From the NCBI RefSeq assembly GCF_006152065.1, contig NZ_VDFW01000005.1, positions 1 through 64,000 of the forward strand: 64,000 nucleotides of DNA, written 5' to 3'. Every line of letters begins with the position of its first letter. Position 1 is the stretch's first letter. The notes beneath the pieces are model-generated. The model ran no database searches. It saw only the letters and a program-made list of their open reading frames with translations, and was not told the origin of the DNA. Made by a program: the position numbers and the translations under genes. The DNA comes from Amycolatopsis alkalitolerans. Its GTDB lineage: Bacteria > Actinomycetota > Actinomycetes > Mycobacteriales > Pseudonocardiaceae. Of this stretch, positions 1 through 64,000 are shown piece by piece.

Positions 1-1189
1 CCGGTAGCGCCGCTCGGGTGTCCCGGATGCGCCAGTAGCGCTTCGTCCAGAGTGGACGGTGGTCGGTGGGCCGGGAAACCGTTGCCGTCCATTTCGTGAG
101 CAGCCGGCCGGCTTCGGCGAAGGCTTCCTCCGGTGGGGGCGGGTCCGCCAGCCAGCGAGCTTCGGTCTCGTCGCGTTCACGAGTGAAGCGCGGGAACGTC
201 GTGGCCGGGTCCCGGAGTGCGGTCCGGTGCAGGCGTTCATGGCGCCACCACAAGGATTTCTCGTCGAACACGTCCGTCGGGGACGGGCCGAGATCCAGCG
301 GCTGGTCCACCCGCACCGGTTTGAACAGGCTCGTGCACGGGGCCGCCGTGCCGGTCACCCAGTGCGCCGCCGTGTCGGGGCGCAGGTCCGCCACCCAGGA
401 TGCGGTGGTCTGCGAGTTCGCGGCCAGACCGCCCGCGTGCATGCACGGCGCCGCCATACCGCCGTTCAGAGGTGAATAACGCGGCGCGCTCCGCCCGGCG
501 CCGTGGTCGCGCAACGCCGCCATCAGTTCGGCGGGGCCGTCGGCTCCCGCGGCGAGGTGCTCGGTGCGGGGACGGCGGGTGCGGCAGGCCGAGACGGCGG
601 TGCGCAGGCGGTCGGAGTGCGCGGCGAAACCCGGAATCGTCAGGCCGTTGGAAATGCTGCGCGCTCCGACGCGCACGTGTTCCACCGCCCACAGCTGCCC
701 GGCCGTCTCCACCACGTACGCGCCACGACGATCGGCGACCAGGAAACTGTTGTGGTAGGTGAAGTTCCGGTCCTCGTGCCCGCAGCCGCCGCCCTGGCCG
801 TAGCGTTCCAGCAGCCCGGTCAGCACGTTCACCGCCTCCTCGGCGGTCGCGGCGCGTTCGAGCGCCAGCCGCAGCAGGTCCATCCCGGTGAGCCCGCTCG
901 TACGGTAGGGCTGGTCGGTGAACACGGCTTCGTTCCCGATGACCACACCGTGCTCGTTGGCGCCCATTTCCGCGCCCCACATCCAGAACGGCCTGCTGAG
1001 CAGGACTGCGTGGGTCCGGGGCGCCTGCTCGATCTCGAGCCAGGTGCACCGCACGCGCGCGCCGGCCGGATGCTCGCGCCGCGGCTGCCAGTCCAGCGGT
1101 TGCGCCTCGTTCGGATCACGATCGGAGTTCTTCGCGAACAGCACCCGGCCCTCGCCGACCACCACGACGGTGTCGCACGAGGCGATCAT
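1..1189 (-). CDS. Secernin/peptidase family C69-type hydrolase (3' end outside window)
   Basis: About 396 codons are visible and the frame is still open at base 1, so the C-terminus is missing. The N-terminus has Cys5 in the string CDTVVVV followed by AKNSDRDPNE. This matches the start of secernins and C69 dipeptidases, which use an N-terminal cysteine nucleophile exposed by processing. No signal peptide precedes the Cys, so a cytoplasmic hydrolase acting on C-N bonds is likely; the substrate is unknown. The ATG overlaps the stop of the upstream amine oxidase by 4 bp (ATGA at 1186-1189), implying translational coupling and perhaps a joint role in amine or amide turnover, which is inference. 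Confidence 0.8.
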   Translation of the reverse strand, partial: MIASCDTVVVVGEGRVLFAKNSDRDPNEAQPLDWQPRREHPAGARVRCTWLEIEQAPRTHAVLLSRPFWMWGAEMGANEHGVVIGNEAVFTDQPYRTSGLTGMDLLRLALERAATAEEAVNVLTGLLERYGQGGGCGHEDRNFTYHNSFLVADRRGAYVVETAGQLWAVEHVRVGARSISNGLTIPGFAAHSDRLRTAVSACRTRRPRTEHLAAGADGPAELMAALRDHGAGRSAPRYSPLNGGMAAPCMHAGGLAANSQTTASWVADLRPDTAAHWVTGTAAPCTSLFKPVRVDQPLDLGPSPTDVFDEKSLWWRHERLHRTALRDPATTFPRFTRERDETEARWLADPPPPEEAFAEAGRLLTKWTATVSRPTDHRPLWTKRYWRIRDTRAALP

Positions 1190-2511
1190 CGCAACACCTC
1201 CTCCGCGGCCCGGCGGCCCGATTCGATCGCGCCGTCGATGTACCCGGCCCAGCGCGTCGCCGTCTCGGTGCCCGCCCAGTGCAGCGGGCCGACCGGCGCA
1301 CGCAGGGCGGGACCGAACCTGGTGAGCGTCGCGGGCGTGGCGAAGGCGCCGTAACAACCGCGCGTGTACTCCTCCTCGGCCCAGTTCTGCTCGAAGTAGA
1401 ACGCCGGTTCCGCCGCGCGGGGCCCGAAATACGCGGTCAGGTCGGCCAGCACGAGATCGCGGCGCTCCTTCGGCGCCATGCGCGCGGCCGCCTGCGCGTG
1501 CCGGGCCTCGAGGAACCCGACGAGCACGGCGGGCGCGCCGTCGGGCGGCCCGCCGTCGAACACCGTGCCCAGCGCGCGCCGGTCGCTGTTCGCCTGGCCC
1601 GACATGCCCTCGGTGCGCCAGAAGGGCTCGTCGTAGCCCACGTTGACCTTGATGGTCCAGCCCATCGGCATCCGCTGCAGCAACTGGGCACGGTCGGCCG
1701 GCAACGCGGGGCTGAACCCGATCCTCGCGACCGCGGGCGGCGGGAGCGCGATGATCGCCCGCCGCGCCTCAAGATCCCCGGCCCGCACCCGCTCGGCGGT
1801 CCATTCGAGCTCCGTGACCGGGGTGCCCAGCCGCACCCGGTCCCCGAGCCCCGCCGCGAGCGCCTGCGCGGCGCCCTGGGTGCCGCCCACGACCCGGTCC
1901 TGCTGTGCCCCGCCGGTGGTGTTGATCAGCGAATCGAGCCCGCCGCCGGAGTGGATGTAGAACTGGGCCCACAGCGCCGAAAGCTCCGCCGGATCGGCAC
2001 ACCACACCGCCTCGGTGACCAGCTGGAAGAACGCCCGCCCGGACCGCGTGCGGACGTGGCGGCCCAGCCAGGTCGCGAAGGTCTGCGCGTCCAGGGTGGC
2101 GGCACCCGGTGCGGCCCAGGGCGCTTCCAACGGCACCCGGCGGGCGGCCCGGTCCAGGCGCAGCTGTGCCTGCGCGATATCGGCCAGCACCACCGGGTTG
2201 AGCTTTGGGATGCGGCCGGAGTACCGGGTCGTCCGGCCGCCCAGCTCGGCGAGGTGCAGGCCGGAGTCATGGGTCGGGTAGGTGCTCAGCCCCAGCTCGG
2301 CGATCAGCCCGAGCACCCGGTCCTGCCCGGGCCCGACCCACTGCCCGCCCGCCTCGACGATGCCGCCCGGCACCTCGACGTTCAGCGTGCGCCCGCCGAC
2401 CCGGTCGCGCGCCTCCACGACCGCGACGTCCTTACCCGCGTCCACCAGCGCCCGCGCGGCGCTCAGCCCCGCGAACCCGGCTCCGATCACCATGACGTCC
2501 AACACCGGCAT
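1186..2511 (-). CDS. Flavin monoamine oxidase family protein
   Basis: FAD-dependent amine oxidase of about 441 residues. The N-terminus carries the dinucleotide-binding motif GAGFAG near residue 10, followed by an acidic strand end and the VGGRT motif typical of the MAO/polyamine oxidase family. The C-terminus has the flavin-contacting segment HWAGTETATRWAGYIDGA. It probably oxidises a primary or secondary amine to an aldehyde or imine with H2O2 release; the substrate cannot be read from sequence. I place the start at the ATG at 2511, three residues before the beta-strand; an upstream ATG at 2553 would add 14 residues without homology. It is divergent from phoH and coupled to the secernin-like gene downstream. 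Confidence 0.85.
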   Translation of the reverse strand: MPVLDVMVIGAGFAGLSAARALVDAGKDVAVVEARDRVGGRTLNVEVPGGIVEAGGQWVGPGQDRVLGLIAELGLSTYPTHDSGLHLAELGGRTTRYSGRIPKLNPVVLADIAQAQLRLDRAARRVPLEAPWAAPGAATLDAQTFATWLGRHVRTRSGRAFFQLVTEAVWCADPAELSALWAQFYIHSGGGLDSLINTTGGAQQDRVVGGTQGAAQALAAGLGDRVRLGTPVTELEWTAERVRAGDLEARRAIIALPPPAVARIGFSPALPADRAQLLQRMPMGWTIKVNVGYDEPFWRTEGMSGQANSDRRALGTVFDGGPPDGAPAVLVGFLEARHAQAAARMAPKERRDLVLADLTAYFGPRAAEPAFYFEQNWAEEEYTRGCYGAFATPATLTRFGPALRAPVGPLHWAGTETATRWAGYIDGAIESGRRAAEEVLR

Positions 2512-2669
2512 CCACCTCGGACACATCCTGGCGGTGACACCGGGTGACGGCAAAGGCCGAACGTCCGGGAATCACCGGGTCCGCGCGGCACGTTGTAGCG
2601 GATACCGACCGTGATGCGCCGGGCGGCACGACTAACCACCTGCGATACGGGGCGGGTGCCGCTAGCATC

Positions 2670-3812
2670 ATGGATGACAGCACCGCCGACGAGCGCACGC
2701 GCAGAAAGCAGGCCCGAAAGCACGTGGCCGGAACCGCACAGGGTCCAGGCGCCCGATCCGACGTCCGCGCGGACGTCCCCGATGCCAGCACGGATGTCAC
2801 CGAGATCGCCACGAAGAGCGCGCAGTCCCGGTTCCCGATCCCCGACACGGCCGCACTGACCCTGCTCGGTTCCCGCGACGAGAACCTGCGCGTCGCCGAA
2901 GACCTGCTCGAAGCCGACGTCCACGTGCGCGGTAACGAGGTCACCCTCACCGGCGCGCCTGCCGAGGTCGCGTTCGCGGAACGGGTCTTCGCCGAACTGG
3001 TCACGCTCGCCGAGCGCGGGCAGCAGGTCGGCCCCGACACGGTGCGCCGCACGGTCGGCATGCTGTCGTCCGGGGGGCACGAGTCGCCGGCCGAAGTGCT
3101 GAGCATGGACATCCTGTCCCGGCGCGGCCGCACCATCCGCCCCAAGACGCTCAATCAGAAGCGCTATGTCGATGCGATCGACAAGCACACGGTCGTCTTC
3201 GGTATCGGCCCCGCCGGCACCGGCAAGACATACCTGGCGATGGCGAAGGCCGTCCAGGCGCTGCAGGCCAAGCAGGTCACCCGCATCATCCTGACCCGCC
3301 CCGCGGTCGAGGCCGGCGAGCGGCTGGGCTTCCTGCCCGGCACGCTGTCGGAGAAGATCGACCCGTACCTGCGCCCGCTCTACGACGCGCTCCACGACAT
3401 GGTCGATCCGGACTCGATCCCGCGGCTGATCCAGGCCGGCACCATCGAGATCGCGCCGCTGGCCTACATGCGGGGTAGAACCCTGAACGACGCGTTCATC
3501 ATCCTCGACGAGGCGCAGAACACCACGCCCGAGCAGATGAAGATGTTCCTGACCCGGCTCGGGTTCAGCTCCAAGATCGTGGTCACCGGTGACATCACCC
3601 AGGTCGACCTGCCCACCGGGCAGCGCAGCGGCCTGCGGGTCGTCCGCGACATCCTCGAAGGCGTCGATGACCTGCACTTCGCGCAGCTCACCAGCCAGGA
3701 CGTGGTTCGGCACCGGCTGGTCGGCGATATCGTGGACGCCTACGAGAAATGGCAGGCCACCCAGGACCGGGACGCCGCCCACAGCACCAACGGCTGGAAA
3801 GGCCGCCACTGA
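2670..3812 (+). CDS. phoH: PhoH family ATPase
   Basis: P-loop ATPase of the PhoH/PhoH-like family, about 380 residues. The N-terminal third holds a KH-like segment. The catalytic half has Walker A GPAGTGKT, Walker B with ILDEAQN, and the sensor string [10 protein letters not shown]. PhoH proteins are linked to RNA metabolism, and the gene lies immediately before ybeY, the usual actinobacterial order. The start is uncertain: ATG 2670 fits length, but a -10-like TAGCAT lies only 2 bp before it, so a GTG at 2724 could be used instead. An open frame back to 2544 is unlikely to be translated. Confidence 0.9.
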
Positions 3813-3818
3813 CTGATC

Positions 3819-4364
3819 ATGAGCATCGAAATCGCCAACGAGTCCGGGATGGCGGTCGACGAGACGTCCATCGTCTCCGCCGCCCGGTTCGCACTCGACC
3901 GCATGGAGGTCAGCCCGCTCGCCGAGCTTTCGGTGGTGCTGGTGACCCTGGACGTGATGTCGGACCTGCACGTGCGCTGGATGGACCTGCCGGGGCCCAC
4001 CGACGTGATGGCCTTCCCGATGGACGAGCTGCAGGCCGGTCACCGGCCGGACGCCGGTGACGTGTCGCCGGCGCTGCTCGGTGACATCGTGCTGTGCCCG
4101 CCGTTCGCGAAGGACCAGGCCCGCACGGCCGGCCACTCGCTGATGGACGAGCTGCACCTGCTCACCGTGCACGGCGTGCTGCACCTGCTCGGCTACGACC
4201 ACGCCGAGCCGGCCGAAGAGCGCGAGATGTTCGGGCTGCAGAAGCGGATCCTGGCCGACTTCAAGGCCGCCATGTCGGCGGCGAAGCGGCGGGACGCGCA
4301 GCGCACCAACGACGACCGCCTGCTGGGGGCGGCGGGTCTGGACGCGACCGCCGAAGACGGGTAA
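3819..4364 (+). CDS. ybeY: rRNA maturation endoribonuclease YbeY
   Basis: Single-strand-specific metallo-endoribonuclease that helps 16S rRNA 3'-end maturation and ribosome quality control. The zinc-binding signature H-x3-H-x5-H is intact as [11 protein letters not shown] (His118, His122, His128). The 181 residues include a longer C-terminal tail after the motif than E. coli YbeY, as in other actinobacteria. It lies 6 bp after phoH and 3 bp before the CorC-type gene, so it belongs to one operon. The preceding TGACTGATC offers only a weak ribosome site, suggesting coupling to phoH translation. Confidence 0.95.
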
Positions 4365-4367
4365 CCG

Positions 4368-5693
4368 ATGGCGAGCTCCGCCTCCCTGCTGGTGATCGCC
4401 GTCGCGCTGGTCCTGCTCGGCGGGGTGTTCGCCGCGGCCGACGCGGCGATCAGCACCGTGTCCCCGGCGCGGGTCGACGGCCTGATCCGGATGGGCCGCC
4501 CCGGCGCGCGCCAGCTCGCGGCCGTCGTCGCCGAACGCCGCCGCCATATCAACCTGCTGCTCCTGCTGCGGATGATCTGCGAACTGACCGCGACCGTGCT
4601 GGTCACCGTCGTGGTCCTGCGCTGGATCCACCCGGAATGGCTCGCCCTCGTGGTCACGGCGGTGGTGATGGTGGTGGTCGCGTACGTGATCATCGGCGTC
4701 GGCCCGCGCACGATCGGCCGCCAGCACCCGTACCGCGTCGGCGCCGTCGTGGCCGGGCCGGTGCGCGTGCTCGGCACCGTGCTGGGGCCGCTGTCGCGAT
4801 TGCTGATCCTCGTCGGCAACGCCATCACGCCTGGTCAGGGCTTCCGCGAAGGGCCGTTCAGCTCGGAGATCGAGCTGCGCGAGCTGGTCGACCTGGCGCA
4901 GGAACGCGGGGTCGTGGAGCCGGCCGAGCGCGAGATGATCCACTCGGTGTTCGAACTCGGGGACACCGTGGCCCGCGAGGTCATGGTGCCGCGCACCGAG
5001 ATCGTCTGGATCGAGCAGGACAAGACGGTGCGGCAGGCACTGGCACTGTCACTGCGCACCGGGTTCACCCGGATCCCGGTGATCGACGAATCCGTGGACG
5101 ACATCGCGGGCGTGGTGAACCTGAAGGACCTCGTGCGCGCGTCGCTGGACGAGGGGTCGGCCAAGCCGGTCGCGGAACTGATGTACCCGGCGACCTTCGT
5201 GCCCGACTCGAAGCGGCTCGACGATCTGCTGCGCGACATGCAGCTTTCGCACAACCACATGGCGATCGCGGTCGACGAGTACGGCGGTACCGCGGGCCTG
5301 CTGACGATCGAGGACATCCTGGAGGAGATCGTCGGTGAGATCACCGACGAGTCGGATCAGGAGGAGCGGCCCCCGGTCGAGCGTCTCGGGGACGGCTCGG
5401 TCCGTGTCTCGGCGCGGTTGAGCGTCGACGATCTGGGTGAACTGTTCGGGATCGACCTGTCCGATCACGACGTGGAGACCGTCGGCGGGCTGCTCGCGCA
5501 GCGGCTCGGGCGGGTGCCTCTGCCGGGCGCGGAGGCCGAGGTCGACGGGCTGCACCTGCGCGCCGAAGGCGGTAAGGACCGCCGCGGCCGGATGCGCATC
5601 ACGACGGTGGTGGCGGGCGCCGTGGACGGTGCGGCGGAACGTAAGCTGCACAACGGTGACAAGGAACGCGACGGGAGCATTGAGGATGTCTGA
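4368..5693 (+). CDS. Hemolysin C/CorC family membrane protein with DUF21 and CBS domains
   Basis: A 441-residue protein with three domains in order: an N-terminal DUF21 membrane domain with three to four hydrophobic segments (about residues 1-140), a CBS-domain pair starting near [14 protein letters not shown], and a C-terminal CorC_HlyC domain (about 340-425). Family members take part in divalent cation (Mg2+/Co2+) transport or resistance, and CBS pairs bind adenine nucleotides. It sits in the phoH-ybeY-corC-cdd-like-era series conserved in actinobacteria. Its stop overlaps the next start by 8 bp. No single transported ion can be assigned. Confidence 0.9.
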
Positions 5694-6021
5694 GCTTGAG
5701 CCGGAAGACGAGAAGATCGTGATTCTCGCCCGATCGGCCCGGGCGCGCACCCAGGCGGCCGAAGGCGCCGCGGTGCGGGACACCGACGGCCGCACGTACG
5801 CGGCAACCACGGTGGCGCTGCCTTCGTTCGGGATCACCGCGTTGCAGGCCGCGATCGCCGCGGCGGTGTCGAGCGGCGCGGAGGGGTTGGAGGCCGCGGC
5901 CGTGGTGACGGGCGGCGGTTCGGTCGACGACGCTTCGGTGCGGGCGGTGCGCGATCTCGCCGCCGAGGCCCCGATCTTCCGCGCGGACGCCAAGGGCGCG
6001 GTCCAGGAAGTCTTGCGGTGA
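5686..6021 (+). CDS. Cytidine deaminase-like protein lacking the catalytic zinc site
   Basis: A 111-residue protein aligned by eye with the core of homotetrameric cytidine deaminases: an N-terminal helix, the [12 protein letters not shown] hairpin, then a helix and a strand (AAAVVT). The catalytic residues are absent. The position of the C/H-A-E motif reads TALQAA, and where PCxxC is expected the sequence reads [10 protein letters not shown]. It should therefore not bind zinc or deaminate. The same position between corC and era is occupied by an equivalent gene in mycobacteria. Start ATG 5686 overlaps the corC stop, and its own stop overlaps era by 4 bp (GTGA). A structural or nucleoside-sensing role is possible but unproven. 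Confidence 0.8.
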
Positions 6022-6911
6022 CCCATCGTTCGGGTTTCGCCTGTTTCGTCGGGCGGCCCAATGCCGGTAAGTCGACGTTGACGAACGCGCTCGTCGGCAG
6101 CAAGATCGCGATCACCTCGAGCAAACCGCAGACGACCAGGCACGCGATCCGCGGCATCGTGCACCGTGCGGACGCGCAACTGGTCATTGTGGACACTCCC
6201 GGCCTGCACCGGCCGCGGACGGTGCTCGGCGAGCGGCTCAACGACATCGTGTACTCGACCTGGTCCGAAGTGGACGTTGTCGGGTTCTGCGTGCCGGCCG
6301 ATGAGAAGGTCGGCCCCGGCGACCGGTTCATCGCGGGCGAGCTGCGCAAGATCGCTCGCCGTACCCCGGTGGTCGGCATCGTGACGAAGACCGACCTCGC
6401 GACCCGCCAGCGGATCGCGGACCAGTTGCTGGCGCTGCAGGAGGTCATGGACTTCGCGGAGCTTATCCCGGTGTCCGCTGTGGACGGTTTCCAGGTGAAG
6501 CAGCTGGAAGATCTGTTGGTGGCGCGGCTGCCGGAGGGGCCGCAGCTGTATCCGGACGGCGACCTGACCGACGAGCCCGAGCAGACGCTCGTCGCGGAGT
6601 TGATCCGCGAGGCGGCGCTGGAGGGCGTGCGGGACGAGTTGCCGCACTCGATCGCCGTGACCGTCGAGGAGATGCAGCCGCGCGAGGGGCGGAGCGACCT
6701 GCTCGACGTGCACGCGCTGCTGTACGTCGAGCGCCCGAGCCAGAAGGGCATCATCCTGGGGCACAAGGGGGAACGCCTGCGCACGGTCGGCTCGGCGGCC
6801 CGCCGCCACATCGAGGCCCTGCTGGGCACCAAGGTCTACCTGGACCTGCACGTCAAGGTCGCCAAGGACTGGCAGCGCGACCCGAAACAACTCCGCCGCC
6901 TGGGCTTCTAA
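6018..6911 (+). CDS. era: GTPase Era
   Basis: Essential Ras-like GTPase that binds 16S rRNA and assists 30S assembly. It shows G1 GRPNAGKS (residues 12-19), G3 DTPGLH, G4 as TKTD, and a C-terminal KH domain (about 200-297) ending in the usual KVYLDLHVKVAKDW string. The GTG start overlaps the stop of the deaminase-like gene. The 297 residues match normal family length. Clustered with ybeY and recO as is common in bacteria. Confidence 0.97.
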   Translation: MTHRSGFACFVGRPNAGKSTLTNALVGSKIAITSSKPQTTRHAIRGIVHRADAQLVIVDTPGLHRPRTVLGERLNDIVYSTWSEVDVVGFCVPADEKVGPGDRFIAGELRKIARRTPVVGIVTKTDLATRQRIADQLLALQEVMDFAELIPVSAVDGFQVKQLEDLLVARLPEGPQLYPDGDLTDEPEQTLVAELIREAALEGVRDELPHSIAVTVEEMQPREGRSDLLDVHALLYVERPSQKGIILGHKGERLRTVGSAARRHIEALLGTKVYLDLHVKVAKDWQRDPKQLRRLGF

Positions 6912-6957
6912 CCCCGAGATCCACGTTCGGGACGGCGAGTTCGACGTCGGGTGTGCG
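6912..6957 (+). repeat. Copy A of a 46-bp intergenic repeat (inverse copy at 9933-9978)
   Basis: Directly after the era stop lies a 46-bp block whose core is CGAGATCCACGTTCGGGACG followed by GCGAGTTCGACGTCGGG. The reverse complement of 9933-9978 matches it at roughly 40 of 46 positions. Both copies are followed on the + strand by a GTCGGTGGGG string shortly before the next gene start. Function unknown; it may be a dispersed extragenic repeat or a shared regulatory leader. Confidence 0.6.
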
Positions 6958-6986
6958 GATTCGTCGGTGGGGGATGAGAGGATGTC

Positions 6987-7748
6987 GTGGTGAGCCTCTA
7001 TCGCGACACTGGTGTGGTGCTGCGGGTGCACAAGCTCGGTGAGGCCGACCGGATCATCACCCTGCTCACCCGCCAGCACGGCAAGGTGCGTGCCGTCGCC
7101 AAGGGCGTGCGCCGTACCACCTCGCGGTTCGGCGCGCGGCTGGAGCCGTTCGGCCATGTCGACGTGCAGTTCTACACCGGCCGCACGCTCGACGTGATCA
7201 CCCAGGTGCAGACCGTGGACGCGTTCGGGCTGCCCCTGGTCGGCGACTATCAGCGCTACACCGCCGCCAGCGCGATCGCCGAGACGGCCGACAGGCTCAC
7301 GGCCGAGGAGGGCGAGCCGGCCCTACGGCTGTACCTGCTGGTCACCGGCGCACTGCGCGCCCTCGCCGACGGCGGGCGGGACCCGTCGCTGGTGCTCGAC
7401 GCGTTCCTGTTGCGCGCCATGGCTTTCGCCGGCTGGGCGCCCGCCATCACCGAATGCGCGCGGTGCGGTCTGCCCGGCCCGCACGCGGCGTTCAGCGTGC
7501 AGGCGGGCGGGTCGATGTGCGGCACCTGCCGGGCGCCGGGGGCGGTGCATCCCGCGCCCGAGGTGCTGGTGCTGCTGGAGGCGTTGCTGCACGGTGACTG
7601 GGACGTCGCGGACGCCGCGGTCCAGGGCACCCGCCGCGACGCGAGTGGCCTGGTCGCCGCACACCTGCAGTGGCATCTCGAACGGCAGTTGCGCTCGCTC
7701 CCGCTGGTCGAGCGCCGTGCCAGGGAGGTCGCCGCGGGAGGCGCCTAG
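6987..7748 (+). CDS. recO: DNA repair protein RecO
   Basis: RecF-pathway mediator that loads RecA on SSB-coated DNA. The N-terminal OB fold is clear (YRDTGVVLRVHKLGEAD). Around residues 153-175 four cysteines form a zinc site (CARC and CGTC), as in many RecO proteins. Length 253 residues is typical. GTG start at 6987 with a purine-rich GGGATGAGAGG just upstream; a second GTG follows directly. It ends convergently with the methyltransferase gene, the two stops sharing CTAG. Confidence 0.95.
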   Translation: MVSLYRDTGVVLRVHKLGEADRIITLLTRQHGKVRAVAKGVRRTTSRFGARLEPFGHVDVQFYTGRTLDVITQVQTVDAFGLPLVGDYQRYTAASAIAETADRLTAEEGEPALRLYLLVTGALRALADGGRDPSLVLDAFLLRAMAFAGWAPAITECARCGLPGPHAAFSVQAGGSMCGTCRAPGAVHPAPEVLVLLEALLHGDWDVADAAVQGTRRDASGLVAAHLQWHLERQLRSLPLVERRAREVAAGGA

Positions 7749-8599
7749 CGCTGCGGCACCCGCCCGGCGGCCGCCCAGTAGAACGGCCGGACCGCGGCCG
7801 GTTCGAGATCCGGGAACAGGGCCTCCGGCTCGTCCGGGCGCCAGTCGGTCAGGTGCACGATGCCCGGCTCGACCAGCGTGAAGCCTTCGAACCACGACGC
7901 GAACTCCGCCTTGTCGCGCAGCCAGGCCGGGTTCTGCGTAGTGCGGTAGGACTCGGCCAGCGCGCTGATCTGAGCCGCGCCCTCGGCGGGGGCGTCGTCG
8001 GTGGTGATGTGGCTGGCGGCGAGCCAGCTGCCCGGGGCGAGGCGCCGGCGGTAGCGGTCGATCACCCGGGGCACGTTGTCCGCGCCGCCCACGAAGTGCA
8101 GCACCGAAACCATCAGCACGCACACCGGCTTGGCGAAGTCCAGCAGCCGGCGGGTGGTCTCGTGCTCGAACACGATGTCGGGCTGCCGGAAGTCGGCACG
8201 CACGACCCCGGCCCAGTCCGTCGCGTTCTGCTGGTCGAGGATCAGCTCGGAATGGGCGACCGCGACCGGCTCGTAGTCCACGTACACGACACGAGCGTCC
8301 GCGCCGTCCCGCGCGATCTCGTGCACGTTCCCCGCGGTCGGCACCCCGGAGCCGAGGTCGAGGAACTGGGTGATGCCCTCCGCCAGCGCCGCTCGCACCA
8401 CGCGGCCCAGCCATTGCCGGTTCGACATGGCCAGCGGCCTGATCAGCGGAAACTGCTTGCCGGCCTGCTCGCCGAAATGGCGGTCGACCGCGTAGTTGTT
8501 CGTCCCGCCGAGATACCAGTCGTAGATCCGGGCCGTGCTCGGCCGGTCCAGGTCGACATTGTCCGGCGCCGCCGGTGCTCGTTCCCCATCGGCATTCAC
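7745..8599 (-). CDS. SAM-dependent methyltransferase of the DUF574 (Methyltransf_19) family
   Basis: A 284-residue protein with the family start ARIYDWYLGGTNNYAVDR and the SAM-binding segment FLDLGSGVPT. This actinobacterium-specific family often occurs in many copies per genome, and substrates are generally unknown. ATG at 8599 is preceded by GGGAGCGG. The C-terminus ends tail-to-tail with recO through a shared CTAG. It does not belong to the surrounding conserved order (recO followed by uppS in mycobacteria), so it was probably inserted in this lineage. Confidence 0.88.
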   Translation of the reverse strand: MNADGERAPAAPDNVDLDRPSTARIYDWYLGGTNNYAVDRHFGEQAGKQFPLIRPLAMSNRQWLGRVVRAALAEGITQFLDLGSGVPTAGNVHEIARDGADARVVYVDYEPVAVAHSELILDQQNATDWAGVVRADFRQPDIVFEHETTRRLLDFAKPVCVLMVSVLHFVGGADNVPRVIDRYRRRLAPGSWLAASHITTDDAPAEGAAQISALAESYRTTQNPAWLRDKAEFASWFEGFTLVEPGIVHLTDWRPDEPEALFPDLEPAAVRPFYWAAAGRVPQR

Positions 8600-8707
8600 G
8601 AAATCCGCTCCCTACGGCCGTTGCTCGTTTCGGTGCCCTCGTAGGGTAGCGATGCCGAAGCGCGTACTGTCGAACGGCGGAAGCGACCTATGGGAGGCGA
8701 ACTAGGG

Positions 8708-9514
8708 GTGCTGCGCAAGGGACGCGACGATACCGCGGCGCGGCGGGCACCGGACCCGCATCCGTCGGGGGCGCGCCCGCCGGAGATCCCGGCGGAGCTG
8801 GTGCCCAACCACGTGGCCCTCGTCATGGACGGCAACGGCCGCTGGGCCAACCAGCGTGGCCTGCCGCGGATCGAGGGGCACAAGCGCGGCGAGGCCGTGA
8901 TGATCGACGTCGCCAGTGGCGCGGTCGAACTCGGCGTGAAATGGCTTTCCGTGTACGCGTTTTCGACCGAGAACTGGAAGCGCAGCCCGGACGAGGTGCG
9001 CTTCCTGATGGGCTTCAACCGGGACACGATCCGCCGGCAGGTCGACTACCTCGGTTCGATCGGGGTGCGCATCAGGTGGGCGGGGCGCACGCCGAAGCTG
9101 TGGCGCAGCGTCATCAAGGAGCTGCAGGCGGCCGAGGAGAAGACGAAGAACAACACGCTGCTCAACATGACGATGTGCGTGAACTACGGCGGCCGTGCCG
9201 AGATCGCCGACGCGGCACGCCGGCTCGCGCGCCTCGCGGCCGAGGGCAAGATCAATCCGGACAAGGTCGACGAGACGATGCTGGCGAAGTACCTCTACCA
9301 GCCCGAAATGCCCGACGTGGACCTGTTCTTGCGGCCTTCGGGCGAGCTGCGCACGTCGAACTTCATGCTGTGGCAGTCGGCGTATGCGGAGTTCGTGTTC
9401 CAGGACACGCTGTTCCCGGACTTCGACCGGCGCCAGCTGTGGGCGGCGTGCCTGGAGTTCGCCAAGCGCGACCGCCGCTTCGGCGCCGCCATCGATGCCG
9501 CGAAAGGTGCCTGA
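8708..9514 (+). CDS. uppS: Isoprenyl (decaprenyl/undecaprenyl) diphosphate synthase
   Basis: Cis-prenyltransferase that makes the polyprenyl diphosphate carrier for cell-wall glycan synthesis. Catalytic and substrate motifs are visible: MDGNGRWA with the Mg2+-binding Asp, [14 protein letters not shown], and the C-terminal [12 protein letters not shown] prefer GTG 8708 over ATG 8690 because GGGAGG at 8692-8697 sits at ribosome-site distance only from the GTG; this gives 268 residues. The stop overlaps the next ATG by one base (TGATG). Confidence 0.95.
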
Positions 9515-9930
9515 TGGGTTCGGAGGCCGCGGACACCGCGGAACTGCTGGCTCGCGCGCGTGAGGCGCTGGAGCGTTACCTCGAGGTGCACGTCGACGAC
9601 GACGGCGCGCTGACGTTCTCGCACGCCGGAGTGCCGAGCGTCATCCAGGCGACCCAGCTGGCCGAGGGGCTCACGGTGCTGAGCCTGACCTGCGTGGTCG
9701 CGTGGGATCTGCCGGATCAGCCGGGTATCGCGGCTTCGGCCGCCGAGCGTGCCGGGCAGGGCCTGTTCGGGACGCTCGGCGTGACCCACACCGACCGTGG
9801 TCTGGACCTGACGCTGCGGTACGCGTTCCCCGCGCAGGGGCTGGATGCCGCCGCGCTGGGGACGTTGCTGATGCTCGTGGTCTCGACGGCCTCGCAGCTG
9901 CGGACCGAACTGGTCCCGGCCGAGGGCTGA
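9514..9930 (+). CDS. Conserved hypothetical protein, possibly YbjN/chaperone-like fold
   Basis: A 138-residue soluble protein translationally coupled to uppS. It begins with a helix, then repeated strands (DGALTFSHAG, LTVLSLTCVVAWDL, LDLTLRYAFP) and ends with a helix. This layout resembles the YbjN/type III chaperone-like fold, but no signature residue confirms it. It has no catalytic motif, signal or membrane segment. A role near prenyl-carrier synthesis is suggested only by position. Confidence 0.7.
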   Translation: MGSEAADTAELLARAREALERYLEVHVDDDGALTFSHAGVPSVIQATQLAEGLTVLSLTCVVAWDLPDQPGIAASAAERAGQGLFGTLGVTHTDRGLDLTLRYAFPAQGLDAAALGTLLMLVVSTASQLRTELVPAEG

Positions 9931-9932
9931 CG

Positions 9933-9978
9933 CCGCACCGAACGTCGAACTCACCGTCCTGAACGTAGATCTCGGCGG
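9933..9978 (-). repeat. Copy B of the 46-bp intergenic repeat, inverted relative to copy A
   Basis: Read on the minus strand this block starts CCGCCGAGATCTACGTTCAG and continues GACGGTGAGTTCGACGTTCGG, nearly the same as 6912-6957 on the plus strand. The two copies flank recO, the methyltransferase, uppS and the YbjN-like gene as a 3-kb inverted pair. As with copy A, a GATTGTCGGTGGGG-type string follows on the + strand before the next start. Confidence 0.6.
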
Positions 9979-10020
9979 TGGGGGCGGGATTGTCGGTGGG
10001 GCCTGGCATCATCGTCGCTT

Positions 10021-11019
10021 GTGGACGTCCTGACTGAACGGCCGAAGCGCGCGCGGCGGATCACTTCCGTCGAGGTGCTCTGCGCGGTGCTGCTCCTCGC
10101 CATCCTGGGTCAGTCATGGCTGCAGAACGCGCTGAACGTGCCGGCCCTGCGCACCGGTTCGACGATCTTCGTCGCGGTATGCGTGCAGGCGCTGCCGTTC
10201 CTCGTGCTCGGGGTACTGCTGAGCGGGGCGATCGCGGCCTTCGTGCCCGCGCGGGTGCTGCGCCGCGTGCTGCCGAGGCGCACGGCCGCGGCGGTCGGCG
10301 TCGCGGGTCTCGCCGGGATCGCGCTGCCGGGCTGCGAATGCGCCTCGGTCCCGGTGGCGCGGCGGCTGATGGGCCAGGGTGTCGCCCCGGCGGCCGCGCT
10401 GACCTTCCTGCTCGCCGCGCCGGCCGTGAACCCGGTCGTCCTGGTCGCCACGGCGATCGCGTTCCCGGGCAAGCCGGAAATGGTCCTCGCGCGCTTCCTC
10501 GGTTCGCTCGCCACCGCCGTCGTGATGGGGCTGTTGTGGGCTCGCTGGGGCAAGCTCGACTGGATCGTGCGGCGCGCGCTCGAGCGCATGCCGGAGGGCG
10601 CGGGCGGTCGCTGGCGGGCCTTCGCCGAGATCGCGCGCACCGATCTTGTCGAGGCGGGCGGCTTCCTCGTCCTCGGCGGGGTGATCTCGGCCGCGCTCAA
10701 CGTGCTCGTACCGCAGTCGTGGTTCGCCGTGCTGGGTGGTCAGCTTGTGCTCGGCGTCGTCGTGATGGCGGTGCTCGCGGTCGTGCTGGCGCTGTGCAGC
10801 GAGGCGGACGCGTTCGTCGCGGCGTCGTTGACGGCGTTGCCGCTGCTCCCCAAACTGGTGTTCCTCGTCGTCGGCCCGGCGATCGACGTGAAGCTCTTCG
10901 CTTTGCAGGCAGGCACTTTCGGCCGCTCGTTCGCGGTGCGCTTCGCGCCGGTGACCTTCGTCGTGGCGGTGGGCTGCGCGCTCGCCGTGGGCCTGCCGCT
11001 GATCGGTGGTGCCCGGTGA
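10021..11019 (+). CDS. Permease of the DUF318/YraQ family
   Basis: A 332-residue integral membrane protein with about eight hydrophobic segments and the family hallmark GCECASVPVARRL in the first half, which includes two Cys separated by Glu. Such permeases usually pair with a TIGR03943 protein, as here. Transport of a metal or metalloid-related solute has been suggested for the family but is not established. GTG start at 10021 has no clear ribosome site. The stop overlaps the partner gene (GTGA). Confidence 0.85.
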   Translation: MDVLTERPKRARRITSVEVLCAVLLLAILGQSWLQNALNVPALRTGSTIFVAVCVQALPFLVLGVLLSGAIAAFVPARVLRRVLPRRTAAAVGVAGLAGIALPGCECASVPVARRLMGQGVAPAAALTFLLAAPAVNPVVLVATAIAFPGKPEMVLARFLGSLATAVVMGLLWARWGKLDWIVRRALERMPEGAGGRWRAFAEIARTDLVEAGGFLVLGGVISAALNVLVPQSWFAVLGGQLVLGVVVMAVLAVVLALCSEADAFVAASLTALPLLPKLVFLVVGPAIDVKLFALQAGTFGRSFAVRFAPVTFVVAVGCALAVGLPLIGGAR

Positions 11020-11705
11020 GGCGCGAGACCCAGAACGTGCTCCTGGTGCTGCTCGGCGGCGCCCTGCTCAAGATCGGCATCAACGGCGACTACCTGCGTT
11101 ACGTCAAACCGTCCCAGCAGGTCTGGCTGCTGGCCGGGGGAGCGGTGATGGTCGCGCTCGGCGCCGTCGCGATCCTGCGCGACCTCCGCTCCCGCGGCCG
11201 CGAGCAGCACGGCCATCACCATCCGGCCCGCTCGGCGTGGCTGCTGATCCTGCCGGTGCTCGCGGTGTTCCTCATCGCGCCGCCCGCGCTCGGTTCGGAC
11301 TCCGTCACCCGCACCGAAGCCCGCGCCCCGGCGGAAAGCCAGGCCGCCTTCCCACCGCTGCCGCCAGGGGACGAGGTTCCGCTTTCGCTCACCGAGTTCA
11401 TCACGCGCGCGGGCTGGGATCCGGGTGGTTCGCTGAACGGCAGGACCGTCCAGCTGACCGGGTTCGTCACACATTCGGGTGGTTCCGTCCTGCTCGCGCG
11501 CATGGTCATCACGTGCTGCGCGGCGGACGCGTACCCGCTGACGGTACGGATGCGGGGGCCGGTGAACTACCCGAACGACACGTGGCTGCAAATCACCGGG
11601 CGGGTCGTGCCGGGTACCGCGACGAGCGCCAACCGCTACACGCCGGACTTCGTGCTCGCCTCGCTGCGGCGCGTCGCGCAGCCCGCCGACCCTTACGAAG
11701 ACTGA
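11016..11705 (+). CDS. TIGR03943 family permease partner protein
   Basis: A 229-residue protein with an N-terminal hydrophobic pair, a His-rich loop (EQHGHHHPARS), another membrane segment, and a C-terminal soluble domain with an OB-like pattern and a CC pair (MVITCCAADAYPL). It is the standard second component next to DUF318 permeases. The His and Cys residues would suit metal contact, and the convergent neighbour is a zinc-type Fur regulator; both points are circumstantial. GTG start at 11016 overlaps the permease stop; the 3' end overlaps zur by 13 bp. Confidence 0.82.
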   Translation: MRRETQNVLLVLLGGALLKIGINGDYLRYVKPSQQVWLLAGGAVMVALGAVAILRDLRSRGREQHGHHHPARSAWLLILPVLAVFLIAPPALGSDSVTRTEARAPAESQAAFPPLPPGDEVPLSLTEFITRAGWDPGGSLNGRTVQLTGFVTHSGGSVLLARMVITCCAADAYPLTVRMRGPVNYPNDTWLQITGRVVPGTATSANRYTPDFVLASLRRVAQPADPYED

Positions 11706-12115
11706 GCGAGCCGGGCCCCGCAGTCGGCGCACGTGCCGACGATCTCGACCGTATGGGAGATCTCCGAGAACCCGTGCCCGGACGCGATCCGGTCCGCCCA
11801 GCGCTCGACGGCCGGGCCCTCGACCTCGACCGTCCGCCCGCAGTGCCGGCAGACGAGATGGTGATGGTGGTGTGCCGAGCAGCGCCGGTAGAGCGCTTCG
11901 CCGGTCTCGGTGCGCAGCACGTCGACCTCGCCGGCCTCCGACAGCGACTGCAGCGTCCGGTACACCGTGGTCAGCCCGATCCCGTCGCCGCGTTTGCGCA
12001 GCTCGTCGTGCAGTTCCTGGGCCGACCGGAAGTCGTCGACCTCCGCCAGCAGCTCCACCACCGCGGCACGCTGCTTGGTCGAACGACGGCCAGGGACCGG
12101 AGCGAGCCTCGTCAT
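11693..12115 (-). CDS. zur: Fur family transcriptional regulator, zinc-type (Zur/FurB)
   Basis: A 140-residue Fur-family repressor. The winged helix (residues 10-80) contains GLTTVYRTLQSLSEAGEV. The dimerisation half has the HHHHHLVCRHCG metal site and a second CADCG pair, giving the CxxC...CxxC structural zinc set of Fur/Zur proteins. The gene order ArsR-zur diverging from glyS is that of mycobacterial smtB-furB, where FurB is Zur, so zinc rather than iron control is likely. ATG overlaps the ArsR stop by 4 bp. Confidence 0.88.
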   Translation of the reverse strand: MTRLAPVPGRRSTKQRAAVVELLAEVDDFRSAQELHDELRKRGDGIGLTTVYRTLQSLSEAGEVDVLRTETGEALYRRCSAHHHHHLVCRHCGRTVEVEGPAVERWADRIASGHGFSEISHTVEIVGTCADCGARLAQSS

Positions 12116-12468
12116 GCGTCCTCCTGAACGTGTGCCACCGCGTCCACCACGATATGGGCAAGGTGATCGTCGGCGAGCGAGTACACGACCTCGCGCCCGT
12201 GCCGCTCACCGTGCACCACCCCGGCCGCCTTGAGCACCCGCAGGTGCTGGCTGATCAGCGGCTGCGCCACGTCCAGCGCGTCGACCAGCTCGTGCACGCA
12301 GCGCGGCGCGTCCCGCAGTTGCAGCACGATGGCGATGCGCACCGGGGCGGCGAGCGCCCGCAGCAGCTCCCCGGCCCCGGCCAGCGCGGTGACCGACGGG
12401 ACGGGTGTGCCCGGCTTGAGCGGGCCGTCCGAGTGCAGCTCGTCCGGCACCTGGCTCGCCGCGGTCAT
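12112..12468 (-). CDS. ArsR/SmtB family metal-responsive repressor
   Basis: A 118-residue winged-helix protein with helix-turn-helix DALDVAQPLISQHLRVLKAAG and the C-terminal helix SLADDHLAHIVVDAVAHVQ. The D-x-H-x10-H arrangement in that helix is the alpha-5 zinc site of SmtB/CzrA sensors. It is first in a two-gene operon with zur and divergent from glyS, the same layout as mycobacterial smtB-furB, where the ArsR protein represses both in low zinc. The operator is probably in the 127-bp gap upstream. Confidence 0.87.
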   Translation of the reverse strand: MTAASQVPDELHSDGPLKPGTPVPSVTALAGAGELLRALAAPVRIAIVLQLRDAPRCVHELVDALDVAQPLISQHLRVLKAAGVVHGERHGREVVYSLADDHLAHIVVDAVAHVQEDA

Positions 12469-12489
12469 GTCGCACTCCAGCCTGTCGTG

Positions 12490-12505
12490 GGATGTCGTTC
12501 CATCC
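12490..12505. promoter_or_regulatory. Candidate operator upstream of the ArsR-zur operon
   Basis: Inverted repeat GGATG-N6-CATCC 22 bp before the ArsR start codon, in the intergenic region shared with glyS. Its position suits autoregulation. It does not resemble the AT-rich SmtB or Zur boxes known from other bacteria, so the assignment is weak. Confidence 0.3.
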
Positions 12506-12595
12506 TAATGGGCCGTAGGCGGGCCCCGGCCGGTCTGTCAAGGCCCGCCGGATACCCTGGATCGAAACCATCCCGCCGGCTTTGGAGAGCGTGGA

Positions 12596-13984
12596 GTGCC
12601 CGCCAACACGATTGAGACCGTCGTCAGCTTGTGCAAGCGCCGTGGCTTCGTCTTCCCGTCCGGGGAGATCTACGGCGGTACCCGCTCGGCGTGGGACTAC
12701 GGGCCGCTCGGGGTCGAGCTGAAGGAGAACATCAAGCGCCAGTGGTGGAAGACCATGGTGCAGAGCCGGGACGACGTCGTCGGCCTGGACTCCGCGGTGA
12801 TCCTGCCGCGCAAGGTGTGGGAGGCCTCCGGCCACGTCGAGGCGTTCGTCGACCCGCTCGTGGAGTGCCTGCACTGCCACCGCCGCTTCCGCGCGGACCA
12901 CCTGCAGGAGGAGTACGAAGAGCGCACCGGTAAGAAGCTGGCCGAGGGCGATCTGTCCGAGGTGACCTGCCCGAACTGCGGCACCCGCGGGCAGTACACC
13001 GCGCCCCGCAGCTTCAACGGCCTGCTCAAGACCTTCCTCGGCCCGGTGGAGAGCGAGGAAGGCCTGCACTACCTGCGCCCGGAGACCGCGCAGGGCATCT
13101 TCGTGAACTTCCTCAACGTGCAGGCCACCTCGCGCAAGAAGCCGCCGTTCGGGATCGGCCAGATCGGCAAGTCCTTCCGCAACGAGATCACGCCCGGCAA
13201 CTTCATCTTCCGCACGCGCGAGTTCGAGCAGATGGAGATGGAGTTCTTCGTCGAGCCCGGTGAGGACGAACGCTGGCACCAGTACTGGATCGACCTGCGC
13301 ACCGACTGGTACACGGGCCTCGGCATCAAGAGCGAGAACCTGCGCCACTACGAGCACCCGAAGGAGAAGCTGTCCCACTATTCGAAGCGGACGGTGGACA
13401 TCGAGTACCGCTTCGGGTTCTCGTCCGGCCAGGAGTGGGGTGAGCTCGAGGGCATCGCGAACCGCACCGACTTCGACCTCACCACGCATTCGAACCATTC
13501 GGGTGTGGACCTGTCGTACTTCGACCAGAGCACGGGGCAGCGCTACCGGCCGTTCGTGATCGAGCCCGCCGCGGGTGTGGGCCGCCCGATGATGGCGTTC
13601 CTGCTCGACGCGTACACGGAGGACGAGGCCCCCAACGCGAAGGGTGGCGTGGACAAGCGGACGGTGCTGCGCCTGGACTACCGGCTGGCGCCGGTGAAGG
13701 CCGCGGTGCTCCCGCTGTCCCGCAACGCGGATCTGACGCCCAAGGCGAAGGACCTGGCCGCGCAACTGCGCAAGAACTGGAACGTCGAGTTCGACGACGC
13801 GGGCGCGATCGGCCGCCGGTACCGCCGCCAGGACGAGACCGGCACGCCGTTCTGCATCACCGTCGACTTCGACTCGCTCGAGGACCACGCAGTGACCGTC
13901 CGTGAGCGCGACTCGATGGCGCAGGAGCGCATCGCGCTGGACAAGGTCGAGGCCTACCTCTCCACTCGCCTCCTCGGCTCCTAG
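12596..13984 (+). CDS. glyS: Glycyl-tRNA synthetase (homodimeric type)
   Basis: Class II aminoacyl-tRNA synthetase of 462 residues, the alpha2 type. Motif 2 is present as [20 protein letters not shown] and motif 3 near [15 protein letters not shown] zinc ribbon with CLHC and CPNC lies between residues 80 and 135. The C-terminal anticodon-binding domain begins near [13 protein letters not shown] start at 12596. The stop shares CTAG with the convergent PIN-toxin gene. Confidence 0.97.
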
Positions 13985-14406
13985 CGCCTCTCAGCGAAAA
14001 GGCTGGTGGGAATCGTCGGCAAGAGGTCCGCGACATCCACGTGTAGCTTGGCCAGGCCTTGGTCGAATGTCGCGAGCCGGCCGCCGTTGGCTCGCGCGAG
14101 ATGCGCGAGGTAGGAGTCGGTGACCTGGCGATGGCCGAGGACGCCATCCATGGGCACGTCACGGTAGGAGATCGAGTCCGGCCAGAATTCGTGACGGTCA
14201 CTGGTGCCGATCGAGCCAAGTGTGGCTTGGGCGTCTGCCGCTGTCTGCCCTTCCCGGATCAACAAGCGCAGGAGGCTCCCCTGGGTGACTGGGCACGTGG
14301 CGAAGGTTTCTGCCGAGCGGACGAACCAGTTCTCGGCCGAGTCGTGATGCACGTGGTCGGCGACGACGAGCGCGATCAAGACGTTGGCGTCGAGCAATGT
14401 CGTCAC
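13981..14406 (-). CDS. PIN-domain ribonuclease toxin (VapC family)
   Basis: A 141-residue PIN domain. The conserved acids are visible: Asp7 in [10 protein letters not shown], a central Glu region, and the late Asp pair in [10 protein letters not shown]. VapC toxins cleave tRNA or rRNA when free of antitoxin. The ATG overlaps the antitoxin stop by 4 bp, the normal coupling of such modules. The stop overlaps that of glyS. Confidence 0.88.
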
Positions 14407-14630
14407 TGATCGTCCTCCAGTGATCGAACGTCATCGGTGGTGATCACCTTGCCGAGCCGTACGACGGGCAAGCCGGTACGGGAACTCCGTGTGGGCGGGG
14501 TCGGCTTACCCTGCCGCAACCCGCGTTGCATGAGCTCGGCCACGATCTCGCTGAGCGTTCGGGAGGTATCGCGCGCGATTGAGACAGCCTGACGATGCAG
14601 GTCGTCAGGCAGATCGATCGTGGTTCGCAT
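14403..14630 (-). CDS. Ribbon-helix-helix antitoxin (VapB/CopG type)
   Basis: A 75-residue antitoxin starting MRTTIDLPDDLHRQAV, the RHH beta-strand and first helix, followed by TSRTLSEIVAELMQRGL. The rest is a charged toxin-binding tail. I choose ATG 14630, because an upstream ATG at 14654 would place the palindromic operator inside the coding region. Expected to repress its own operon alone or with the toxin. Confidence 0.85.
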   Translation of the reverse strand: MRTTIDLPDDLHRQAVSIARDTSRTLSEIVAELMQRGLRQGKPTPPTRSSRTGLPVVRLGKVITTDDVRSLEDDQ

Positions 14631-14648
14631 ATCTTCATCGTAGCATCT

Positions 14649-14664
14649 GTGCATCGAGATGCAC
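14649..14664. promoter_or_regulatory. Palindromic operator of the VapBC module
   Basis: Perfect inverted repeat GTGCATC-GA-GATGCAC, with a further half-site GCATC at 14643-14647. It is centred 27 bp upstream of the antitoxin ATG, the usual place for autorepression by an RHH dimer pair. Confidence 0.6.
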
Positions 14665-14738
14665 CCCTGACACCTGTCATGGTCAGGTCGTGACGAGCGG
14701 CCTGCTCATGACCGCCGCCCCGGCGGGAGAGTCGGGGT

Positions 14739-15668
14739 ATGAACACAAGTTCTCCTGTCCGCGACATTGCGGTGACCACGGGGGCCGCGGTGCGGCTCAC
14801 CGGGCTGCGGAAGTCCTACGGCGAGGTGCGTGCCGTCGACGGCATCGACCTCACGATCGCCCCGGGCGAGGTCGTCGCGCTGCTCGGCCCGAACGGCGCC
14901 GGGAAGTCCACCACCGTCGACCTGATCCTCGGGCTGAGCGCACCCGACGCCGGTGACGTGACGGTGTTCGGCGCTTCGCCCACCGAAGCCGTCCAGACCG
15001 GCAGTATCGGCGCGATGCTCCAGGGCGGCGCGCTGCTGGACGACGCGACGGTCGGCGAGATGGTCGCCATGGTCGCGTCCCTGCACCGCGATCCCATGCC
15101 CGTCGGCGAAGCGCTCGCCCGCGCGGGTATCGAGGACCTGGCGAACCGGCGCGGCAACAAGCTGTCCGGCGGCCAGAAGCAGCGGGCGCGGTTCGCCGTG
15201 GCACTCGTGTCCGATCCGGACGTGCTGCTGCTCGACGAGCCGACGGCGGCGATGGACGTCGCCAGCCGCCGCGAGTTCTGGCGGTCCATGCAGGCCTTCA
15301 GCGACTCCGGCCGCACGGTCTTGTTCGCGACACACTACCTCGAAGAAGCCGAGGAGTTCGCCGACCGCGTCGTGCTCATGCGCGGCGGGCGGATCGTCGC
15401 GGACGGATCCGTCGCCCAGGTGCGGGCACTCGCCGGCGGCCGGTCGCTGCGCGCGGTCGTGCCCGGAGCCACCGCGACGGCGATCGCCAACCTGCCGGGC
15501 GTCACCGAGTATCAGCTCCGCGGTCAGCGGATCGCGGTCTCCAGCACCGATTCCGACGCGACGCTGCGCGCCCTGCTGACCGCCTTTCCCGACGCGCACG
15601 ACATCGAGATCACCGCGATCGGCCTCGAAGGCGCGTTCCTTTCCCTGACTTCGGAGGAGGAAGAATGA
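14739..15668 (+). CDS. ABC transporter ATP-binding protein
   Basis: A 309-residue ABC-2-type exporter ATPase. Walker A GPNGAGKS, signature LSGGQKQR, Walker B LLLDEPTAAMD and the switch His in LFATHYLEEAEEF are all intact. The C-terminal extension is the DUF4162-like region of drug or lipid exporters. ATG 14739 is preceded by GGGAGAG. First gene of a four-gene operon (ATPase, permease, kinase, regulator) with 4-bp overlaps throughout. Confidence 0.92.
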   Translation: MNTSSPVRDIAVTTGAAVRLTGLRKSYGEVRAVDGIDLTIAPGEVVALLGPNGAGKSTTVDLILGLSAPDAGDVTVFGASPTEAVQTGSIGAMLQGGALLDDATVGEMVAMVASLHRDPMPVGEALARAGIEDLANRRGNKLSGGQKQRARFAVALVSDPDVLLLDEPTAAMDVASRREFWRSMQAFSDSGRTVLFATHYLEEAEEFADRVVLMRGGRIVADGSVAQVRALAGGRSLRAVVPGATATAIANLPGVTEYQLRGQRIAVSSTDSDATLRALLTAFPDAHDIEITAIGLEGAFLSLTSEEEE

Positions 15669-16390
15669 GCCTCAAATTCCTGGCGCTCGAAATCCGGCGG
15701 GTCACCCGCTCGCCACGGTTCCTGATCTTCACGGTGGGCTTCCCGGTGCTGCTTTACCTGTTGTATGTGGGCATCTTCGCCAAAGAGCCGGAAGCGAAGG
15801 CCGTGCTGATGGTGAGCATGACGGCGTTCGGCGCGATGGCGGCGGCGCTGTTCACCGGTACCCGGGTCGCCCTGGAACGGGCTTCGGGCTGGCAGCGGCA
15901 GCTGCGGCTGACTCCGCTGTCGGGCCCGGGGTACCTGACCGCGAAGGCGGCCACCGGGATGACCCTCGCGCTCGCGCCCGCGATCCTCGTGCCGCTGGTG
16001 GCCGCGGTCGGCGAGGGGGTCTCGCTCGGCGGATCCGGCTGGGTGCGGGCCACGCTGGGGGTGTGGCTCGCGGCGATCCCGTTCGCGTTGATCGGCCTGC
16101 TCATCGGCCAGATCGGCACGGCGGACTCGACCCAGCCGATCACGCAGCTGGTGATGCTGCCGATGGCGCTGCTGGGCGGCATCTTCATCCCGATCGACGC
16201 GATGCCGCACTGGCTGGTGAACATCGCGCAGGTGCTGCCGACGTACTGGATGGGGCAGATCGGCCGAGGCGCGGTCACCCCCGACATGTCCACGAGCCTC
16301 GGCAAGGACGTGCTGATGCTCGGCATCTGGACCGCCGTGCTCTCCTTCGCCGTGGTCCGGCGCTACCGTAAGGATTCGGCACGGGTGTGA
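15665..16390 (+). CDS. ABC-2 type transporter permease
   Basis: A 241-residue membrane protein with about six hydrophobic segments and the ABC-2 motif region LLGGIFIPIDAMPHWL before the last helices. It overlaps the ATPase stop (ATGA) and the kinase start (GTGA). With the ATPase it should form an exporter of a hydrophobic or amphiphilic compound. The substrate is unknown. Confidence 0.9.
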   Translation: MSLKFLALEIRRVTRSPRFLIFTVGFPVLLYLLYVGIFAKEPEAKAVLMVSMTAFGAMAAALFTGTRVALERASGWQRQLRLTPLSGPGYLTAKAATGMTLALAPAILVPLVAAVGEGVSLGGSGWVRATLGVWLAAIPFALIGLLIGQIGTADSTQPITQLVMLPMALLGGIFIPIDAMPHWLVNIAQVLPTYWMGQIGRGAVTPDMSTSLGKDVLMLGIWTAVLSFAVVRRYRKDSARV

Positions 16391-17547
16391 CGAGGGAGAA
16401 CGTGGTGGCTGCGCGCCGGACCGACTGGGGTGACTGGTGGCGGGACGAGCTCGACGACCAGCCCCGTGACCGGTTCTTCAACTACCGCTGGCCGCTCATG
16501 GCCGTGGTGTTCCTGCTGCCGATCCTGGTCCCGGCCGCGCGGCAGGCGACCAGCCCGGCCGGGGTCGCCGACCTGCTGCTGACGATCCTCTACGGCGCCT
16601 GCTACGTGGTTTTCCCGTTCCTGCTGTTCAGGAAACGGCCGTTCGGCGTGCGGGTCGCCTTCGCGGTCGGCACGCTGGCGCTGGGCTGGGCGGTGATGCT
16701 GACGGTGGCCGACGGCACCGTCTACGTCCTGCTCTACGCGCTGGCGATGATCGCGTTCGGAGTGCCGGTCGGGTGGGCGCTGGTGTTCGACGGGGTGTCG
16801 ATCGGGGCGCTGGCGCTGCTGGTCCAGCTGCACGTGGGCGCGCACGGCTCGCTGGGCGACGTGGGTGCCCTGCTGGGCACCACGGCGGCGATGTTCTTCA
16901 TGGGCCGGCTGATCCGCACGGTCCGGAGCCTTCGCGCGGCGAACGACGAGATCGCGACCCTCGCGGTCAACGCCGAGCGCGAGCGCCTGGCCCGGGACCT
17001 GCACGACATCCTGGGCCACAGCCTCACCACGATCACCGTGAAGGCGGGCCTGGCCCGGCGGATGCTGCAAAGCGCCCACGATCCCGAACGGGTGGTCACG
17101 GAGATCCACGAGGTCGAGGGCCTGGCGCGCAGCGCGCTGGCGGACGTCCGCGCGACGGTTTCGGAATACCGTGAGGTGTCGCTGTCGGCGGAACTGGTGG
17201 GGGCCCGCGCGGCGTTGCGGGCCGCGGAGATCGACGCGGACCTGCCGCACGCGGTGGACAACGTGCGCCCGGACCTGCAGCAGGCGTTCGGCTACGTGCT
17301 GCGGGAAGCGGTGACGAACGTGCTGCGGCATTCGAGGGCGAAACACGTGAAGGTGCGGTTCGGCAAGACCTGGCTGGACATCGAGGACGACGGGGTCGGG
17401 GCGCCGGTGGACGCGCGTGGCAACGGGTTGCGTGGCCTGGCCGAGCGGCTCGGGCAGATCGGTGGCACGCTCCGTGCCGAGCCGCGTGAGGGCGGCGGTT
17501 TCGTCGTGCGTGCCGAGGTGCGGCCCGCGCTGGAGGTGGCTTCGTGA
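16387..17547 (+). CDS. Sensor histidine kinase, HisKA_3 (NarL/DesK) type
   Basis: A 386-residue kinase. About five transmembrane helices span residues 30-160, with no large extracellular sensor. The dimerisation helix contains the phospho-acceptor His in ERLARDLHDILGHS. The C-terminal ATPase domain has the N box (LREAVTNVLRHS) and a G box (DDGVGAP). Membrane-embedded DesK-type kinases beside ABC exporters commonly sense the exporter's substrate or envelope stress. Confidence 0.92.
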   Translation: MTRENVVAARRTDWGDWWRDELDDQPRDRFFNYRWPLMAVVFLLPILVPAARQATSPAGVADLLLTILYGACYVVFPFLLFRKRPFGVRVAFAVGTLALGWAVMLTVADGTVYVLLYALAMIAFGVPVGWALVFDGVSIGALALLVQLHVGAHGSLGDVGALLGTTAAMFFMGRLIRTVRSLRAANDEIATLAVNAERERLARDLHDILGHSLTTITVKAGLARRMLQSAHDPERVVTEIHEVEGLARSALADVRATVSEYREVSLSAELVGARAALRAAEIDADLPHAVDNVRPDLQQAFGYVLREAVTNVLRHSRAKHVKVRFGKTWLDIEDDGVGAPVDARGNGLRGLAERLGQIGGTLRAEPREGGGFVVRAEVRPALEVAS

Positions 17548-18149
17548 TCCGGGTCCTGCTCGCCGACGATCAGGCGATGGTGCGCGGTGCGCTGGCGACG
17601 GTGCTCGGGCTCGAACCGGATATCGAGGTGGTCGCCCAGGTCGGCTCCGGTGACGAGGTGCTGCCCGCGGCGAAGGAGTCGGCGCCGGACGTCGCTCTGC
17701 TGGACGTGCAGATGCCGGGCAAGGACGGGCTGGTCGCGGCGGCCGAACTGCACGCGGCGCGGCCGGCCTGCCGGATCATCGTGTGCACCACGTTCGGCAG
17801 GCCCGGCTATCTCGCCCGCGCGATGGCCGCGGGCGCGACCGGGTTCGTGGTCAAGGACTCGCCGCCCGAGCAACTGGTGGACGCGGTGCGCCGGGTGTCG
17901 AACGGGCTGCGCGTGGTCGATCCGGCGCTGGCCGCGGAATCGCTCGCGACGGGGTCGAGCCCGTTGACGAGCCGCGAGCACGACGTGCTGCGCGCGGCGA
18001 GCGACGGCGCCACGGTCGCGGACATCGCCCGCCGCCTGCACCTGTCCGAGGGCACGGTGCGCAACCACCTTTCCGCCGCCATCGGCAAAACCGGTGCGCG
18101 CACCAGGGCGGAGGCGGTCCGCCTCGCGGAGGAGAGCGGCTGGCTGTGA
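17544..18149 (+). CDS. NarL/LuxR-type response regulator
   Basis: A 201-residue regulator. The receiver domain has the acidic pair DDQ near residue 8, phospho-acceptor Asp in LLDVQMPG and the Lys in VVKDS. The LuxR-type helix-turn-helix is TVADIARRLHLSEGTVRNHL. Coupled by a 4-bp overlap to the kinase, it is expected to control the preceding exporter genes, like DesR/LnrK systems. Confidence 0.93.
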   Translation: MIRVLLADDQAMVRGALATVLGLEPDIEVVAQVGSGDEVLPAAKESAPDVALLDVQMPGKDGLVAAAELHAARPACRIIVCTTFGRPGYLARAMAAGATGFVVKDSPPEQLVDAVRRVSNGLRVVDPALAAESLATGSSPLTSREHDVLRAASDGATVADIARRLHLSEGTVRNHLSAAIGKTGARTRAEAVRLAEESGWL

Positions 18150-18159
18150 GAATGGCGCG

Positions 18160-18804
18160 GTGGGGATTCGCGCGCCGGGCAAGGTCAGCTGGCTGCGTCG
18201 TGCCCTGCTCGGCACGCTTCTCGTCGTCGCGGTGCTGATCGGCGGCACCGCGTTCCGGATCTGGAAGGTCGCCCGCGACGACGACCGCAGCCCGGCCGAC
18301 GTGATCGTCGTGCTCGGGGCCGCGCAGTACAACGGGAAACCGTCGCCGATCTTCCAGGCCCGGCTCCGGCACGCGCAGCAGCTTTACTCCGACGGCGTCG
18401 CGAAGGTCATCATCACGGCGGGCGGGAACCGCGCCGGCGACGAGTACACCGAGGCGTCCGCGGGCGCCAAATGGCTCGTCGAGCAGGGCGTGCCGAAGTC
18501 GAGCACGCTGCCCGTCGGCGAGGGCGGGGACACGCTGAGCAGCCTGCGCGCGGTGGCGGACGTCGTCGCGCGGCACGGCTGGCATACCGCGGTCCTCGTC
18601 AGCGACCCGTGGCATTCGCTGCGGGCGCGCGTGATGGCCGACGATTCCGGGATCGATGCCCGGACGTCGCCGACGCACAGCGGCCCCATCGTGCAGACCC
18701 GCCATACGCAGGCGATGTACATCTACCGCGAAACCGGCGCCCTGCTGTTCTACCGGCTGACGAAGACCCCGGCCGACGACATCGGCGGCACCGGTCTCGG
18801 CTAG
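18160..18804 (+). CDS. YdcF/ElyC/SanA family membrane-anchored protein (DUF218)
   Basis: A 214-residue protein with one N-terminal transmembrane helix (about 14-31) and a DUF218 domain containing VIVVLGAAQYNGKPS, GGN and the late SDPWHSLRARVMA string. Relatives influence peptidoglycan precursor handling or envelope permeability. GTG start at 18160, 10 bp after the regulator stop; an out-of-frame ATG at 18152 is not used. The stop shares CTAG with the convergent membrane gene. Confidence 0.85.
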   Translation: MGIRAPGKVSWLRRALLGTLLVVAVLIGGTAFRIWKVARDDDRSPADVIVVLGAAQYNGKPSPIFQARLRHAQQLYSDGVAKVIITAGGNRAGDEYTEASAGAKWLVEQGVPKSSTLPVGEGGDTLSSLRAVADVVARHGWHTAVLVSDPWHSLRARVMADDSGIDARTSPTHSGPIVQTRHTQAMYIYRETGALLFYRLTKTPADDIGGTGLG

Positions 18805-19646
18805 CGAACCGCTCGCGCCTTGGCCAGCAACCCGAGCCCGAGCAGCACGCCGGCGAGCGCCTGTGCGTACCCCATCACCGTTTCGAAAAGGGTCTCGCCG
18901 GAGGTCATGCCCACGGTCGTGAACACCGACCAGAAACCCCAGGCGAACAGGGTGGCCGAGCCGGCCCACACCAGCACCATCGGCCACCGGAATCGCCCGT
19001 GCTCGCGAGCCAGTAGGAGCATCCCCACCGCCGCGGCCAGTGCGAGCACGCCGTCGACGCCGTCGAGAAAGCGGGTGGCCACCGACGCGCCGTCCCGGAT
19101 CGGTGCGAACGTCCAGATCACATGCACCGCCGCGGCCATCGTGGCGATCGCGACGCCGATGCCCGCGGTGAGGCTGAGGCCGGGTGACGTGCGGGCGGTG
19201 AACAGCGGTGCCCAGCGCATCCGGGCGTAGAGCACGAAGGCGGTGAGCAAGGTGAGGCCCTGCCAGATGAAGCACCCGTAGACCAGGGGAGTCACCCATG
19301 GCTCGAGACCGCTCGAGCCGTGGTCGGTGACCGCGAGGTCGACACCGATGACGGGGCCGGAAAGCGCGATGGGCGCGAGGAAACCGGTGCCGACCCACAA
19401 CGGGAACAGCACGAGCCACGCGGTGACCCGCTCGCCCCACCGATGGGCCACGGTCAGCGCGATCGCGATCGCGACGAGGTCCATGCCGCCGGTGAAACCG
19501 TTCGCCACGGCCATGCCGGTGGTGCGGACGAGCCCGGGATCGGTGAGGCCGAGCGTGCCGCCGGTGAGCCAGACGACCTTGAGGGTGAGATACGGCAGCG
19601 TGCCCAGGATGGCCGCGTACCCGGCGACCAAACGCGCGGTTCTCAT
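18801..19646 (-). CDS. Integral membrane protein of unknown function
   Basis: A 281-residue hydrophobic protein with about seven predicted transmembrane segments separated by short loops. No recognisable catalytic motif; charged residues are few and scattered (HRWGERVTAW, YARMRWAP). It starts with ATG at 19646 and ends against ydcF through a shared CTAG. It could be a small transporter or sensor, but nothing in the sequence decides this. Confidence 0.75.
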   Translation of the reverse strand: MRTARLVAGYAAILGTLPYLTLKVVWLTGGTLGLTDPGLVRTTGMAVANGFTGGMDLVAIAIALTVAHRWGERVTAWLVLFPLWVGTGFLAPIALSGPVIGVDLAVTDHGSSGLEPWVTPLVYGCFIWQGLTLLTAFVLYARMRWAPLFTARTSPGLSLTAGIGVAIATMAAAVHVIWTFAPIRDGASVATRFLDGVDGVLALAAAVGMLLLAREHGRFRWPMVLVWAGSATLFAWGFWSVFTTVGMTSGETLFETVMGYAQALAGVLLGLGLLAKARAVR

Positions 19647-19752
19647 AGTCCCCAGCGTGGTGGCGTGCGGGATCGGCGCTCCTGGCTAATGTCCTCATGT
19701 TCAGGTCCTTATGGCTGTTCTCGGCAGCGCCGGAAATGTCGGTGCCCGCGGT

Positions 19753-19758
19753 TATGGT
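19753..19758 (+). promoter_or_regulatory. -10 element of a leaderless dgt promoter
   Basis: TATGGT lies exactly 6 nt before the GTG at 19765, so transcription is expected to begin at the start codon. No ribosome-binding purine run is present. Confidence 0.45.
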
Positions 19759-19764
19759 GACCTC

Positions 19765-21015
19765 GTGTACGACGAACACGACCGCGAGCGCCGGGTGCCG
19801 GAGCCGCCGAAGAGCGGCGGGCTGCCGGGCTCGCGTGCGGACGGCCGCAGCGATTTCGCGCGGGACAGGGCGCGCGTGCTGCATTCGGCCGCGCTGCGCC
19901 GCCTCGCCGGCAAGACCCAGGTGGTCGGGCCGGGGGAGGGCGCCGAGGTCAGCGGCGTGCCGCGGACGAGGCTCACGCATTCGCTCGAGGTCGCGCAGAT
20001 CGGCCGTGGAATCGCGGAGGAACTGGGTGCGGATCCGGATCTGGTGGACACCGCGGGCCTCGCGCACGACATCGGGCATCCGCCGTTCGGGCACAACGGG
20101 GAGCAGGCGCTCAACGCGGTCGCCGGGGAGTGCGGCGGGTTCGAAGGCAACGCGCAGACGCTGCGGATCCTGACCAGACTCGAGCCGAAGCTCGAACCGG
20201 CCGGGCTGAACCTGACCCGCGCGTGCCTCGACGCGGCGACGAAGTACCCGTGGCCACGGCGGCCGGGGCAGGTCAAGTTCGGCGTCTACGACGACGACAT
20301 GGCGATCTTCACGTGGATGCGCGAAGGGGCACCGGAGGGCCGCCGCTGCCTCGAAGCGCAGATCATGGACTGGTCCGATGACGTGGCGTATTCGGTGCAC
20401 GACGTCGAGGACGCGGTGCTGGCGGGACGCATCTCGCTGGCCGTGCTGGCCGAGGCCGGCGAGCGCGCGGCCGTCGCGGAGCTCGCGGCCAAGCACTTCT
20501 CGGACCAGTCGGTGTCGGCGCTCGAGGCCGCCGCGCGGGAGCTGCTCACCCTGCCCGTGGTCGCGGAGCTGGCGAAGGCAGGGCAGGAGCGGACGTTCGG
20601 CGCGCATGTCGCGCTGAAACGGCTCACGAGCGAGCTCGTCGGCCGGTTCGCCGCGGCGGCGGTCACCACGACCAGGAAGCGGTACGGCGAAGGTCCGTTG
20701 ACCCGCTACCGTGCGGATCTGGCCGTGCCGCGCCAGGTCCGCGCCGAGGTCGCGCTGCTCAAGGCGCTCGCGCTGAGGTACGTGATGAGCGATCCGCGGC
20801 GCCTGGCGATGCAGGACGGTCAGCGCCAGATGCTCACCGAGCTCGTCCGCCTGCTCGTCCGCCGCGCCCCGGAGGCCCTCGATGCGGTATTCCACCCGGC
20901 ATGGGCGGAAGCGGGGGATGACGCGGCGAAGCTGCGCGTGGTGATCGACCAGGTCGCGTCCCTGACCGATGCCCAGGCCCATGCCTGGCACGCCTGGCAC
21001 ACCGGACACCACTGA
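19765..21015 (+). CDS. dgt: Deoxyguanosinetriphosphate triphosphohydrolase-like protein
   Basis: HD-domain dNTP triphosphohydrolase, about 416 residues. The HD signature is present as [13 protein letters not shown] and [16 protein letters not shown]. It hydrolyses dNTPs to deoxynucleosides and triphosphate and is thought to balance nucleotide pools. The N-terminus [20 protein letters not shown] matches the mycobacterial dgt start, so GTG 19765 is preferred over ATG 19711. In mycobacteria dgt lies next to dnaG; here the two are separated by six kilobases of other genes. Confidence 0.93.
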
Positions 21016-21109
21016 AATACCTGGAGATTTTCGACGCTTGCGTGGCCGTGCCGGTGGCGGAACCCGCGGCGGTGCGCTCCGCCGCTTGAAAACAGGTAGC
21101 GTCGGGGCA

Positions 21110-22213
21110 ATGGCGGACCTGGACCACCTGAACTTCTGCCTCGCGCTGCACCGCGCGGTCGCGGGCAAGGGCGACTCGTGTTTCTCGCCGTACTCGATCG
21201 CCAGCGCACTGGGCCTGACCAGCCAGGCGACGCGCGGAGCGGCCTCGGACGAGCTGGTCGCGCTGCTCGCGGCCGGGCAGTCCGACATCGCGAAACAAGC
21301 CGAGCTGCTGCGCGCCGCGGCCACGCTCGGCGAGTCCGGTCGCGGTGAGGCGCCCGTGCTCGAGGTCGCGAACACGTTGTGGACCACCGAAGACCTCCCG
21401 CTGAACCAGGACTTCCTCGGTCAGCTGGGCGCCTGGCCCGGCGGCGGCGCCCGGAACGCATCGTTCGCCACCGATCCCGAAGCGGCCCGCCGCGCGATCA
21501 ACGCCGACGTCGCCGAGACCACGCACGACCTGATCCCCGAGCTGCTGCATCCCGGCGACGTGACCACGGACACCGTGGCCAGCCTGGTGAACGCGCTGTA
21601 CCTCAAGGTCGCCTGGGTGCACCGGTTCCGCGAGGAGCGCACCGAGGACGGCGACTTCCACAGCCCGTCGGGCACCCGCCGCGTGCCGATGATGCGGCAG
21701 GACGAGTCGTTCGGGTACGCCGCGCGTGACGGCTGGCAGGTGGTCGACCTGCCGGCTCTCGGCGGGGTGCGGGCGAGCGTCCTCCTGCCTGACGGGGACC
21801 TCGCGAAGCAGGAGCCGGAACTGGACGCGCGCCGGCTCGCCTCGCTGCTGTCGGCGGCGAAGAACCGGCAGGTCAGGCTGGCCATGCCGAAGATCAAGCT
21901 CGAGCTGCGCGCCGCGCTCAAACCGGCGCTCGCCGGGCTCGGGGTGTCGGCGATGTTCTCGGCCAGGGCCGACTTCTCCCCGCTCACCCCCGACCAGCGC
22001 GTCTACGTCGACGAGGTGATCCACCAGGCGGTACTGCGGCTCGACGAGGCCGGCCTCGAGGGCGCGGCGGCGACGGCGGTCGTGATGCGCGCGGTGGCCA
22101 TGATCACCCCGGTCGACCCGGTCGCGGTCACCGTCGACCGTCCTTTCCTGCTCCTCGTGCGGCACGCCGAAACGGGTGTGGTCTACTTTTTTGCCCGCGT
22201 TGTCGAACCGTGA
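21110..22213 (+). CDS. Serpin (serine protease inhibitor family), predicted cytoplasmic
   Basis: A 367-residue serpin covering the whole fold: SCFSPYSIASALGLTSQATRG in helix B, LVNALYLKVAWVHRF in strand s3A, and the C-terminal signature DRPFLLLVRHAETGVVYFF. The reactive-loop hinge EGAAATAVV has small residues at the positions needed for loop insertion, so it should be inhibitory. The P1 residue lies close to the Met-Ile-Thr string after it. No signal peptide or lipobox is present, so its target is presumably intracellular. ATG 21110 lies 7 nt after TAGCGT, a leaderless arrangement. Confidence 0.92.
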   Translation: MADLDHLNFCLALHRAVAGKGDSCFSPYSIASALGLTSQATRGAASDELVALLAAGQSDIAKQAELLRAAATLGESGRGEAPVLEVANTLWTTEDLPLNQDFLGQLGAWPGGGARNASFATDPEAARRAINADVAETTHDLIPELLHPGDVTTDTVASLVNALYLKVAWVHRFREERTEDGDFHSPSGTRRVPMMRQDESFGYAARDGWQVVDLPALGGVRASVLLPDGDLAKQEPELDARRLASLLSAAKNRQVRLAMPKIKLELRAALKPALAGLGVSAMFSARADFSPLTPDQRVYVDEVIHQAVLRLDEAGLEGAAATAVVMRAVAMITPVDPVAVTVDRPFLLLVRHAETGVVYFFARVVEP

Positions 22214-22220
22214 GGTAAAA

Positions 22221-24005
22221 GTGACCGCGTTGCTGGAGGCGCCCGGGACCGTGCAGGCGAACGAGTCCGGACGCCGCAAGTGGAACCGTGCCGACACGAT
22301 CGTCGGGCTGTGCTATCTGCTCGTCGCGTTCATCATCTACGCGGGGCTGTGGGTCAACCTCGGCAGCGGCTACCTCTACAACAGCGCCCAGGACCAGAAC
22401 ATGTGGGAGTGGTTCTTCACGACCACGGCCCACGCGGTGTGGCACTGGCAGAACCCGCTCTTCTCGACGCTGCAGAACTACCCCGACGGCGTCAACATGA
22501 TGGCCAACACCGCGATGCTCGGCCTCGGCATCCCACTCTCGCCGATCACGTTGCTGTTCGGCCCGACGGTGACCTGGACGGTCGCGCTGACCGGTGGCCT
22601 TGCCGGCACGTCGTTCGCCTGGTATTGGGTGTTCTCGCGGCATCTGGTGAGCTCGCGCCTCGCGGCCGCGATCGGCGGGGCGTTCTGCGGGTTCGCGCCG
22701 CCGATGATCTCGCACGGCAACGCGCATCCGAACTTCGCCGTACTGATCCTGCTGCCGTTCATCGTGCTGCGGCTGATCCGGCTCGTGCAGGGCGCGCATC
22801 CGGTACGCGACGGGCTCATCCTCGGCGGGCTGGTCGCGTACCAGGTGTTCCTCGGCGAGGAGCCGCTGCTGATCACGATGCTCGGCTTCGCGGTGTTCGC
22901 GATCGCCTACGCCGCCTCCCGATGGCGTGCGGCGGTGAAGATGGTGCGGCCGTTGGTGATCGGGCTGGTCATCGGCGGGGTGCTGGCCGCCGCGGTGGTG
23001 ATCTTCCCGTTGTGGTGGCAGTTCCTGGGGCCGCAGAGCTACCGGACGCTCGAACACGGTTCGGTCGGCAACGACACCGCGGCGTTCACCCGGTTCGCGA
23101 CCGAGTCCATCGCGGGGCAGGCCGACGCCGCCGCGGACGTGTCGATGAACCGCACCGAGGAGAACGCGTTCTTCGGCTGGCCGCTCATCGTGTTCATGGT
23201 GGTGCTGACGATCTGGCTGTGGCGCAACGTGCTCGCGCGCTCGATCGCCATCTCGATGTTCGTCATGGCGTGGTTCTCGATGGGGCTGATCATCACCGTC
23301 GACCACAAGGAGACCGGTATCCCCGGCCCGTGGGCCCTGCTGGCGAAACTGCCGCTGTTCGACTCGCTGCTCGAATCGCGGCTCGCGATGGCGTGCATCC
23401 CGGCGGTCGGCGCGCTGCTCGCGATCGCGACGCACCGGGTCTTCGAAGCCGCGCCGTCGTTCCGGGACAGGGAACTGCCGCTGCGCTGGCTCTGGCTCGG
23501 GGTGCTGGTCGCGGTGCTGCTGCCGATCGCGCCCACCCCGCTGGAGACCATCACGCGGCCGCCCACGCCCGCGTTCTTCTCCGACGGCACCTGGCGCAAG
23601 TACGTCACGACGGGTTCGGTGATCACCGTGCCGCTGCCGAGCCCCGGTGACGCGCAGGCCCTGCACTGGCAAACACAAGCGGGTTCGGGCTTCCGGCTCG
23701 CCGCCGGCTATTTCGTCGGGCCGAACGGCCCCGGCGACAAGCGCGGCCGCTACGGCGCCCCCGAGCGCCCGACGACACACCTGCTGCAGGAGGTCAAGGA
23801 CAACGGTGGCGTGCCGGACGTGACCGGCACCCAGCGCGCCGAGGCCGTGGCCGACCTGCGCTACTGGCACGCGGACGTCGTGGTGCTCGCCCCGGGCACG
23901 AACCAGCAGGCGCTGCAGGCGACGGTCGAATTGCTGCTGGGCACCCAGGCACGCTATGTCGACGGCGTCTGGCTGTGGGACGTGCGGGCCCTCACCGCGA
24001 GCTAG
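22221..24005 (+). CDS. Polytopic membrane protein resembling GT-C glycosyltransferases
   Basis: A 594-residue protein with about ten to twelve transmembrane segments and a C-terminal soluble region (residues 450-594). The first extracytoplasmic loop carries an acidic motif SAQDQNMWEWFF and the stretch NPLFSTLQNYPDGVNMM, an arrangement like GT-C enzymes that use polyprenyl-phosphate sugars. No closer assignment is possible by eye. GTG 22221 follows TGAGGTAAAAG and lies 7 bp after the serpin stop, so the two may be co-transcribed. Confidence 0.75.
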   Translation: MTALLEAPGTVQANESGRRKWNRADTIVGLCYLLVAFIIYAGLWVNLGSGYLYNSAQDQNMWEWFFTTTAHAVWHWQNPLFSTLQNYPDGVNMMANTAMLGLGIPLSPITLLFGPTVTWTVALTGGLAGTSFAWYWVFSRHLVSSRLAAAIGGAFCGFAPPMISHGNAHPNFAVLILLPFIVLRLIRLVQGAHPVRDGLILGGLVAYQVFLGEEPLLITMLGFAVFAIAYAASRWRAAVKMVRPLVIGLVIGGVLAAAVVIFPLWWQFLGPQSYRTLEHGSVGNDTAAFTRFATESIAGQADAAADVSMNRTEENAFFGWPLIVFMVVLTIWLWRNVLARSIAISMFVMAWFSMGLIITVDHKETGIPGPWALLAKLPLFDSLLESRLAMACIPAVGALLAIATHRVFEAAPSFRDRELPLRWLWLGVLVAVLLPIAPTPLETITRPPTPAFFSDGTWRKYVTTGSVITVPLPSPGDAQALHWQTQAGSGFRLAAGYFVGPNGPGDKRGRYGAPERPTTHLLQEVKDNGGVPDVTGTQRAEAVADLRYWHADVVVLAPGTNQQALQATVELLLGTQARYVDGVWLWDVRALTAS

Positions 24006-24075
24006 GGCCCACCACCACGAGTTTCCCGCGCACGTGACCGCCCTCCCCGGCACGGTGCGCCTGCGCGACCTCGGC
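23992..24075 (-). pseudogene. Relic of the C-terminus of a quinone-oxidoreductase-like (MDR) gene
   Basis: On the minus strand 27 codons read AEVAQAHRAGEGGHVRGKLV and then VVGP before a stop inside the end of the previous gene. This is the usual last stretch of NADPH:quinone oxidoreductase-type MDR proteins (AxAHRxxExGHxRGKxV). A stop codon lies directly upstream and no further homology is seen, so only the tail survives. ECF41 sigma factors are known to pair with carboxymuconolactone decarboxylases and oxidoreductases, which makes a lost partner plausible. Confidence 0.5.
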
Positions 24076-24098
24076 TCAGGGCGTCGCGTCCGGCAGGC

Positions 24099-24125
24099 TG
24101 TCACGTTCGGCCCAGGGCTCTCGTC
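24099..24125 (+). promoter_or_regulatory. ECF41-type promoter of the carboxymuconolactone decarboxylase gene
   Basis: TGTCACG (24099-24105), a spacer of exactly 16 nt, then CGTC (24122-24125). This fits the ECF41 promoter pattern TGTCACA-N16-CGTC as I recall it from published work on this sigma group. The ATG of the next gene is 32 bp downstream with GAGGAGGAG between, and the ECF41 gene itself lies just beyond that gene. Confidence 0.7.
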
Positions 24126-24156
24126 CTCGTCAAGAGAACCACTTGAGGAGGAGCCC

Positions 24157-24732
24157 ATGTCACGCATCCCCGTCCTGTCCACAAAGGACGCCGGTCTGTT
24201 CACGAAGCTCGCCTACCGCTTCGCGCGCCGCCGCTGCGGTGCGATCCCCGAACCGTTCGCCGTCGTCGCGCATCACGGGGGACTGCTCGCCGCGTATGCG
24301 GTGCACGAGATGGCGGTCGAGAAGGCCTCGCGCGCCCTGCCGGCCAACGTTCGCGAGATCGCCGTGTACCGCGTCGCCGTGCGGGTCGGCTGCTCCTGGT
24401 GCGTCGATTTCGGCACCATGCTGCAGAAGCACCAGGGCCTGGACATCGACCGTCTCAAGCACATCGACGACTACGCGACCTCGCCGCATTTCAGCAGGCC
24501 GGAACGCCTCGCGATCGCCTACGCCGACGCCGTGACCGCGACGCCCGTGTCCGTCACCGACGAGCAGGTCGCCGAACTGGAGCGCGAGTTCGGTCGCAAG
24601 GGGGCGCTGGAGCTGACGTACCAGATCGCGCTCGAGAACTCCCGGAGCCGCACCAACAGCGCGCTCGGCATCGTCGACCAGGGCTTCACGTCGGGGGAGG
24701 CGTGCCGGGTTCCGCTGCCGGGACTCGCGTGA
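24157..24732 (+). CDS. Carboxymuconolactone decarboxylase/AhpD-like protein
   Basis: A 191-residue all-helical protein of the CMD/AhpD superfamily. The redox or catalytic CxxC motif appears as GCSWCVDFG, preceded by REIAVYRVAVRV. Members act as decarboxylases or alkylhydroperoxidase-type disulfide reductases; the CxxC suggests the latter. A strong GAGGAGG ribosome site precedes ATG 24157. It is under a predicted ECF41 promoter and ends 47 bp inside the convergent ECF41 gene, the classical neighbour arrangement for this sigma group. Confidence 0.9.
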   Translation: MSRIPVLSTKDAGLFTKLAYRFARRRCGAIPEPFAVVAHHGGLLAAYAVHEMAVEKASRALPANVREIAVYRVAVRVGCSWCVDFGTMLQKHQGLDIDRLKHIDDYATSPHFSRPERLAIAYADAVTATPVSVTDEQVAELEREFGRKGALELTYQIALENSRSRTNSALGIVDQGFTSGEACRVPLPGLA

Positions 24733-25621
24733 GCTTGTCCGGGTTCGCCACGTCGTAGACGGCGACGATGCGCCCGTCGCGCACCGCCATGGTCTCCAGG
24801 TGCGCGTCGAGCTGGCGCCCGCCGGGCACCTCGGTGGGCGGCAGGTAGACCCCGAGATCGCCGTTGACCAGCATCGGCCGCCCGGCGGTGAGCGCCTCCG
24901 GTTTGTACATCTGGACCAGGCCGCGGAAGAACCGGATGAGCTTGTCGGCACCGACCATGACCTGGCGGGCCGTGCGGGCCTTGCCGTTCGAGTCCCCGAT
25001 CAGGACCACGTCCGGGTGCAGCACCTCGGCCATGCCCTGCACGTCCCCGGCGACCAGGGCGCGCAGGAACCGGTCGAGCACCTGCCGCTGTTCGGCGAGG
25101 CTCGCCCGCGGCGGCGGTTCCGCGTCCTTGAGCACGCGCCGCCCTCGCGAGGCGTGCTGCCGTGTCGCGTCGGTGCTCGCGCCGAGGATTTCGGCGATCT
25201 CCTCGAACGGCACCGAGAAGGCGTCGTGCAGCACGAACGCGACGCGCTGCTCCGGGGTGAGCTTGTCGAGCACGACCATCGCCGCCATGCGCAACCCTTC
25301 GTCGCGGACCGCGACCTCGAGCGGATCTTCCGCGGAGCCGCCGCTCAGCGGGGTGACGATGGGCTCGGGCAGCCATTGCCCCACGTAGCGCTCCCGCCGC
25401 GCGGCCGCCGAGCGCAGCCGGTCGAGGCAGATACGGCCGACGACGGTCGTCAGCCAGCCCTTGAGATCCCGGATCGCGGCGCGTTTCTCCTCGCTCAGCC
25501 CGGTCAGCCGCAACCAGGACTCCTGCACGGCGTCCTCCGCATCGGACACCGATCCGGTGAGCCGGTAGGCCACCGAGACCAGGTGAGCGCGGTGGCCGGT
25601 GAACTCCTCAGCGAGTGCCAT
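24686..25621 (-). CDS. ECF41-type RNA polymerase sigma factor with C-terminal SnoaL-like domain
   Basis: A 311-residue extracytoplasmic-function sigma factor. Region 2 contains SVSDAEDAVQESWLRL; region 4 is SVPFEEIAEILGASTDATRQ. The linker has the WLPEP motif, and the SnoaL_2-like C-terminal domain ends with ANPDKLTRVP, both hallmarks of ECF41. In this group the C-terminal extension regulates the sigma factor in place of an anti-sigma protein. The start is ATG 25621 (a TTG lies two codons upstream). Divergent from dnaG with only 23 bp between. Confidence 0.92.
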   Translation of the reverse strand: MALAEEFTGHRAHLVSVAYRLTGSVSDAEDAVQESWLRLTGLSEEKRAAIRDLKGWLTTVVGRICLDRLRSAAARRERYVGQWLPEPIVTPLSGGSAEDPLEVAVRDEGLRMAAMVVLDKLTPEQRVAFVLHDAFSVPFEEIAEILGASTDATRQHASRGRRVLKDAEPPPRASLAEQRQVLDRFLRALVAGDVQGMAEVLHPDVVLIGDSNGKARTARQVMVGADKLIRFFRGLVQMYKPEALTAGRPMLVNGDLGVYLPPTEVPGGRQLDAHLETMAVRDGRIVAVYDVANPDKLTRVPAAEPGTPPPT

Positions 25622-25644
25622 GGCCAAGACAGTATCCTCGACGC
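25622..25644. promoter_or_regulatory. Overlapping divergent promoter of dnaG and the ECF41 gene
   Basis: TATCCT at 25633-25638 is 6 nt before the dnaG GTG, so dnaG is probably leaderless. Read on the other strand, GATACT in the same bases could serve as -10 for the sigma gene. The entire gap is 23 bp, so the two promoters must overlap each other and the flanking coding sequences. Confidence 0.4.
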
Positions 25645-27531
25645 GTGGCAGGCCGGATCCGGGAAGCAGACATCGGACAGGTGCGCGACCGCAACCGGAT
25701 CGACGAGGTCGTGGGGGAGTACGTCGCCCTCCGCAACGCCGGCGGGGGCGCGCTCAAGGGGTTGTGCCCGTTCCACGACGAGAAGACCCCGTCGTTCAAC
25801 GTGCGGCCGACCCACGGCACCTTCCACTGCTTCGGCTGCGGTGAGGGTGGCGACGTCATCAAGTTCCTGATGAAGATCGATCACCTCGGCTTCGTCGAGT
25901 CGGTCGAGCGGCTGGCCGACCGGATCGGCTTCCGGCTCACCTACGAGGGCGGCGGGGCGAGCGTCCAGCGTGACCGCGGCACCCGGACCAGGATGGTCGA
26001 AGCACACAAGGCGGCCGCGGAGTTCTACGCCGGGCAGTTGCGCACGCCCGAGGCGGAGCTTGCCCGCAAGTACCTGCAAGAGCGTGGGTTCGACGAGGCC
26101 GCGGCGCAGCGCTACGGCTGCGGATTCGCCCCGGCCGGCTGGGACAAGCTGACCAAGCATCTGCTCAATCGCGGCTTCGAGCTGCCGGAGCTGCTCAAGG
26201 CGCAGCTCGTGCGCGAGGGCAGGCAGGGCCCGATCGACCGGTTCCATCGGCGGCTGGTCTGGCCGATCAAGGACATCTCCGGCGACGTCGTGGGCTTCGG
26301 CGCGCGACGGCTGTTCGACGACGACCAGATCCAGGCCAAGTACCTCAACACCAGCGAGAGCCCGATCTACAAGAAGTCGCAGGTGCTGTTCGGGCTGGAC
26401 CTGGCCAAGCGGGAGATCGCGAAGCGGCACCAGGTCGTCGTGGTCGAGGGGTACACCGACGTGATGGCGATGCACGCGGCCGGCGTCCCCACCGCGGTGG
26501 CCTCCTCGGGCACCGCGTTCGGCGAGGACCACATGAAAGTGCTGCGGCGCCTGCTGATGGACGACGACGCGTTCCGCGGCGAGGTCGTCTTCACCTTCGA
26601 CGGGGACGCGGCGGGACAGAAGGCCGCGCTCAAGGCGTTCGAGGGCGACCAGACGTTCGCGGGCCAGACGTACATCGCGGTCGCGCCGGACGGGATGGAC
26701 CCGTGCGAGCTGCGCCTGGCCAAGGGCGACGCCGCGGTGCGGGATCTGGTGGCGCGGCGGATCCCGCTGTTCGAGTTCGCGATCCGGAGCATGCTCGCCG
26801 AGTACGACCTCGACTCGGTCGACGGCCAGGTGGCCGCGCTGCGGCGGACAGTGCCGCTGGTCGCGCAGATCAAGGACAGGGCGAAGCGGGACGGGTACGC
26901 GACGAAGCTGGCGTGGTGGGTCGGCTGGCAGGACGCGGACATGGTGGTGCGCCGCGTGCGCGGGGCGGTGGGTGTCCCGGTGAAGCAGGGGCGGCGGGGC
27001 GGTTCCGCGCCCGTGCCGAGCGCTCCGGCGGAGGACATGCCGCGCCCGTCGCCGAAGGATCCGCGGTTCATGGCGCAACGCGAGGTGCTCAAGGCCGCGC
27101 TGCAGGAGCCCGCGATGGCCGGTCCCGAGTACGACGCGCTGCCCGAAGACGCGTTCACCCATCCCGCGTATCTCGCGGTGCACCGCGCGGTGCTGAAGGC
27201 GGGCGGCGCGGGCTGCGGGCTCGCCGGTCCGGCGCTGATCGACGCCGCGAGCGTGAACCTTCCACAAGGGACGGTGCGCACGCTGCTCTCGGAACTGGCG
27301 GTGGAACCCTTGCACGCCAAGGGAGAGGCCGACGTCCGGTACATCGGCAGCATGGTCGCGGCCGTGCAGGAGAACCTCGTCGGCCGGCAGATCGCGGAGA
27401 TCAAGTCGCGGCTGCAGCGGCTGTCGCCGGTCGAAGCCGCGGACGAGTACCGCGCGCTGTTCGGCGATCTGGTGGCGCTGGAGGAGTACCGGAAGGCGCT
27501 CAGGGAGCAGGCGATCGGCGGGATGGACTGA
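25645..27531 (+). CDS. dnaG: DNA primase
   Basis: Bacterial primase of 628 residues. The N-terminal CHC2 zinc finger is present (CPFHDEKTPSFNV and FHCFGCG). The TOPRIM domain includes VVEGYTDVMAMHAAG and FTFDGDAAG with the metal-binding acids. A C-terminal helicase-interaction region follows residue 460. GTG 25645 gives the family N-terminus AGRIREADIGQVRDRNRID; ten further upstream codons are not homologous. Probably leaderless. Confidence 0.97.
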   Translation: MAGRIREADIGQVRDRNRIDEVVGEYVALRNAGGGALKGLCPFHDEKTPSFNVRPTHGTFHCFGCGEGGDVIKFLMKIDHLGFVESVERLADRIGFRLTYEGGGASVQRDRGTRTRMVEAHKAAAEFYAGQLRTPEAELARKYLQERGFDEAAAQRYGCGFAPAGWDKLTKHLLNRGFELPELLKAQLVREGRQGPIDRFHRRLVWPIKDISGDVVGFGARRLFDDDQIQAKYLNTSESPIYKKSQVLFGLDLAKREIAKRHQVVVVEGYTDVMAMHAAGVPTAVASSGTAFGEDHMKVLRRLLMDDDAFRGEVVFTFDGDAAGQKAALKAFEGDQTFAGQTYIAVAPDGMDPCELRLAKGDAAVRDLVARRIPLFEFAIRSMLAEYDLDSVDGQVAALRRTVPLVAQIKDRAKRDGYATKLAWWVGWQDADMVVRRVRGAVGVPVKQGRRGGSAPVPSAPAEDMPRPSPKDPRFMAQREVLKAALQEPAMAGPEYDALPEDAFTHPAYLAVHRAVLKAGGAGCGLAGPALIDAASVNLPQGTVRTLLSELAVEPLHAKGEADVRYIGSMVAAVQENLVGRQIAEIKSRLQRLSPVEAADEYRALFGDLVALEEYRKALREQAIGGMD

Positions 27532-27535
27532 GCTG

Positions 27536-28051
27536 ATGTCGTGGCTGCGGCGGTTGTCCGGCGACCGGTTGCCCGACGGGTTTCCCGGTGAGCTCGCCTC
27601 GAACGAGAACGCGCTGACGGTCGCCGAAGTGGCCTACGGCGGCCATCTCGTGGTGACCGAACTGGGCCTGTGGCTGCCGGAGGGGCGGCGCGTCGGCTGG
27701 CATCTGATCAGCAAGGCGGCGTGGGGCGAGGGAATCCTCACGCTCGTGGAAGCCGAGGAGGCGGGCACGGCCGGGGCGGCCGTGCTGCTCGCCGACCGCG
27801 AGCCGGTGCGCTTTGCACTGCCGCGGCCCGGGAAGCTGCCGGTGATGGTGCGTCAGCGGGTGGACGGTTCGATTCGCGGGCGGCACCGGCACGAACTGGC
27901 CGGCGGTGGCGCCGTGTGGTTCGTGCGGCGGAAGGTGCCGGGGCGGGACGGGAGCGTGCTGCAGGCGCGAGCCGATCCGGGAGTCGACACCGAGGTCGTC
28001 GCGGCGATGGCGCGAGAGGCCGCGGAGCGCCTGGCGTCGCCCGAACCTTAG
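27536..28051 (+). CDS. Conserved actinobacterial hypothetical protein downstream of dnaG
   Basis: A 171-residue soluble protein beginning 4 bp after the dnaG stop. It has a WxLP-rich N-terminus, a beta-rich centre (LTLVEAEEAG, VRFALPRPGKLPVMVRQRVD) and a basic loop, ending in a helix. The pattern looks like a PH- or bPH-type sensor fold, but no motif confirms it. Probably co-transcribed with dnaG; function unknown. Confidence 0.75.
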   Translation: MSWLRRLSGDRLPDGFPGELASNENALTVAEVAYGGHLVVTELGLWLPEGRRVGWHLISKAAWGEGILTLVEAEEAGTAGAAVLLADREPVRFALPRPGKLPVMVRQRVDGSIRGRHRHELAGGGAVWFVRRKVPGRDGSVLQARADPGVDTEVVAAMAREAAERLASPEP

Positions 28052-28067
28052 CAGTACGCTCGTACTG
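28052..28067 (+). promoter_or_regulatory. Palindrome containing the -10 of a leaderless tam promoter
   Basis: CAGTACG-CT-CGTACTG is a perfect 7-bp inverted repeat. Within it TACGCT (28055-28060) is a -10 hexamer 6 nt before the GTG at 28067. A protein bound to the palindrome would block initiation, so an operator-promoter fusion is likely. Confidence 0.4.
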
Positions 28068-28804
28068 TGTGGGATGCCGCGAAGTACCTTGACTACGCTG
28101 ACCTGCGAGGACGCCCGTTCTACGACCTGACGGGCCGGATCGGTGCCGAGGCCCCGCGCCGGGTGGTCGATCTCGGCTGCGGTCCCGGGAACCTGACGCT
28201 GGCATTGGCCGCACGCTGGCCGTCCGCCGTGCTCGAGGCTCTGGACAGCTCGCCGGAAATGGTCGCCGCGGCGCAGGCGGCCGGGGTACCGGCTCAGGTC
28301 GTGGACGTGCACGACTGGAAGCCCGCGCCGGACACCGATGTGGTGGTGACCAACGCGGTACTGCAGTGGGTGCCGGACCATCGCGAGCTGTTGCGCCGCT
28401 GGGTCGGGCAGCTTCCTTCGGGCGCTTGGTTCGCGATGCAGGTCCCGGGCAACTTCGACGCGCCCTCACACGCGATCATCCGTGAGCTGGCGGCTTCTGT
28501 GGTCCCGCTGCGCGACGAGCCGGTCGGCACGCCGCGGCAGTACGCGGACCTGTTCGCGGACGAAGGCTGCCTGGTGGACGCCTGGGAGACGACGTACGTG
28601 CAGCGCCTGGCGGGGGAGAACGCGGTGCTGGAATGGGTCGCGGGTACCGCCCTGCGCCCGGTCAAGGCGGCACTGGACGAGGCTTCGTGGGAGGGGTTCC
28701 GGGCCGAACTGGCGGCCCGGCTGAACGAGGCGTACCCGCGGCGGCCGGACGGCACGACCTGGTTCCCGTTTCGCCGGGTGTTCGCGGTCGCGCGAATGCC
28801 GTAA
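28067..28804 (+). CDS. tam: Trans-aconitate 2-methyltransferase
   Basis: Class I SAM-dependent methyltransferase of 245 residues. It has the N-terminus WDAAKYLDYADLRGRPFYDL and SAM motif VVDLGCGPGNLT. The segment NAVLQWVPDH and the C-terminal FPFRRVFAVARM are characteristic of Tam, which methylates trans-aconitate to relieve its inhibition of aconitase. GTG start at 28067, with the promoter palindrome directly abutting. Confidence 0.9.
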   Translation: MWDAAKYLDYADLRGRPFYDLTGRIGAEAPRRVVDLGCGPGNLTLALAARWPSAVLEALDSSPEMVAAAQAAGVPAQVVDVHDWKPAPDTDVVVTNAVLQWVPDHRELLRRWVGQLPSGAWFAMQVPGNFDAPSHAIIRELAASVVPLRDEPVGTPRQYADLFADEGCLVDAWETTYVQRLAGENAVLEWVAGTALRPVKAALDEASWEGFRAELAARLNEAYPRRPDGTTWFPFRRVFAVARMP

Positions 28805-28861
28805 CCGGCCGTCGACTACCGTTACCGGGAGCATGACGACCGCGGCCGGCAGGAGTGTGAA

Positions 28862-29212
28862 GTGGGCCCACGCTGGTACGAGGAGGGACAGGAGCCGGAT
28901 TACCGGTTCACCCTCGCCAACGAACGCACGTTCCTGGCCTGGCTGCGCACGGCGCTGGCGCTGGTCGCCGGTGCGGTGGCGCTGACGCAGCTGGTGCCGT
29001 CGTTCGCGGTGCCGCACCTGAAAACCGCGCTCGCGGTGCTGCTGGCCGTGGCGGGAACGGTGCTGGCGGCGCTGTCCTACCGGCGGTGGGCGAAGGTGCA
29101 GCGGGCGATGCGGCACGGGCGTCCGCTGCCGATGGACTGGTTGCCCGCGACCATCGGCGTGGTCGCGGCCGTCGTGGGGCTGGTCGTGGTGGCCGTCGTG
29201 TTCGCCCGATGA
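28862..29212 (+). CDS. YidH family DUF202 membrane protein
   Basis: A 116-residue protein with three transmembrane helices and the DUF202 core FTLANERTFLAWLRTALAL. Function of the family is unknown; some relatives regulate oxidase or transporter activity. GTG start with GGAG upstream. Its stop overlaps the ATG of a second DUF202 gene, so the two probably form a heteromeric pair. Confidence 0.85.
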   Translation: MGPRWYEEGQEPDYRFTLANERTFLAWLRTALALVAGAVALTQLVPSFAVPHLKTALAVLLAVAGTVLAALSYRRWAKVQRAMRHGRPLPMDWLPATIGVVAAVVGLVVVAVVFAR

Positions 29213-29490
29213 CCTCCCGCGATCCCGGTCTGCAGCCCGAGCGCACGACACTGTCGTGGCAGCGGACCGGCCTGTCGGCGGCGATCGTGACGGCACTGCT
29301 GGTGCGGCAGGGGATCCTCACCGGATCGGCGCTTGAGGCGGCGGCCGGCTGCTGCGGGGCGGTGCTGGTGGTCCTGACCCTGGTTTCCGGCAGGCGCCCC
29401 GGAGTGCACCGGTGGCGGCTGCTGCTGGCCACGTCGCTCACCGTCGCCACGGCTTCCCTTGCCACGGTGCGGCTGTTCTGGATCGAATAG
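29209..29490 (+). CDS. Second DUF202 membrane protein
   Basis: A 93-residue protein with the short DUF202 motif QPERTTLSWQRTGLSAA followed by two to three hydrophobic segments. ATG 29209 overlaps the stop of the preceding YidH-like gene (ATGA). Tandem DUF202 genes of this size pair are common in actinobacteria. It ends 7 bp before the convergent TetR gene. Confidence 0.83.
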   Translation: MTSRDPGLQPERTTLSWQRTGLSAAIVTALLVRQGILTGSALEAAAGCCGAVLVVLTLVSGRRPGVHRWRLLLATSLTVATASLATVRLFWIE

Positions 29491-29497
29491 CGCCCGC

Positions 29498-30109
29498 TCA
29501 GCGTTCCCTGTCGGTCGGTCGTAGCGCGTCCATGACGAGGTCGAGCAGCCGTTCGGTCTGTTCGGGGGTGTGGCCGGCCGTGCTGGTGAGCAGCACTCCC
29601 AGCAGCATCACGGTGATGTCCTCGGGTTCCACGTCGGCGCGCAGTGAGCCGGCTTCGGCCCCGCGGGCCAGGATCGTGGCGACGGCGGCGGTGACGCGTT
29701 CTCGGGTTGCCGGTGTGGCTATCCGGCCCGACGCCCAGCCCGCGCGCAGTGTCTCGGCCATGCCATGTTTCGTCGCGATGAAGGCGGCGTAGCGACCCAT
29801 CCACGCTCGCAGCGCCGCCTCCGGCGGGAGTCGCCGCAGCAGGCCGGGGACGCTGCCGGTCACGTCGTCGAGTTCGGCGGCGTACACGGCCTCCACAAGG
29901 GCTTCGCGGGTCGGGAAGTGGCGATACAGCGTGCCGATGCCGACGCCGGCCTCGCGGGCGATGCCTTCCAGCGACACGGTGTCGTTGCCGGCCGCGAACG
30001 CGGCCCGGGCGACCTGGAGGAGTCTGTCGCGGTTGCGCAGCGCGTCGGCACGGGGGGCGCGGGCGCCACCCCGCTTCTTCCCGGGCGGTGCCGGATCAGG
30101 GACGTTCAA
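29498..30109 (-). CDS. TetR family transcriptional repressor
   Basis: A 203-residue TetR-type regulator. The helix-turn-helix is SLEGIAREAGVGIGTLYRHF, followed by PTREALVEAVY. The ligand domain has no recognised effector motif. It is divergent from an aldo/keto reductase, and the region between holds two matching palindromes, so it should repress both genes and be released by a small reactive carbonyl or similar ligand (inference). Confidence 0.9.
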   Translation of the reverse strand: MNVPDPAPPGKKRGGARAPRADALRNRDRLLQVARAAFAAGNDTVSLEGIAREAGVGIGTLYRHFPTREALVEAVYAAELDDVTGSVPGLLRRLPPEAALRAWMGRYAAFIATKHGMAETLRAGWASGRIATPATRERVTAAVATILARGAEAGSLRADVEPEDITVMLLGVLLTSTAGHTPEQTERLLDLVMDALRPTDRER

Positions 30110-30111
30110 AG

Positions 30112-30125
30112 CGGAGGCACCTCCG
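30112..30125. promoter_or_regulatory. TetR operator, first copy
   Basis: CGGAGG-CA-CCTCCG, a perfect inverted repeat 3 bp upstream of the TetR start codon. Its flanks AAG and AT also match those of the second copy at 30149-30162. Confidence 0.65.
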
Positions 30126-30148
30126 ATACAGTGCTACACTCGATTAAG

Positions 30149-30162
30149 CGGAGGATACTCCG
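30149..30162. promoter_or_regulatory. TetR operator, second copy
   Basis: CGGAG-GATA-CTCCG with the same flanking AAG and AT as the first copy. The two centres are 37 bp apart and 20 bp precede the reductase ATG, so both divergent promoters fall between or under the operators. Confidence 0.65.
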
Positions 30163-30182
30163 ATTAACGTGGAAGGATTCCC

Positions 30183-31085
30183 ATGACCACGAACGCCAGC
30201 CCTGCCGGCGTCACACGAGCCGGCGGAGCCGCCAGGCTCGGCGACCGCACGGTGTCCCGTATCGGCTTCGGTGCGATGCAGCTGGAGCGCCTGCACGCCG
30301 ACCGCGCCGCCGCGATCTCGCTCCTGCGCCGCGTGGTCGAGCTCGGCGTCGACCATGTCGATACCGCCCAGTTCTACGGCGACGGCTTCGCCAACGGGGT
30401 CATCCGCGACGCGTTCCGCCCGGAGGACGGCGTCGTGATCGTCAGCAAGGTCGGCGCCGATCCGAACCCCGGCGGTGCCGTCCGGCTGCGTCCCGCGCAG
30501 CGGCCCGAGCAGCTGCAGGCGAGTGTGGAGGACAACCTCAAATCCCTTGGCCTCGACCAGATCCCGGTGATGAACCTGCGCCGCCTGGACACCGGGCCGG
30601 GACTGCGGGCCGAGGCCGACCAGGTGGTCGGCATCGACGACCAGCTCGCGGTGATGACCGCGCTGCGCGACGAGGGCAAGATCGGCGCGATCGGCTTGAG
30701 CGGCGTCACCGTGGACGGATTGCGCCGGGCCCTTCCCGCCGGGATCGTCTGCGTCCAGAACCTCTACAGCCTGATCTCGCGCGATGACGAGGGCATGCTC
30801 CGGCTCTGCCTCGACGAGCAGATCGCCTGGGTGCCGTTCTTCCCGCTCGGCGGCGCCTTCCCCACCATGCCGAAGGTGACCGGCGCACCGGCCGTCGCCG
30901 CGGCCGCGCAGGCCCTCGGCCGGACGCCCGCGCAGGTCGGCCTCGCGTGGCTGCTGCACCACGCGCCGAACGTGCTGCTCATCCCCGGCACCGCGCACAC
31001 CGGCCACCTCGAAGAGAACGTCGCCGCCGGAACGATCGCCCTCGACGACGCCGTCATGGCCCAGTTGGACGCCGTCGCCGGCTGA
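30183..31085 (+). CDS. Aldo/keto reductase
   Basis: A 300-residue NADPH-dependent oxidoreductase of the AKR fold (TIM barrel). The catalytic Asp and Tyr occur in VDHVDTAQFYGDG, the Lys in VSKVGADP. The conserved NADPH-binding end is visible near LLIPGTAHTGHLEENV. ATG 30183 is preceded by GGAAGG. Control by the divergent TetR protein is expected. Confidence 0.92.
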   Translation: MTTNASPAGVTRAGGAARLGDRTVSRIGFGAMQLERLHADRAAAISLLRRVVELGVDHVDTAQFYGDGFANGVIRDAFRPEDGVVIVSKVGADPNPGGAVRLRPAQRPEQLQASVEDNLKSLGLDQIPVMNLRRLDTGPGLRAEADQVVGIDDQLAVMTALRDEGKIGAIGLSGVTVDGLRRALPAGIVCVQNLYSLISRDDEGMLRLCLDEQIAWVPFFPLGGAFPTMPKVTGAPAVAAAAQALGRTPAQVGLAWLLHHAPNVLLIPGTAHTGHLEENVAAGTIALDDAVMAQLDAVAG

Positions 31086-31174
31086 GCCACTCGGCCGATC
31101 CGACGTACCTTCCAAAGTCCGGATACTCACGACAAGTCATCGGGCGCCCGGACCGCGGTGGTTGAATCGGGGTC

Positions 31175-31948
31175 ATGGCGACGCACCGGCGGGTCGTCGA
31201 TCTCCGGCAGGACGGCCAGATCGAGTCCGCCACGTGGAACCCGACCACGGGCTGTGATCGGGTCGGCGCCGGTTGCGACAGCTGTTATGCGCTGGCCTTC
31301 GCCAAGCGGCTCAAGGCGATGGGCAACGCCGGCTACCAGCACGACGGCGATCCCCGGACGAGCGGCCCCGGTTTCCGCCTGACACTGCACCCGCGGCGGT
31401 TGGACATCCCGTTGCGCTGGCGCAAACCGCGGCTGGTGTTCGTGGACTCGATGAGCGATCTGTTCCACCCCAAGGTGCCCGATGCCTTCCTCGCCGAGGT
31501 CCTCGACGTCATGCGCCGCGCCGGCCGGCACACGTTCTTCGTCCTGACCAAACGCCCGCAGCGGATGGCCCCGGCACTCGCAGCGCTCCAACCGCGGCCG
31601 CTGCCCAACGTGTGGTGGGGCACGACGATCGAAAGCAACGAGTACGTCCACCGTGCCGACCGGCTGCGCGCCACCCCCGCCGCGGTCCGGTTCCTGTCAC
31701 TCCAGCCGCTGCTCGGTCCGCTTCCGGGCCTCGACCTCACCGGCCTCGACTGGGTCTATGCCGGTGGCGAGTCGGGTCCGGCCCACCGGCCCATGCGGCC
31801 ACAATGGGTGCGCCCGATCCGCGACCAATGCGTCGCCGCAGGGATCCCGTTCCTGTTCAAACAATGGGGTGGCCGCACCCGCAACGCCGGCGGCCGCCTC
31901 CTGGACGGCCGCACCTGGGACGAAATGCCACGGGTGTGGAAACCCTGA
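31175..31948 (+). CDS. DUF5131 (phage Gp37/Gp68) family protein
   Basis: A 257-residue protein with the family start ESATWNPTTGCDRVGAGCDS. The Cys arrangement C-x6-C-x2-C recalls a radical-SAM cluster, although not the canonical C-x3-C-x2-C. Later conserved pieces include FVDSMSDLFHPKVP, FFVLTKRPQRM and FLFKQWGG. Genes of this family are frequent in phages and mobile islands and have no proven activity. It lies in the accessory stretch that ends at tRNA-Asn. Confidence 0.85.
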   Translation: MATHRRVVDLRQDGQIESATWNPTTGCDRVGAGCDSCYALAFAKRLKAMGNAGYQHDGDPRTSGPGFRLTLHPRRLDIPLRWRKPRLVFVDSMSDLFHPKVPDAFLAEVLDVMRRAGRHTFFVLTKRPQRMAPALAALQPRPLPNVWWGTTIESNEYVHRADRLRATPAAVRFLSLQPLLGPLPGLDLTGLDWVYAGGESGPAHRPMRPQWVRPIRDQCVAAGIPFLFKQWGGRTRNAGGRLLDGRTWDEMPRVWKP

Positions 31949-32107
31949 ACGTTCGCGCCGAAGACGTGGCTCCGTGCGCGTCGTCGCGCAGTTTTACGCG
32001 GTCGCCGACCACTTTGAACCTTGGCTGCAGGCGGTCGGGATTGGGTGTCCGCAATTGTCCGCGAGTGGCTATCGACGGCTTCGCGTGGCGACGGGCACAC
32101 TGCCGAC

Positions 32108-32755
32108 GTGGTGATTTCTGCGGCGGCTGCGGTCGGTATGGCGGTGACGGCCCTGGGGATGGTGCTCACCCCGGGACCGAACATGATGTACCTGGTTTCT
32201 CGCAGCATTAGTCAGGGACGCACAGCGGGGATGATCTCGCTCGGTGGCACCGCCATGGGGTTCGTGGCGTACATGACAATGGCGAACATCGGCCTGGCCG
32301 TGGTGTTCGTCGCCGTGCCGTGGCTGTACATGGGATTCAAAGCGGCTGGTGCGCTCTATCTGGCGTACCTGGCGTGGCAAGCGCTCAAGCCGGGCGGGCG
32401 GGGTCTGTTTGAGCCGCAGAAGCTGGGACGGGATTCGGCCGGGCGGTTGTTTCGAATGGGGCTGATCACCAACCTGCTCAACCCCAAGGCGGCGATCATG
32501 TATCTCGCGTTGATACCTCAGTTCATCGACCCGAGCCGCGGACACACGACGGTGCAAGGATTCATGCTCGGTGGAGTGCAGATCGCGGTGAGCATGGTGG
32601 TTAACGCGGCTATCGTGATCGGTGCAGGCGCGGTCGCGTCCTTGATCGCGCGCCGCCCCGGTTGGGCGGTTTGGCAACGGAGGATCACCGGCACCCTGCT
32701 CGGGGCGGTCGCGGTGCTTCTGGCTCGTGAGATCCCTGCGCGAGCGCGGGCCTGA
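32108..32755 (+). CDS. LysE/RhtB family amino-acid exporter
   Basis: A 215-residue membrane protein with about six transmembrane helices. The signature LTPGPNMMYLVSRSISQGRTAG follows the first helix, and NLLNPKAAIMYLALIPQFI is the typical central motif. It should export an amino acid or metabolite by proton exchange. A GTG at 32108 (or the next GTG) gives the family N-terminus. Base composition is less GC-biased than its neighbours. Confidence 0.88.
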   Translation: MVISAAAAVGMAVTALGMVLTPGPNMMYLVSRSISQGRTAGMISLGGTAMGFVAYMTMANIGLAVVFVAVPWLYMGFKAAGALYLAYLAWQALKPGGRGLFEPQKLGRDSAGRLFRMGLITNLLNPKAAIMYLALIPQFIDPSRGHTTVQGFMLGGVQIAVSMVVNAAIVIGAGAVASLIARRPGWAVWQRRITGTLLGAVAVLLAREIPARARA

Positions 32756-33235
32756 TCCCTGGCCAACTGTCCGCCGCCATTGGGCATGCCGATGTAGGGC
32801 GGGGCTTCCGCCGTTGAGGGTGCCGATGGTTGTTTGGCTGGTGGGTGGGGGGTTGATCGTGTTCCTCGGTGCCGTCACCGTGACGAGGGGGACGCTCCGC
32901 GGCGGCGGACAGCCTGCCGACTTTCGCGGGCGTGTTCACGAGTGGGTCGCGGCCGATATCGAGGCCCGCATCGGAATCGACCTATCGGCGTGCCATACCG
33001 CCGTTGCATCAAGGGGGTGTCACACGCCGGTTCCTCGCGTACTCCTCTCCGTCCCGCTTGCCGGACCCGGGACCATCTGGCAGTTCTGGCCCGTCCCGGC
33101 TTTGTCAGGGCTGCTCCCACCCCCCGGCACCACCCGGATCAAGCTGCCCTCAACTCCACCGTCCCGCTGCGACGGGATCAGCGGTGGAGGTGAGTCTCTC
33201 ACCTCCGCTCGAATCACGGCGTCTCACGGTGCACC
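32756..33235. other. Non-coding stretch without recognisable gene
   Basis: About 480 bp in which I recognise no gene. One frame from 32826 opens with a hydrophobic segment (VVWLVGGGLIVFLGAV) but then turns into low-complexity Pro/Ser/Arg sequence. Two other frames are open without protein-like character. The stretch precedes an integrase relic and may be decayed sequence of the same former element. Confidence 0.5.
33186..33206. repeat. Perfect 9-bp stem-loop before the integrase relic
   Basis: GGAGGTGAG-TCT-CTCACCTCC forms a hairpin with a 3-nt loop. No T-run follows on either strand, so it is not an obvious intrinsic terminator. Confidence 0.5.
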
Positions 33236-33412
33236 CACGACCTGCGCCACACCTGCGCGACCTGGCTATTGCTGGGCGGCGCGACGCTCCGCGAGGCCAT
33301 GGAGCTGCTCGGTCACGCGTCCATCAGCACGACCGGCAACATCTACGGACACGTCCTGGACGAGGCCAAGCGGCGGATGGCTGAGCAGATGAACCGGCTG
33401 GCCGAGGACTGA
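33236..33412 (+). pseudogene. C-terminal fragment of a tyrosine site-specific integrase
   Basis: 58 codons read [20 protein letters not shown], then [13 protein letters not shown] and [20 protein letters not shown]. This is the end of the catalytic domain of phage-type tyrosine recombinases, with the HxLRH box, the GH pair and the nucleophile Tyr in NIYGHV. Just upstream, RRLTVH is found in a different frame, so a 4-nt insertion near 33231-33236 probably broke the gene; nothing earlier of the protein is recognisable. It ends 58 bp from the 3' end of tRNA-Asn, the position expected for an element integrated there. Confidence 0.75.
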
Positions 33413-33469
33413 TGTCAACCGTGGATGTCAAGAAGACCCCGGATGATCTCCAGGGCCCTGTTTATGCAG

Positions 33470-33542
<73 letters not shown>

Positions 33543-33689
33543 ATACTCGCCGCCGGCTCGGGGTGGTCCGGCCAACGGGTACAAACGATAGCGCACCGCT
33601 GATCGCGCTCCGCGAGCACCCCCGGCGCGGGGCTCGGGGCTGGGGGACAATGAGCGCGGGGATTGGACACGCGATGAGGAGGCGGAGGC

Positions 33690-33929
33690 ATGAAGACTTT
33701 CCTGCTTGGGGCGGCTGTCGGGTACGTGCTCGGCACGAAGGCGGGCCGGGCGCGCTACGACCAGATCGTGCGCACGTACCGTAAGGTCGTCGATCACCCG
33801 ATGGTGCAAGGCGCGGCAGGGGTCGCGCGGGCGAAGGTCGGGGAGAAGGTGGGCGACAAGGTCCCGTTCCTGCGCCCGCAGGGCCGCAACGGCCATCGGG
33901 TCGGGGAACCGACTGTCACACAGGCCTGA
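33690..33929 (+). CDS. Small YtxH-like membrane-associated protein
   Basis: A 79-residue protein starting with a hydrophobic, Gly-rich segment MKTFLLGAAVGYVLGTKAGR, then a basic amphipathic region (RARYDQIVRTYRKVVDH) and a tail. The GYVLGTKAGRxRYxxI pattern is found in small actinobacterial proteins of the YtxH type. ATG 33690 is preceded by GAGGCGGAGGC. Function unknown; membrane attachment is likely. Confidence 0.75.
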   Translation: MKTFLLGAAVGYVLGTKAGRARYDQIVRTYRKVVDHPMVQGAAGVARAKVGEKVGDKVPFLRPQGRNGHRVGEPTVTQA

Positions 33930-33965
33930 AGCCCGGCGCCCGCCGGCGGACCCTTACCCAGGGCA

Positions 33966-34151
33966 TCACGACGGTGCGAGCCGTGCCCCCCGGCTGATTC
34001 CCGGGCCACGTATGCCGATCTCCGTGAACGTGATCAGCCGGACCGGCGGGCACGGGGACGCGTGGATGTCGTAGAGCCAGTGCGCCGGGCTGCCCGGACG
34101 TTGTTGCGTGCGGGCGCCGAGGTGCTCAAGGTCTGTACCACTGGTGGCCAT
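33966..34151 (-). CDS. Possible small protein of unknown function
   Basis: A 61-codon frame reading GSPAHWLYDIHASPCPPVRL in its middle and TFTEIGIRGPGISRG near the end. The composition (aromatics, Ile, few Arg) is more protein-like than the usual antisense frames of this window and it does not overlap another gene. Only a weak purine run (GGGAA) precedes the ATG. It could also be chance. Confidence 0.3.
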   Translation of the reverse strand: MATSGTDLEHLGARTQQRPGSPAHWLYDIHASPCPPVRLITFTEIGIRGPGISRGARLAPS

Positions 34152-34224
34152 GGCGTTCCCGGTTCATCCTAGTCACCGAAGCGAGCAGGTATCGTTCGTG
34201 TCCACAGTGGATTGAGGGACCCCC

Positions 34225-34345
34225 GGGCGCGTCGAACTGGGGGAGGAGGACGCGGCCCGGGGGCCGGGATGCCCCGGCGCCCGAGGGGGAGTGTGCGCCG
34301 GAGCCGCGACCGGCGCGAAACTGGGGAGGAAGGCGCCGGTCGCCT
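34225..34345 (-). ncRNA. Possible structured RNA with two C-rich-loop hairpins (6C-like)
   Basis: Read on the minus strand, hairpin 1 (34306-34343) has a perfect 11-bp stem GCGACCGGCGC and the loop CTTCCTCCCCAGTTTC. Hairpin 2 (34228-34254) has stem CGCGTC/GACGCG and loop CTCCTCCCCCAGTTC. A third hairpin (34263-34278) lies between. Two hairpins with nearly identical C-rich loops recall the actinobacterial 6C RNA, although the C-runs here are four and five rather than six. On the plus strand the loops would be GGGGAGGA-type. The downstream acetyltransferase has its own -10 at 34384, so this is not simply its leader. Confidence 0.45.
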
Positions 34346-34395
34346 TACTCCAGAGTACAGCGGATTTCCGGGACCGGACGCGCTAGTTTGGGCCG

Positions 34396-34944
34396 GTGGG
34401 CGAGCACAAGGAGCGCATGCTGCGCGGGGAGCTGTACCGGGACAACGATCCGGAGCTCGTCTCCGATCGCAGGCGGGCACAGCAGTTGTGCGACGAGTTC
34501 GACGCCTGCCCCGCTGACCAGCGCGAACCGGTTCTGCGGAAGCTGCTCGGGCGCCTCGGTGCCGGCTCGTGGATCATGCCGCGATTCCAGTGTGACTACG
34601 GCTACCTGATCGAGATCGGCGCCAACAGTTTCCTCAACTACGACGCGATCCTGATGGACTGCGCCCCCATCCGCATCGGTGACGACGTGTCCATCGGGCC
34701 GCGGGCGCAGTTGCTCACCGCGCTGCACCCGATGGAGGATCACGAGTTGCGGCGCCAGCGCTGGGAAACGGCCGCGCCCATCACCATCGGGAACAACGTG
34801 TGGTTCGGCGGTGGGGTCATCGTGTGCCCGGGCGTGACCGTCGGGGACGACACGGTGGTCGGCGCGGGCAGTGTCGTGACCCGCGATCTGCCGTCTCGCG
34901 TGTTCGCGGCGGGGAACCCGTGCCGGGTGATCCGGGAGCTTTAG
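34396..34944 (+). CDS. Sugar O-acetyltransferase (maltose/galactoside acetyltransferase type)
   Basis: A 182-residue hexapeptide-repeat acetyltransferase. The N-terminal Mac domain contains KERMLRGELYRDNDPELV. The left-handed beta-helix runs from about residue 55 with repeats such as IRIGDDVSIGPRAQLLTALHP (catalytic His) and WFGGGVIVCPGVTVGD. It should transfer acetyl from acetyl-CoA to a sugar hydroxyl. GTG 34396 lies 6 nt after TAGTTT (34384-34389), a leaderless arrangement. Its stop overlaps that of the convergent hydrolase (TTAG). Confidence 0.92.
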   Translation: MGEHKERMLRGELYRDNDPELVSDRRRAQQLCDEFDACPADQREPVLRKLLGRLGAGSWIMPRFQCDYGYLIEIGANSFLNYDAILMDCAPIRIGDDVSIGPRAQLLTALHPMEDHELRRQRWETAAPITIGNNVWFGGGVIVCPGVTVGDDTVVGAGSVVTRDLPSRVFAAGNPCRVIREL

Positions 34945-35744
34945 CGCACCAGATCCGTCAGCAGTCTCGACAACTCGGCCGCGAACTCGCCCGCGTTGCG
35001 TTGTGGCGCCAGATGCGCGCCCGGCATCTCGACGAACGGCAGGCCCAGTTCGAGTGCCAGTACTCGGGCCGGGCGGTAGTGGTAGTAGCCGCGGCTGCCC
35101 TCCCCGGCGGCGAGCACGATCGGCACGCGCGACCGCCGCAGGGTCTCGACATCGGGCAGGTACTCGTAGATCCGCGTCAGTTCACGGGTGAACAGGAACC
35201 GCCATTCGTCCTCGTTCGGCAGCCGGATCGTGCCGGCCGTCGGCAGCCCGGCGCCCGCGATGGACCCGACAAACCCCGTGAACGCCGTCAGCAGGTCGCC
35301 GGACTCGGCGTGCGAGACCTGTTCGGCGGCGAACTCCAGCCACTGCTCGGCGTCCGGGAGCAATCGCACGGCCGGCGGCTCGTGCGCGACGAGGCCCTCG
35401 ACCGTTTCGGGATGTTGCGCCGCGAGCGCCAGCCCGATCTGCGCACCCGCGCTGCTGCCGAACACCAGTGCCGTCCCGAAGCCGAAGTGCCGGATCACCG
35501 CACGAGCATCCGCGGCCTGCTGCTCCACGGAAACCGGGCCCTCGGTGACGTCGACACTCCCGAAATGCCCGCGGCGGTCGTAGAGCAGGACCGTGTATTC
35601 CTCGGCGAGGCGCGCGGCGAGCGCCCCGTAGCTGCTCGCCGCACCCACCCCGCCGGAGATCATCAGCAACGGCGGTCCCTCGCCGAGCCGCCGCGCGGAC
35701 AGCTCGGCGTCTTCCACCTCACAGGCGCTGTCCTCGGTCTGCAT
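34941..35744 (-). CDS. Alpha/beta hydrolase
   Basis: A 267-residue alpha/beta-hydrolase fold protein. The nucleophile elbow is GSSAG in LVFGSSAGAQIGLALAAQ. The oxyanion region is MISGGVGAASSYG. A late His in PGAHLAPQRNAGEF completes a plausible triad. No signal peptide, so likely cytoplasmic; substrate unknown. ATG 35744 begins the homologous part; a frame reaching 36062 is extension without homology. The 3' end overlaps the acetyltransferase gene. Confidence 0.88.
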   Translation of the reverse strand: MQTEDSACEVEDAELSARRLGEGPPLLMISGGVGAASSYGALAARLAEEYTVLLYDRRGHFGSVDVTEGPVSVEQQAADARAVIRHFGFGTALVFGSSAGAQIGLALAAQHPETVEGLVAHEPPAVRLLPDAEQWLEFAAEQVSHAESGDLLTAFTGFVGSIAGAGLPTAGTIRLPNEDEWRFLFTRELTRIYEYLPDVETLRRSRVPIVLAAGEGSRGYYHYRPARVLALELGLPFVEMPGAHLAPQRNAGEFAAELSRLLTDLVR

Positions 35745-35800
35745 GGCCGAAGTGAAGCACAGCGTGGTCGTGGCGTTACCGCCTGCCCTGCCTGATCGCG

Positions 35801-36649
35801 TCAGAGCGCCTCTACGGCCCGTGTCACGTAGTCGGTGATGGACGTGGTCGGGCGGCCGATCAGCGCGCGCAGTTCCCCGCTTGTCTCGCCGAGGAGGCCG
35901 TCCTTGGTGTTCCCGTCCAGCGCGACGACGAACTGCGCAGTCCCCTCCGGCAGGCCCGCTTCCACGAGTGCCGCCCGGTGCTGTTCGGGCGTGAGATCCT
36001 GGTAAGTGACCGGCTTTCCGGCCGCGGCGGCAATCGCGGCGGCGAGTTCGGGGCGCGTCCACGCGACATCACCGGAGAGCTCGTAGATCTTGTTCTCGTG
36101 CCCTTCGCCGGTCAGCACCGCGACGGCGGCGGCCGCGTAGTCGGCGCGTGAGGCACTGGACACCCGGCCCTCGCCGACGCTGCCGACGAAGCTGCCCGTC
36201 TCCACCGCCTGCCGCACGGTCTGCCCGTAGTTCTCGTGGTACCAGCCATTGCGCAGGAAAGTGAAGGGCAGCCCGGATTCGCGGATGGCCTCTTCCGTCG
36301 CCTTGTGTTCCGGCGCGAGGACGAGCGCCGACGTGTCGGCTTTCGGCGCGCTCGTATAGACGATCTGCTTGACGCCGGCCTTCTGCGCGGCCCCGACGAC
36401 CGCCCGGTGTTGCGGCACCCGCTTACCGACCTCGTTGCCCGAAATCAGCAGCACCTTGTCCGCGCCCTCGACGGCGGCCTCCACCGTCGCGGGCTCGTCG
36501 TAGTCCGCCCCGCGGACGGCAACGCCCAGGCCGGCGGCCTTCTCCGGGGTGCGGGCCACGGCGACGATCCGGTCAGCGGGCAGCTTCTGCTTGAGACCTT
36601 CGATGACGAGACGGCCGAGGTGCCCGGTGGCACCGGTGACGACGATCAT
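35801..36649 (-). CDS. qorB: NAD(P)H quinone oxidoreductase of the NmrA/QorB type
   Basis: A 282-residue atypical short-chain dehydrogenase. It opens with the NADP-binding motif VTGATGHLGRLVIEGL, followed by YTSAPKADTSALVLAPEHKA and FLRNGWYHENYGQT, which match E. coli QorB (YtfG). This family reduces quinones with NADPH. It is divergent from an HxlR regulator, the same pair as ytfG-ytfH (qorR) in enterobacteria, so redox or quinone-dependent derepression is likely. Confidence 0.87.
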   Translation of the reverse strand: MIVVTGATGHLGRLVIEGLKQKLPADRIVAVARTPEKAAGLGVAVRGADYDEPATVEAAVEGADKVLLISGNEVGKRVPQHRAVVGAAQKAGVKQIVYTSAPKADTSALVLAPEHKATEEAIRESGLPFTFLRNGWYHENYGQTVRQAVETGSFVGSVGEGRVSSASRADYAAAAVAVLTGEGHENKIYELSGDVAWTRPELAAAIAAAAGKPVTYQDLTPEQHRAALVEAGLPEGTAQFVVALDGNTKDGLLGETSGELRALIGRPTTSITDYVTRAVEAL

Positions 36650-36683
36650 GCGGTTCTCCTTCGAATCGTGCTACCGCCCCTGA

Positions 36684-36712
36684 GTTTGTACTAACTCTGA
36701 GAAAGTGCAAAC
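36684..36712. promoter_or_regulatory. Operator between qorB and the HxlR regulator
   Basis: GTTTGTACT-N11-AGTGCAAAC is an inverted repeat with 8 of 9 arm positions matching. A further AAGTGCAA half-site follows at about 36719. It lies 35 bp before the qorB ATG and 56 bp before the hxlR start. Confidence 0.55.
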
Positions 36713-36767
36713 CAGGAGTAAGTGCAATCACATTGCCGGGTACGGTTCGCCAGGTACCTTGATATGC

Positions 36768-37160
36768 ATGAGTGGTGATGTGTCCGAGATAGACCAGCTG
36801 GTCGCGGACGTGTTTGCCCGTGCGTGCACGTCGCGCGGCATCCTCGAGCACATCACCGGCCGCTGGGGCACGCTCGCGCTTGCCGCGCTCGCCGAAGGAC
36901 CGTTCCGGTTCAATGCCTTGCGGCGCAAGGTCGACGGGGTGAGCGAGAAGATGCTGGCACAGACGCTGCAGGCGCTCGAACGCGACGGTTTCGTCCATCG
37001 TGAGGCGCAGCCGACGATCCCGCCCCGGGTCGAGTACAGCCTGACGCCCGCCGGGGCCGAGGTCGCGGCGAAGCTGAAAGATCTCATCGAGTTCGTCGAG
37101 GGCATGGTTCCCCAGGTGACCGAGGCCCGCACGCGGTACGACGCCGTCAAGGCGCGGTAG
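36768..37160 (+). CDS. HxlR family transcriptional regulator
   Basis: A 130-residue winged-helix protein. It has the family pattern ACTSRGILEHITGRWGTLAL, then FNALRRKVDGVSEKMLAQTL and the wing PTIPPRVEYSLTPAG. One N-terminal Cys (Cys19 in RACTSRG) sits where YodB/QorR-type regulators keep their reactive thiol. Expected to repress itself and qorB and to respond to electrophiles or quinones. ATG 36768 is chosen; an upstream frame start at 36705 overlaps the operator. Confidence 0.88.
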   Translation: MSGDVSEIDQLVADVFARACTSRGILEHITGRWGTLALAALAEGPFRFNALRRKVDGVSEKMLAQTLQALERDGFVHREAQPTIPPRVEYSLTPAGAEVAAKLKDLIEFVEGMVPQVTEARTRYDAVKAR

Positions 37161-37251
37161 CAGTCGCCGGTTTCTGTCGGTACCCACTGACAGGTATTCA
37201 GCTACGCCCGACGCCGACAACGACGGGCGGACGGGCGGTGCGCTGCCGTCG

Positions 37252-38457
<1,206 letters not shown>

Positions 38458-38458
38458 C

Positions 38459-38472
38459 TAGAACAAGTTTCA
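38459..38472 (-). promoter_or_regulatory. KstR-type operator overlapping the fadA5 -10
   Basis: TAGAACAAGTTTCA fits TnnAACnnGTTnnA, the KstR consensus of sterol regulons. On the minus strand its final TA starts the hexamer TAGTTT (38460-38455), a good -10 with an RBS-led leader of about 33 nt. Confidence 0.75.
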
Positions 38473-38622
38473 GTATTGGGCAAGCGATCCGCAGGTCAGC
38501 CTTGGCGTGGCCGCGTTGATTGGAGACGTGTTCTACCAGGAGTTTCAAGATCCTAATCGAAAAAGTAAACAGGTATCACCCAAGGTCTATCTTTAGTTAA
38601 CGCCGTATGCTTCAATCTGCTC

Positions 38623-38636
38623 TAGAACGTGTTCCA
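38623..38636 (+). promoter_or_regulatory. KstR-type operator upstream of cyp125
   Basis: TAGAACGTGTTCCA, full match to TnnAACnnGTTnnA, 30 bp before the chosen cyp125 start. A weaker, two-mismatch version lies at 38522-38535. The intervening 38536-38622 is relatively AT-rich. Confidence 0.75.
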
Positions 38637-38665
38637 CGACGATGTGGCATCCTCGGGAGGTAGCC

Positions 38666-39892
38666 GTGGCAACACCGATGATCCCTGCCGGCTTCGATTT
38701 CACCGACCCCGATCTGTACGCGCAACGACTCCCGCTCGAGGAGTTCGCTGAGCTGCGGCGGACGGCTCCGGTGTGGTGGAACGCCCAACCGCACAACATC
38801 GCCGGCTTCGGCGACGACGGCTTCTGGGTCGTGACGCGCCTGGAGGACGTCAAGGCGGTCTCGCGTGACAGCGACCTGTTCTCCTCGCAGGAAAAGCTGG
38901 CGATCATCCGTTTCGACGAGACCATGACGCCGGAGGGGATGGACGCCAACCGGCTCGTGTTGCTCAACATGGACGCGCCGCAGCACACGAAGCTGCGCCG
39001 GATCGTCTCGAAGGGGTTCACCCCGCGCGCGATCAACAAGCTCGAGGACACCTTGCGCGAGCGCGCCGCGCGGATCGTGCGCGAGGCCAGGCAGAAGGGG
39101 TCCGGCGACTTCGTCCAGGAGGTCGCCTGCGAGCTCCCGCTGCAGGCGATCGCCGAGCTGATCGGCATCCCCCAGGAGGATCGCGGCAAGATCTTCGAGT
39201 GGTCCAACCAGATGATCGGCTACGACGATCCCGAGTACGAGGTCGAGCCGATGGCCGCGTCGGCCGAACTGGTCGGCTACGCGTGGAACATGGCCGAGGA
39301 CCGCCGCCGGTGCCCGATGGACGACATCGTCACCAAGCTCGTCCACGCCGACGTCGACGGCGAGTCACTCAACTCCGAGGAGTTCGGGTTCTTCGTCATC
39401 CTGCTTTCCGTGGCGGGCAACGAAACCACGCGGAACGCCATCACGCACGGGATGAAGGCGTTCCTCGACCACCCGGACCAGTGGGAGATCTACAAGGAGC
39501 AGCGACCGAAGACCGCGCCGGACGAGATCGTCCGCTGGGGGACGCCGGTCGTGGCGTTCCAGCGCACCGCGATGGCCGACACGGAACTGGGCGGCCAGCA
39601 GATCAAGCGCGGCGACCGGGTGGGCCTGTTCTACAGCTCGGCGAACTTCGACCCGGAGGTGTTCGACCATCCGGAGAGGTTCGATGTGCTGCGCGCCGAC
39701 AACCCGCACGTCGGTTTCGGCGGCACCGGCTCGCACTACTGCATCGGCGCCAACCTCGCTCGCCTCGAGATCGACCTGATCTTCAACGCGATCGCGGACG
39801 AGATGCCGGACATCCGTGAGGTCTCGCCGCCGGAGCGCCTGCGTTCCGGCTGGCTCAACGGCATCAAGCACTACCAGGTCGCCTACTCCTGA
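38666..39892 (+). CDS. cyp125: Steroid C26-monooxygenase CYP125
   Basis: Cytochrome P450 of 408 residues with strong similarity to mycobacterial CYP125, which oxidises the terminal methyl (C26/C27) of cholesterol and cholest-4-en-3-one. Heme-binding loop FGGTGSHYCIG with the Cys ligand, I-helix AGNETTRN and K-helix ExxR as DEIVRW are intact. The end RSGWLNGIKHYQV is typical of CYP125. GTG 38666 is 5 nt after GGGAGG; an ATG at 38642 lacks a ribosome site. Followed by a strong terminator. Confidence 0.95.
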   Translation: MATPMIPAGFDFTDPDLYAQRLPLEEFAELRRTAPVWWNAQPHNIAGFGDDGFWVVTRLEDVKAVSRDSDLFSSQEKLAIIRFDETMTPEGMDANRLVLLNMDAPQHTKLRRIVSKGFTPRAINKLEDTLRERAARIVREARQKGSGDFVQEVACELPLQAIAELIGIPQEDRGKIFEWSNQMIGYDDPEYEVEPMAASAELVGYAWNMAEDRRRCPMDDIVTKLVHADVDGESLNSEEFGFFVILLSVAGNETTRNAITHGMKAFLDHPDQWEIYKEQRPKTAPDEIVRWGTPVVAFQRTAMADTELGGQQIKRGDRVGLFYSSANFDPEVFDHPERFDVLRADNPHVGFGGTGSHYCIGANLARLEIDLIFNAIADEMPDIREVSPPERLRSGWLNGIKHYQVAYS

Positions 39893-39902
39893 GCGGAACC
39901 AC

Positions 39903-39937
39903 AAAGGAGGCCCACCCCGGCGGGGTGGGCCTCCTTT
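39903..39937 (+). terminator. Strong intrinsic terminator after cyp125
   Basis: A perfect 16-bp stem (AAAGGAGGCCCACCCC and its complement) with a GGC loop, 11 bp after the cyp125 stop; the descending arm ends in CCTTT. Symmetric A/T flanks allow it to act in both directions. Confidence 0.85.
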
Positions 39938-39949
39938 CGTCGGTTGTGG

Positions 39950-40181
39950 CTAGTGTCTCGTGACCTTGTTGTCTTTACGCGCGGGCGTGTTTGCCTGCCA
40001 GGGCACCGAGTTGGCCCCTGGCGTCGCCGAATTGGCTCGGGGCGTCACCGAGTTGGCTGACCGCTGCGGCCGTGGGCAAACTCAGCGACCGGACCAGCAA
40101 ACTCAGTGACGCAGCGGGCAAACTCACCGACCGCACGGGCAAACACGGCAACGTAAACCGGACAGGATCACGCAGCACTAG
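39950..40181. repeat. 232-bp mirror-symmetric element with 21-bp periodic repeats
   Basis: The ends are inverted repeats: the left reads CTAGTGTCTCGTGACCTTG, the right on the other strand CTAGTGCTGCGTGATCCTG. Both continue to TTTACG and GTGTTTGCC. Inside the left half CCGAGTTGGC-type units recur at 40006, 40027 and 40048. In the right half GCAAACTC-type units recur at 40076, 40097, 40118 and 40139 in the opposite orientation. All steps are exactly 21 bp. The right CTAG contains the ltp3 stop codon. No protein of normal composition is encoded. Confidence 0.75.
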
Positions 40182-41344
40182 GCGGCCGGTTTCTCCGAGC
40201 CGACTACCCACATCGAGAAGTACTGCGAACCGCCGCCGTAGGCGTGTCCCAGCGCGATGCGGGCGCCGTCGACCTGGTAGTCGCCCGCGCGGCCCATCAC
40301 CTGTTTCGCGGCTTCCGAGAACCGCAACATGCCCGACGCCCCAATGGGATTCGACGAGAGCACGCCGCCGGAGGCGTTCACCGGCAGCCGTCCACCGAGG
40401 GCCGTCTCACCGGCTTCCGTCAGCTTCCAGCCCTCGCCCTCGGGCATGAAGCCCAGGTTCTCCAGCCACATCGGCTCGAACCACGAGAACGGCACGTAGA
40501 TCTCCGCGGTGTCCACTTGCGACAGCGGATCGGTGATCCCGGCCTCGGCCCACAGCGCCGCCGCCGCGTCACGACCCGCCTGCGGGCTCACCTGGTCACG
40601 GCCGGAGAACGTGGTCGGCTCGGTGCGCATCGCCGTCGCGTGGATCCACGCGGCACCACCGGAAACCGCGTCGCCCGCGGCCTCGTCCCCGAGGACCATG
40701 GCGCAGGCGCCGTCGGAGGACGGGCACGTCTCGTCGTAGCGGATCGGATCCCACAGCATCTGCGAAGCCTGCACGGACTCGACGGTGATGTCGCTCTGCC
40801 GCAGGTGCGCGTGCGGGTTCAGCGCGCCGTTACGCCGGTCCTTCGCCGCGACGATCGCGCCGACGTGCTCCGGCGCCCCGGACCGGCGGATGTAGGACCG
40901 CACATGCGGCGCGAAGTACCCGCCCGCACCGGCGCCGACCGGCATCTGGAACGGCGGCATGATCGACAGCGCCCACATCGCGTTCGATTCCGACTGCTTC
41001 TCGAACGCGACCGTGAGCACCCGGCGGTGCACACCGGCCTGCACGAGCGAAGCCGCGACAAGCGCCGTCGATCCCCCGACAGAACCGGCGGTGTGCACGC
41101 GCAGCAGCGGTTTTCCCGTCGCACCAAGGGAATCGGCGAGGAACAGTTCCGGCATCATGACGCCCTCGAACAGGTCGGGCGCCTTGCCGATCACCACCGC
41201 GTCGATGTCCGGCCACTCGACCTGCGCGTCCGCCATGGCGCGATCGATCGCCTCACGCAGCAGCCCGGGCATTGACACGTCGGTCCGCTTGGCACGGTGG
41301 TGGGTCTGCCCGGTGCCGAGTACCGCGGCGAGTTTCTTGCCCAT
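40178..41344 (-). CDS. ltp3: Thiolase-like lipid-transfer protein Ltp3
   Basis: A 388-residue thiolase-fold protein very close to mycobacterial Ltp3 (Rv3523), with KLAAVLGTGQTHHRAKRTDV, GKAPDLFEGVMMPELF and LGHAYGGGSQYFSMWVVG. Members of this SCP-x-like group act in sterol side-chain degradation as thiolases or retro-aldolases, often with a DUF35 partner, which is present in this operon. ATG 41344 directly abuts the stop of ltp4. The stop lies within the end of the 232-bp repeat element. Confidence 0.93.
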   Translation of the reverse strand: MGKKLAAVLGTGQTHHRAKRTDVSMPGLLREAIDRAMADAQVEWPDIDAVVIGKAPDLFEGVMMPELFLADSLGATGKPLLRVHTAGSVGGSTALVAASLVQAGVHRRVLTVAFEKQSESNAMWALSIMPPFQMPVGAGAGGYFAPHVRSYIRRSGAPEHVGAIVAAKDRRNGALNPHAHLRQSDITVESVQASQMLWDPIRYDETCPSSDGACAMVLGDEAAGDAVSGGAAWIHATAMRTEPTTFSGRDQVSPQAGRDAAAALWAEAGITDPLSQVDTAEIYVPFSWFEPMWLENLGFMPEGEGWKLTEAGETALGGRLPVNASGGVLSSNPIGASGMLRFSEAAKQVMGRAGDYQVDGARIALGHAYGGGSQYFSMWVVGSEKPAA

Positions 41345-42361
41345 TCAGTCGAGTCCTTCCATCACCGCGACGAGGTTCTGTTGCAGCACGGGCCCGCTGG
41401 TCGCGTGCGCGAGCACCCGGTTCGCGCGCCCCGCGAAGATCTCCTTCGCCGCTTCGCCGATCCGGGCCAGTCCCGCGGCGAACATCGGGTTTCCGGCCAG
41501 TGCGCCACCCGAGGGGTTCACCCGCACCTGCTCGCCGAGCGTGAACGCGGACCGCAGGATCAGCTCCTGGTGCGTGAACGGCGCGTGCAACTCCGCCACC
41601 TCGACCCCGTCGACACCGATCGCCTGCGCGGCCGCTTCCGCCGAGGGGGCGCGAGTCAGGTCGCGCGCGCCGAGCACGGGTGTGTCGACGCGGTGCTCGA
41701 TCCCGGAGATCAGTGCCGGCCGCTCGACCAGGTCCCTGGCACGCTCGGCCGAGGCGAGGACGATCACGGCCGCGCCGTCGGTGATCGGCGCGACGTCGTG
41801 TGCCCGCAACGGATCCGCGAGATACGGTGCGTCGAGCAGGCCCGCGACGTCCTCGCCGCGGTTGCGGGCCGCGACCTCCGCGAGGTCCTTTTCGCTCCAC
41901 AGCCCGGCGTCGAGGCCGAGCCGTGCCTGCAGTGCGGCGATACTGATCGAGTCCGGCCACAGCGGCGCTACCGTGTACGGGTCGAGTTGCAGGGCGAGCA
42001 CGCGGCGCAGCTGACCTGCCGAGGACTTGCCGAACCCGTATACGAGCGCGGTGTCGACCTCGCCCATGCGGATCTTCAGCCACCCCTCGTACAGCGCCCA
42101 CGCGGCGTCCATCTCCACATGCGACTCGTGGATCGGCGGGAACGCGCCGATGGCGTCGACCGCGGAGATGAACGAGAACGCCCGGCCCGCCAGGTAGTCC
42201 GACGAGCCGGAGCACCAGAACCCGATCTCCTTTTTGGACAATCCGGTCTGCTTGAAGACCTCGGCGAAGATGGGCACCAGCATCTCCACCCCGTTGGTTG
42301 TTCCCTCGGTGCGGCGGACGTTGGGCGCCTGCGCGAACCCGACCACGGCGACATCTGACAT
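41345..42361 (-). CDS. ltp4: Thiolase-like lipid-transfer protein Ltp4
   Basis: A 338-residue thiolase-fold protein matching mycobacterial Ltp4 (Rv3522) in VGFAQAPNVRRTEGTTNGVE, FWCSGSSDYLAGRAFSFISA and the end LAHATSGPVLQQNLVAVMEG. It probably forms a complex with Ltp3 and the DUF35 protein in late side-chain removal. ATG 42361 has AGGGG 8 nt upstream; a GTG at 42376 overlapping the DUF35 stop (GTGA) is an alternative start. A stretch present in the mycobacterial protein after DLAEVAARNRG is shortened here. Confidence 0.92.
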   Translation of the reverse strand: MSDVAVVGFAQAPNVRRTEGTTNGVEMLVPIFAEVFKQTGLSKKEIGFWCSGSSDYLAGRAFSFISAVDAIGAFPPIHESHVEMDAAWALYEGWLKIRMGEVDTALVYGFGKSSAGQLRRVLALQLDPYTVAPLWPDSISIAALQARLGLDAGLWSEKDLAEVAARNRGEDVAGLLDAPYLADPLRAHDVAPITDGAAVIVLASAERARDLVERPALISGIEHRVDTPVLGARDLTRAPSAEAAAQAIGVDGVEVAELHAPFTHQELILRSAFTLGEQVRVNPSGGALAGNPMFAAGLARIGEAAKEIFAGRANRVLAHATSGPVLQQNLVAVMEGLD

Positions 42362-42372
42362 CGAAGGACCCC

Positions 42373-43344
42373 TCACAGGTGGTGGGCGAAGGACTCGTAC
42401 GGTGCGTCCGGTTCACCGGTCGGCTCGAAATGGGAGATGTTCTCCAGGCTCGTCCACCAGTCCTCGCGCGGTTTCCACGAGGCGCGCACCCGCATGCCCA
42501 TCCGGACGTCGGCCGCGTCGCAGCCGAGCACCAGGTGCAGGAAGGCGATATCGGCCCCGTCGAGCAGGATGTACGCGGCGACATACGGGGGCTTGATCCG
42601 CTGCCCGAGGAACGGCACGTTGACGATGCAGAAGGTGGTCACGATGCCGGTGTCGGGCAGTTCGATCTCTTCGGCGGTCGGCACGCCGTCCACCGGGCAC
42701 GCGCCGCGCGGCGGGAGGTAGACCTTGCCGCAGGCCGGGCAGCGCTGCCCGATCAGCTTCCCCTCCGCGAGCCCCGCCAGGTAGCGGCTCTCCTCGGGAG
42801 AGGCCGAGTGCTGGTAGTGCAGGTGCACCGGGGTGATCATGATGCTGACCGGCGCGCCCTCCTCGCGTTTCGCGACCGGAGGCGATTCGGGCGCGGTTCC
42901 GTCGGGTGCGCCGACGGGCACGAAGTACGCGATGTCGCGGATATGCCCCACAAGTTCGTCGGCCCACCGGACGCGCACCCGCAGGCCCGTGCGGATCTGC
43001 GCCGGGGAGTCGGCGTCGACCGCGTGCAGCATCGGCGTGTCGGCGCCGTCGAGCTTGATCAGCGCCCACGCGAACGGGCGCGAAAGTGGTTGCCCCTCCA
43101 GGGGTTCGGCCATCCACGACCACGAGATGACGGTGCCCTCCTCGCCGAGGCGGACGAACTCGGTCAACGGGGCCGCGGTCACCGGGTCGTATTCGACGGG
43201 CGGGACGTGCACGCGACCGTCCGTACCGCGGACGCCCTCGATGCGGCGTTCGCGGAGCCCGTTGACGAAGCGCCCGAGCACCGGCCCGAGCGAACGTGTG
43301 TAGTCGAAGCCGACCTCGAGCGGAGCTGACAGCACTGTACTCAC
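42373..43344 (-). CDS. Double DUF35 OB-fold protein (Rv3521-like)
   Basis: A 323-residue protein made of two OB-fold DUF35 halves. The first starts STVLSAPLEVGFDYTRSLGP and holds GRVHVPPVEYDP; the second has a zinc ribbon (CPACGKVYLPPRGACP) and the OB strand TTFCIVNVPFLGQRIKPPYV. It matches mycobacterial Rv3521 over its length. DUF35 proteins bind acyl-CoA and activate partner thiolases or aldolases, here Ltp4 and Ltp3. GTG 43344 is chosen from homology; an open frame back to 43518 runs through the promoter. Confidence 0.92.
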   Translation of the reverse strand: MSTVLSAPLEVGFDYTRSLGPVLGRFVNGLRERRIEGVRGTDGRVHVPPVEYDPVTAAPLTEFVRLGEEGTVISWSWMAEPLEGQPLSRPFAWALIKLDGADTPMLHAVDADSPAQIRTGLRVRVRWADELVGHIRDIAYFVPVGAPDGTAPESPPVAKREEGAPVSIMITPVHLHYQHSASPEESRYLAGLAEGKLIGQRCPACGKVYLPPRGACPVDGVPTAEEIELPDTGIVTTFCIVNVPFLGQRIKPPYVAAYILLDGADIAFLHLVLGCDAADVRMGMRVRASWKPREDWWTSLENISHFEPTGEPDAPYESFAHHL

Positions 43345-43353
43345 GACCTGAAG

Positions 43354-43367
43354 TGAAACACGTTCTC
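43354..43367 (-). promoter_or_regulatory. KstR-type operator of the DUF35-ltp4-ltp3 operon
   Basis: TGAAACACGTTCTC has one mismatch to TnnAACnnGTTnnA. It ends 10 bp upstream of the GTG of the DUF35 gene. On the minus strand its last CA begins CACTTC, a weak -10 in the same register as the fadA5 site. Confidence 0.65.
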
Positions 43368-43398
43368 GAAATGGCGGCAAGGCGCACTTGCCCGCAGG

Positions 43399-43412
43399 TG
43401 GAACAGGTTCTA
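43399..43412 (+). promoter_or_regulatory. KstR-type operator fused to the -10 of the fadD gene
   Basis: TGGAACAGGTTCTA fully matches the consensus. Its final TA starts the hexamer TAGATT (43411-43416), and 7 nt later comes the ATG at 43424, so the gene is probably leaderless and directly blocked by KstR. Confidence 0.75.
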
Positions 43413-43423
43413 GATTCGAGCGC

Positions 43424-44992
43424 ATGACGACCTCGGCGGACACCCGAACCACGACCGGTCTATGGAGTATCGCGGCGGCGGAGCCGGACCGGACCGCGGT
43501 GATCGACCCGGACGGCACCGAGATCAGCTACAGCGCCCTCGCGGACAAGGCGAACGCCTACGCGCGCGGGCTGCGGGAGCTGGGGTTGGAGACAGGAGAC
43601 GCGATCGTGGTCCTCCAGCCCAACAGCCACGAACTGGTCGCCGCGTATTTCGCCGCGATCCAGTCGGGGCTGTACGTGGTGATGGTCAACTGGCACCTGA
43701 CCGGGCACGAGATCGCCTATATCGTGTCCGACAGCGGCGCCAAGGCGTTCTTCGCCCACGAGCGGTTCGCCGAGGCCGCGAAGATCGCCGCCGACGAGGC
43801 CGGGTTGCCCGCCGAGGGCCGGTTCGCGGTCGGGGACGTCGACGGTTTCCGGCCCGTGGGGGAACTGGGCGCCGGCGGTGAGGGGCGCCCGGCGCGGCGC
43901 ACGAGCGGTTCGCCCATGCTGTACACCTCCGGCACGACGGGCCGCCCCAAGGGCGTCCGGCGCCCGCTTTCCGGCGCGGACCCGGACGAGGTGCCCGTCG
44001 CGTCCACCTGGTTCTTCGGCATCTTCGGGCTGAAGCCGTTCGACGACCACGTGCACCTGTGCGGTTCGCCGCTGTATCACACGGCGGTGCTGAACTTCGT
44101 GGTGATCTCGATCCAGCTGGGGCACACCGCGGTGCTGATGGACCGCTGGGACCCGGAGGAGATGCTGCGGCTGATCGCGCGGTACCGCGTGACGCACAGC
44201 CATATGGTGCCCACCCAGTTCCGGCGCCTGCTCGCGCTGCCGGACGAGGTGCGCGCCGCCTACGACCTGTCTTCGCTGCGGAACATGATCCACGGCGCGG
44301 CCCCGTGCCCGCCGGAGGTCAAGCGCCGGATGCTCGACTGGTGGGGACCCGTCGTGACCGAATACTACGCCGCGACCGAAGGCGGCGGCACGGTCATCAG
44401 CGGCGAGGAATGGCTGCGGAAACCGGGTTCCGTCGGGCTCCCGTGGCCGGGTTCGACCGTGAAGATCCTCGACGACGACGGCAACGAGCTGCCGCCGGGG
44501 AAACCCGGTGCGGTGTACATGAAGATGGGCACGTCGACGTTCGAGTATCACAAGGACCAGGCGAAGACCGAGAAAGCGCGGCACGGTGACCTGTTCACCC
44601 TCGGCGACGTCGGTTACCTCGACGAGGACGGCTACCTGTTCTTGCACGACCGCAAGAACGACATGATCATCTCGGGCGGGGTGAACATCTATCCGGCCGA
44701 GATCGAGAACGAGCTGGTGATGCACCCGAAGGTCGCGGACATCGCCGTGTTCGGGGTGCCGCACGACGACTGGGGCGAGGAGATCAAGGCCGTCGTGCAA
44801 CCGGCAGAGGGCATCGAACCCGGTGACGAGCTCACCGCCGAACTGCTGGACTACGCGCGCGGCCGGCTCGCGAAGTTCAAGCTGCCCAAGTCGATCGACT
44901 ATCTCGACGAGTTGCCCCGCGACCCGAACGGCAAGCTGTACAAGCGAAAGCTGCGCGACCCGTACTGGGAAGGGCGGGAGCGGGCCATCTGA
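43424..44992 (+). CDS. Acyl-CoA synthetase (FadD family) of the sterol cluster
   Basis: A 522-residue ANL-superfamily AMP-forming ligase. The P-loop is YTSGTTGRPKGV, the A5 motif YYAATEGGG, the A7/A8 region GDVGYLDEDGYLFLHDRKND, and the catalytic Lys is in PNGKLYKRKL. Its place and KstR box suggest a sterol or sterol side-chain acid as substrate, but it is not the FadD19 orthologue of this cluster (46608-48203). The last 94 bp overlap the convergent beta-lactamase-fold gene. Confidence 0.9.
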   Translation: MTTSADTRTTTGLWSIAAAEPDRTAVIDPDGTEISYSALADKANAYARGLRELGLETGDAIVVLQPNSHELVAAYFAAIQSGLYVVMVNWHLTGHEIAYIVSDSGAKAFFAHERFAEAAKIAADEAGLPAEGRFAVGDVDGFRPVGELGAGGEGRPARRTSGSPMLYTSGTTGRPKGVRRPLSGADPDEVPVASTWFFGIFGLKPFDDHVHLCGSPLYHTAVLNFVVISIQLGHTAVLMDRWDPEEMLRLIARYRVTHSHMVPTQFRRLLALPDEVRAAYDLSSLRNMIHGAAPCPPEVKRRMLDWWGPVVTEYYAATEGGGTVISGEEWLRKPGSVGLPWPGSTVKILDDDGNELPPGKPGAVYMKMGTSTFEYHKDQAKTEKARHGDLFTLGDVGYLDEDGYLFLHDRKNDMIISGGVNIYPAEIENELVMHPKVADIAVFGVPHDDWGEEIKAVVQPAEGIEPGDELTAELLDYARGRLAKFKLPKSIDYLDELPRDPNGKLYKRKLRDPYWEGRERAI

Positions 44993-45717
44993 GCCAGCGC
45001 GTCGCCGGTCATGGGCTGACCGTGGCCGGGAGCCAGCACGCGCGGTCCGAGCCGGGCCAGCTTCTCGGCGGATTCGCGCGCGGCAACCCGGTTCCACGTC
45101 GTGTACCACGGCGGGCCCGACAGGCCGGGCCGCGGCAGTAGTGCACCGTGGATGGCGCCGATCCGCACGGTGACCAGCGCGTCCCCGCTGAGCAGCACCC
45201 GGTCGCGCGGACGGAAGTACGACACGTGTCCCGGGGTGTGCCCGGGCGTCGGGACGCACTCCCAGTCCGGCAGGCCGGGCACCCCGTCGCGCGGGTCGAA
45301 GGCGTGCGCGCCCAGGCTCGACTTCGCCAGGATCGCCTCGCGCCGCCGTTTCCCGAGCGCCCGCATGATCGGCAGGACCACCCACCGGTCGAGCGGCCCG
45401 GCCGTGCGCACCATCGCGGCGAACTCGCCCCTCGCGATCGGCAGTTCGGCGGGGTGCAGGTACACCGGGCAGTCCCAGACGCGCGCCAGCCGCGCGGCCG
45501 AGCCGGAGTGGTCGGGATGGACGTGGGTCAGCAGGATCGCCGCCGGGAGCGAACCGAACAGGGTTTGTGCCGCCTGCTCGATCCGCGGCGCGTCCTTGGC
45601 CCAACCGGTGTCGACCAGGACCCACGACGATCCCGAGCGGACGAAGTAGACGTCGGTCCGCGTGTGGCCGGACGGCCCGAGACAGAACACGTCCGGCGCG
45701 ATCTCCCGTACGGTCAT
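44899..45717 (-). CDS. Metallo-beta-lactamase fold hydrolase
   Basis: A 272-residue protein with the metal motif THVHPDHSG (HxHxDH), a further His in TPGHTPGHVSYF, and the Asp in LLSGDALVTV. A glyoxalase II-like or acyl-CoA thioesterase activity is possible. Downstream of echA19 on the same strand but separated by a GC-rich hairpin. Overlaps the 3' end of the fadD gene tail-to-tail by 94 bp, unusually long for this window. Confidence 0.88.
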   Translation of the reverse strand: MTVREIAPDVFCLGPSGHTRTDVYFVRSGSSWVLVDTGWAKDAPRIEQAAQTLFGSLPAAILLTHVHPDHSGSAARLARVWDCPVYLHPAELPIARGEFAAMVRTAGPLDRWVVLPIMRALGKRRREAILAKSSLGAHAFDPRDGVPGLPDWECVPTPGHTPGHVSYFRPRDRVLLSGDALVTVRIGAIHGALLPRPGLSGPPWYTTWNRVAARESAEKLARLGPRVLAPGHGQPMTGDALAQMARSRPSQYGSRSFRLYSLPFGSRGNSSR

Positions 45718-45729
45718 GCGCCGACGAAA

Positions 45730-45748
45730 CGCCCACGCCGCGTGGGCG
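45730..45748 (-). terminator. Intercistronic hairpin between echA19 and the hydrolase gene
   Basis: CGCCCACG-CCG-CGTGGGCG, an 8-bp perfect stem with a 3-nt loop, followed on the minus strand by GTTTCGTC. It may terminate or attenuate echA19 transcripts. Confidence 0.4.
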
Positions 45749-45765
45749 GATAGGGCCGTTGGGCC

Positions 45766-46554
45766 TCAGCGGCCCTCGAAATTCGGCTTGCGCTTCTCCG
45801 CGAAGGCGCGGGGGCCTTCCTTCGCGTCCGCCGACTGGAAGACCTTCAACCCGTACTGGGCCTCCAGTTTGAAGGCCTCTTCCTCGTGCAGGCCTTCGGT
45901 GTCCCGGATCGTGCGCAGGATCGCCTGCACCGCGAGGGGCCCGTTCGCCGCGATCTGGCCGGCGATCTCCAGCGCCCGCTCCAGCGCCGTGCCGTCGGGC
46001 ACGACATGCCCGATGAGACCGATTTCCTTGGCCTCCGCCGCCGTGAGGTGCCGTCCGGTCAGCAGGATCTCCGCGGCCACGGTGTACGGGATCTGGCGCG
46101 GGAGCCGGACCGCCGAACCACCCATCGGGAAGAGCCCCCAGCGTGCTTCCGAAACGCCGAAGCGAGCGCTCTCCCCGGCGATCCGGATATCCGTGCCCTG
46201 CAGGATCTCGGTCCCGCCGGCGATCGCGGGGCCTTCCACGGCCGCGATCAGCGGTTTGGTCAGCCGCCGGCCCTTCAGCAGGCCCTCGATACGGCCCGGG
46301 TCGAACGTGCCGCGCTCGTAGGAGTCCGCGGGTGAGTCGCGCGCCATGGATTTCAGGTCCGCGCCCGCGCAGAAGGCGCCACCCGCGCCGGTGAGCACGC
46401 ACGAGCGGATCGAAGCGTCCTCGTCCACCCGGTTCCAGGCGCCGACCATGATCGCCATCATCTCGCCGGTGATGGCGTTCCTGGCGTCGGGCCGGTTCAT
46501 CGTCACCACGAGCGTATGCCCTCGTTGTTCAACCAGGGCGTGCGGTTCAGCCAT
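45766..46554 (-). CDS. echA19: Enoyl-CoA hydratase EchA19
   Basis: Crotonase-fold hydratase of 262 residues, very similar to mycobacterial EchA19, which hydrates the enoyl-CoA of the cholesterol side chain. Oxyanion-hole elements appear in [16 protein letters not shown] and [14 protein letters not shown], with the catalytic Glu region [18 protein letters not shown] 46554 directly follows GGGGGTAGGG; an in-frame ATG four codons upstream lies within that ribosome site region. Divergent from fadD19 as in mycobacteria. Confidence 0.94.
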
Positions 46555-46583
46555 CCCTACCCCCATTGGCCATTGCCCAAAAC

Positions 46584-46597
46584 AATAACATGTTCTA
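46584..46597 (+). promoter_or_regulatory. KstR-type operator in the echA19-fadD19 divergent promoter
   Basis: AATAACATGTTCTA, one mismatch to the consensus. On the plus strand its last TA starts TACTTT (46596-46601), a -10 exactly 6 nt before the fadD19 GTG. Confidence 0.7.
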
Positions 46598-46607
46598 CTT
46601 TGGCTGA

Positions 46608-48203
46608 GTGGCTTACAACCTTGCGGATCTGCTCGAGCACGCCGTGGACGTCGTGCCGGATCGTCCCGCGGTCGTGTGCGGCGGGCGTCGCCTCACGTAT
46701 GCGGAACTGGACCGCCGGGCCAACCGGCTCGCCCACCACCTGGCCGCCGTCGGCGTCGGCAAGGGGGATCACGTAGGCGTGTACTCGCGAAACTCCATCG
46801 AGATGATCGAGGCGATGTACGCGGCGTACAAGCTGCGCGCCATCGCGATCAACATCAACTACCGCTATGTCCAGGGTGAGCTGAAGTACTTGTTCACCAA
46901 TGCGGACCTCGTCGCGCTCGTGCACGAACGCAGCTACGCCGACAAGGTCGCGGACGTGCTGCCGGACGCGCCGAAACTGAAACACGTTTTAGTTGTCGAA
47001 GACGGTAGTGACAAGCCGTACGAAGGCCTCGAGTACGAAAAGGCGCTCGCGGCGCAGCCAGGCAACCGTGATTTCGAGGACCGCAGCTCCGACGACATCT
47101 ACATGCTCTACACCGGCGGCACTACGGGCTACCCGAAAGGCGTGGTGTGGCGGCATGAGGACGTCTGGCGCGCGCTCGGTGGCGGGATCGACTTCGTCAC
47201 CGGCGAGTACGTCCCCGACGAGTGGACGCTCGCCCGGAACGGCAAGGATTTCGCGATGGTGCGGTTGCCGGCGGCGCCGCTGATCCACGGTGCCGCGCAG
47301 TGGGCCGCGTTCGGCGCGCTGTTCGGTGGCGGGACGGTCGTGTTCGTGCCGCAGTTCGACGCGGACGAGGTGTGGCGCCAGGTCGCCGAGCACAAGGTGC
47401 AGGTGCTCACGATCGTCGGCGACGCGATGGCCCGCCCGCTCATCGAGGCATACCACCGCGGTGGTTACGACGCGTCGTCGCTTGTCGCGGTGTCGAGCCA
47501 TGCCGCACTGTTCTCCCAGTCGGTCAAGCAGGAGTATCTGGCGGCGTTCCCGAACGTGGTGCTGACCGACGCGATCGGTTCCTCGGAAAGCGGGTTCACC
47601 GGGATCGGCATGGTGTCCAAGGACGCCGACCATTCGGCGGGCCCGCGGGTCAACTTCGGCAAGGACGCCGTCCTGCTCGACGAAGACAACCGCGTGCTCG
47701 GGAAGGCGCCGGGTGTCACCGGGCGGATCGCGCGCCGCGGGCACGTGCCGGTGGGCTACTACAAGGATCCGGAGAAGTCGGCGAAGATCTTCGCCGAGAT
47801 CGACGGCGCGCGGTATGTCATCCCCGGCGACTACGCGCGCTACGAGGAGGACGGCACCGTCACGTTGCTGGGCCGCGGCTCGCAGTGCGTCAACACCGGC
47901 GGCGAGAAGGTCTTCCCGGAGGAGGTCGAGGGTGCGCTGAAATCGCATCCCGACGTGTTCGACGCCCTGGTCATCGGCGTGCCGGACGAACGGCTCGGGC
48001 AGCGGGTCGCGGCGATCATCGAGACCAGGCCGGGCCAGCAGCCCGACCTCGCCGCGATCGAAGCGCATGTGCGGACCGAGATCGCGGGCTACAAGGTGCC
48101 GCGTTCGATCTGGCTCACCGACCACATCGGCCGCCTCCCGAGCGGCAAACCGGACTACCCGTGGGCCCAGCGCTACGCGGCCGAGAACCAGCCCGTCCAG
48201 TAG
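46608..48203 (+). CDS. fadD19: Sterol side-chain acyl-CoA ligase FadD19
   Basis: A 531-residue ANL-superfamily ligase close to mycobacterial FadD19, which activates C26/C24 steroid acids formed by CYP125. The N-terminus [21 protein letters not shown]-loop [18 protein letters not shown], the A5-like SIGSSESG region (here [10 protein letters not shown]) and SGKPDYPWA with the catalytic Lys agree. GTG 46608 is 6 nt after TACTTT, so it is probably leaderless. A flavin monooxygenase gene follows after 8 bp with AGGAGG. Confidence 0.93.
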
Positions 48204-48211
48204 GAGGACCT

Positions 48212-49312
48212 ATGCGCACCGAGCTGTGCGACAAGCTCGGCATCGAGTACCCGATCATCGGCTTCACGCCCTCGGAGCACGTCGCCGCCGCGATCAGCAA
48301 GGCGGGCGGGCTGGGCGTGCTGGGGTGCGTCCGGTTCAACGACGCGGGTGAGCTCGACACCGTGCTCGACTGGATGGACGCGAACACCGGCGGCAAGCCG
48401 TACGGGGTCGACATCGTGATGCCCGCGAAGATCCCGGCCGAGGGCACTCAGGTCGATCTCGACAAGCTGATCCCCGAGGAGCACAAGGCCTTCGTCGAGC
48501 GGACGCTGCGAGAACTGGGCGTGCCCGAGCTGCCCGAGGACACGGTGGAGCGCGCGGGCGTGCTCGGCTGGCTGCACTCGGTCGCCCGCTCGCATGTGGA
48601 GGTCGCGCTCAAGCATCCGATCAAGCTCATCGCGAACGCCCTCGGCTCGCCGCCGGTCGACGTGATCGAGCAGGCGCACTCCCACGGGGTGCCCGTCGCG
48701 GCACTCGCCGGTAAGGCCGAGCACGCCCGGCGACATGTCGACAACGGGGTCGATTTCGTTGTGGCACAAGGATATGAGGCCGGCGGTCATACCGGCGAGA
48801 TCGGTTCCATGGTGCTGTTGCCCGAGATCGTCGACGCGGTCGGCGCCCCGGTGCTCGCCGCCGGCGGGATCGGTTCGGGCCGGCAGGTCGCCGCGGCGCT
48901 CGCGCTCGGCGCCGCGGGTGCGTGGACCGGTTCGATCTGGCTCGGCACCGAGGAATACCTGCGGACGATGCCGAGTTCCGAGGCGATGCAGCGTGCGCTG
49001 GTGGCGGCGACGTCCGCGGACACGGTCCGCACCCGTATCTACACCGGCAAGCCCGCCCGCCTGCTCAAGACCCGCTGGACCGAGGCGTGGGCCCAGCCGG
49101 GCGCGCCGGAGCCGCTGCCGATGCCGTTGCAGAACCTGCTCGTCTCGCATGCGCACAACCGGCTGCACGAGGCGAACGACCCGGGCCTCGTGTCGATGCC
49201 GGCCGGGCAGATCATCGGGCGGATCGACCGCATCCGCCCGGTCGCCGAGATTTTCGCGGAGCTACTCGCCGGGTACGACGAAGCGTTGGAGCGCCTGGAG
49301 AAGTCGAGGTAG
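48212..49312 (+). CDS. Nitronate monooxygenase-like flavoprotein
   Basis: A 366-residue TIM-barrel FMN protein of the nitronate monooxygenase/2-nitropropane dioxygenase family. Conserved pieces are IEYPIIGFTPSEHVAAAIS, VVAQGYEAGGHTGEI with the catalytic His, and VLAAGGIGSGRQVAAALALG binding phosphate. Despite the name, such proteins in catabolic operons often act on unknown enones or peroxides. ATG 48212 with TAGGAGGACC; probably in the fadD19 operon and under KstR. Confidence 0.9.
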   Translation: MRTELCDKLGIEYPIIGFTPSEHVAAAISKAGGLGVLGCVRFNDAGELDTVLDWMDANTGGKPYGVDIVMPAKIPAEGTQVDLDKLIPEEHKAFVERTLRELGVPELPEDTVERAGVLGWLHSVARSHVEVALKHPIKLIANALGSPPVDVIEQAHSHGVPVAALAGKAEHARRHVDNGVDFVVAQGYEAGGHTGEIGSMVLLPEIVDAVGAPVLAAGGIGSGRQVAAALALGAAGAWTGSIWLGTEEYLRTMPSSEAMQRALVAATSADTVRTRIYTGKPARLLKTRWTEAWAQPGAPEPLPMPLQNLLVSHAHNRLHEANDPGLVSMPAGQIIGRIDRIRPVAEIFAELLAGYDEALERLEKSR

Positions 49313-49451
49313 CCGAGCGTGCAACCCGGCGCCGGGTTCGTTCCGTCTGCTGGGTATGAGGTGGAAAGGACCGCACGAAGCGGCCGCGACGAAGGAGCGA
49401 CCGCGCTGGAGGACCGGTTGGGTGCGGAACCCCGCAAGGACATGGAACGCA

Positions 49452-49919
49452 ATGCTCGCTGGGTTCGGCATCGTGCTCGTCACCGCGGCCGCTTGCGGGC
49501 AGCGCACGGACAGCGTCAGCCCCGGTGCCGGGCCGACCCCGCCGCCCTCGTCGGCATCCCTGGCACCGACCATGCCGGTGCCCTGGGGTTCGCAGAAACC
49601 GCCGCCGGGCAGCACGCTCGTGCCCGCGGCGCAGGTCGACAGCAGCCAGTTGCCGGGGGACTACCCGCGTGAGGTGTACGTCAGCGCGGACGGCAAGACG
49701 CTCTACCTGCGCGGCGAGGAGGGCGGCTGCGGTCGTGCGAGCGCCGAGGTGCAGCAGGCGGACGACCAGCAGATCGTCATCAGGCTGAGCGAGACACAGC
49801 GGACGTTGCAGGGCCGGATGTGCACGATGGATATCCGGTACCCGCTGCTTTCGGTGCCGCTGGGTGAACCGCTCGGCCAGCGCAAGGTGATCCTCATGAA
49901 GGTCACGCAGCCCGGTTGA
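49452..49919 (+). CDS. Putative lipoprotein of unknown function
   Basis: A 155-residue protein beginning MLAGFGIVLVTAAACGQRTD, a signal peptide with lipobox-like TAAAC. Then comes a Pro/Ser-rich linker and a C-terminal domain with two cysteines (GGCGRASAE and GRMCTMDIRYP) that could form a disulfide. Small actinobacterial lipoproteins of this layout are common, function unknown. ATG 49452 is preferred; an in-frame ATG at 49356 would give an unusually long n-region. Confidence 0.75.
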   Translation: MLAGFGIVLVTAAACGQRTDSVSPGAGPTPPPSSASLAPTMPVPWGSQKPPPGSTLVPAAQVDSSQLPGDYPREVYVSADGKTLYLRGEEGGCGRASAEVQQADDQQIVIRLSETQRTLQGRMCTMDIRYPLLSVPLGEPLGQRKVILMKVTQPG

Positions 49920-49937
49920 TCCCCTAGGGTCGCGGGT

Positions 49938-50384
49938 ATGGGAAACCGCCGCCAGGTGTCGGGCACGCGCTTCGTCGCCGCCCCGCCCGAAGAGATCTTC
50001 ACTCTGCTCACGGACCCGTCGAAGCATCCGGTGCTCGACGGGTCCGGCTCTGTCCAGGCCGCCCGCCCCGGTGGGCCGGAACGGCTCGAACTGGGCACGA
50101 GGTTCGGGATGGACATGAAGATGGGCGCGCCCTACAAGATCCTCAACACGGTCGTGGAGTACGAGGAGAACCGGCTCATCGCGTGGCGGCATTTCAACGG
50201 CCATCGCTGGCGGTGGCAGCTGAAGCCCGCCGGGGGCGGCACGGAGGTGACCGAGACCTTCGACTGGTCCACGGCCCGGCTCCCGCTCGCGATCAGCCTG
50301 AGCTTCTTTCCCCGGAAGAACAAGGAGGCGATCGAGCGCACCCTCGACCGGCTCGCCGGGATTTTCCCCAGCCCGGTGCAGTAG
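49938..50384 (+). CDS. SRPBCC (START/polyketide cyclase-like) family protein, first copy
   Basis: A 148-residue single-domain protein of the helix-grip fold. It starts RQVSGTRFVAAPPEEIFTLL and contains WQLKPAGGGTEVTETFDWST. It binds a hydrophobic ligand in a central cavity; no catalytic residues are evident. ATG 49938 is 7 nt after TAGGGT, leaderless-type. It resembles the second SRPBCC protein at 52870-53325. The stop is 2 bp from that of the convergent PIN gene. Confidence 0.87.
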   Translation: MGNRRQVSGTRFVAAPPEEIFTLLTDPSKHPVLDGSGSVQAARPGGPERLELGTRFGMDMKMGAPYKILNTVVEYEENRLIAWRHFNGHRWRWQLKPAGGGTEVTETFDWSTARLPLAISLSFFPRKNKEAIERTLDRLAGIFPSPVQ

Positions 50385-50386
50385 GC

Positions 50387-50776
50387 CTACTCCGCGCCGG
50401 GCATGGTGACCGCCAGCCCCGCCTTGCGCGCGGCCTCCGCCATCCGGCTGTCGTAGGTGACGAGCGCGGTCAGTTCGGATCCGAGCTGCTCCGCGCTGGC
50501 GACGTGAACGGCATCGAGGGAGCGCCGCGCACCGGGCGCCCTTGCCGCCGCATCTCGGATCGCGTCGGTCACCTTGATCTCGTTGTGGTCGCGTAACAGC
50601 GTCGCCATCAGGTTCGGGAAGCTGCCGATCTGGTCGCAGGTCCGGACAGTCTCCACGAAACCGATCGTGCTGGTGTAGGTCGTATCTTCATGCGCCGAGA
50701 GGAACGCGTCGAGTGCCTCGGCGTGGCGGCGCCGGACGACGAACGTCACGAGGGAAGAAGCGTCGAGATAGATCAC
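50387..50776 (-). CDS. PIN-domain toxin
   Basis: A 129-residue PIN domain beginning MIYLDASSLVTFVV with the first Asp. The central Asp is in RSLDAVHVASAEQL and the last in LVTYDSRMAEAA. Predicted ribonuclease of a type II module. Its ATG overlaps the Phd-type antitoxin stop by 4 bp. Confidence 0.9.
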   Translation of the reverse strand: MIYLDASSLVTFVVRRRHAEALDAFLSAHEDTTYTSTIGFVETVRTCDQIGSFPNLMATLLRDHNEIKVTDAIRDAAARAPGARRSLDAVHVASAEQLGSELTALVTYDSRMAEAARKAGLAVTMPGAE

Positions 50777-51060
50777 CGCTCGTGCTCGCGCATGTCGAGC
50801 AGGACCGCGAGCGGGTCCACGTCCTCCGGCACCTCGATTCGCGTGTACTTGTCCAGGTCCTTGGTGGTCAATCCGCGCTCGGCGGGACGGATCACGCCCT
50901 GGGCGACCAGCTCGTCGTGGCGACTCTGCCCGCGGGGCGGCGGAATGAACACGGCGATCACGTGACCATGCCTGGTCACGTCGATCCTCTCGCCCTTTTC
51001 GACACGGGCCAGGATGGCACTGGGGTTGTACGAGAGTTCACGGACGGATACGGACGTCAT
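50773..51060 (-). CDS. Phd/YefM family antitoxin
   Basis: A 95-residue antitoxin. The N-terminal Phd fold is SVRELSYNPSAILARVEKGE followed by IDVTRHGHVIAVFIP, and the C-terminal tail neutralises the toxin. ATG 51060 is preceded by GGGAGGCGG. A palindrome 20 bp upstream is the likely autoregulatory operator. Confidence 0.9.
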   Translation of the reverse strand: MTSVSVRELSYNPSAILARVEKGERIDVTRHGHVIAVFIPPPRGQSRHDELVAQGVIRPAERGLTTKDLDKYTRIEVPEDVDPLAVLLDMREHER

Positions 51061-51079
51061 CAGCCGCCTCCCACAGGTT

Positions 51080-51107
51080 ACCTACCTGAGTGTACAACAC
51101 GGTAGGT
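51080..51107. promoter_or_regulatory. Operator of the Phd/PIN module
   Basis: Inverted repeat ACCTACC-N14-GGTAGGT centred about 33 bp upstream of the antitoxin ATG, with a smaller TGTACA palindrome in its centre. It lies against the 3' end of the fumarase gene. Confidence 0.6.
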
Positions 51108-52778
<1,671 letters not shown>

Positions 52779-52869
52779 CGCACGGCTCCCTTGCACGGGC
52801 GGTTCGGGTGGAAGCTGACGTTACCGCGCGAAACCCGGCGCTGACCGGCTGGTGTGCTTCAATCGGCTG

Positions 52870-53325
52870 GTGACCACTGACACCGGAAGTTCCAAGGTCG
52901 TAGTCGCCCACCGGGATATCGCCGCCGGCGCGGAACGGATCTTCGAGCTGATCGCCGATCCGTCGAACCAGCCACGGTGGGACGGAAACGACAATCTCGC
53001 CCAAGCCCCCGCGGGCCAGCGCGTGCGCGGCACGGGCGAGGTGTTCACGATGACGCTCACCGTCGGCGCCACGCGGGAGAACCGGGTGGTGGAGTTCGAA
53101 GAGGGGCGGCGCATCGCCTGGCTCCCGTCGGAACCGGGCCAGGAGCCACCGGGGCATCTGTGGCGATGGGAGCTCGAACCGGTCGGCGATGCGCTGACCA
53201 GGGTGACCCACACCTACGACTGGTCCCGCCTGACCGACGAGAAGCGGCTCGTCCGCGCCCGCGCTACGACGGCGGACAAGCTCCAGGCTTCCCTTGACAG
53301 GCTCGCCGGCCTCGTCGAGTCGTGA
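52870..53325 (+). CDS. SRPBCC family protein, second copy
   Basis: A 151-residue helix-grip protein: VVVAHRDIAAGAERIFELIA, then WRWELEPVGDALTRVTHTYD and a C-terminal helix. It shares IFxLxxDPS and VTxTxDWS with the first copy 3 kb upstream, so the two are paralogues flanking the toxin-antitoxin pair and fumarase. GTG 52870 gives a compact N-terminus. Followed by two hairpins. Confidence 0.85.
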   Translation: MTTDTGSSKVVVAHRDIAAGAERIFELIADPSNQPRWDGNDNLAQAPAGQRVRGTGEVFTMTLTVGATRENRVVEFEEGRRIAWLPSEPGQEPPGHLWRWELEPVGDALTRVTHTYDWSRLTDEKRLVRARATTADKLQASLDRLAGLVES

Positions 53326-53329
53326 AAAT

Positions 53330-53367
53330 CGGAAGGCCGGGCCCACCCCGACGGACCCGACCTTCCG
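53330..53367 (+). terminator. Hairpin after the second SRPBCC gene
   Basis: CGGAAGG pairs with CCTTCCG, and after one mismatch CGGG with CCCG, enclosing a loop. It starts 5 bp after the SRPBCC stop. No T-run, so a GC-type terminator at best. Confidence 0.55.
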
Positions 53368-53405
53368 GGGCAAGCGAGCAGGCGCATAGCGCCCCTCGCG
53401 AAGCT

Positions 53406-53437
53406 CACACTCAGGAGACGTTTGTCGCCTGAGTGTG
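53406..53437. terminator. Bidirectional terminator between SRPBCC and sigB
   Basis: CACACTCAGG and CCTGAGTGTG form a perfect 10-bp stem, extended inside by GAC/GTC, with TTGCTTC following on the plus strand. It separates two convergent genes. Confidence 0.7.
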
Positions 53438-53513
53438 TTGCTTCGACCGTCCCGTGATCTACGTCATATGTCAACGCTGCCGATTGGCGTAACGCGGCGA
53501 TTCCACACGGCGA

Positions 53514-54545
53514 TCAGCTGGCGTAGGCGCGCAGGCGCTCGGCCCGCTCGCCCTGGCGCAGCTTCGCCATCACCTCGCGCTCGATCTGCCGCACGCGCTC
53601 GCGCGAAAGACCGAAGTGCTTGCCGATCTGGTCCAGCGTGCGGGGCTGCCCGTCGTCGAGCCCGTAACGCAGCCGGATCACGTGCTGCTCGCGCTCGTCG
53701 AGCGTGGCCAGCACGCGGCGCAGATCGTCCTGCAGCAGCCCGGAAATCACCGCGCTCTCCGCGTCGGTCGCCTCGGAGTCCTCGATGAAGTCACCGAGCG
53801 GGGCGTCCTCCTCGGTGCCCACCGGCATGTCCAGGCTCACCGGGTCACGCGCGTGGTCGAGCAGGTCGCCGACCTTCTCCGCCGGGATGCCCGATTCCGC
53901 CGCCAGCTCGTCGTTGGTGGCTTCGCGCCCGAGTTGCTGGTGCAGGTCGCGCTTGATGCGGGCGAGCTTGTTCACCTGCTCGACGAGATGCACCGGGAGG
54001 CGGATCGTGCGGCCCTGATCGGCCATCCCGCGCGTGATCGCCTGCCTGATCCACCAGGTCGCGTACGTGGAGAACTTGAACCCCTTGGAGTAGTCGAACT
54101 TCTCGACCGCGCGGATGAGACCCAGGTTCCCCTCCTGGATCAGGTCCAGCAGCGGCATCCCGCGCCCGGTGTACCGCTTCGCGAGCGACACGACCAGCCG
54201 CAGGTTCGCCTCCAGCAGGTGGTTCTTCGCCCGGTGGCCGTCGCGGATGAGCGCCTTGAGCTCCACGCGCCGCTCATCGGTCAGATCCGGCGCGGTCTCG
54301 AGCATGTGCTGGGCGAACACGCCCGCTTCGATGCGCTTGGCCAATTCGACCTCGTCGGCGGCCGAAAGCAGCGCCGTCTTGCCGATGCCGTTGAGGTACA
54401 CGCGGACGAGGTCTGCGGCCGGCCCCTGCGCGTCGAGGTCTGCGTCGAGGTTCGGCGGAACGCGTACGCTGGACTCGAGAGCCGGCTCGGGGACAGCCCG
54501 CTCGCGGGTCCGCCGAGTCTTCCGTTCGAGGGTCTGTACTGACAT
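53514..54545 (-). CDS. sigB: Principal-like RNA polymerase sigma factor SigB
   Basis: A 343-residue group 2 sigma factor. Region 1.2/2 has [20 protein letters not shown] and [20 protein letters not shown], region 3 follows, and region 4.2 is [20 protein letters not shown]. It lacks the long N-terminal extension of the housekeeping SigA. Neighbouring DUF3099, DUF3039 and YihY genes are also near mycobacterial sigB. ATG 54545 is preceded by GGGGAGG. A candidate ECF-type promoter lies 118-144 bp upstream. Confidence 0.93.
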
Positions 54546-54662
54546 GTTTGCCTCCCCGGTCACGGGCTGACACGTTGGTGCGTCACACCGGTTGCGCGTC
54601 GTGGACCGAGCCTGTGGAAACCCGGTACACGACTCCGGCTTTGTCGGCCGGACATCTGGGTC

Positions 54663-54689
54663 AACGCCCTTGGTCCCCAAAACGTTCCC
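54663..54689 (-). promoter_or_regulatory. Putative SigH/SigE-type promoter of sigB
   Basis: On the minus strand GGGAAC (54689-54684) and GTT (54665-54663) are separated by 18 nt, fitting the GGAAY/GTT pattern of SigH/SigR or SigE promoters. Mycobacterial sigB is transcribed by such sigma factors, so stress-induced expression is likely. Confidence 0.5.
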
Positions 54690-54707
54690 GGCTTCTCGAC
54701 CAATGGA

Positions 54708-54721
54708 CGGGGATATCCCCG
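54708..54721. promoter_or_regulatory. Perfect 14-bp palindrome upstream of the sigB promoter
   Basis: CGGGGATATCCCCG is completely self-complementary and lies 19 bp upstream of the putative -35 of sigB, between sigB and dtd. It is a likely protein-binding site; the factor is unknown. The rest of 54546-54768 contains no gene. Confidence 0.45.
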
Positions 54722-54768
54722 GTCCGGTTGCTCGACCAAACCTGAGGTTCTCCTGAGAGAGGAATGGT

Positions 54769-55194
54769 TCAGACCTCTATCAGGACGGTGAAGGGACCGT
54801 CGTTCACGCTCGAGACCGCCATCTTCGCGCCGAAGCTGCCAGTACTGACACGGGTTCCGCGCCCGCGGAGTTCACTCGCGACGGCATCGAACAGCGTTTC
54901 CGCGACCTCCGGGCGGGCCGCGGCGCTCCACGAAGGGCGCCGCCCTTTGCGCGTGTCTCCATAAAGCGTGAATTGGCTCACGAGGAGTAATGGGGCGCCG
55001 GTACTCGCCACGGATTCCTCGTCGTTCAGGATGCGCAACTCGTGCAGCTTCCGCGCCATGACGACCGCTTTGTCCGGTGTGTCGTCCTTGTGCACACCGA
55101 GAAGGACCAGCAGCCCCGGCTCGTCGACGGCGCCCACGATTTCGCCTTCGACCGTGACGCTCGCTTCGGTCACCCGCGCGACGACCGCCCTCAC
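54769..55194 (-). CDS. dtd: D-aminoacyl-tRNA deacylase
   Basis: A 141-residue DTD enzyme that removes D-amino acids mischarged on tRNA. Both family motifs are intact: VSQFTLYGD (SQxTL) and VNDGPFT (NxGPxT). GTG 55194 follows AGGAGGCGGC and gives exactly the normal length. It may be co-transcribed with the methyltransferase gene that ends 71 bp upstream. Confidence 0.95.
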
Positions 55195-55264
55195 GCCGCC
55201 TCCTGTGTCCTGCGGGGCACCCGCACCCGGTCGGCTCGCATGATCGGGGCTTCGCGATTGTCGA

Positions 55265-56764
55265 TCATGCCGCCTCCAGCATGCCGTGCCGTACGAGCTC
55301 CCGGACCATCGGCAGCGCCGCGTCCTGAAGTTCCTCCACACTGTCGCCGTGGGCGAAGGACAGCAGTTCCAGGAGGTCCGACAGCGGCAAGGCGCCCCGG
55401 CAACCCGCGAGAAGCGCCGTGGCGAGCTCGTCCAGCTCATGCTGCCAGCCCGGCCCGTCCGTGCGGTGCAGGCGGCGGATCGTGGTCTCCCAGCCTTCCT
55501 CACCGGGACCGGCGACGGTCTCCAGCAGCACCGTCGCCGGCACCCGGAACCGCGTGGCCAGCAGGTCGTCCCCGTGCTCGCGCAGCCACGCGACGCGGTC
55601 CAGCCAGCCGCCGGCCTCCGGGCCCAGCGGGTCGTCGAAGGCGTGCCGCAGGTCCTCGCACACGATCGTGGGGTGCGCGACCTCCGCGCGGCGCAGGGTG
55701 ACGAAGCCGAACCCGACGCCTTGCACCTTGTTGTCGGCGAACCAGTCCAGCCAGGCGCTCGCCTTGGCCCGGCCCTCCGGTGAACGCGGATCGATCCCGG
55801 CGTCACGGAGCCAGGTCCCGACATACAGTCCGGGATCGGCGACGTCGCGCTGTACGAACCAGGCGTCGGCCCGTGGGGGCAGCCACCGTGTCACCCGGTC
55901 GGCCCAGTCTTCGCCGTCGACGTGCAGCCACGACGCGAGCAGCTGGCCGACCCCGCCCTCGGTGAGGAACGCGGGCAGCTGGCGGACGACGAGCGCGGAG
56001 GCGTCGTCCCCGGCCAGGCCGGAGTCGCGGTAGGTGTAGTCGACGCGCGGCGGCCCGACGACGAACGGCGGGTTGCACACGATCTGGTCGAACCGCCGCC
56101 GCGCGACGGGGGCGAACCACTCGCCGCGCGCCAGTTCGACGTCGAGCCCGTTGAGCCGGAAGGTGGCGTCCGCGAGCGCGAGCGCACGTGCGGAGACGTC
56201 GGTCGCCGTCACCCGCCGGGCGTGTCGTGCCCCGTGCAGGGCCTGGACGCCGCAGCCGGTACCGAGATCCAGCAGGGTGCCCACCGGGCGCCGGATCGTC
56301 GCGCGGATCAGGCTGAGCGACGCGTGGCCGACCCCGAGCACGTGCTCCGGCGGCACTTCACCGCCCAGCAGGTCGGAGTCGAGATCCGAGATGACCCACC
56401 ATTCGCCCTGCTCGTCGCCGTGCGGGCGGATGTCGAGCCCGGCCGCGAGCGACTCTCCGTCGGCCCGCAGCAGGCCGACCGCCAGCGCGTCCTCGATTGT
56501 GACCGGCGCCAGCGCGGCCTCGACCTCCGCCGAGGGCTCGCTGCCGCCGAGCAGGAACAGGCGGATCAACGTGCCCAGCTCCCCGGCGTACCGGCTCACC
56601 CGGAACGCGAGTTCGGGCTCGCCCCGGCCCAGCGCGGCGTGCGCGGCGGCGCCGAGCGCCTCCAGCACGCCATCGGCGTCGTAGCGCGTCCGCTGGAAGG
56701 CCTCGCGCAGGCGGGCACACAGCTCGTCGGAGAACTCGGGAATCACAGGGAGTGATCTTCCCAT
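55265..56764 (-). CDS. Class I methyltransferase with NPPF motif (RNA or protein substrate)
   Basis: A 499-residue protein. A helical N-terminal domain (1-150) precedes a SAM-binding domain with LLDLGTGCGVQALHGARHA and IVCNPPFVVGPP. The NPPF motif marks enzymes methylating a planar NH2 (adenine, guanine or glutamine), as in PrmC and RlmG-like enzymes. A long C-terminal region (330-499) with many acidic residues completes it. The type is widespread in actinobacteria; the substrate is not known. ATG 56764 is divergent from the M20 peptidase gene. Confidence 0.85.
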   Translation of the reverse strand: MGRSLPVIPEFSDELCARLREAFQRTRYDADGVLEALGAAAHAALGRGEPELAFRVSRYAGELGTLIRLFLLGGSEPSAEVEAALAPVTIEDALAVGLLRADGESLAAGLDIRPHGDEQGEWWVISDLDSDLLGGEVPPEHVLGVGHASLSLIRATIRRPVGTLLDLGTGCGVQALHGARHARRVTATDVSARALALADATFRLNGLDVELARGEWFAPVARRRFDQIVCNPPFVVGPPRVDYTYRDSGLAGDDASALVVRQLPAFLTEGGVGQLLASWLHVDGEDWADRVTRWLPPRADAWFVQRDVADPGLYVGTWLRDAGIDPRSPEGRAKASAWLDWFADNKVQGVGFGFVTLRRAEVAHPTIVCEDLRHAFDDPLGPEAGGWLDRVAWLREHGDDLLATRFRVPATVLLETVAGPGEEGWETTIRRLHRTDGPGWQHELDELATALLAGCRGALPLSDLLELLSFAHGDSVEELQDAALPMVRELVRHGMLEAA

Positions 56765-56784
56765 GAGTGTGCTGGGATGGCGGG

Positions 56785-58035
56785 ATGACCACCGTCCTCA
56801 CGCCGCTCGACGGCCTGCTGCCTTCGCTGCGGGAGCTGTATCTCGACCTCCACGAACACCCGGAACTGTCCTTCGCCGAGCACCGGACGGCGGCGGAGTT
56901 GGCGCGGCGCCTCGGCGCGGCGGGGTACGACGTGCACACGGGTATCGGCGGCACAGGCGTGCTCGGCGTACTGCGCAACGGCGACGGCCCGGTCGTGATG
57001 CTGCGGGCCGATATCGACGCGCTCCCGGTGGAGGAGAAGACCGGGCTCGCCTACGCGAGCCGGGCACGCGGCCAGGACGCCGAGGGCAGGGACGTGCCGG
57101 TGATGCACGCGTGCGGGCACGACATGCACGCGACCTGGCTCTGTGGAGCGGCCGATCTGCTCGCGCGTGGGCGGGAGGCCTGGCGTGGCACGCTGCTCGT
57201 CGTCGTCCAGCCGGGCGAGGAGCAGGGCTCGGGGGCGAAGGCGATGATGCGCGACGGGCTCTTCGACATCGCGGGGAAACCGTCCGTGGTGCTGGGCCAG
57301 CACGTCGTGCCGGGCCCGGCGGGCTGGGTGCTGACCCGCCCTGGCGTGATCATGGCCGCGACGGACTCGCTGCGGATCGTGCTGCACGGCCGTGGCGGGC
57401 ACGGTTCGCGCCCCGAGACGACGGTCGACCCCGCAGTGATGGCCGCGTCGGTCGTGATGCGGTTGCAGACGGTCGTCTCGCGGGAGATCTCCGCGACCGA
57501 GTCGGCGGTGGTGACCGTCGGCCAGATGCACGTCGGGACTGCGAGCAACATCATCGCCGACGAAGCCGTGCTCGAGGTCAACGTGCGCACGTTCGACGAG
57601 CAGGTGCGCGAGAAGGTGCTGGCCGCGATCGACCGGATCGTGCGGGCCGAGGCGATGGCCGCCGGCGCGCCGAAACCGCCCGAGATCACGACGCTGGCGA
57701 GCTTCTCCGTGACGGCGAACGACGAGGCCGCGAACGCGAACCTGACCACGGTGTTCCGCGAGCACTTCGGGGCCGAGCGGGTCATCGAGGCGCCCCTGGT
57801 GACCGGCAGCGAGGACTTCGGCGAGTTCGGCAGGGCGGCGGGGGCGCCGTCGGTGTTCTGGCTGGTCGGCGGGATGGACCCGGAGCAGGTACTGACGGCG
57901 ATGGCCGCGGGACGGTTCGAGCAGGACGTGCCGTCGAACCACTCGCCACTGTTCGCGCCGGTGCTCGAACCGACGCTGGCCACCGGGGTGGAGACGCTGG
58001 CGATAGGTGCGCTCGCGTACCTGTCGATGACATGA
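56785..58035 (+). CDS. M20 family amidohydrolase
   Basis: A 416-residue di-zinc aminoacylase-like enzyme (M20D). Metal-binding and catalytic pieces are RADIDALPVEEKTG, HACGHDMHATWL, and QPGEEQGSGAKAM with the Glu pair; the late GSEDFGEFG also belongs to the site. It probably hydrolyses N-acyl amino acids or similar amides. ATG 56785 has GGATGGCGGG upstream. A second M20 gene follows after 7 bp. Confidence 0.92.
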   Translation: MTTVLTPLDGLLPSLRELYLDLHEHPELSFAEHRTAAELARRLGAAGYDVHTGIGGTGVLGVLRNGDGPVVMLRADIDALPVEEKTGLAYASRARGQDAEGRDVPVMHACGHDMHATWLCGAADLLARGREAWRGTLLVVVQPGEEQGSGAKAMMRDGLFDIAGKPSVVLGQHVVPGPAGWVLTRPGVIMAATDSLRIVLHGRGGHGSRPETTVDPAVMAASVVMRLQTVVSREISATESAVVTVGQMHVGTASNIIADEAVLEVNVRTFDEQVREKVLAAIDRIVRAEAMAAGAPKPPEITTLASFSVTANDEAANANLTTVFREHFGAERVIEAPLVTGSEDFGEFGRAAGAPSVFWLVGGMDPEQVLTAMAAGRFEQDVPSNHSPLFAPVLEPTLATGVETLAIGALAYLSMT

Positions 58036-58042
58036 TCGCGGC

Positions 58043-59152
58043 ATGCCCGACGTAGTCGCCCTCACCCGCAGCCTGATCGGCCTCGACACGGTCAACCACA
58101 ACGAAAGCGCGGCGCTCAAGGTTCTGGCCCCGCTACTGGAAGAAGCCGGGTTCATCGTCACGGTCGCCGAGCACGAGCCCGGCCGCGGCACGCTTGTCGC
58201 GGACTGGCACACCGATCTGACCACGCCACCGCTGTGCCTGTCCGGGCACGTCGACACCGTCCCCCTCGGTGCCGCCAAGTGGCGGCACGAGCCGTTCGGG
58301 GAACTCGACGGCGACCGGCTCTACGGCCGTGGTTCGAGCGACATGAAAGGCGGCGTCGCGGCGATCGTGCTCGCCGCCACCAAGATCGCGGCGACGCAGC
58401 CGAAGCGTGCGGGGCTGCGTCTCGTGCTCACCGCCGCTGAAGAGACCGGCTCGCTCGGCGCCCGCCACGCCGCCGAGCACCTCCTCGACGAGCCGAGCGG
58501 CCCCCTCGTGATCGCCGAACCGACCGCGAACGCCGTCGTACAGGGGCACAAGGGCGCACTGTGGCTGGAGGCGCTGGCCACCGGCGTCACCGCGCACGGC
58601 TCGATGCCGCACCTCGGCGACAACGCGATCTACAAGCTGGCCAGTGCGATCACCCGGCTCGCCGGGCACGACTTCGGCCTCGCGCCGCACCCGATCATGG
58701 GCCCGCCGACGCTCAACGTCGGCACCATCGAGGGCGGGCTCAACACCAACTCGGTGCCCGATCGCGCCGTCGCCACCATCGACGTCCGCACCATCGCGGG
58801 CCAGGACCACGCGGAAATCCTCGCCGCGCTCGCGCGCGTGGCCGGCGACGAGGTCGAACTGCGCCCGCTGGTCGATCTGCCGCCGGTATGGACCGACCCG
58901 GAAGGCGAATGGGCGCGCGCGGTGGCGGGCATCGTCCACGACGTCACCGGGGAGGAGACCGAAGCGCGCTCGGCGACGTACTTCACCGACGCGTCCGTGC
59001 TGACTCCCGCGTTCGGCGGCGTGCCCACGATCATCTGCGGGCCGGGTGAAGCGGAACAGGCGCACGTAACCGACGAATGGTGTTCCGTGACACGCCTCGA
59101 GCAGTCGGCGGAGATCTTCGAGCGGCTCTGCGCAGATTGGTGTCAAATCTGA
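58043..59152 (+). CDS. M20 family deacylase/peptidase (ArgE/DapE type)
   Basis: A 369-residue di-zinc hydrolase. LSGHVDTVPLGAAKW gives the first metal ligands, GRGSSDMKGGVAAIV the bridging Asp, and AAEETGSLGARHA the catalytic Glu pair. ArgE, DapE and CPG2 relatives remove acyl or glutamyl groups; the exact substrate is open. Adjacent to the other M20 gene, so the two may act in sequence. The ATG lies 6 nt after CATGAT, perhaps leaderless. Confidence 0.9.
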   Translation: MPDVVALTRSLIGLDTVNHNESAALKVLAPLLEEAGFIVTVAEHEPGRGTLVADWHTDLTTPPLCLSGHVDTVPLGAAKWRHEPFGELDGDRLYGRGSSDMKGGVAAIVLAATKIAATQPKRAGLRLVLTAAEETGSLGARHAAEHLLDEPSGPLVIAEPTANAVVQGHKGALWLEALATGVTAHGSMPHLGDNAIYKLASAITRLAGHDFGLAPHPIMGPPTLNVGTIEGGLNTNSVPDRAVATIDVRTIAGQDHAEILAALARVAGDEVELRPLVDLPPVWTDPEGEWARAVAGIVHDVTGEETEARSATYFTDASVLTPAFGGVPTIICGPGEAEQAHVTDEWCSVTRLEQSAEIFERLCADWCQI

Positions 59153-59214
59153 ACCCGTACCCGGCTATCGCCCGGATGCGTCGAGTGGGAGCATGGGACC
59201 AGGAGGTGGTCCCC

Positions 59215-59541
59215 GTGCACAACTCGTCCCGCGACCCCAGGGACGAGGCCGACCCGGTGCTCATCACCGAGGCCGCGCCCTCCTACGACCAGGAACACGC
59301 CGCCCGCAAACGCAAGTACATGACGATGATGGCGATGCGGTTCCCGTGCCTCATCCTGGCCGGCATCTTCTACCACACGTGGTGGCTCGCGCTGCTGTTC
59401 GTGGTGATCTCGGTGCCGCTGCCGTGGATCGCGGTGCTGATCGCGAACGACCGCCCGCCCCGGAAGGCCGAAGAAGTCAGCCGTTACCAGCGCGAGGCCC
59501 GGCAGCTCGAGCACCGCGAACACCGCATCATCGAAGGCTAG
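59215..59541 (+). CDS. DUF3099 membrane protein
   Basis: A 108-residue protein with the DUF3099 core DPVLITEAAPSYDQEHAARK and two transmembrane helices (about 45-80). It ends with a charged tail (REARQLEHREHRIIEG). Found near sigB in many actinobacteria; function unknown. GTG 59215 is 5 nt after AGGAGGTGG, which decides the start. The stop shares CTAG with the kinase gene. Confidence 0.88.
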   Translation: MHNSSRDPRDEADPVLITEAAPSYDQEHAARKRKYMTMMAMRFPCLILAGIFYHTWWLALLFVVISVPLPWIAVLIANDRPPRKAEEVSRYQREARQLEHREHRIIEG

Positions 59542-60404
59542 GGCTGCGCGCCGGCGCGCGAGACGGCGCGGGCGCCCAGCCGGGTTCCGGCCCGCAGCGC
59601 GTCCACAGTGGACGTTCCGGCGAGCCGCGCCGAAAGCACTCCGGCGTCGAACGCGTCACCGGCGCCGGTCGAATCCACGCACTCCGCCTCCTCCGCCGGA
59701 ACGCTCACCACGCCGTCCCCGTCCACCCAGCTCGCCCCGTCCGGCCCGGCGGTGACGGCGACCGCGCCGACCGTGTCCAGCAGCTTCCGTGCCGCGGCCG
59801 GATCCGCCGATCCGGTCAGCGCGACGAGTTCGTCGGTGTTCGGCAACAGCAGGTCCACGCCGCGCACGTCGTCGAGGAACCCCGGCGGGTCGTTCAGCAG
59901 CGCCGCGGACTGGGGGTCCACCGACGTGGTCAGGCCCGCCTCGCGCGCGATCGTCAGCGCGGCGAGCCCGCCCGGCCGCGAGGACGGATCGAGCAGCACA
60001 TAGCCGGACAGATGCAGATGGGCCGCGCCGGCCAGCACCGCGGGGTCGACGTCCTCGGCGCGAAATCGCGCGTTCGCCCCGCGGTCGGGCAACATGCTGC
60101 GCTGGCCGTCTCCATCGACGAGCACGACGACGCAGCAGGTCGCGGCCTCGGAGTCCACGGCGAAGGCACACCGCACGCCGGCGGCCTCCAGTTCCGAGCG
60201 GATGAGCCGCCCGCCCGCGTCGTCCCCGACGCGCGCCAGCAGGGTGGTGTCCATCCCGGTCGCGGCGAGCCACAACGCGGTGTTCGCGCCCGCGCCGCCG
60301 CCCTCCAACCGGACCTTCGCGCGGGAGTCACCGCCGTGCACGATCGCCTGCTCATGCCGGGCCACGACGTCCAAACCGGCATCACCGACCACGATCACCT
60401 TCAC
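59538..60404 (-). CDS. PfkB family carbohydrate kinase, probably pseudouridine kinase
   Basis: A 288-residue ribokinase-fold enzyme. The substrate region is VRLEGGGAGANTALWLA and the catalytic/anion-hole signature is DSTGAGDAFDAGV. GTG 60404 overlaps the psuG stop by 4 bp, so it should supply pseudouridine 5'-phosphate to PsuG. That role rests on gene pairing, not on residues specific to PsuK. Confidence 0.9.
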   Translation of the reverse strand: MKVIVVGDAGLDVVARHEQAIVHGGDSRAKVRLEGGGAGANTALWLAATGMDTTLLARVGDDAGGRLIRSELEAAGVRCAFAVDSEAATCCVVVLVDGDGQRSMLPDRGANARFRAEDVDPAVLAGAAHLHLSGYVLLDPSSRPGGLAALTIAREAGLTTSVDPQSAALLNDPPGFLDDVRGVDLLLPNTDELVALTGSADPAAARKLLDTVGAVAVTAGPDGASWVDGDGVVSVPAEEAECVDSTGAGDAFDAGVLSARLAGTSTVDALRAGTRLGARAVSRAGAQP

Positions 60405-61303
60405 GCCAGCTCCACGGCGATCTCCGCGGCGAGCTTCGCGTTCGAGACCACCAGCGCCTCGTTGGCGTCCAGGCTCACGCCGCCGCTCGCGGTGTGGAAA
60501 TGTTCCAGCAGCGCGGGCGTGACGTCCTTGCCGCGAATACCGTTGCCGCGCAACAACTCCAGCCCCTCCGTGAGCAGCCGGCCGTGCAGCTCTCTGTCCA
60601 TTTCGGACTCGGCGGGGATCGGGTTGGCCAGCAGCACACCGGATCCGGCGTAACGCCGGTGCGCGGCGACCACGGCGGCGGCCTGTGCGGGGTCCTCGAC
60701 GCGCCAGGGCACGGCGAGGCCGGACGAACGCAGGTAGAAGGCCGGGAAGTCCCCGGTGCGGTACCCGAGCACCGGTACCGAACTGGTCTCCAGGACCTCC
60801 AGCGTGGCGGCGATGTCGAGCACGGACTTGACCCCGGAGCACACGACCAGCGTGGGCACGCGCGCGAGGACACCGAGATCGGCCGACACGTCCCAGGACT
60901 CGCTCGCGCCGAGGTGCACGCCGCCGAGCCCGCCGGTGGCGAACACGCCGATCCCGGCCCGGTGGGCCAGCGCCGAGGTGCTCGCGACCGTCGTCGCCCC
61001 GGACCGGCCGAGTCCGGTCGCCGGACCCAGATCCCGCAGCGACAGCTTGTCCAGCCCGGCGCCGGCTGCGCATACGCGCTCCAATTGCGCGCCGGACAGT
61101 CCCGCCACGGGCGTCCCGTCGAGTACGGCGATGGTGGCGGGCACCGCGCCCGCGGCACGCACCGTCTCTTCCAGTCGCCGGGCGACGTCGAGGTTGCGCC
61201 CGGGCGGGAGCCCGTGGGACAGCAGAGTGCTTTCGAGCGCGACGACGGGCCTGCCGCTGTTGACGGCGTCGGCGACCTCGCCGGAGAGGGAAATCGGGAT
61301 CAC
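60401..61303 (-). CDS. psuG: Pseudouridine-5'-phosphate glycosidase
   Basis: A 300-residue PsuG enzyme, which reversibly cleaves pseudouridine 5'-phosphate to uracil and ribose 5-phosphate. Family strings are ALESTLLSHGLPPGRN, GVFATGGLGGVHLGA and NPIPAESEMD, with the catalytic Lys region near GAGLDKLSLRDL. GTG start at 61303. First gene of a two-gene pseudouridine salvage operon. Confidence 0.94.
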   Translation of the reverse strand: MIPISLSGEVADAVNSGRPVVALESTLLSHGLPPGRNLDVARRLEETVRAAGAVPATIAVLDGTPVAGLSGAQLERVCAAGAGLDKLSLRDLGPATGLGRSGATTVASTSALAHRAGIGVFATGGLGGVHLGASESWDVSADLGVLARVPTLVVCSGVKSVLDIAATLEVLETSSVPVLGYRTGDFPAFYLRSSGLAVPWRVEDPAQAAAVVAAHRRYAGSGVLLANPIPAESEMDRELHGRLLTEGLELLRGNGIRGKDVTPALLEHFHTASGGVSLDANEALVVSNAKLAAEIAVELA

Positions 61304-61403
61304 GACGGACCATCCTCACCGACGCGAGCGCCCAAGCCCGCGGCGGGTACATCGGCGCGCGGACGGCCTTCGCCTTCCGGGCACGCTGCGGCATCATAGG
61401 GGC

Positions 61404-61652
61404 ATGAGCACGACGACTCTGCCGGAGACCGACACCCGGCCCGAGACCACCGAAGAAACCGATACCGACCAGCCGAAGATGTTCCACTACGTGCGCAAGA
61501 ACAAGATCGCCGAGAGCGCGGTCATGGGCACGCACGTGGTGGCGCTGTGCGGTGAAGTCTTCCCGGTGACGCGTTCGCCGAAGCCAGGTTCGCCGGTGTG
61601 CCCGGCGTGCAAGGAGATCTACGAGGGCCTGCGCCCCGGCCCCGAGGACTGA
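61404..61652 (+). CDS. DUF3039 zinc-ribbon protein
   Basis: An 82-residue protein: acidic, Thr-rich N-terminus, then the DUF3039 core MFHYVRKNKIAESAVMGTHV. Cysteines in ALCGEVF and VCPACKEIYEG suit a zinc site. Widespread next to sigB-region genes in actinobacteria; function unknown. ATG 61404 is 6 nt after CATCAT, possibly leaderless. The 3' end overlaps the convergent YihY gene by 34 bp. Confidence 0.88.
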   Translation: MSTTTLPETDTRPETTEETDTDQPKMFHYVRKNKIAESAVMGTHVVALCGEVFPVTRSPKPGSPVCPACKEIYEGLRPGPED

Positions 61653-62716
61653 TCGGGCACCCGCGCGCCGCCCGCCGGGGGCCCCGGCGGGCGGTCGTTC
61701 GTGTCCACCCGGGGCTCGACAGGCGGGTTGGCCCGGGGCTCCGTCGGCGGTTCGGCGTCCGTCCGGGGCTCCACCGGATCCTCGTGGCTCATGCGCTCCA
61801 TCTCCAGCCGCCGCCACCTTCGCCGCTGGCGGCGGGTCATCTTCGCCGGCCACAGTTCCTGGATGGCGGCGTTGAAGTACGCGCCGCCCACCACGGCCAT
61901 CCCGATGAAGAAGGTGAACAGCAGCCACGCGATCGGTGTCGCGAGCGCGCCGTAGGTGTACCCGGTGCGAGTGATCCAGGTCAGGTAGATGCGCAGCCCG
62001 ATACTGGACAGCAGGAAGATCACCATCGCCAGCGCCGCGCCCGGCAGCCCCCGGTGCCAGGGCAGCCGCTTCGGCAGGGCGAGCTTGTACAGCGTCGCGA
62101 GCGCGAGTATCAGGCCGACGGCCAGCACCGGGTAGTACCCGATGCCGATCCAGGTCGACAGCGTCGGCTGCCACGAGTCCGGGAACACGTCGACGAGCAG
62201 GTTCGGCCCGATCGCGATCACCGGCAGGCCGATCACCAGCAGGACCAGCCCGCACAGGTACAGCAGCAGCGCGAAGATCCGTTGCCATACCTCGTTCCGC
62301 ACGCCGTACTGCCCGTGCGCCACGGTGATCGCGTCGACGAACGAGGACATCGCCGAGGAGCCCGCCCACAGTGAGATCACGAACCCGACCGAGACGATCT
62401 CGCCCTTGCCGGTGGTCAGGATGTCGTCGACGGTGGGCACGATGATCTGGGTGACCACGTTCCCGGTGAACACCCGCTCGGTGAACGTGATGATCTTGTC
62501 GTGCACGTTCGCGACGAATCCGGCGCCGAACCAGTCGCCCATGAAGCCCAGGCTCCCGAGCAGCCCCAGCAGCAGCGGCGGCAGTGACAGCGTCTGCCAG
62601 AACGCCGCTTCCGCGGACTCAGAGAAGATGTTCCCGTCCCACGCCTTGGCGAACGTGCGGCCGATCAGCCGCCGGGCACCTTTGCGCGGTGGCGGGGCTG
62701 CGGGCTTGTCACTCAT
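61619..62716 (-). CDS. YihY/BrkB-like inner-membrane protein
   Basis: A 365-residue protein with six main transmembrane helices (about residues 40-300). The conserved start of the family is GNIFSESAEAAFWQTLSLPP. The C-terminal cytoplasmic tail is Arg- and Pro-rich (QRRRWRRLEME, then many Glu/Pro repeats). Once called ribonuclease BN by mistake; real function unclear. ATG 62716 is chosen; ATG 62737 would add seven residues, and neither has a clear ribosome site. Confidence 0.88.
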   Translation of the reverse strand: MSDKPAAPPPRKGARRLIGRTFAKAWDGNIFSESAEAAFWQTLSLPPLLLGLLGSLGFMGDWFGAGFVANVHDKIITFTERVFTGNVVTQIIVPTVDDILTTGKGEIVSVGFVISLWAGSSAMSSFVDAITVAHGQYGVRNEVWQRIFALLLYLCGLVLLVIGLPVIAIGPNLLVDVFPDSWQPTLSTWIGIGYYPVLAVGLILALATLYKLALPKRLPWHRGLPGAALAMVIFLLSSIGLRIYLTWITRTGYTYGALATPIAWLLFTFFIGMAVVGGAYFNAAIQELWPAKMTRRQRRRWRRLEMERMSHEDPVEPRTDAEPPTEPRANPPVEPRVDTNDRPPGPPAGGARVPDQSSGPGRRPS

Positions 62717-62832
62717 GTCGTGTCCAGGATGGTCCATCCGGGCGCATTTGGCGCGCCGGCGGTGTGGCGTGTTCCACTCTGCCGTGCCGATACCGGGCCG
62801 CGCCGGGGGAGACCGGTAATCTCTTCCGAGCG

Positions 62833-62880
62833 CCCTCACTCCCACCCGGCGTCGCGGCCGGGCTCTGCCGTGAGGGTTTT
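62833..62880 (+). terminator. Hairpin with U-tract in the helicase leader
   Basis: CCCTCAC (62833-62839) pairs with GTGAGGG (62870-62876), with an inner CCGGC/GCCGG helix, followed by TTTT. It points towards the helicase gene 43 bp downstream and has no upstream plus-strand gene to terminate, so attenuation is possible. Confidence 0.45.
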
Positions 62881-62922
62881 CGCATGTGGCACCCGGGATC
62901 GGCGAGAGGAGGGGGAACACCC

Positions 62923-64000
62923 TTGTCGGACACGGCACAGCGTAACGGGGGCTTCGTCGCGCCCGAGCCCGAGCAGGACGTGACGCCTCGCCCGCTGCGT
63001 GCCTGGCAGCGGCGCGCCCTGACCAAGTACCTGACCACGAAACCGCGGGACTTCCTCGCGGTCGCGACCCCGGGCGCGGGCAAGACCGTGTTCGGCCTGC
63101 GTATCGCGGCGGAGCTGCTGAGCGACCGCACGATCGAGCGGATCACGATCGTCACCCCGACCGAGCACCTCAAGCACCAGTGGGCGATCGCCGCGGCGGC
63201 CGCCGGTATCGCGATCGACTCGAACTACCGCAACGGCCAGGGCGCCACCTCGGACGATTACCACGGCGTCGCGCTCACGTACGCGCAGGTCGCGGCCCAT
63301 CCGACGCTGCACAGGGTGCGCACCGAGAACTTCAAGACGCTCGTCGTCCTCGACGAGATCCACCACGGCGGGGACGCGAAGTCCTGGGGTGACGCCGTCC
63401 GCGAGGCGTTCACCCCGGCCGTGCGGCGGTTGTCGCTGACCGGGACGCCGTTCCGCAGCGACGACTCGCCGATCCCGTTCATCACCTACGAGCCCGACGC
63501 CGACGGCGCGATGCGCAGCAAGCCGGACCACTCCTACGGTTACGCCGACGCGCTCGCCGACGGCGTCGTGCGGCCCGTCGTGTTCCTCGCGTACTCCGGT
63601 GAGGCGTCCTGGCGCACCAGCGCGGGCGACGAGTTCACCGCGCGCCTCGGTGAGCCGCTGACGGCAGAGCAGACGGCGCGGGCGTGGCGCACGGCGCTCG
63701 ACCCCGGCGGGGAGTGGGTCCCGTCCGTGCTGCAGGCCGCCGACACCCGGTTGCAGCAGCTTCGCGGCGGCGGCATCCCGGACGCGGGCGGCCTGGTGAT
63801 CGCGAGCGATCAGGACTCCGCACGCGCGTACGCGAAGATCCTGGCGCGCATCACGGGGGCGAACCCGGTGGTCGTGCTGTCCGACGACCCGAAGGCGACC
63901 AAGCGGATCGGCGAGTTCGCCGACTCCGACGACCGCTGGCTGGTCGCGGTCCGGATGGTCTCGGAGGGTGTCGACGTGCCGCGGCTGGCCGTCGGCGTCT
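62923..64000 (+). CDS. DEAD/DEAH-box superfamily II helicase (3' end outside window)
   Basis: About 359 codons are visible and the frame runs off the right edge. Walker A is ATPGAGKT near residue 50, the DEAH-like box is VVLDEIHHGG, motif III is SLTGTPFRSD, and motif V-like VRMVSEGVDVPRLAVGV closes the visible part. It resembles XPB/UvsW-type DNA helicases of actinobacteria. TTG 62923 follows AGAGGAGGGGG at correct distance; an in-frame ATG at 62884 would place this ribosome site inside the gene. Confidence 0.9.
   Translation, partial: MSDTAQRNGGFVAPEPEQDVTPRPLRAWQRRALTKYLTTKPRDFLAVATPGAGKTVFGLRIAAELLSDRTIERITIVTPTEHLKHQWAIAAAAAGIAIDSNYRNGQGATSDDYHGVALTYAQVAAHPTLHRVRTENFKTLVVLDEIHHGGDAKSWGDAVREAFTPAVRRLSLTGTPFRSDDSPIPFITYEPDADGAMRSKPDHSYGYADALADGVVRPVVFLAYSGEASWRTSAGDEFTARLGEPLTAEQTARAWRTALDPGGEWVPSVLQAADTRLQQLRGGGIPDAGGLVIASDQDSARAYAKILARITGANPVVVLSDDPKATKRIGEFADSDDRWLVAVRMVSEGVDVPRLAVGV

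Follow-up and report, generated by a model that had tools for sequence, protein, structure and literature searches.

Tandem sites of about 21 bp that lie on one helical face are familiar from plasmid iterons and centromere-like arrays, where they form a single origin or partition site, unlike the ladders at many gene ends described below. Elements of the IS630 type insert at TA, as stated in PMC2170065, whose reference list includes Tenzen & Ohtsubo (1991) on TA in 5'-CTAG-3'. REP and BIME sequences are, according to excerpts of PMC3733652, dispersed and intergenic, lie mostly downstream of genes in convergent or co-directional gaps, and often occur in opposite orientations. The TraB protein of Streptomyces binds to clustered 8-bp repeats (clt/TRS), and clt-like clusters are present on the chromosome as well (excerpts of PMC4170104, PMC5133688 and PMC12857230); the clt sequences vary between plasmids and mix direct with inverted repeats (PMC3583192). 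Literature searches for the repeat analyzed here or for its letters, judged on titles and the openings of abstracts, found no description. We know of no described bacterial repeat class that works as a protein-read phased ladder at the ends of transcription units, and to our knowledge the ending of transcription between convergent genes is poorly understood in high-GC actinomycetes.

The 232-bp element and its IS630-type ends

The analyzed stretch of 64,000 nucleotides (the window) contains a 232-bp element at positions 39950–40181, situated between the convergent genes cyp125 (cytochrome P450-like, 38642–39892, plus strand) and ltp3 (lipid-transfer/thiolase-like, 40178–41344, minus strand). 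Both names are those of the initial annotation, given from the sequence alone, and the genes are placed here by the ORF list. Sequence reading and repeat finders confirmed the element as initially annotated, with its CTAGTG...CACTAG ends and 21-bp steps, and at least 40 copies place it far beyond chance. A CTAG with the target TA inside marks the left end (39950–39953; sequence and copy alignment), and a second CTAG the right end (40178–40181; ORF list and junction comparison). Terminal inverted repeats, defined by the copy alignment and matching the ends of IS630-type insertion sequences, extend over 39952–39979 (plus strand) and 40152–40179 (minus strand); the terminal sequence reads CTAGTGTCTCGTGACCTTGTTGTCTTTACG on the left and, as reverse complement, CTAGTGCTGCGTGATCCTGTCCGGTTTACG on the right.

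The interior consists of two opposed arms of four 8-bp motif units each, every step being 21 bp. In the left arm (39987–40057, plus strand) the units at 39987, 40008, 40029 and 40050 read GTGTTTGC, GAGTTGGC, GAATTGGC and GAGTTGGC, and in the right arm (40076–40146, minus strand) the inverted units start at 40076, 40097, 40118 and 40139, with the GTG type outermost in both arms. The arms are separated by a centre (40058–40075) that sets the last plus motif start 26 bp from the first minus motif start. Thus the four right-hand units stand as annotated, but the left arm, for which three had been counted, contains a fourth, the outer GTGTTTGCC. Outside of the element, on the cyp125 side, the repeat finder detected a terminator-like hairpin with a perfect 17-bp stem (39903–39937), and a similar hairpin is present at the element-free junction of Amycolatopsis sp. 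GM8 (G006). An Rfam scan at E <= 1 gave no match within 39950–40181; its sole weak row lies at 38500–38585.

BLAST against the element's own genome, a draft assembly of 6.78 Mb in 84 contigs, revealed at least 40 separate copies after merging of overlapping rows, at least 28 of which were matched across 200 bp or more; the copy count is a lower bound, since 40 out of 77 first-look candidates were scored. The first thirty copies were aligned together with their flanks. CTAG is found on the left in 24 of these and on the right in 26, with 21 copies having it on both sides; the remaining nine have one end or both mutated, truncated or lost at a contig end. Beyond CTAG the sequences are, by eye, unrelated between copies, and on both sides insertion falls at the TA within CTAG, which makes the target duplication either TA or CTAG, the two being indistinguishable here. 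A partner at least 97% identical exists for 24 of the thirty. Several contigs terminate inside element copies, as is expected of recent repeats in a draft assembly.

At one locus, the cyp125–ltp3 junction, orthologous empty sites were compared: the element is absent in Amycolatopsis sp. GM8 and in Amycolatopsis acidicola K81G1 (G008). The CTA of the right CTAG is the TAG stop of ltp3 on the minus strand. When the flanks in the window are rejoined in silico at a single CTAG, this TAG is kept, so the stop was not created by the element, and the earlier proposal that the element had captured it has to be given up.

The end pattern CTAGTGTNNNGTGATCNTGT, allowing up to one mismatch, is present in three of the 19 genus genomes, namely the element's own genome, A. 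acidicola K81G1, which carries ends of the element's type, and, once, a third genome (G018), where the ends flank the C-terminal part of a transposase matching Pfam DDE_3. The absence of further copies from related genomes, named in the initial annotation as grounds for refutation, is not borne out, since a congener does carry copies. Family-wide, a related end pattern was found in 22 of 386 genomes. Inspection of 13 of these loci identified nine elements with CTAG at both ends, while at the other four the search patterns did not find both ends. The nine represent eight distinct insertion sequences, which come from two other genera and five genomes; their length is 1167–1183 bp (about 1.18 kb), and each carries a transposase of 370–385 amino acids. 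Both transposases tested from this set passed the NCBIfam IS630 cut-off.

Since its terminal repeats match those of IS630-family insertion sequences of related genera, the 232-bp element is very probably a non-autonomous MITE belonging to the IS630 (Tc1/mariner) type, with TA in CTAG as its insertion site. The notion of a mobile repeat in the initial annotation is borne out by these ends, by CTAG and by the copy number, whereas its statement that the element resembles no MITE with known transposase ends is not. Like IS630/Tc1-mariner MITEs, the element is short, lacks a transposase gene, carries IS630 terminal repeats, sits at TA in CTAG and occurs in many copies. Unlike them, its interior shows no visible remnant of an insertion sequence and is instead an ordered 21-bp ladder, found elsewhere without the ends as well. 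A query with a 98-residue transposase fragment at E <= 1e-15 found no related IS630 transposase in the draft assemblies of its own genome (G000) or of A. acidicola K81G1, a non-exhaustive search of its own genome found no transposase gene flanked by such ends, and viral contigs searched with the transposase fragment gave no confirmed match. Mobilization of the element would have occurred in trans, through an IS630-family transposase recognizing ends like CTAGTGTCTCGTGATYYTGT..TTTAC.

Arrays of the 21-bp unit at gene ends

Judging by sequence, the ladder in the interior is not specific to the MITE: congeners that lack the terminal repeats have arrays of this 21-bp unit at gene ends. Searching for an exact triple of GWGTTKGC at 21-bp steps returned matches in ten of the 19 genus genomes, including the window's own, and, across the Pseudonocardiaceae, in 32 of 390 genomes, representing seven of 46 genera. 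The number of triple matches reaches 338 in one genome and, by our count, is at least ten in 18 genomes; a reversed control pattern gave three matches in total over the 390 family genomes. Absence of the triple from the other 358 genomes implies that other motifs serve its function or that these genomes can do without it. In a class-wide sample of 394 genomes the triple occurred in the window's own genome and in none of the 393 others. Among the matches listed, the genera are Amycolatopsis, Crossiella, Saccharomonospora, Prauserella and Pseudonocardia; 45 of 111 stretches among the matches listed come from outside the Pseudonocardiaceae and were excluded from the analysis. Phage DNA collections gave no match.

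The arrays described in detail are loci returned by the exact-triple searches, in which arrays of other motifs are under-counted. They were deduplicated by sequence, and arrays with MITE ends were handled apart; the class without terminal repeats may include some degenerate MITE copies. With gene calls from a simple caller of our own, and loci shorter than 900 bp dropped from the placement count, the 166 arrays without terminal repeats fall into convergent gaps 88 times, tandem gaps 45 times and divergent gaps eight times, with 24 at a locus edge and one in a called gene. For 48 MITE copies the corresponding numbers are 20, 20 and five, with two at an edge and one inside a gene, and for array-free gaps of the same loci 35 convergent, 215 tandem and 140 divergent. 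Because a circular chromosome has as many convergent as divergent gene pairs, 88 versus eight is a strong bias against any background. Flanking gene ends are 3' ends in 228 of 280 cases. Computed without a distance cut, arrays lie at a median of 36.5 bp from stop codons (n = 242) versus 169.5 bp from start codons (n = 64), and 150 of the 242 stops versus four of the 64 starts lie within 50 bp of an array. Some arrays occupy the entire stop-to-stop space between convergent genes. Among the genes neighbouring arrays, no regulator recurs across many genomes.

A separate hairpin of at least 8 bp is found in three of 82 convergent gaps with arrays, in 12 of 41 array-free gaps and in five of 20 gaps with the MITE; when gaps with no more than 100 bp of other sequence are considered, the numbers are one of 48 with arrays versus eight of 20 array-free, a comparison confounded in part by residual length. 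In one genome (G144) the strand of the arrays seems biased by chromosome half, with nine plus and five minus versus three plus and 11 minus counted by eye, a pattern that may stem from the direction of the genes or from polarity in the sites themselves.

In its placement the ladder is similar to the REP and BIME sequences as excerpted from PMC3733652. In contrast to these, the ladder has a rigid 21-bp step, ordered units and no stem-loop within the unit: the mean fold energy of 200 sampled single units (-4.07 versus -4.03 for shuffled units) indicates no stem beyond chance. RAYT (Y1_Tnp, PF01797) was found in one of the 19 genus genomes (G011), itself without GWGTTKGC arrays, and in none of the ladder-rich ones. 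A RAYT-driven REP origin was rejected on account of the stemless units and the missing RAYT in ladder-rich genomes of the genus.

Helical spacing, unit order and predicted protein binding

Spacing and phasing were analyzed in arrays without terminal repeats. Within-strand spacings of no more than 70 bp number 651 and comprise 614 multiples of 21, nine other multiples of three and 28 that fall in neither class. This spacing is partly ascertained by the triple search, and a recount that drops one search triple per array left 294 of 331 multiples of 21 and nine of 331 other multiples of three; in arms opposite the search triple, 93 of 103 spacings are multiples of 21. The spacers between motifs are just about 54–62% alike within a genome, although the 21-bp step is retained. 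In a motif-free scan of 562 gaps, lag 21 appeared in seven array-free gaps and other lags between 12 and 40 in at most two each; two of the seven (L193 and L255) resemble other repeats by eye.

The two arms are also set in helical register. Tail-to-tail arms are phased at 10.5 bp (R 0.64, P about 5e-6, 30 unique centres, best period 10.8), and after collapse this phasing persists in the window's genus (P 0.0006) as well as in other genera (P 0.006). For head-to-head arms the phasing (R 0.48, P about 2e-4, 37 unique centres, best period 10.4) becomes weaker once each combination of genome and distance is counted a single time (n = 27, R 0.39, P 0.017). After this collapse, head-to-head arms of other genera are phased (n = 9, P 0.0001), but those of the window's genus are not (n = 18, R 0.23, P 0.38). 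The 26-bp centre of the window element lies off the main phase.

In addition, the rungs are ordered. Read in motif direction, GTG precedes GAG in 65 arms and follows it in 11 among 88 arms with both types, compared with 33 ± 4 arms expected from shuffling, and in MITE arms the ratio is 41 to 0. The order is not followed in four genomes, with five versus five arms in A. acidicola K81G1, two versus three in G209 and zero versus one each in G180 and G171.

Among the options of the initial annotation, a DNA-architecture site accounts best for the interior, given the phasing of spacings and arms. Multiples of 21, phased arms and non-complementary spacers favour a protein on one face of the DNA over a peptide or an RNA hairpin, and we hold such a protein ladder, with its predicted binding, to be probable with moderate confidence. 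Each rung, GWGTTKGC followed by 13 variable bases, would be the putative site of a sequence-specific DNA-binding protein. With rungs two helical turns apart and opposed arms mostly at steps of about 10.5 bp, the proteins would line one DNA face, where they could bind cooperatively as a rod. Between convergent genes, sometimes from stop to stop, such a rod might act as a two-way boundary that halts or slows RNA polymerase. This role as terminator or insulator, suggested by placement, is proposed tentatively; more doubtful is the wider proposition that a minority of Pseudonocardiaceae may mark many transcription-unit ends with ladders that have a grammar and a dedicated, fast-evolving protein and serve as two-way terminators or boundaries, one of which was hijacked by a transposon. 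The interior of the window element would be a captured copy of a ladder that a minority of the family carries independently at the 3' ends of genes, and the IS630 ends would have turned this one ladder into a spreading element in its own genome. Taken as a whole, an IS630-type MITE carrying a captured ladder of protein sites is an explanation that we consider reasonably likely. The ladders yield a testable claim, namely that they should be coated by a protein specific for their sequence. Should they prove to be boundaries, they might be used as parts in antibiotic-producing hosts, and the MITE shows a transposon route by which a structural DNA site can spread genome-wide.

A role as RNA-hairpin terminator or stabilizer has been proposed for many REP and BIME sequences, and the arrays, located past stop codons, might likewise form a long 3'-end hairpin acting as intrinsic two-way terminator or stabilizer. 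The fold check suggested in the initial annotation gave -122.8 kcal/mol and a z-score of -3.67 for 251 nt around the element, two-armed arrays fold far better than shuffled sequences (median z -4.5 and -4.7), and convergent gaps with two arms reach a mean z of -5.6 (n = 40). But array-free convergent gaps fold better than shuffled as well (mean z -3.2), one-armed arrays hardly fold, 98 of the 166 arrays without terminal repeats have one orientation alone, and in 18 of 24 convergent gaps with one arm not even an approximate unit of opposite orientation is present. Complementarity of the arm spacers is not kept, being no higher than with other arrays of the same genome (0.519 versus 0.539); in-register arm similarity exceeds that of shuffled arms slightly (0.560 versus 0.549, a difference of 0.011, P 0.02). 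Moreover, phasing of the arm junction at about 10.5 bp is a property of DNA, and no U-tract was seen on reading the end of the element. The long RNA hairpin of the initial annotation, possible by its folding energy, is thus disfavoured by spacers and orientation, and we rate it unlikely. The same annotation had explained the 21-bp step by the reading frame, since 21 is a multiple of three and ORFs on both strands span the element, which would make the repeats coding for in-frame heptad peptides. A frame constraint would tolerate 18 and 24, however, and with other multiples of three at nine of 651 spacings the step is not frame-driven; besides, two of 214 arrays lie inside a called gene and many lie between convergent stops. 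Coding heptads were rejected on the avoidance of other multiples of three, and we give them next to no credence.

Turnover of the ladders and related motifs

The same junction is arrayed in different species with differing units in five genome pairs: G006/G180, at what we take to be TatB–Mrp-like genes, G000/G008, G013/G001, G009/G013 and G010/G001. At 59538–59541 in the window, convergent stops overlap in CTAG and no array is present, and the orthologous junctions of two congeners carry 21-bp arrays of about 0.4 kb (G010, L079 1407–1811; G001, L356 2393–2767). Between loci L354 of G001 and L362 of G012 the flanks are about 96% identical, and by eye the arrays count about four versus about 19 units, from which the copy number of ladder units appears to change very fast. 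Spacer identity is 0.618 within an array, 0.538 between arrays of one genome and 0.433 between genomes, and at the orthologous loci compared the units show no consistent tendency to be nearer to those of the orthologue than to others in the same genome.

Such turnover, with units more similar within than between genomes and unit numbers very variable in near relatives, would also be produced by selfish repeats that spread via recombination or a mobilizer and survive where they do least harm, at gene 3' ends. The patchy distribution agrees with this, and the MITE form is plainly selfish. Yet selfish spread predicts neither the strict 21-bp step with few indels nor the helical phasing of arms and the GTG-before-GAG order, and as an account of the ladders we consider it rather unlikely. 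By analogy with clt/TRS, the rungs might instead be loading sites read by a TraB/FtsK-type translocase of chromosome-mobilizing conjugative elements. The ladders resemble clt/TRS as clustered short direct repeats of one 8-bp motif, scattered over the chromosome and varying between genomes, and a role as translocase sites would make them relevant to chromosome transfer among antibiotic-producing strains. They differ in motif, which is unlike the pSVH1 consensus GACCCGGA, in their exact 21-bp phase, in their position at gene 3' ends and in numbering up to 338 triple matches per genome. Furthermore, four queries, the window element and three large arrays, gave no match in 72,556 plasmids, and translocation leaves the preference for convergent gene ends unexplained, so that loading sites seem improbable. 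The protein ladder on one DNA face remains the preferred reading of the interior.

The GWGTTKGC motif is probably one variant of a broader class, to judge from arrays of other sequence. A second 21-bp motif, GAGTYCGAC, forms two-armed arrays in Amycolatopsis sp. GM8 (L121 5814–5990 and L162 4752–4961), and near 5846–5917 of locus L132 in the same genome its units stand in phase with GTGTTTGC units. The cyp125–ltp3 junction of G011 (L266 2670–3188) contains a two-armed 21-bp array of the motif GAACTCGC/GTGTGCCC beside a further repeat, GGCAAGCCGCGGCGATCGTC, whose units recur about every 20 bp.

This array of G011 sits at the same junction as the MITE of the window's own genome. At locus L193 of A. 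acidicola (3999–4766), a gap of 767 bp is made up of degenerate TTCGCGCCGCCCGGG repeats, which are unrelated to the ladder by eye. In G156, a convergent gap (L303 1479–1932) is full of 21-bp units like GAGTTCGCCGTCGAGTCACGC, a further variant.
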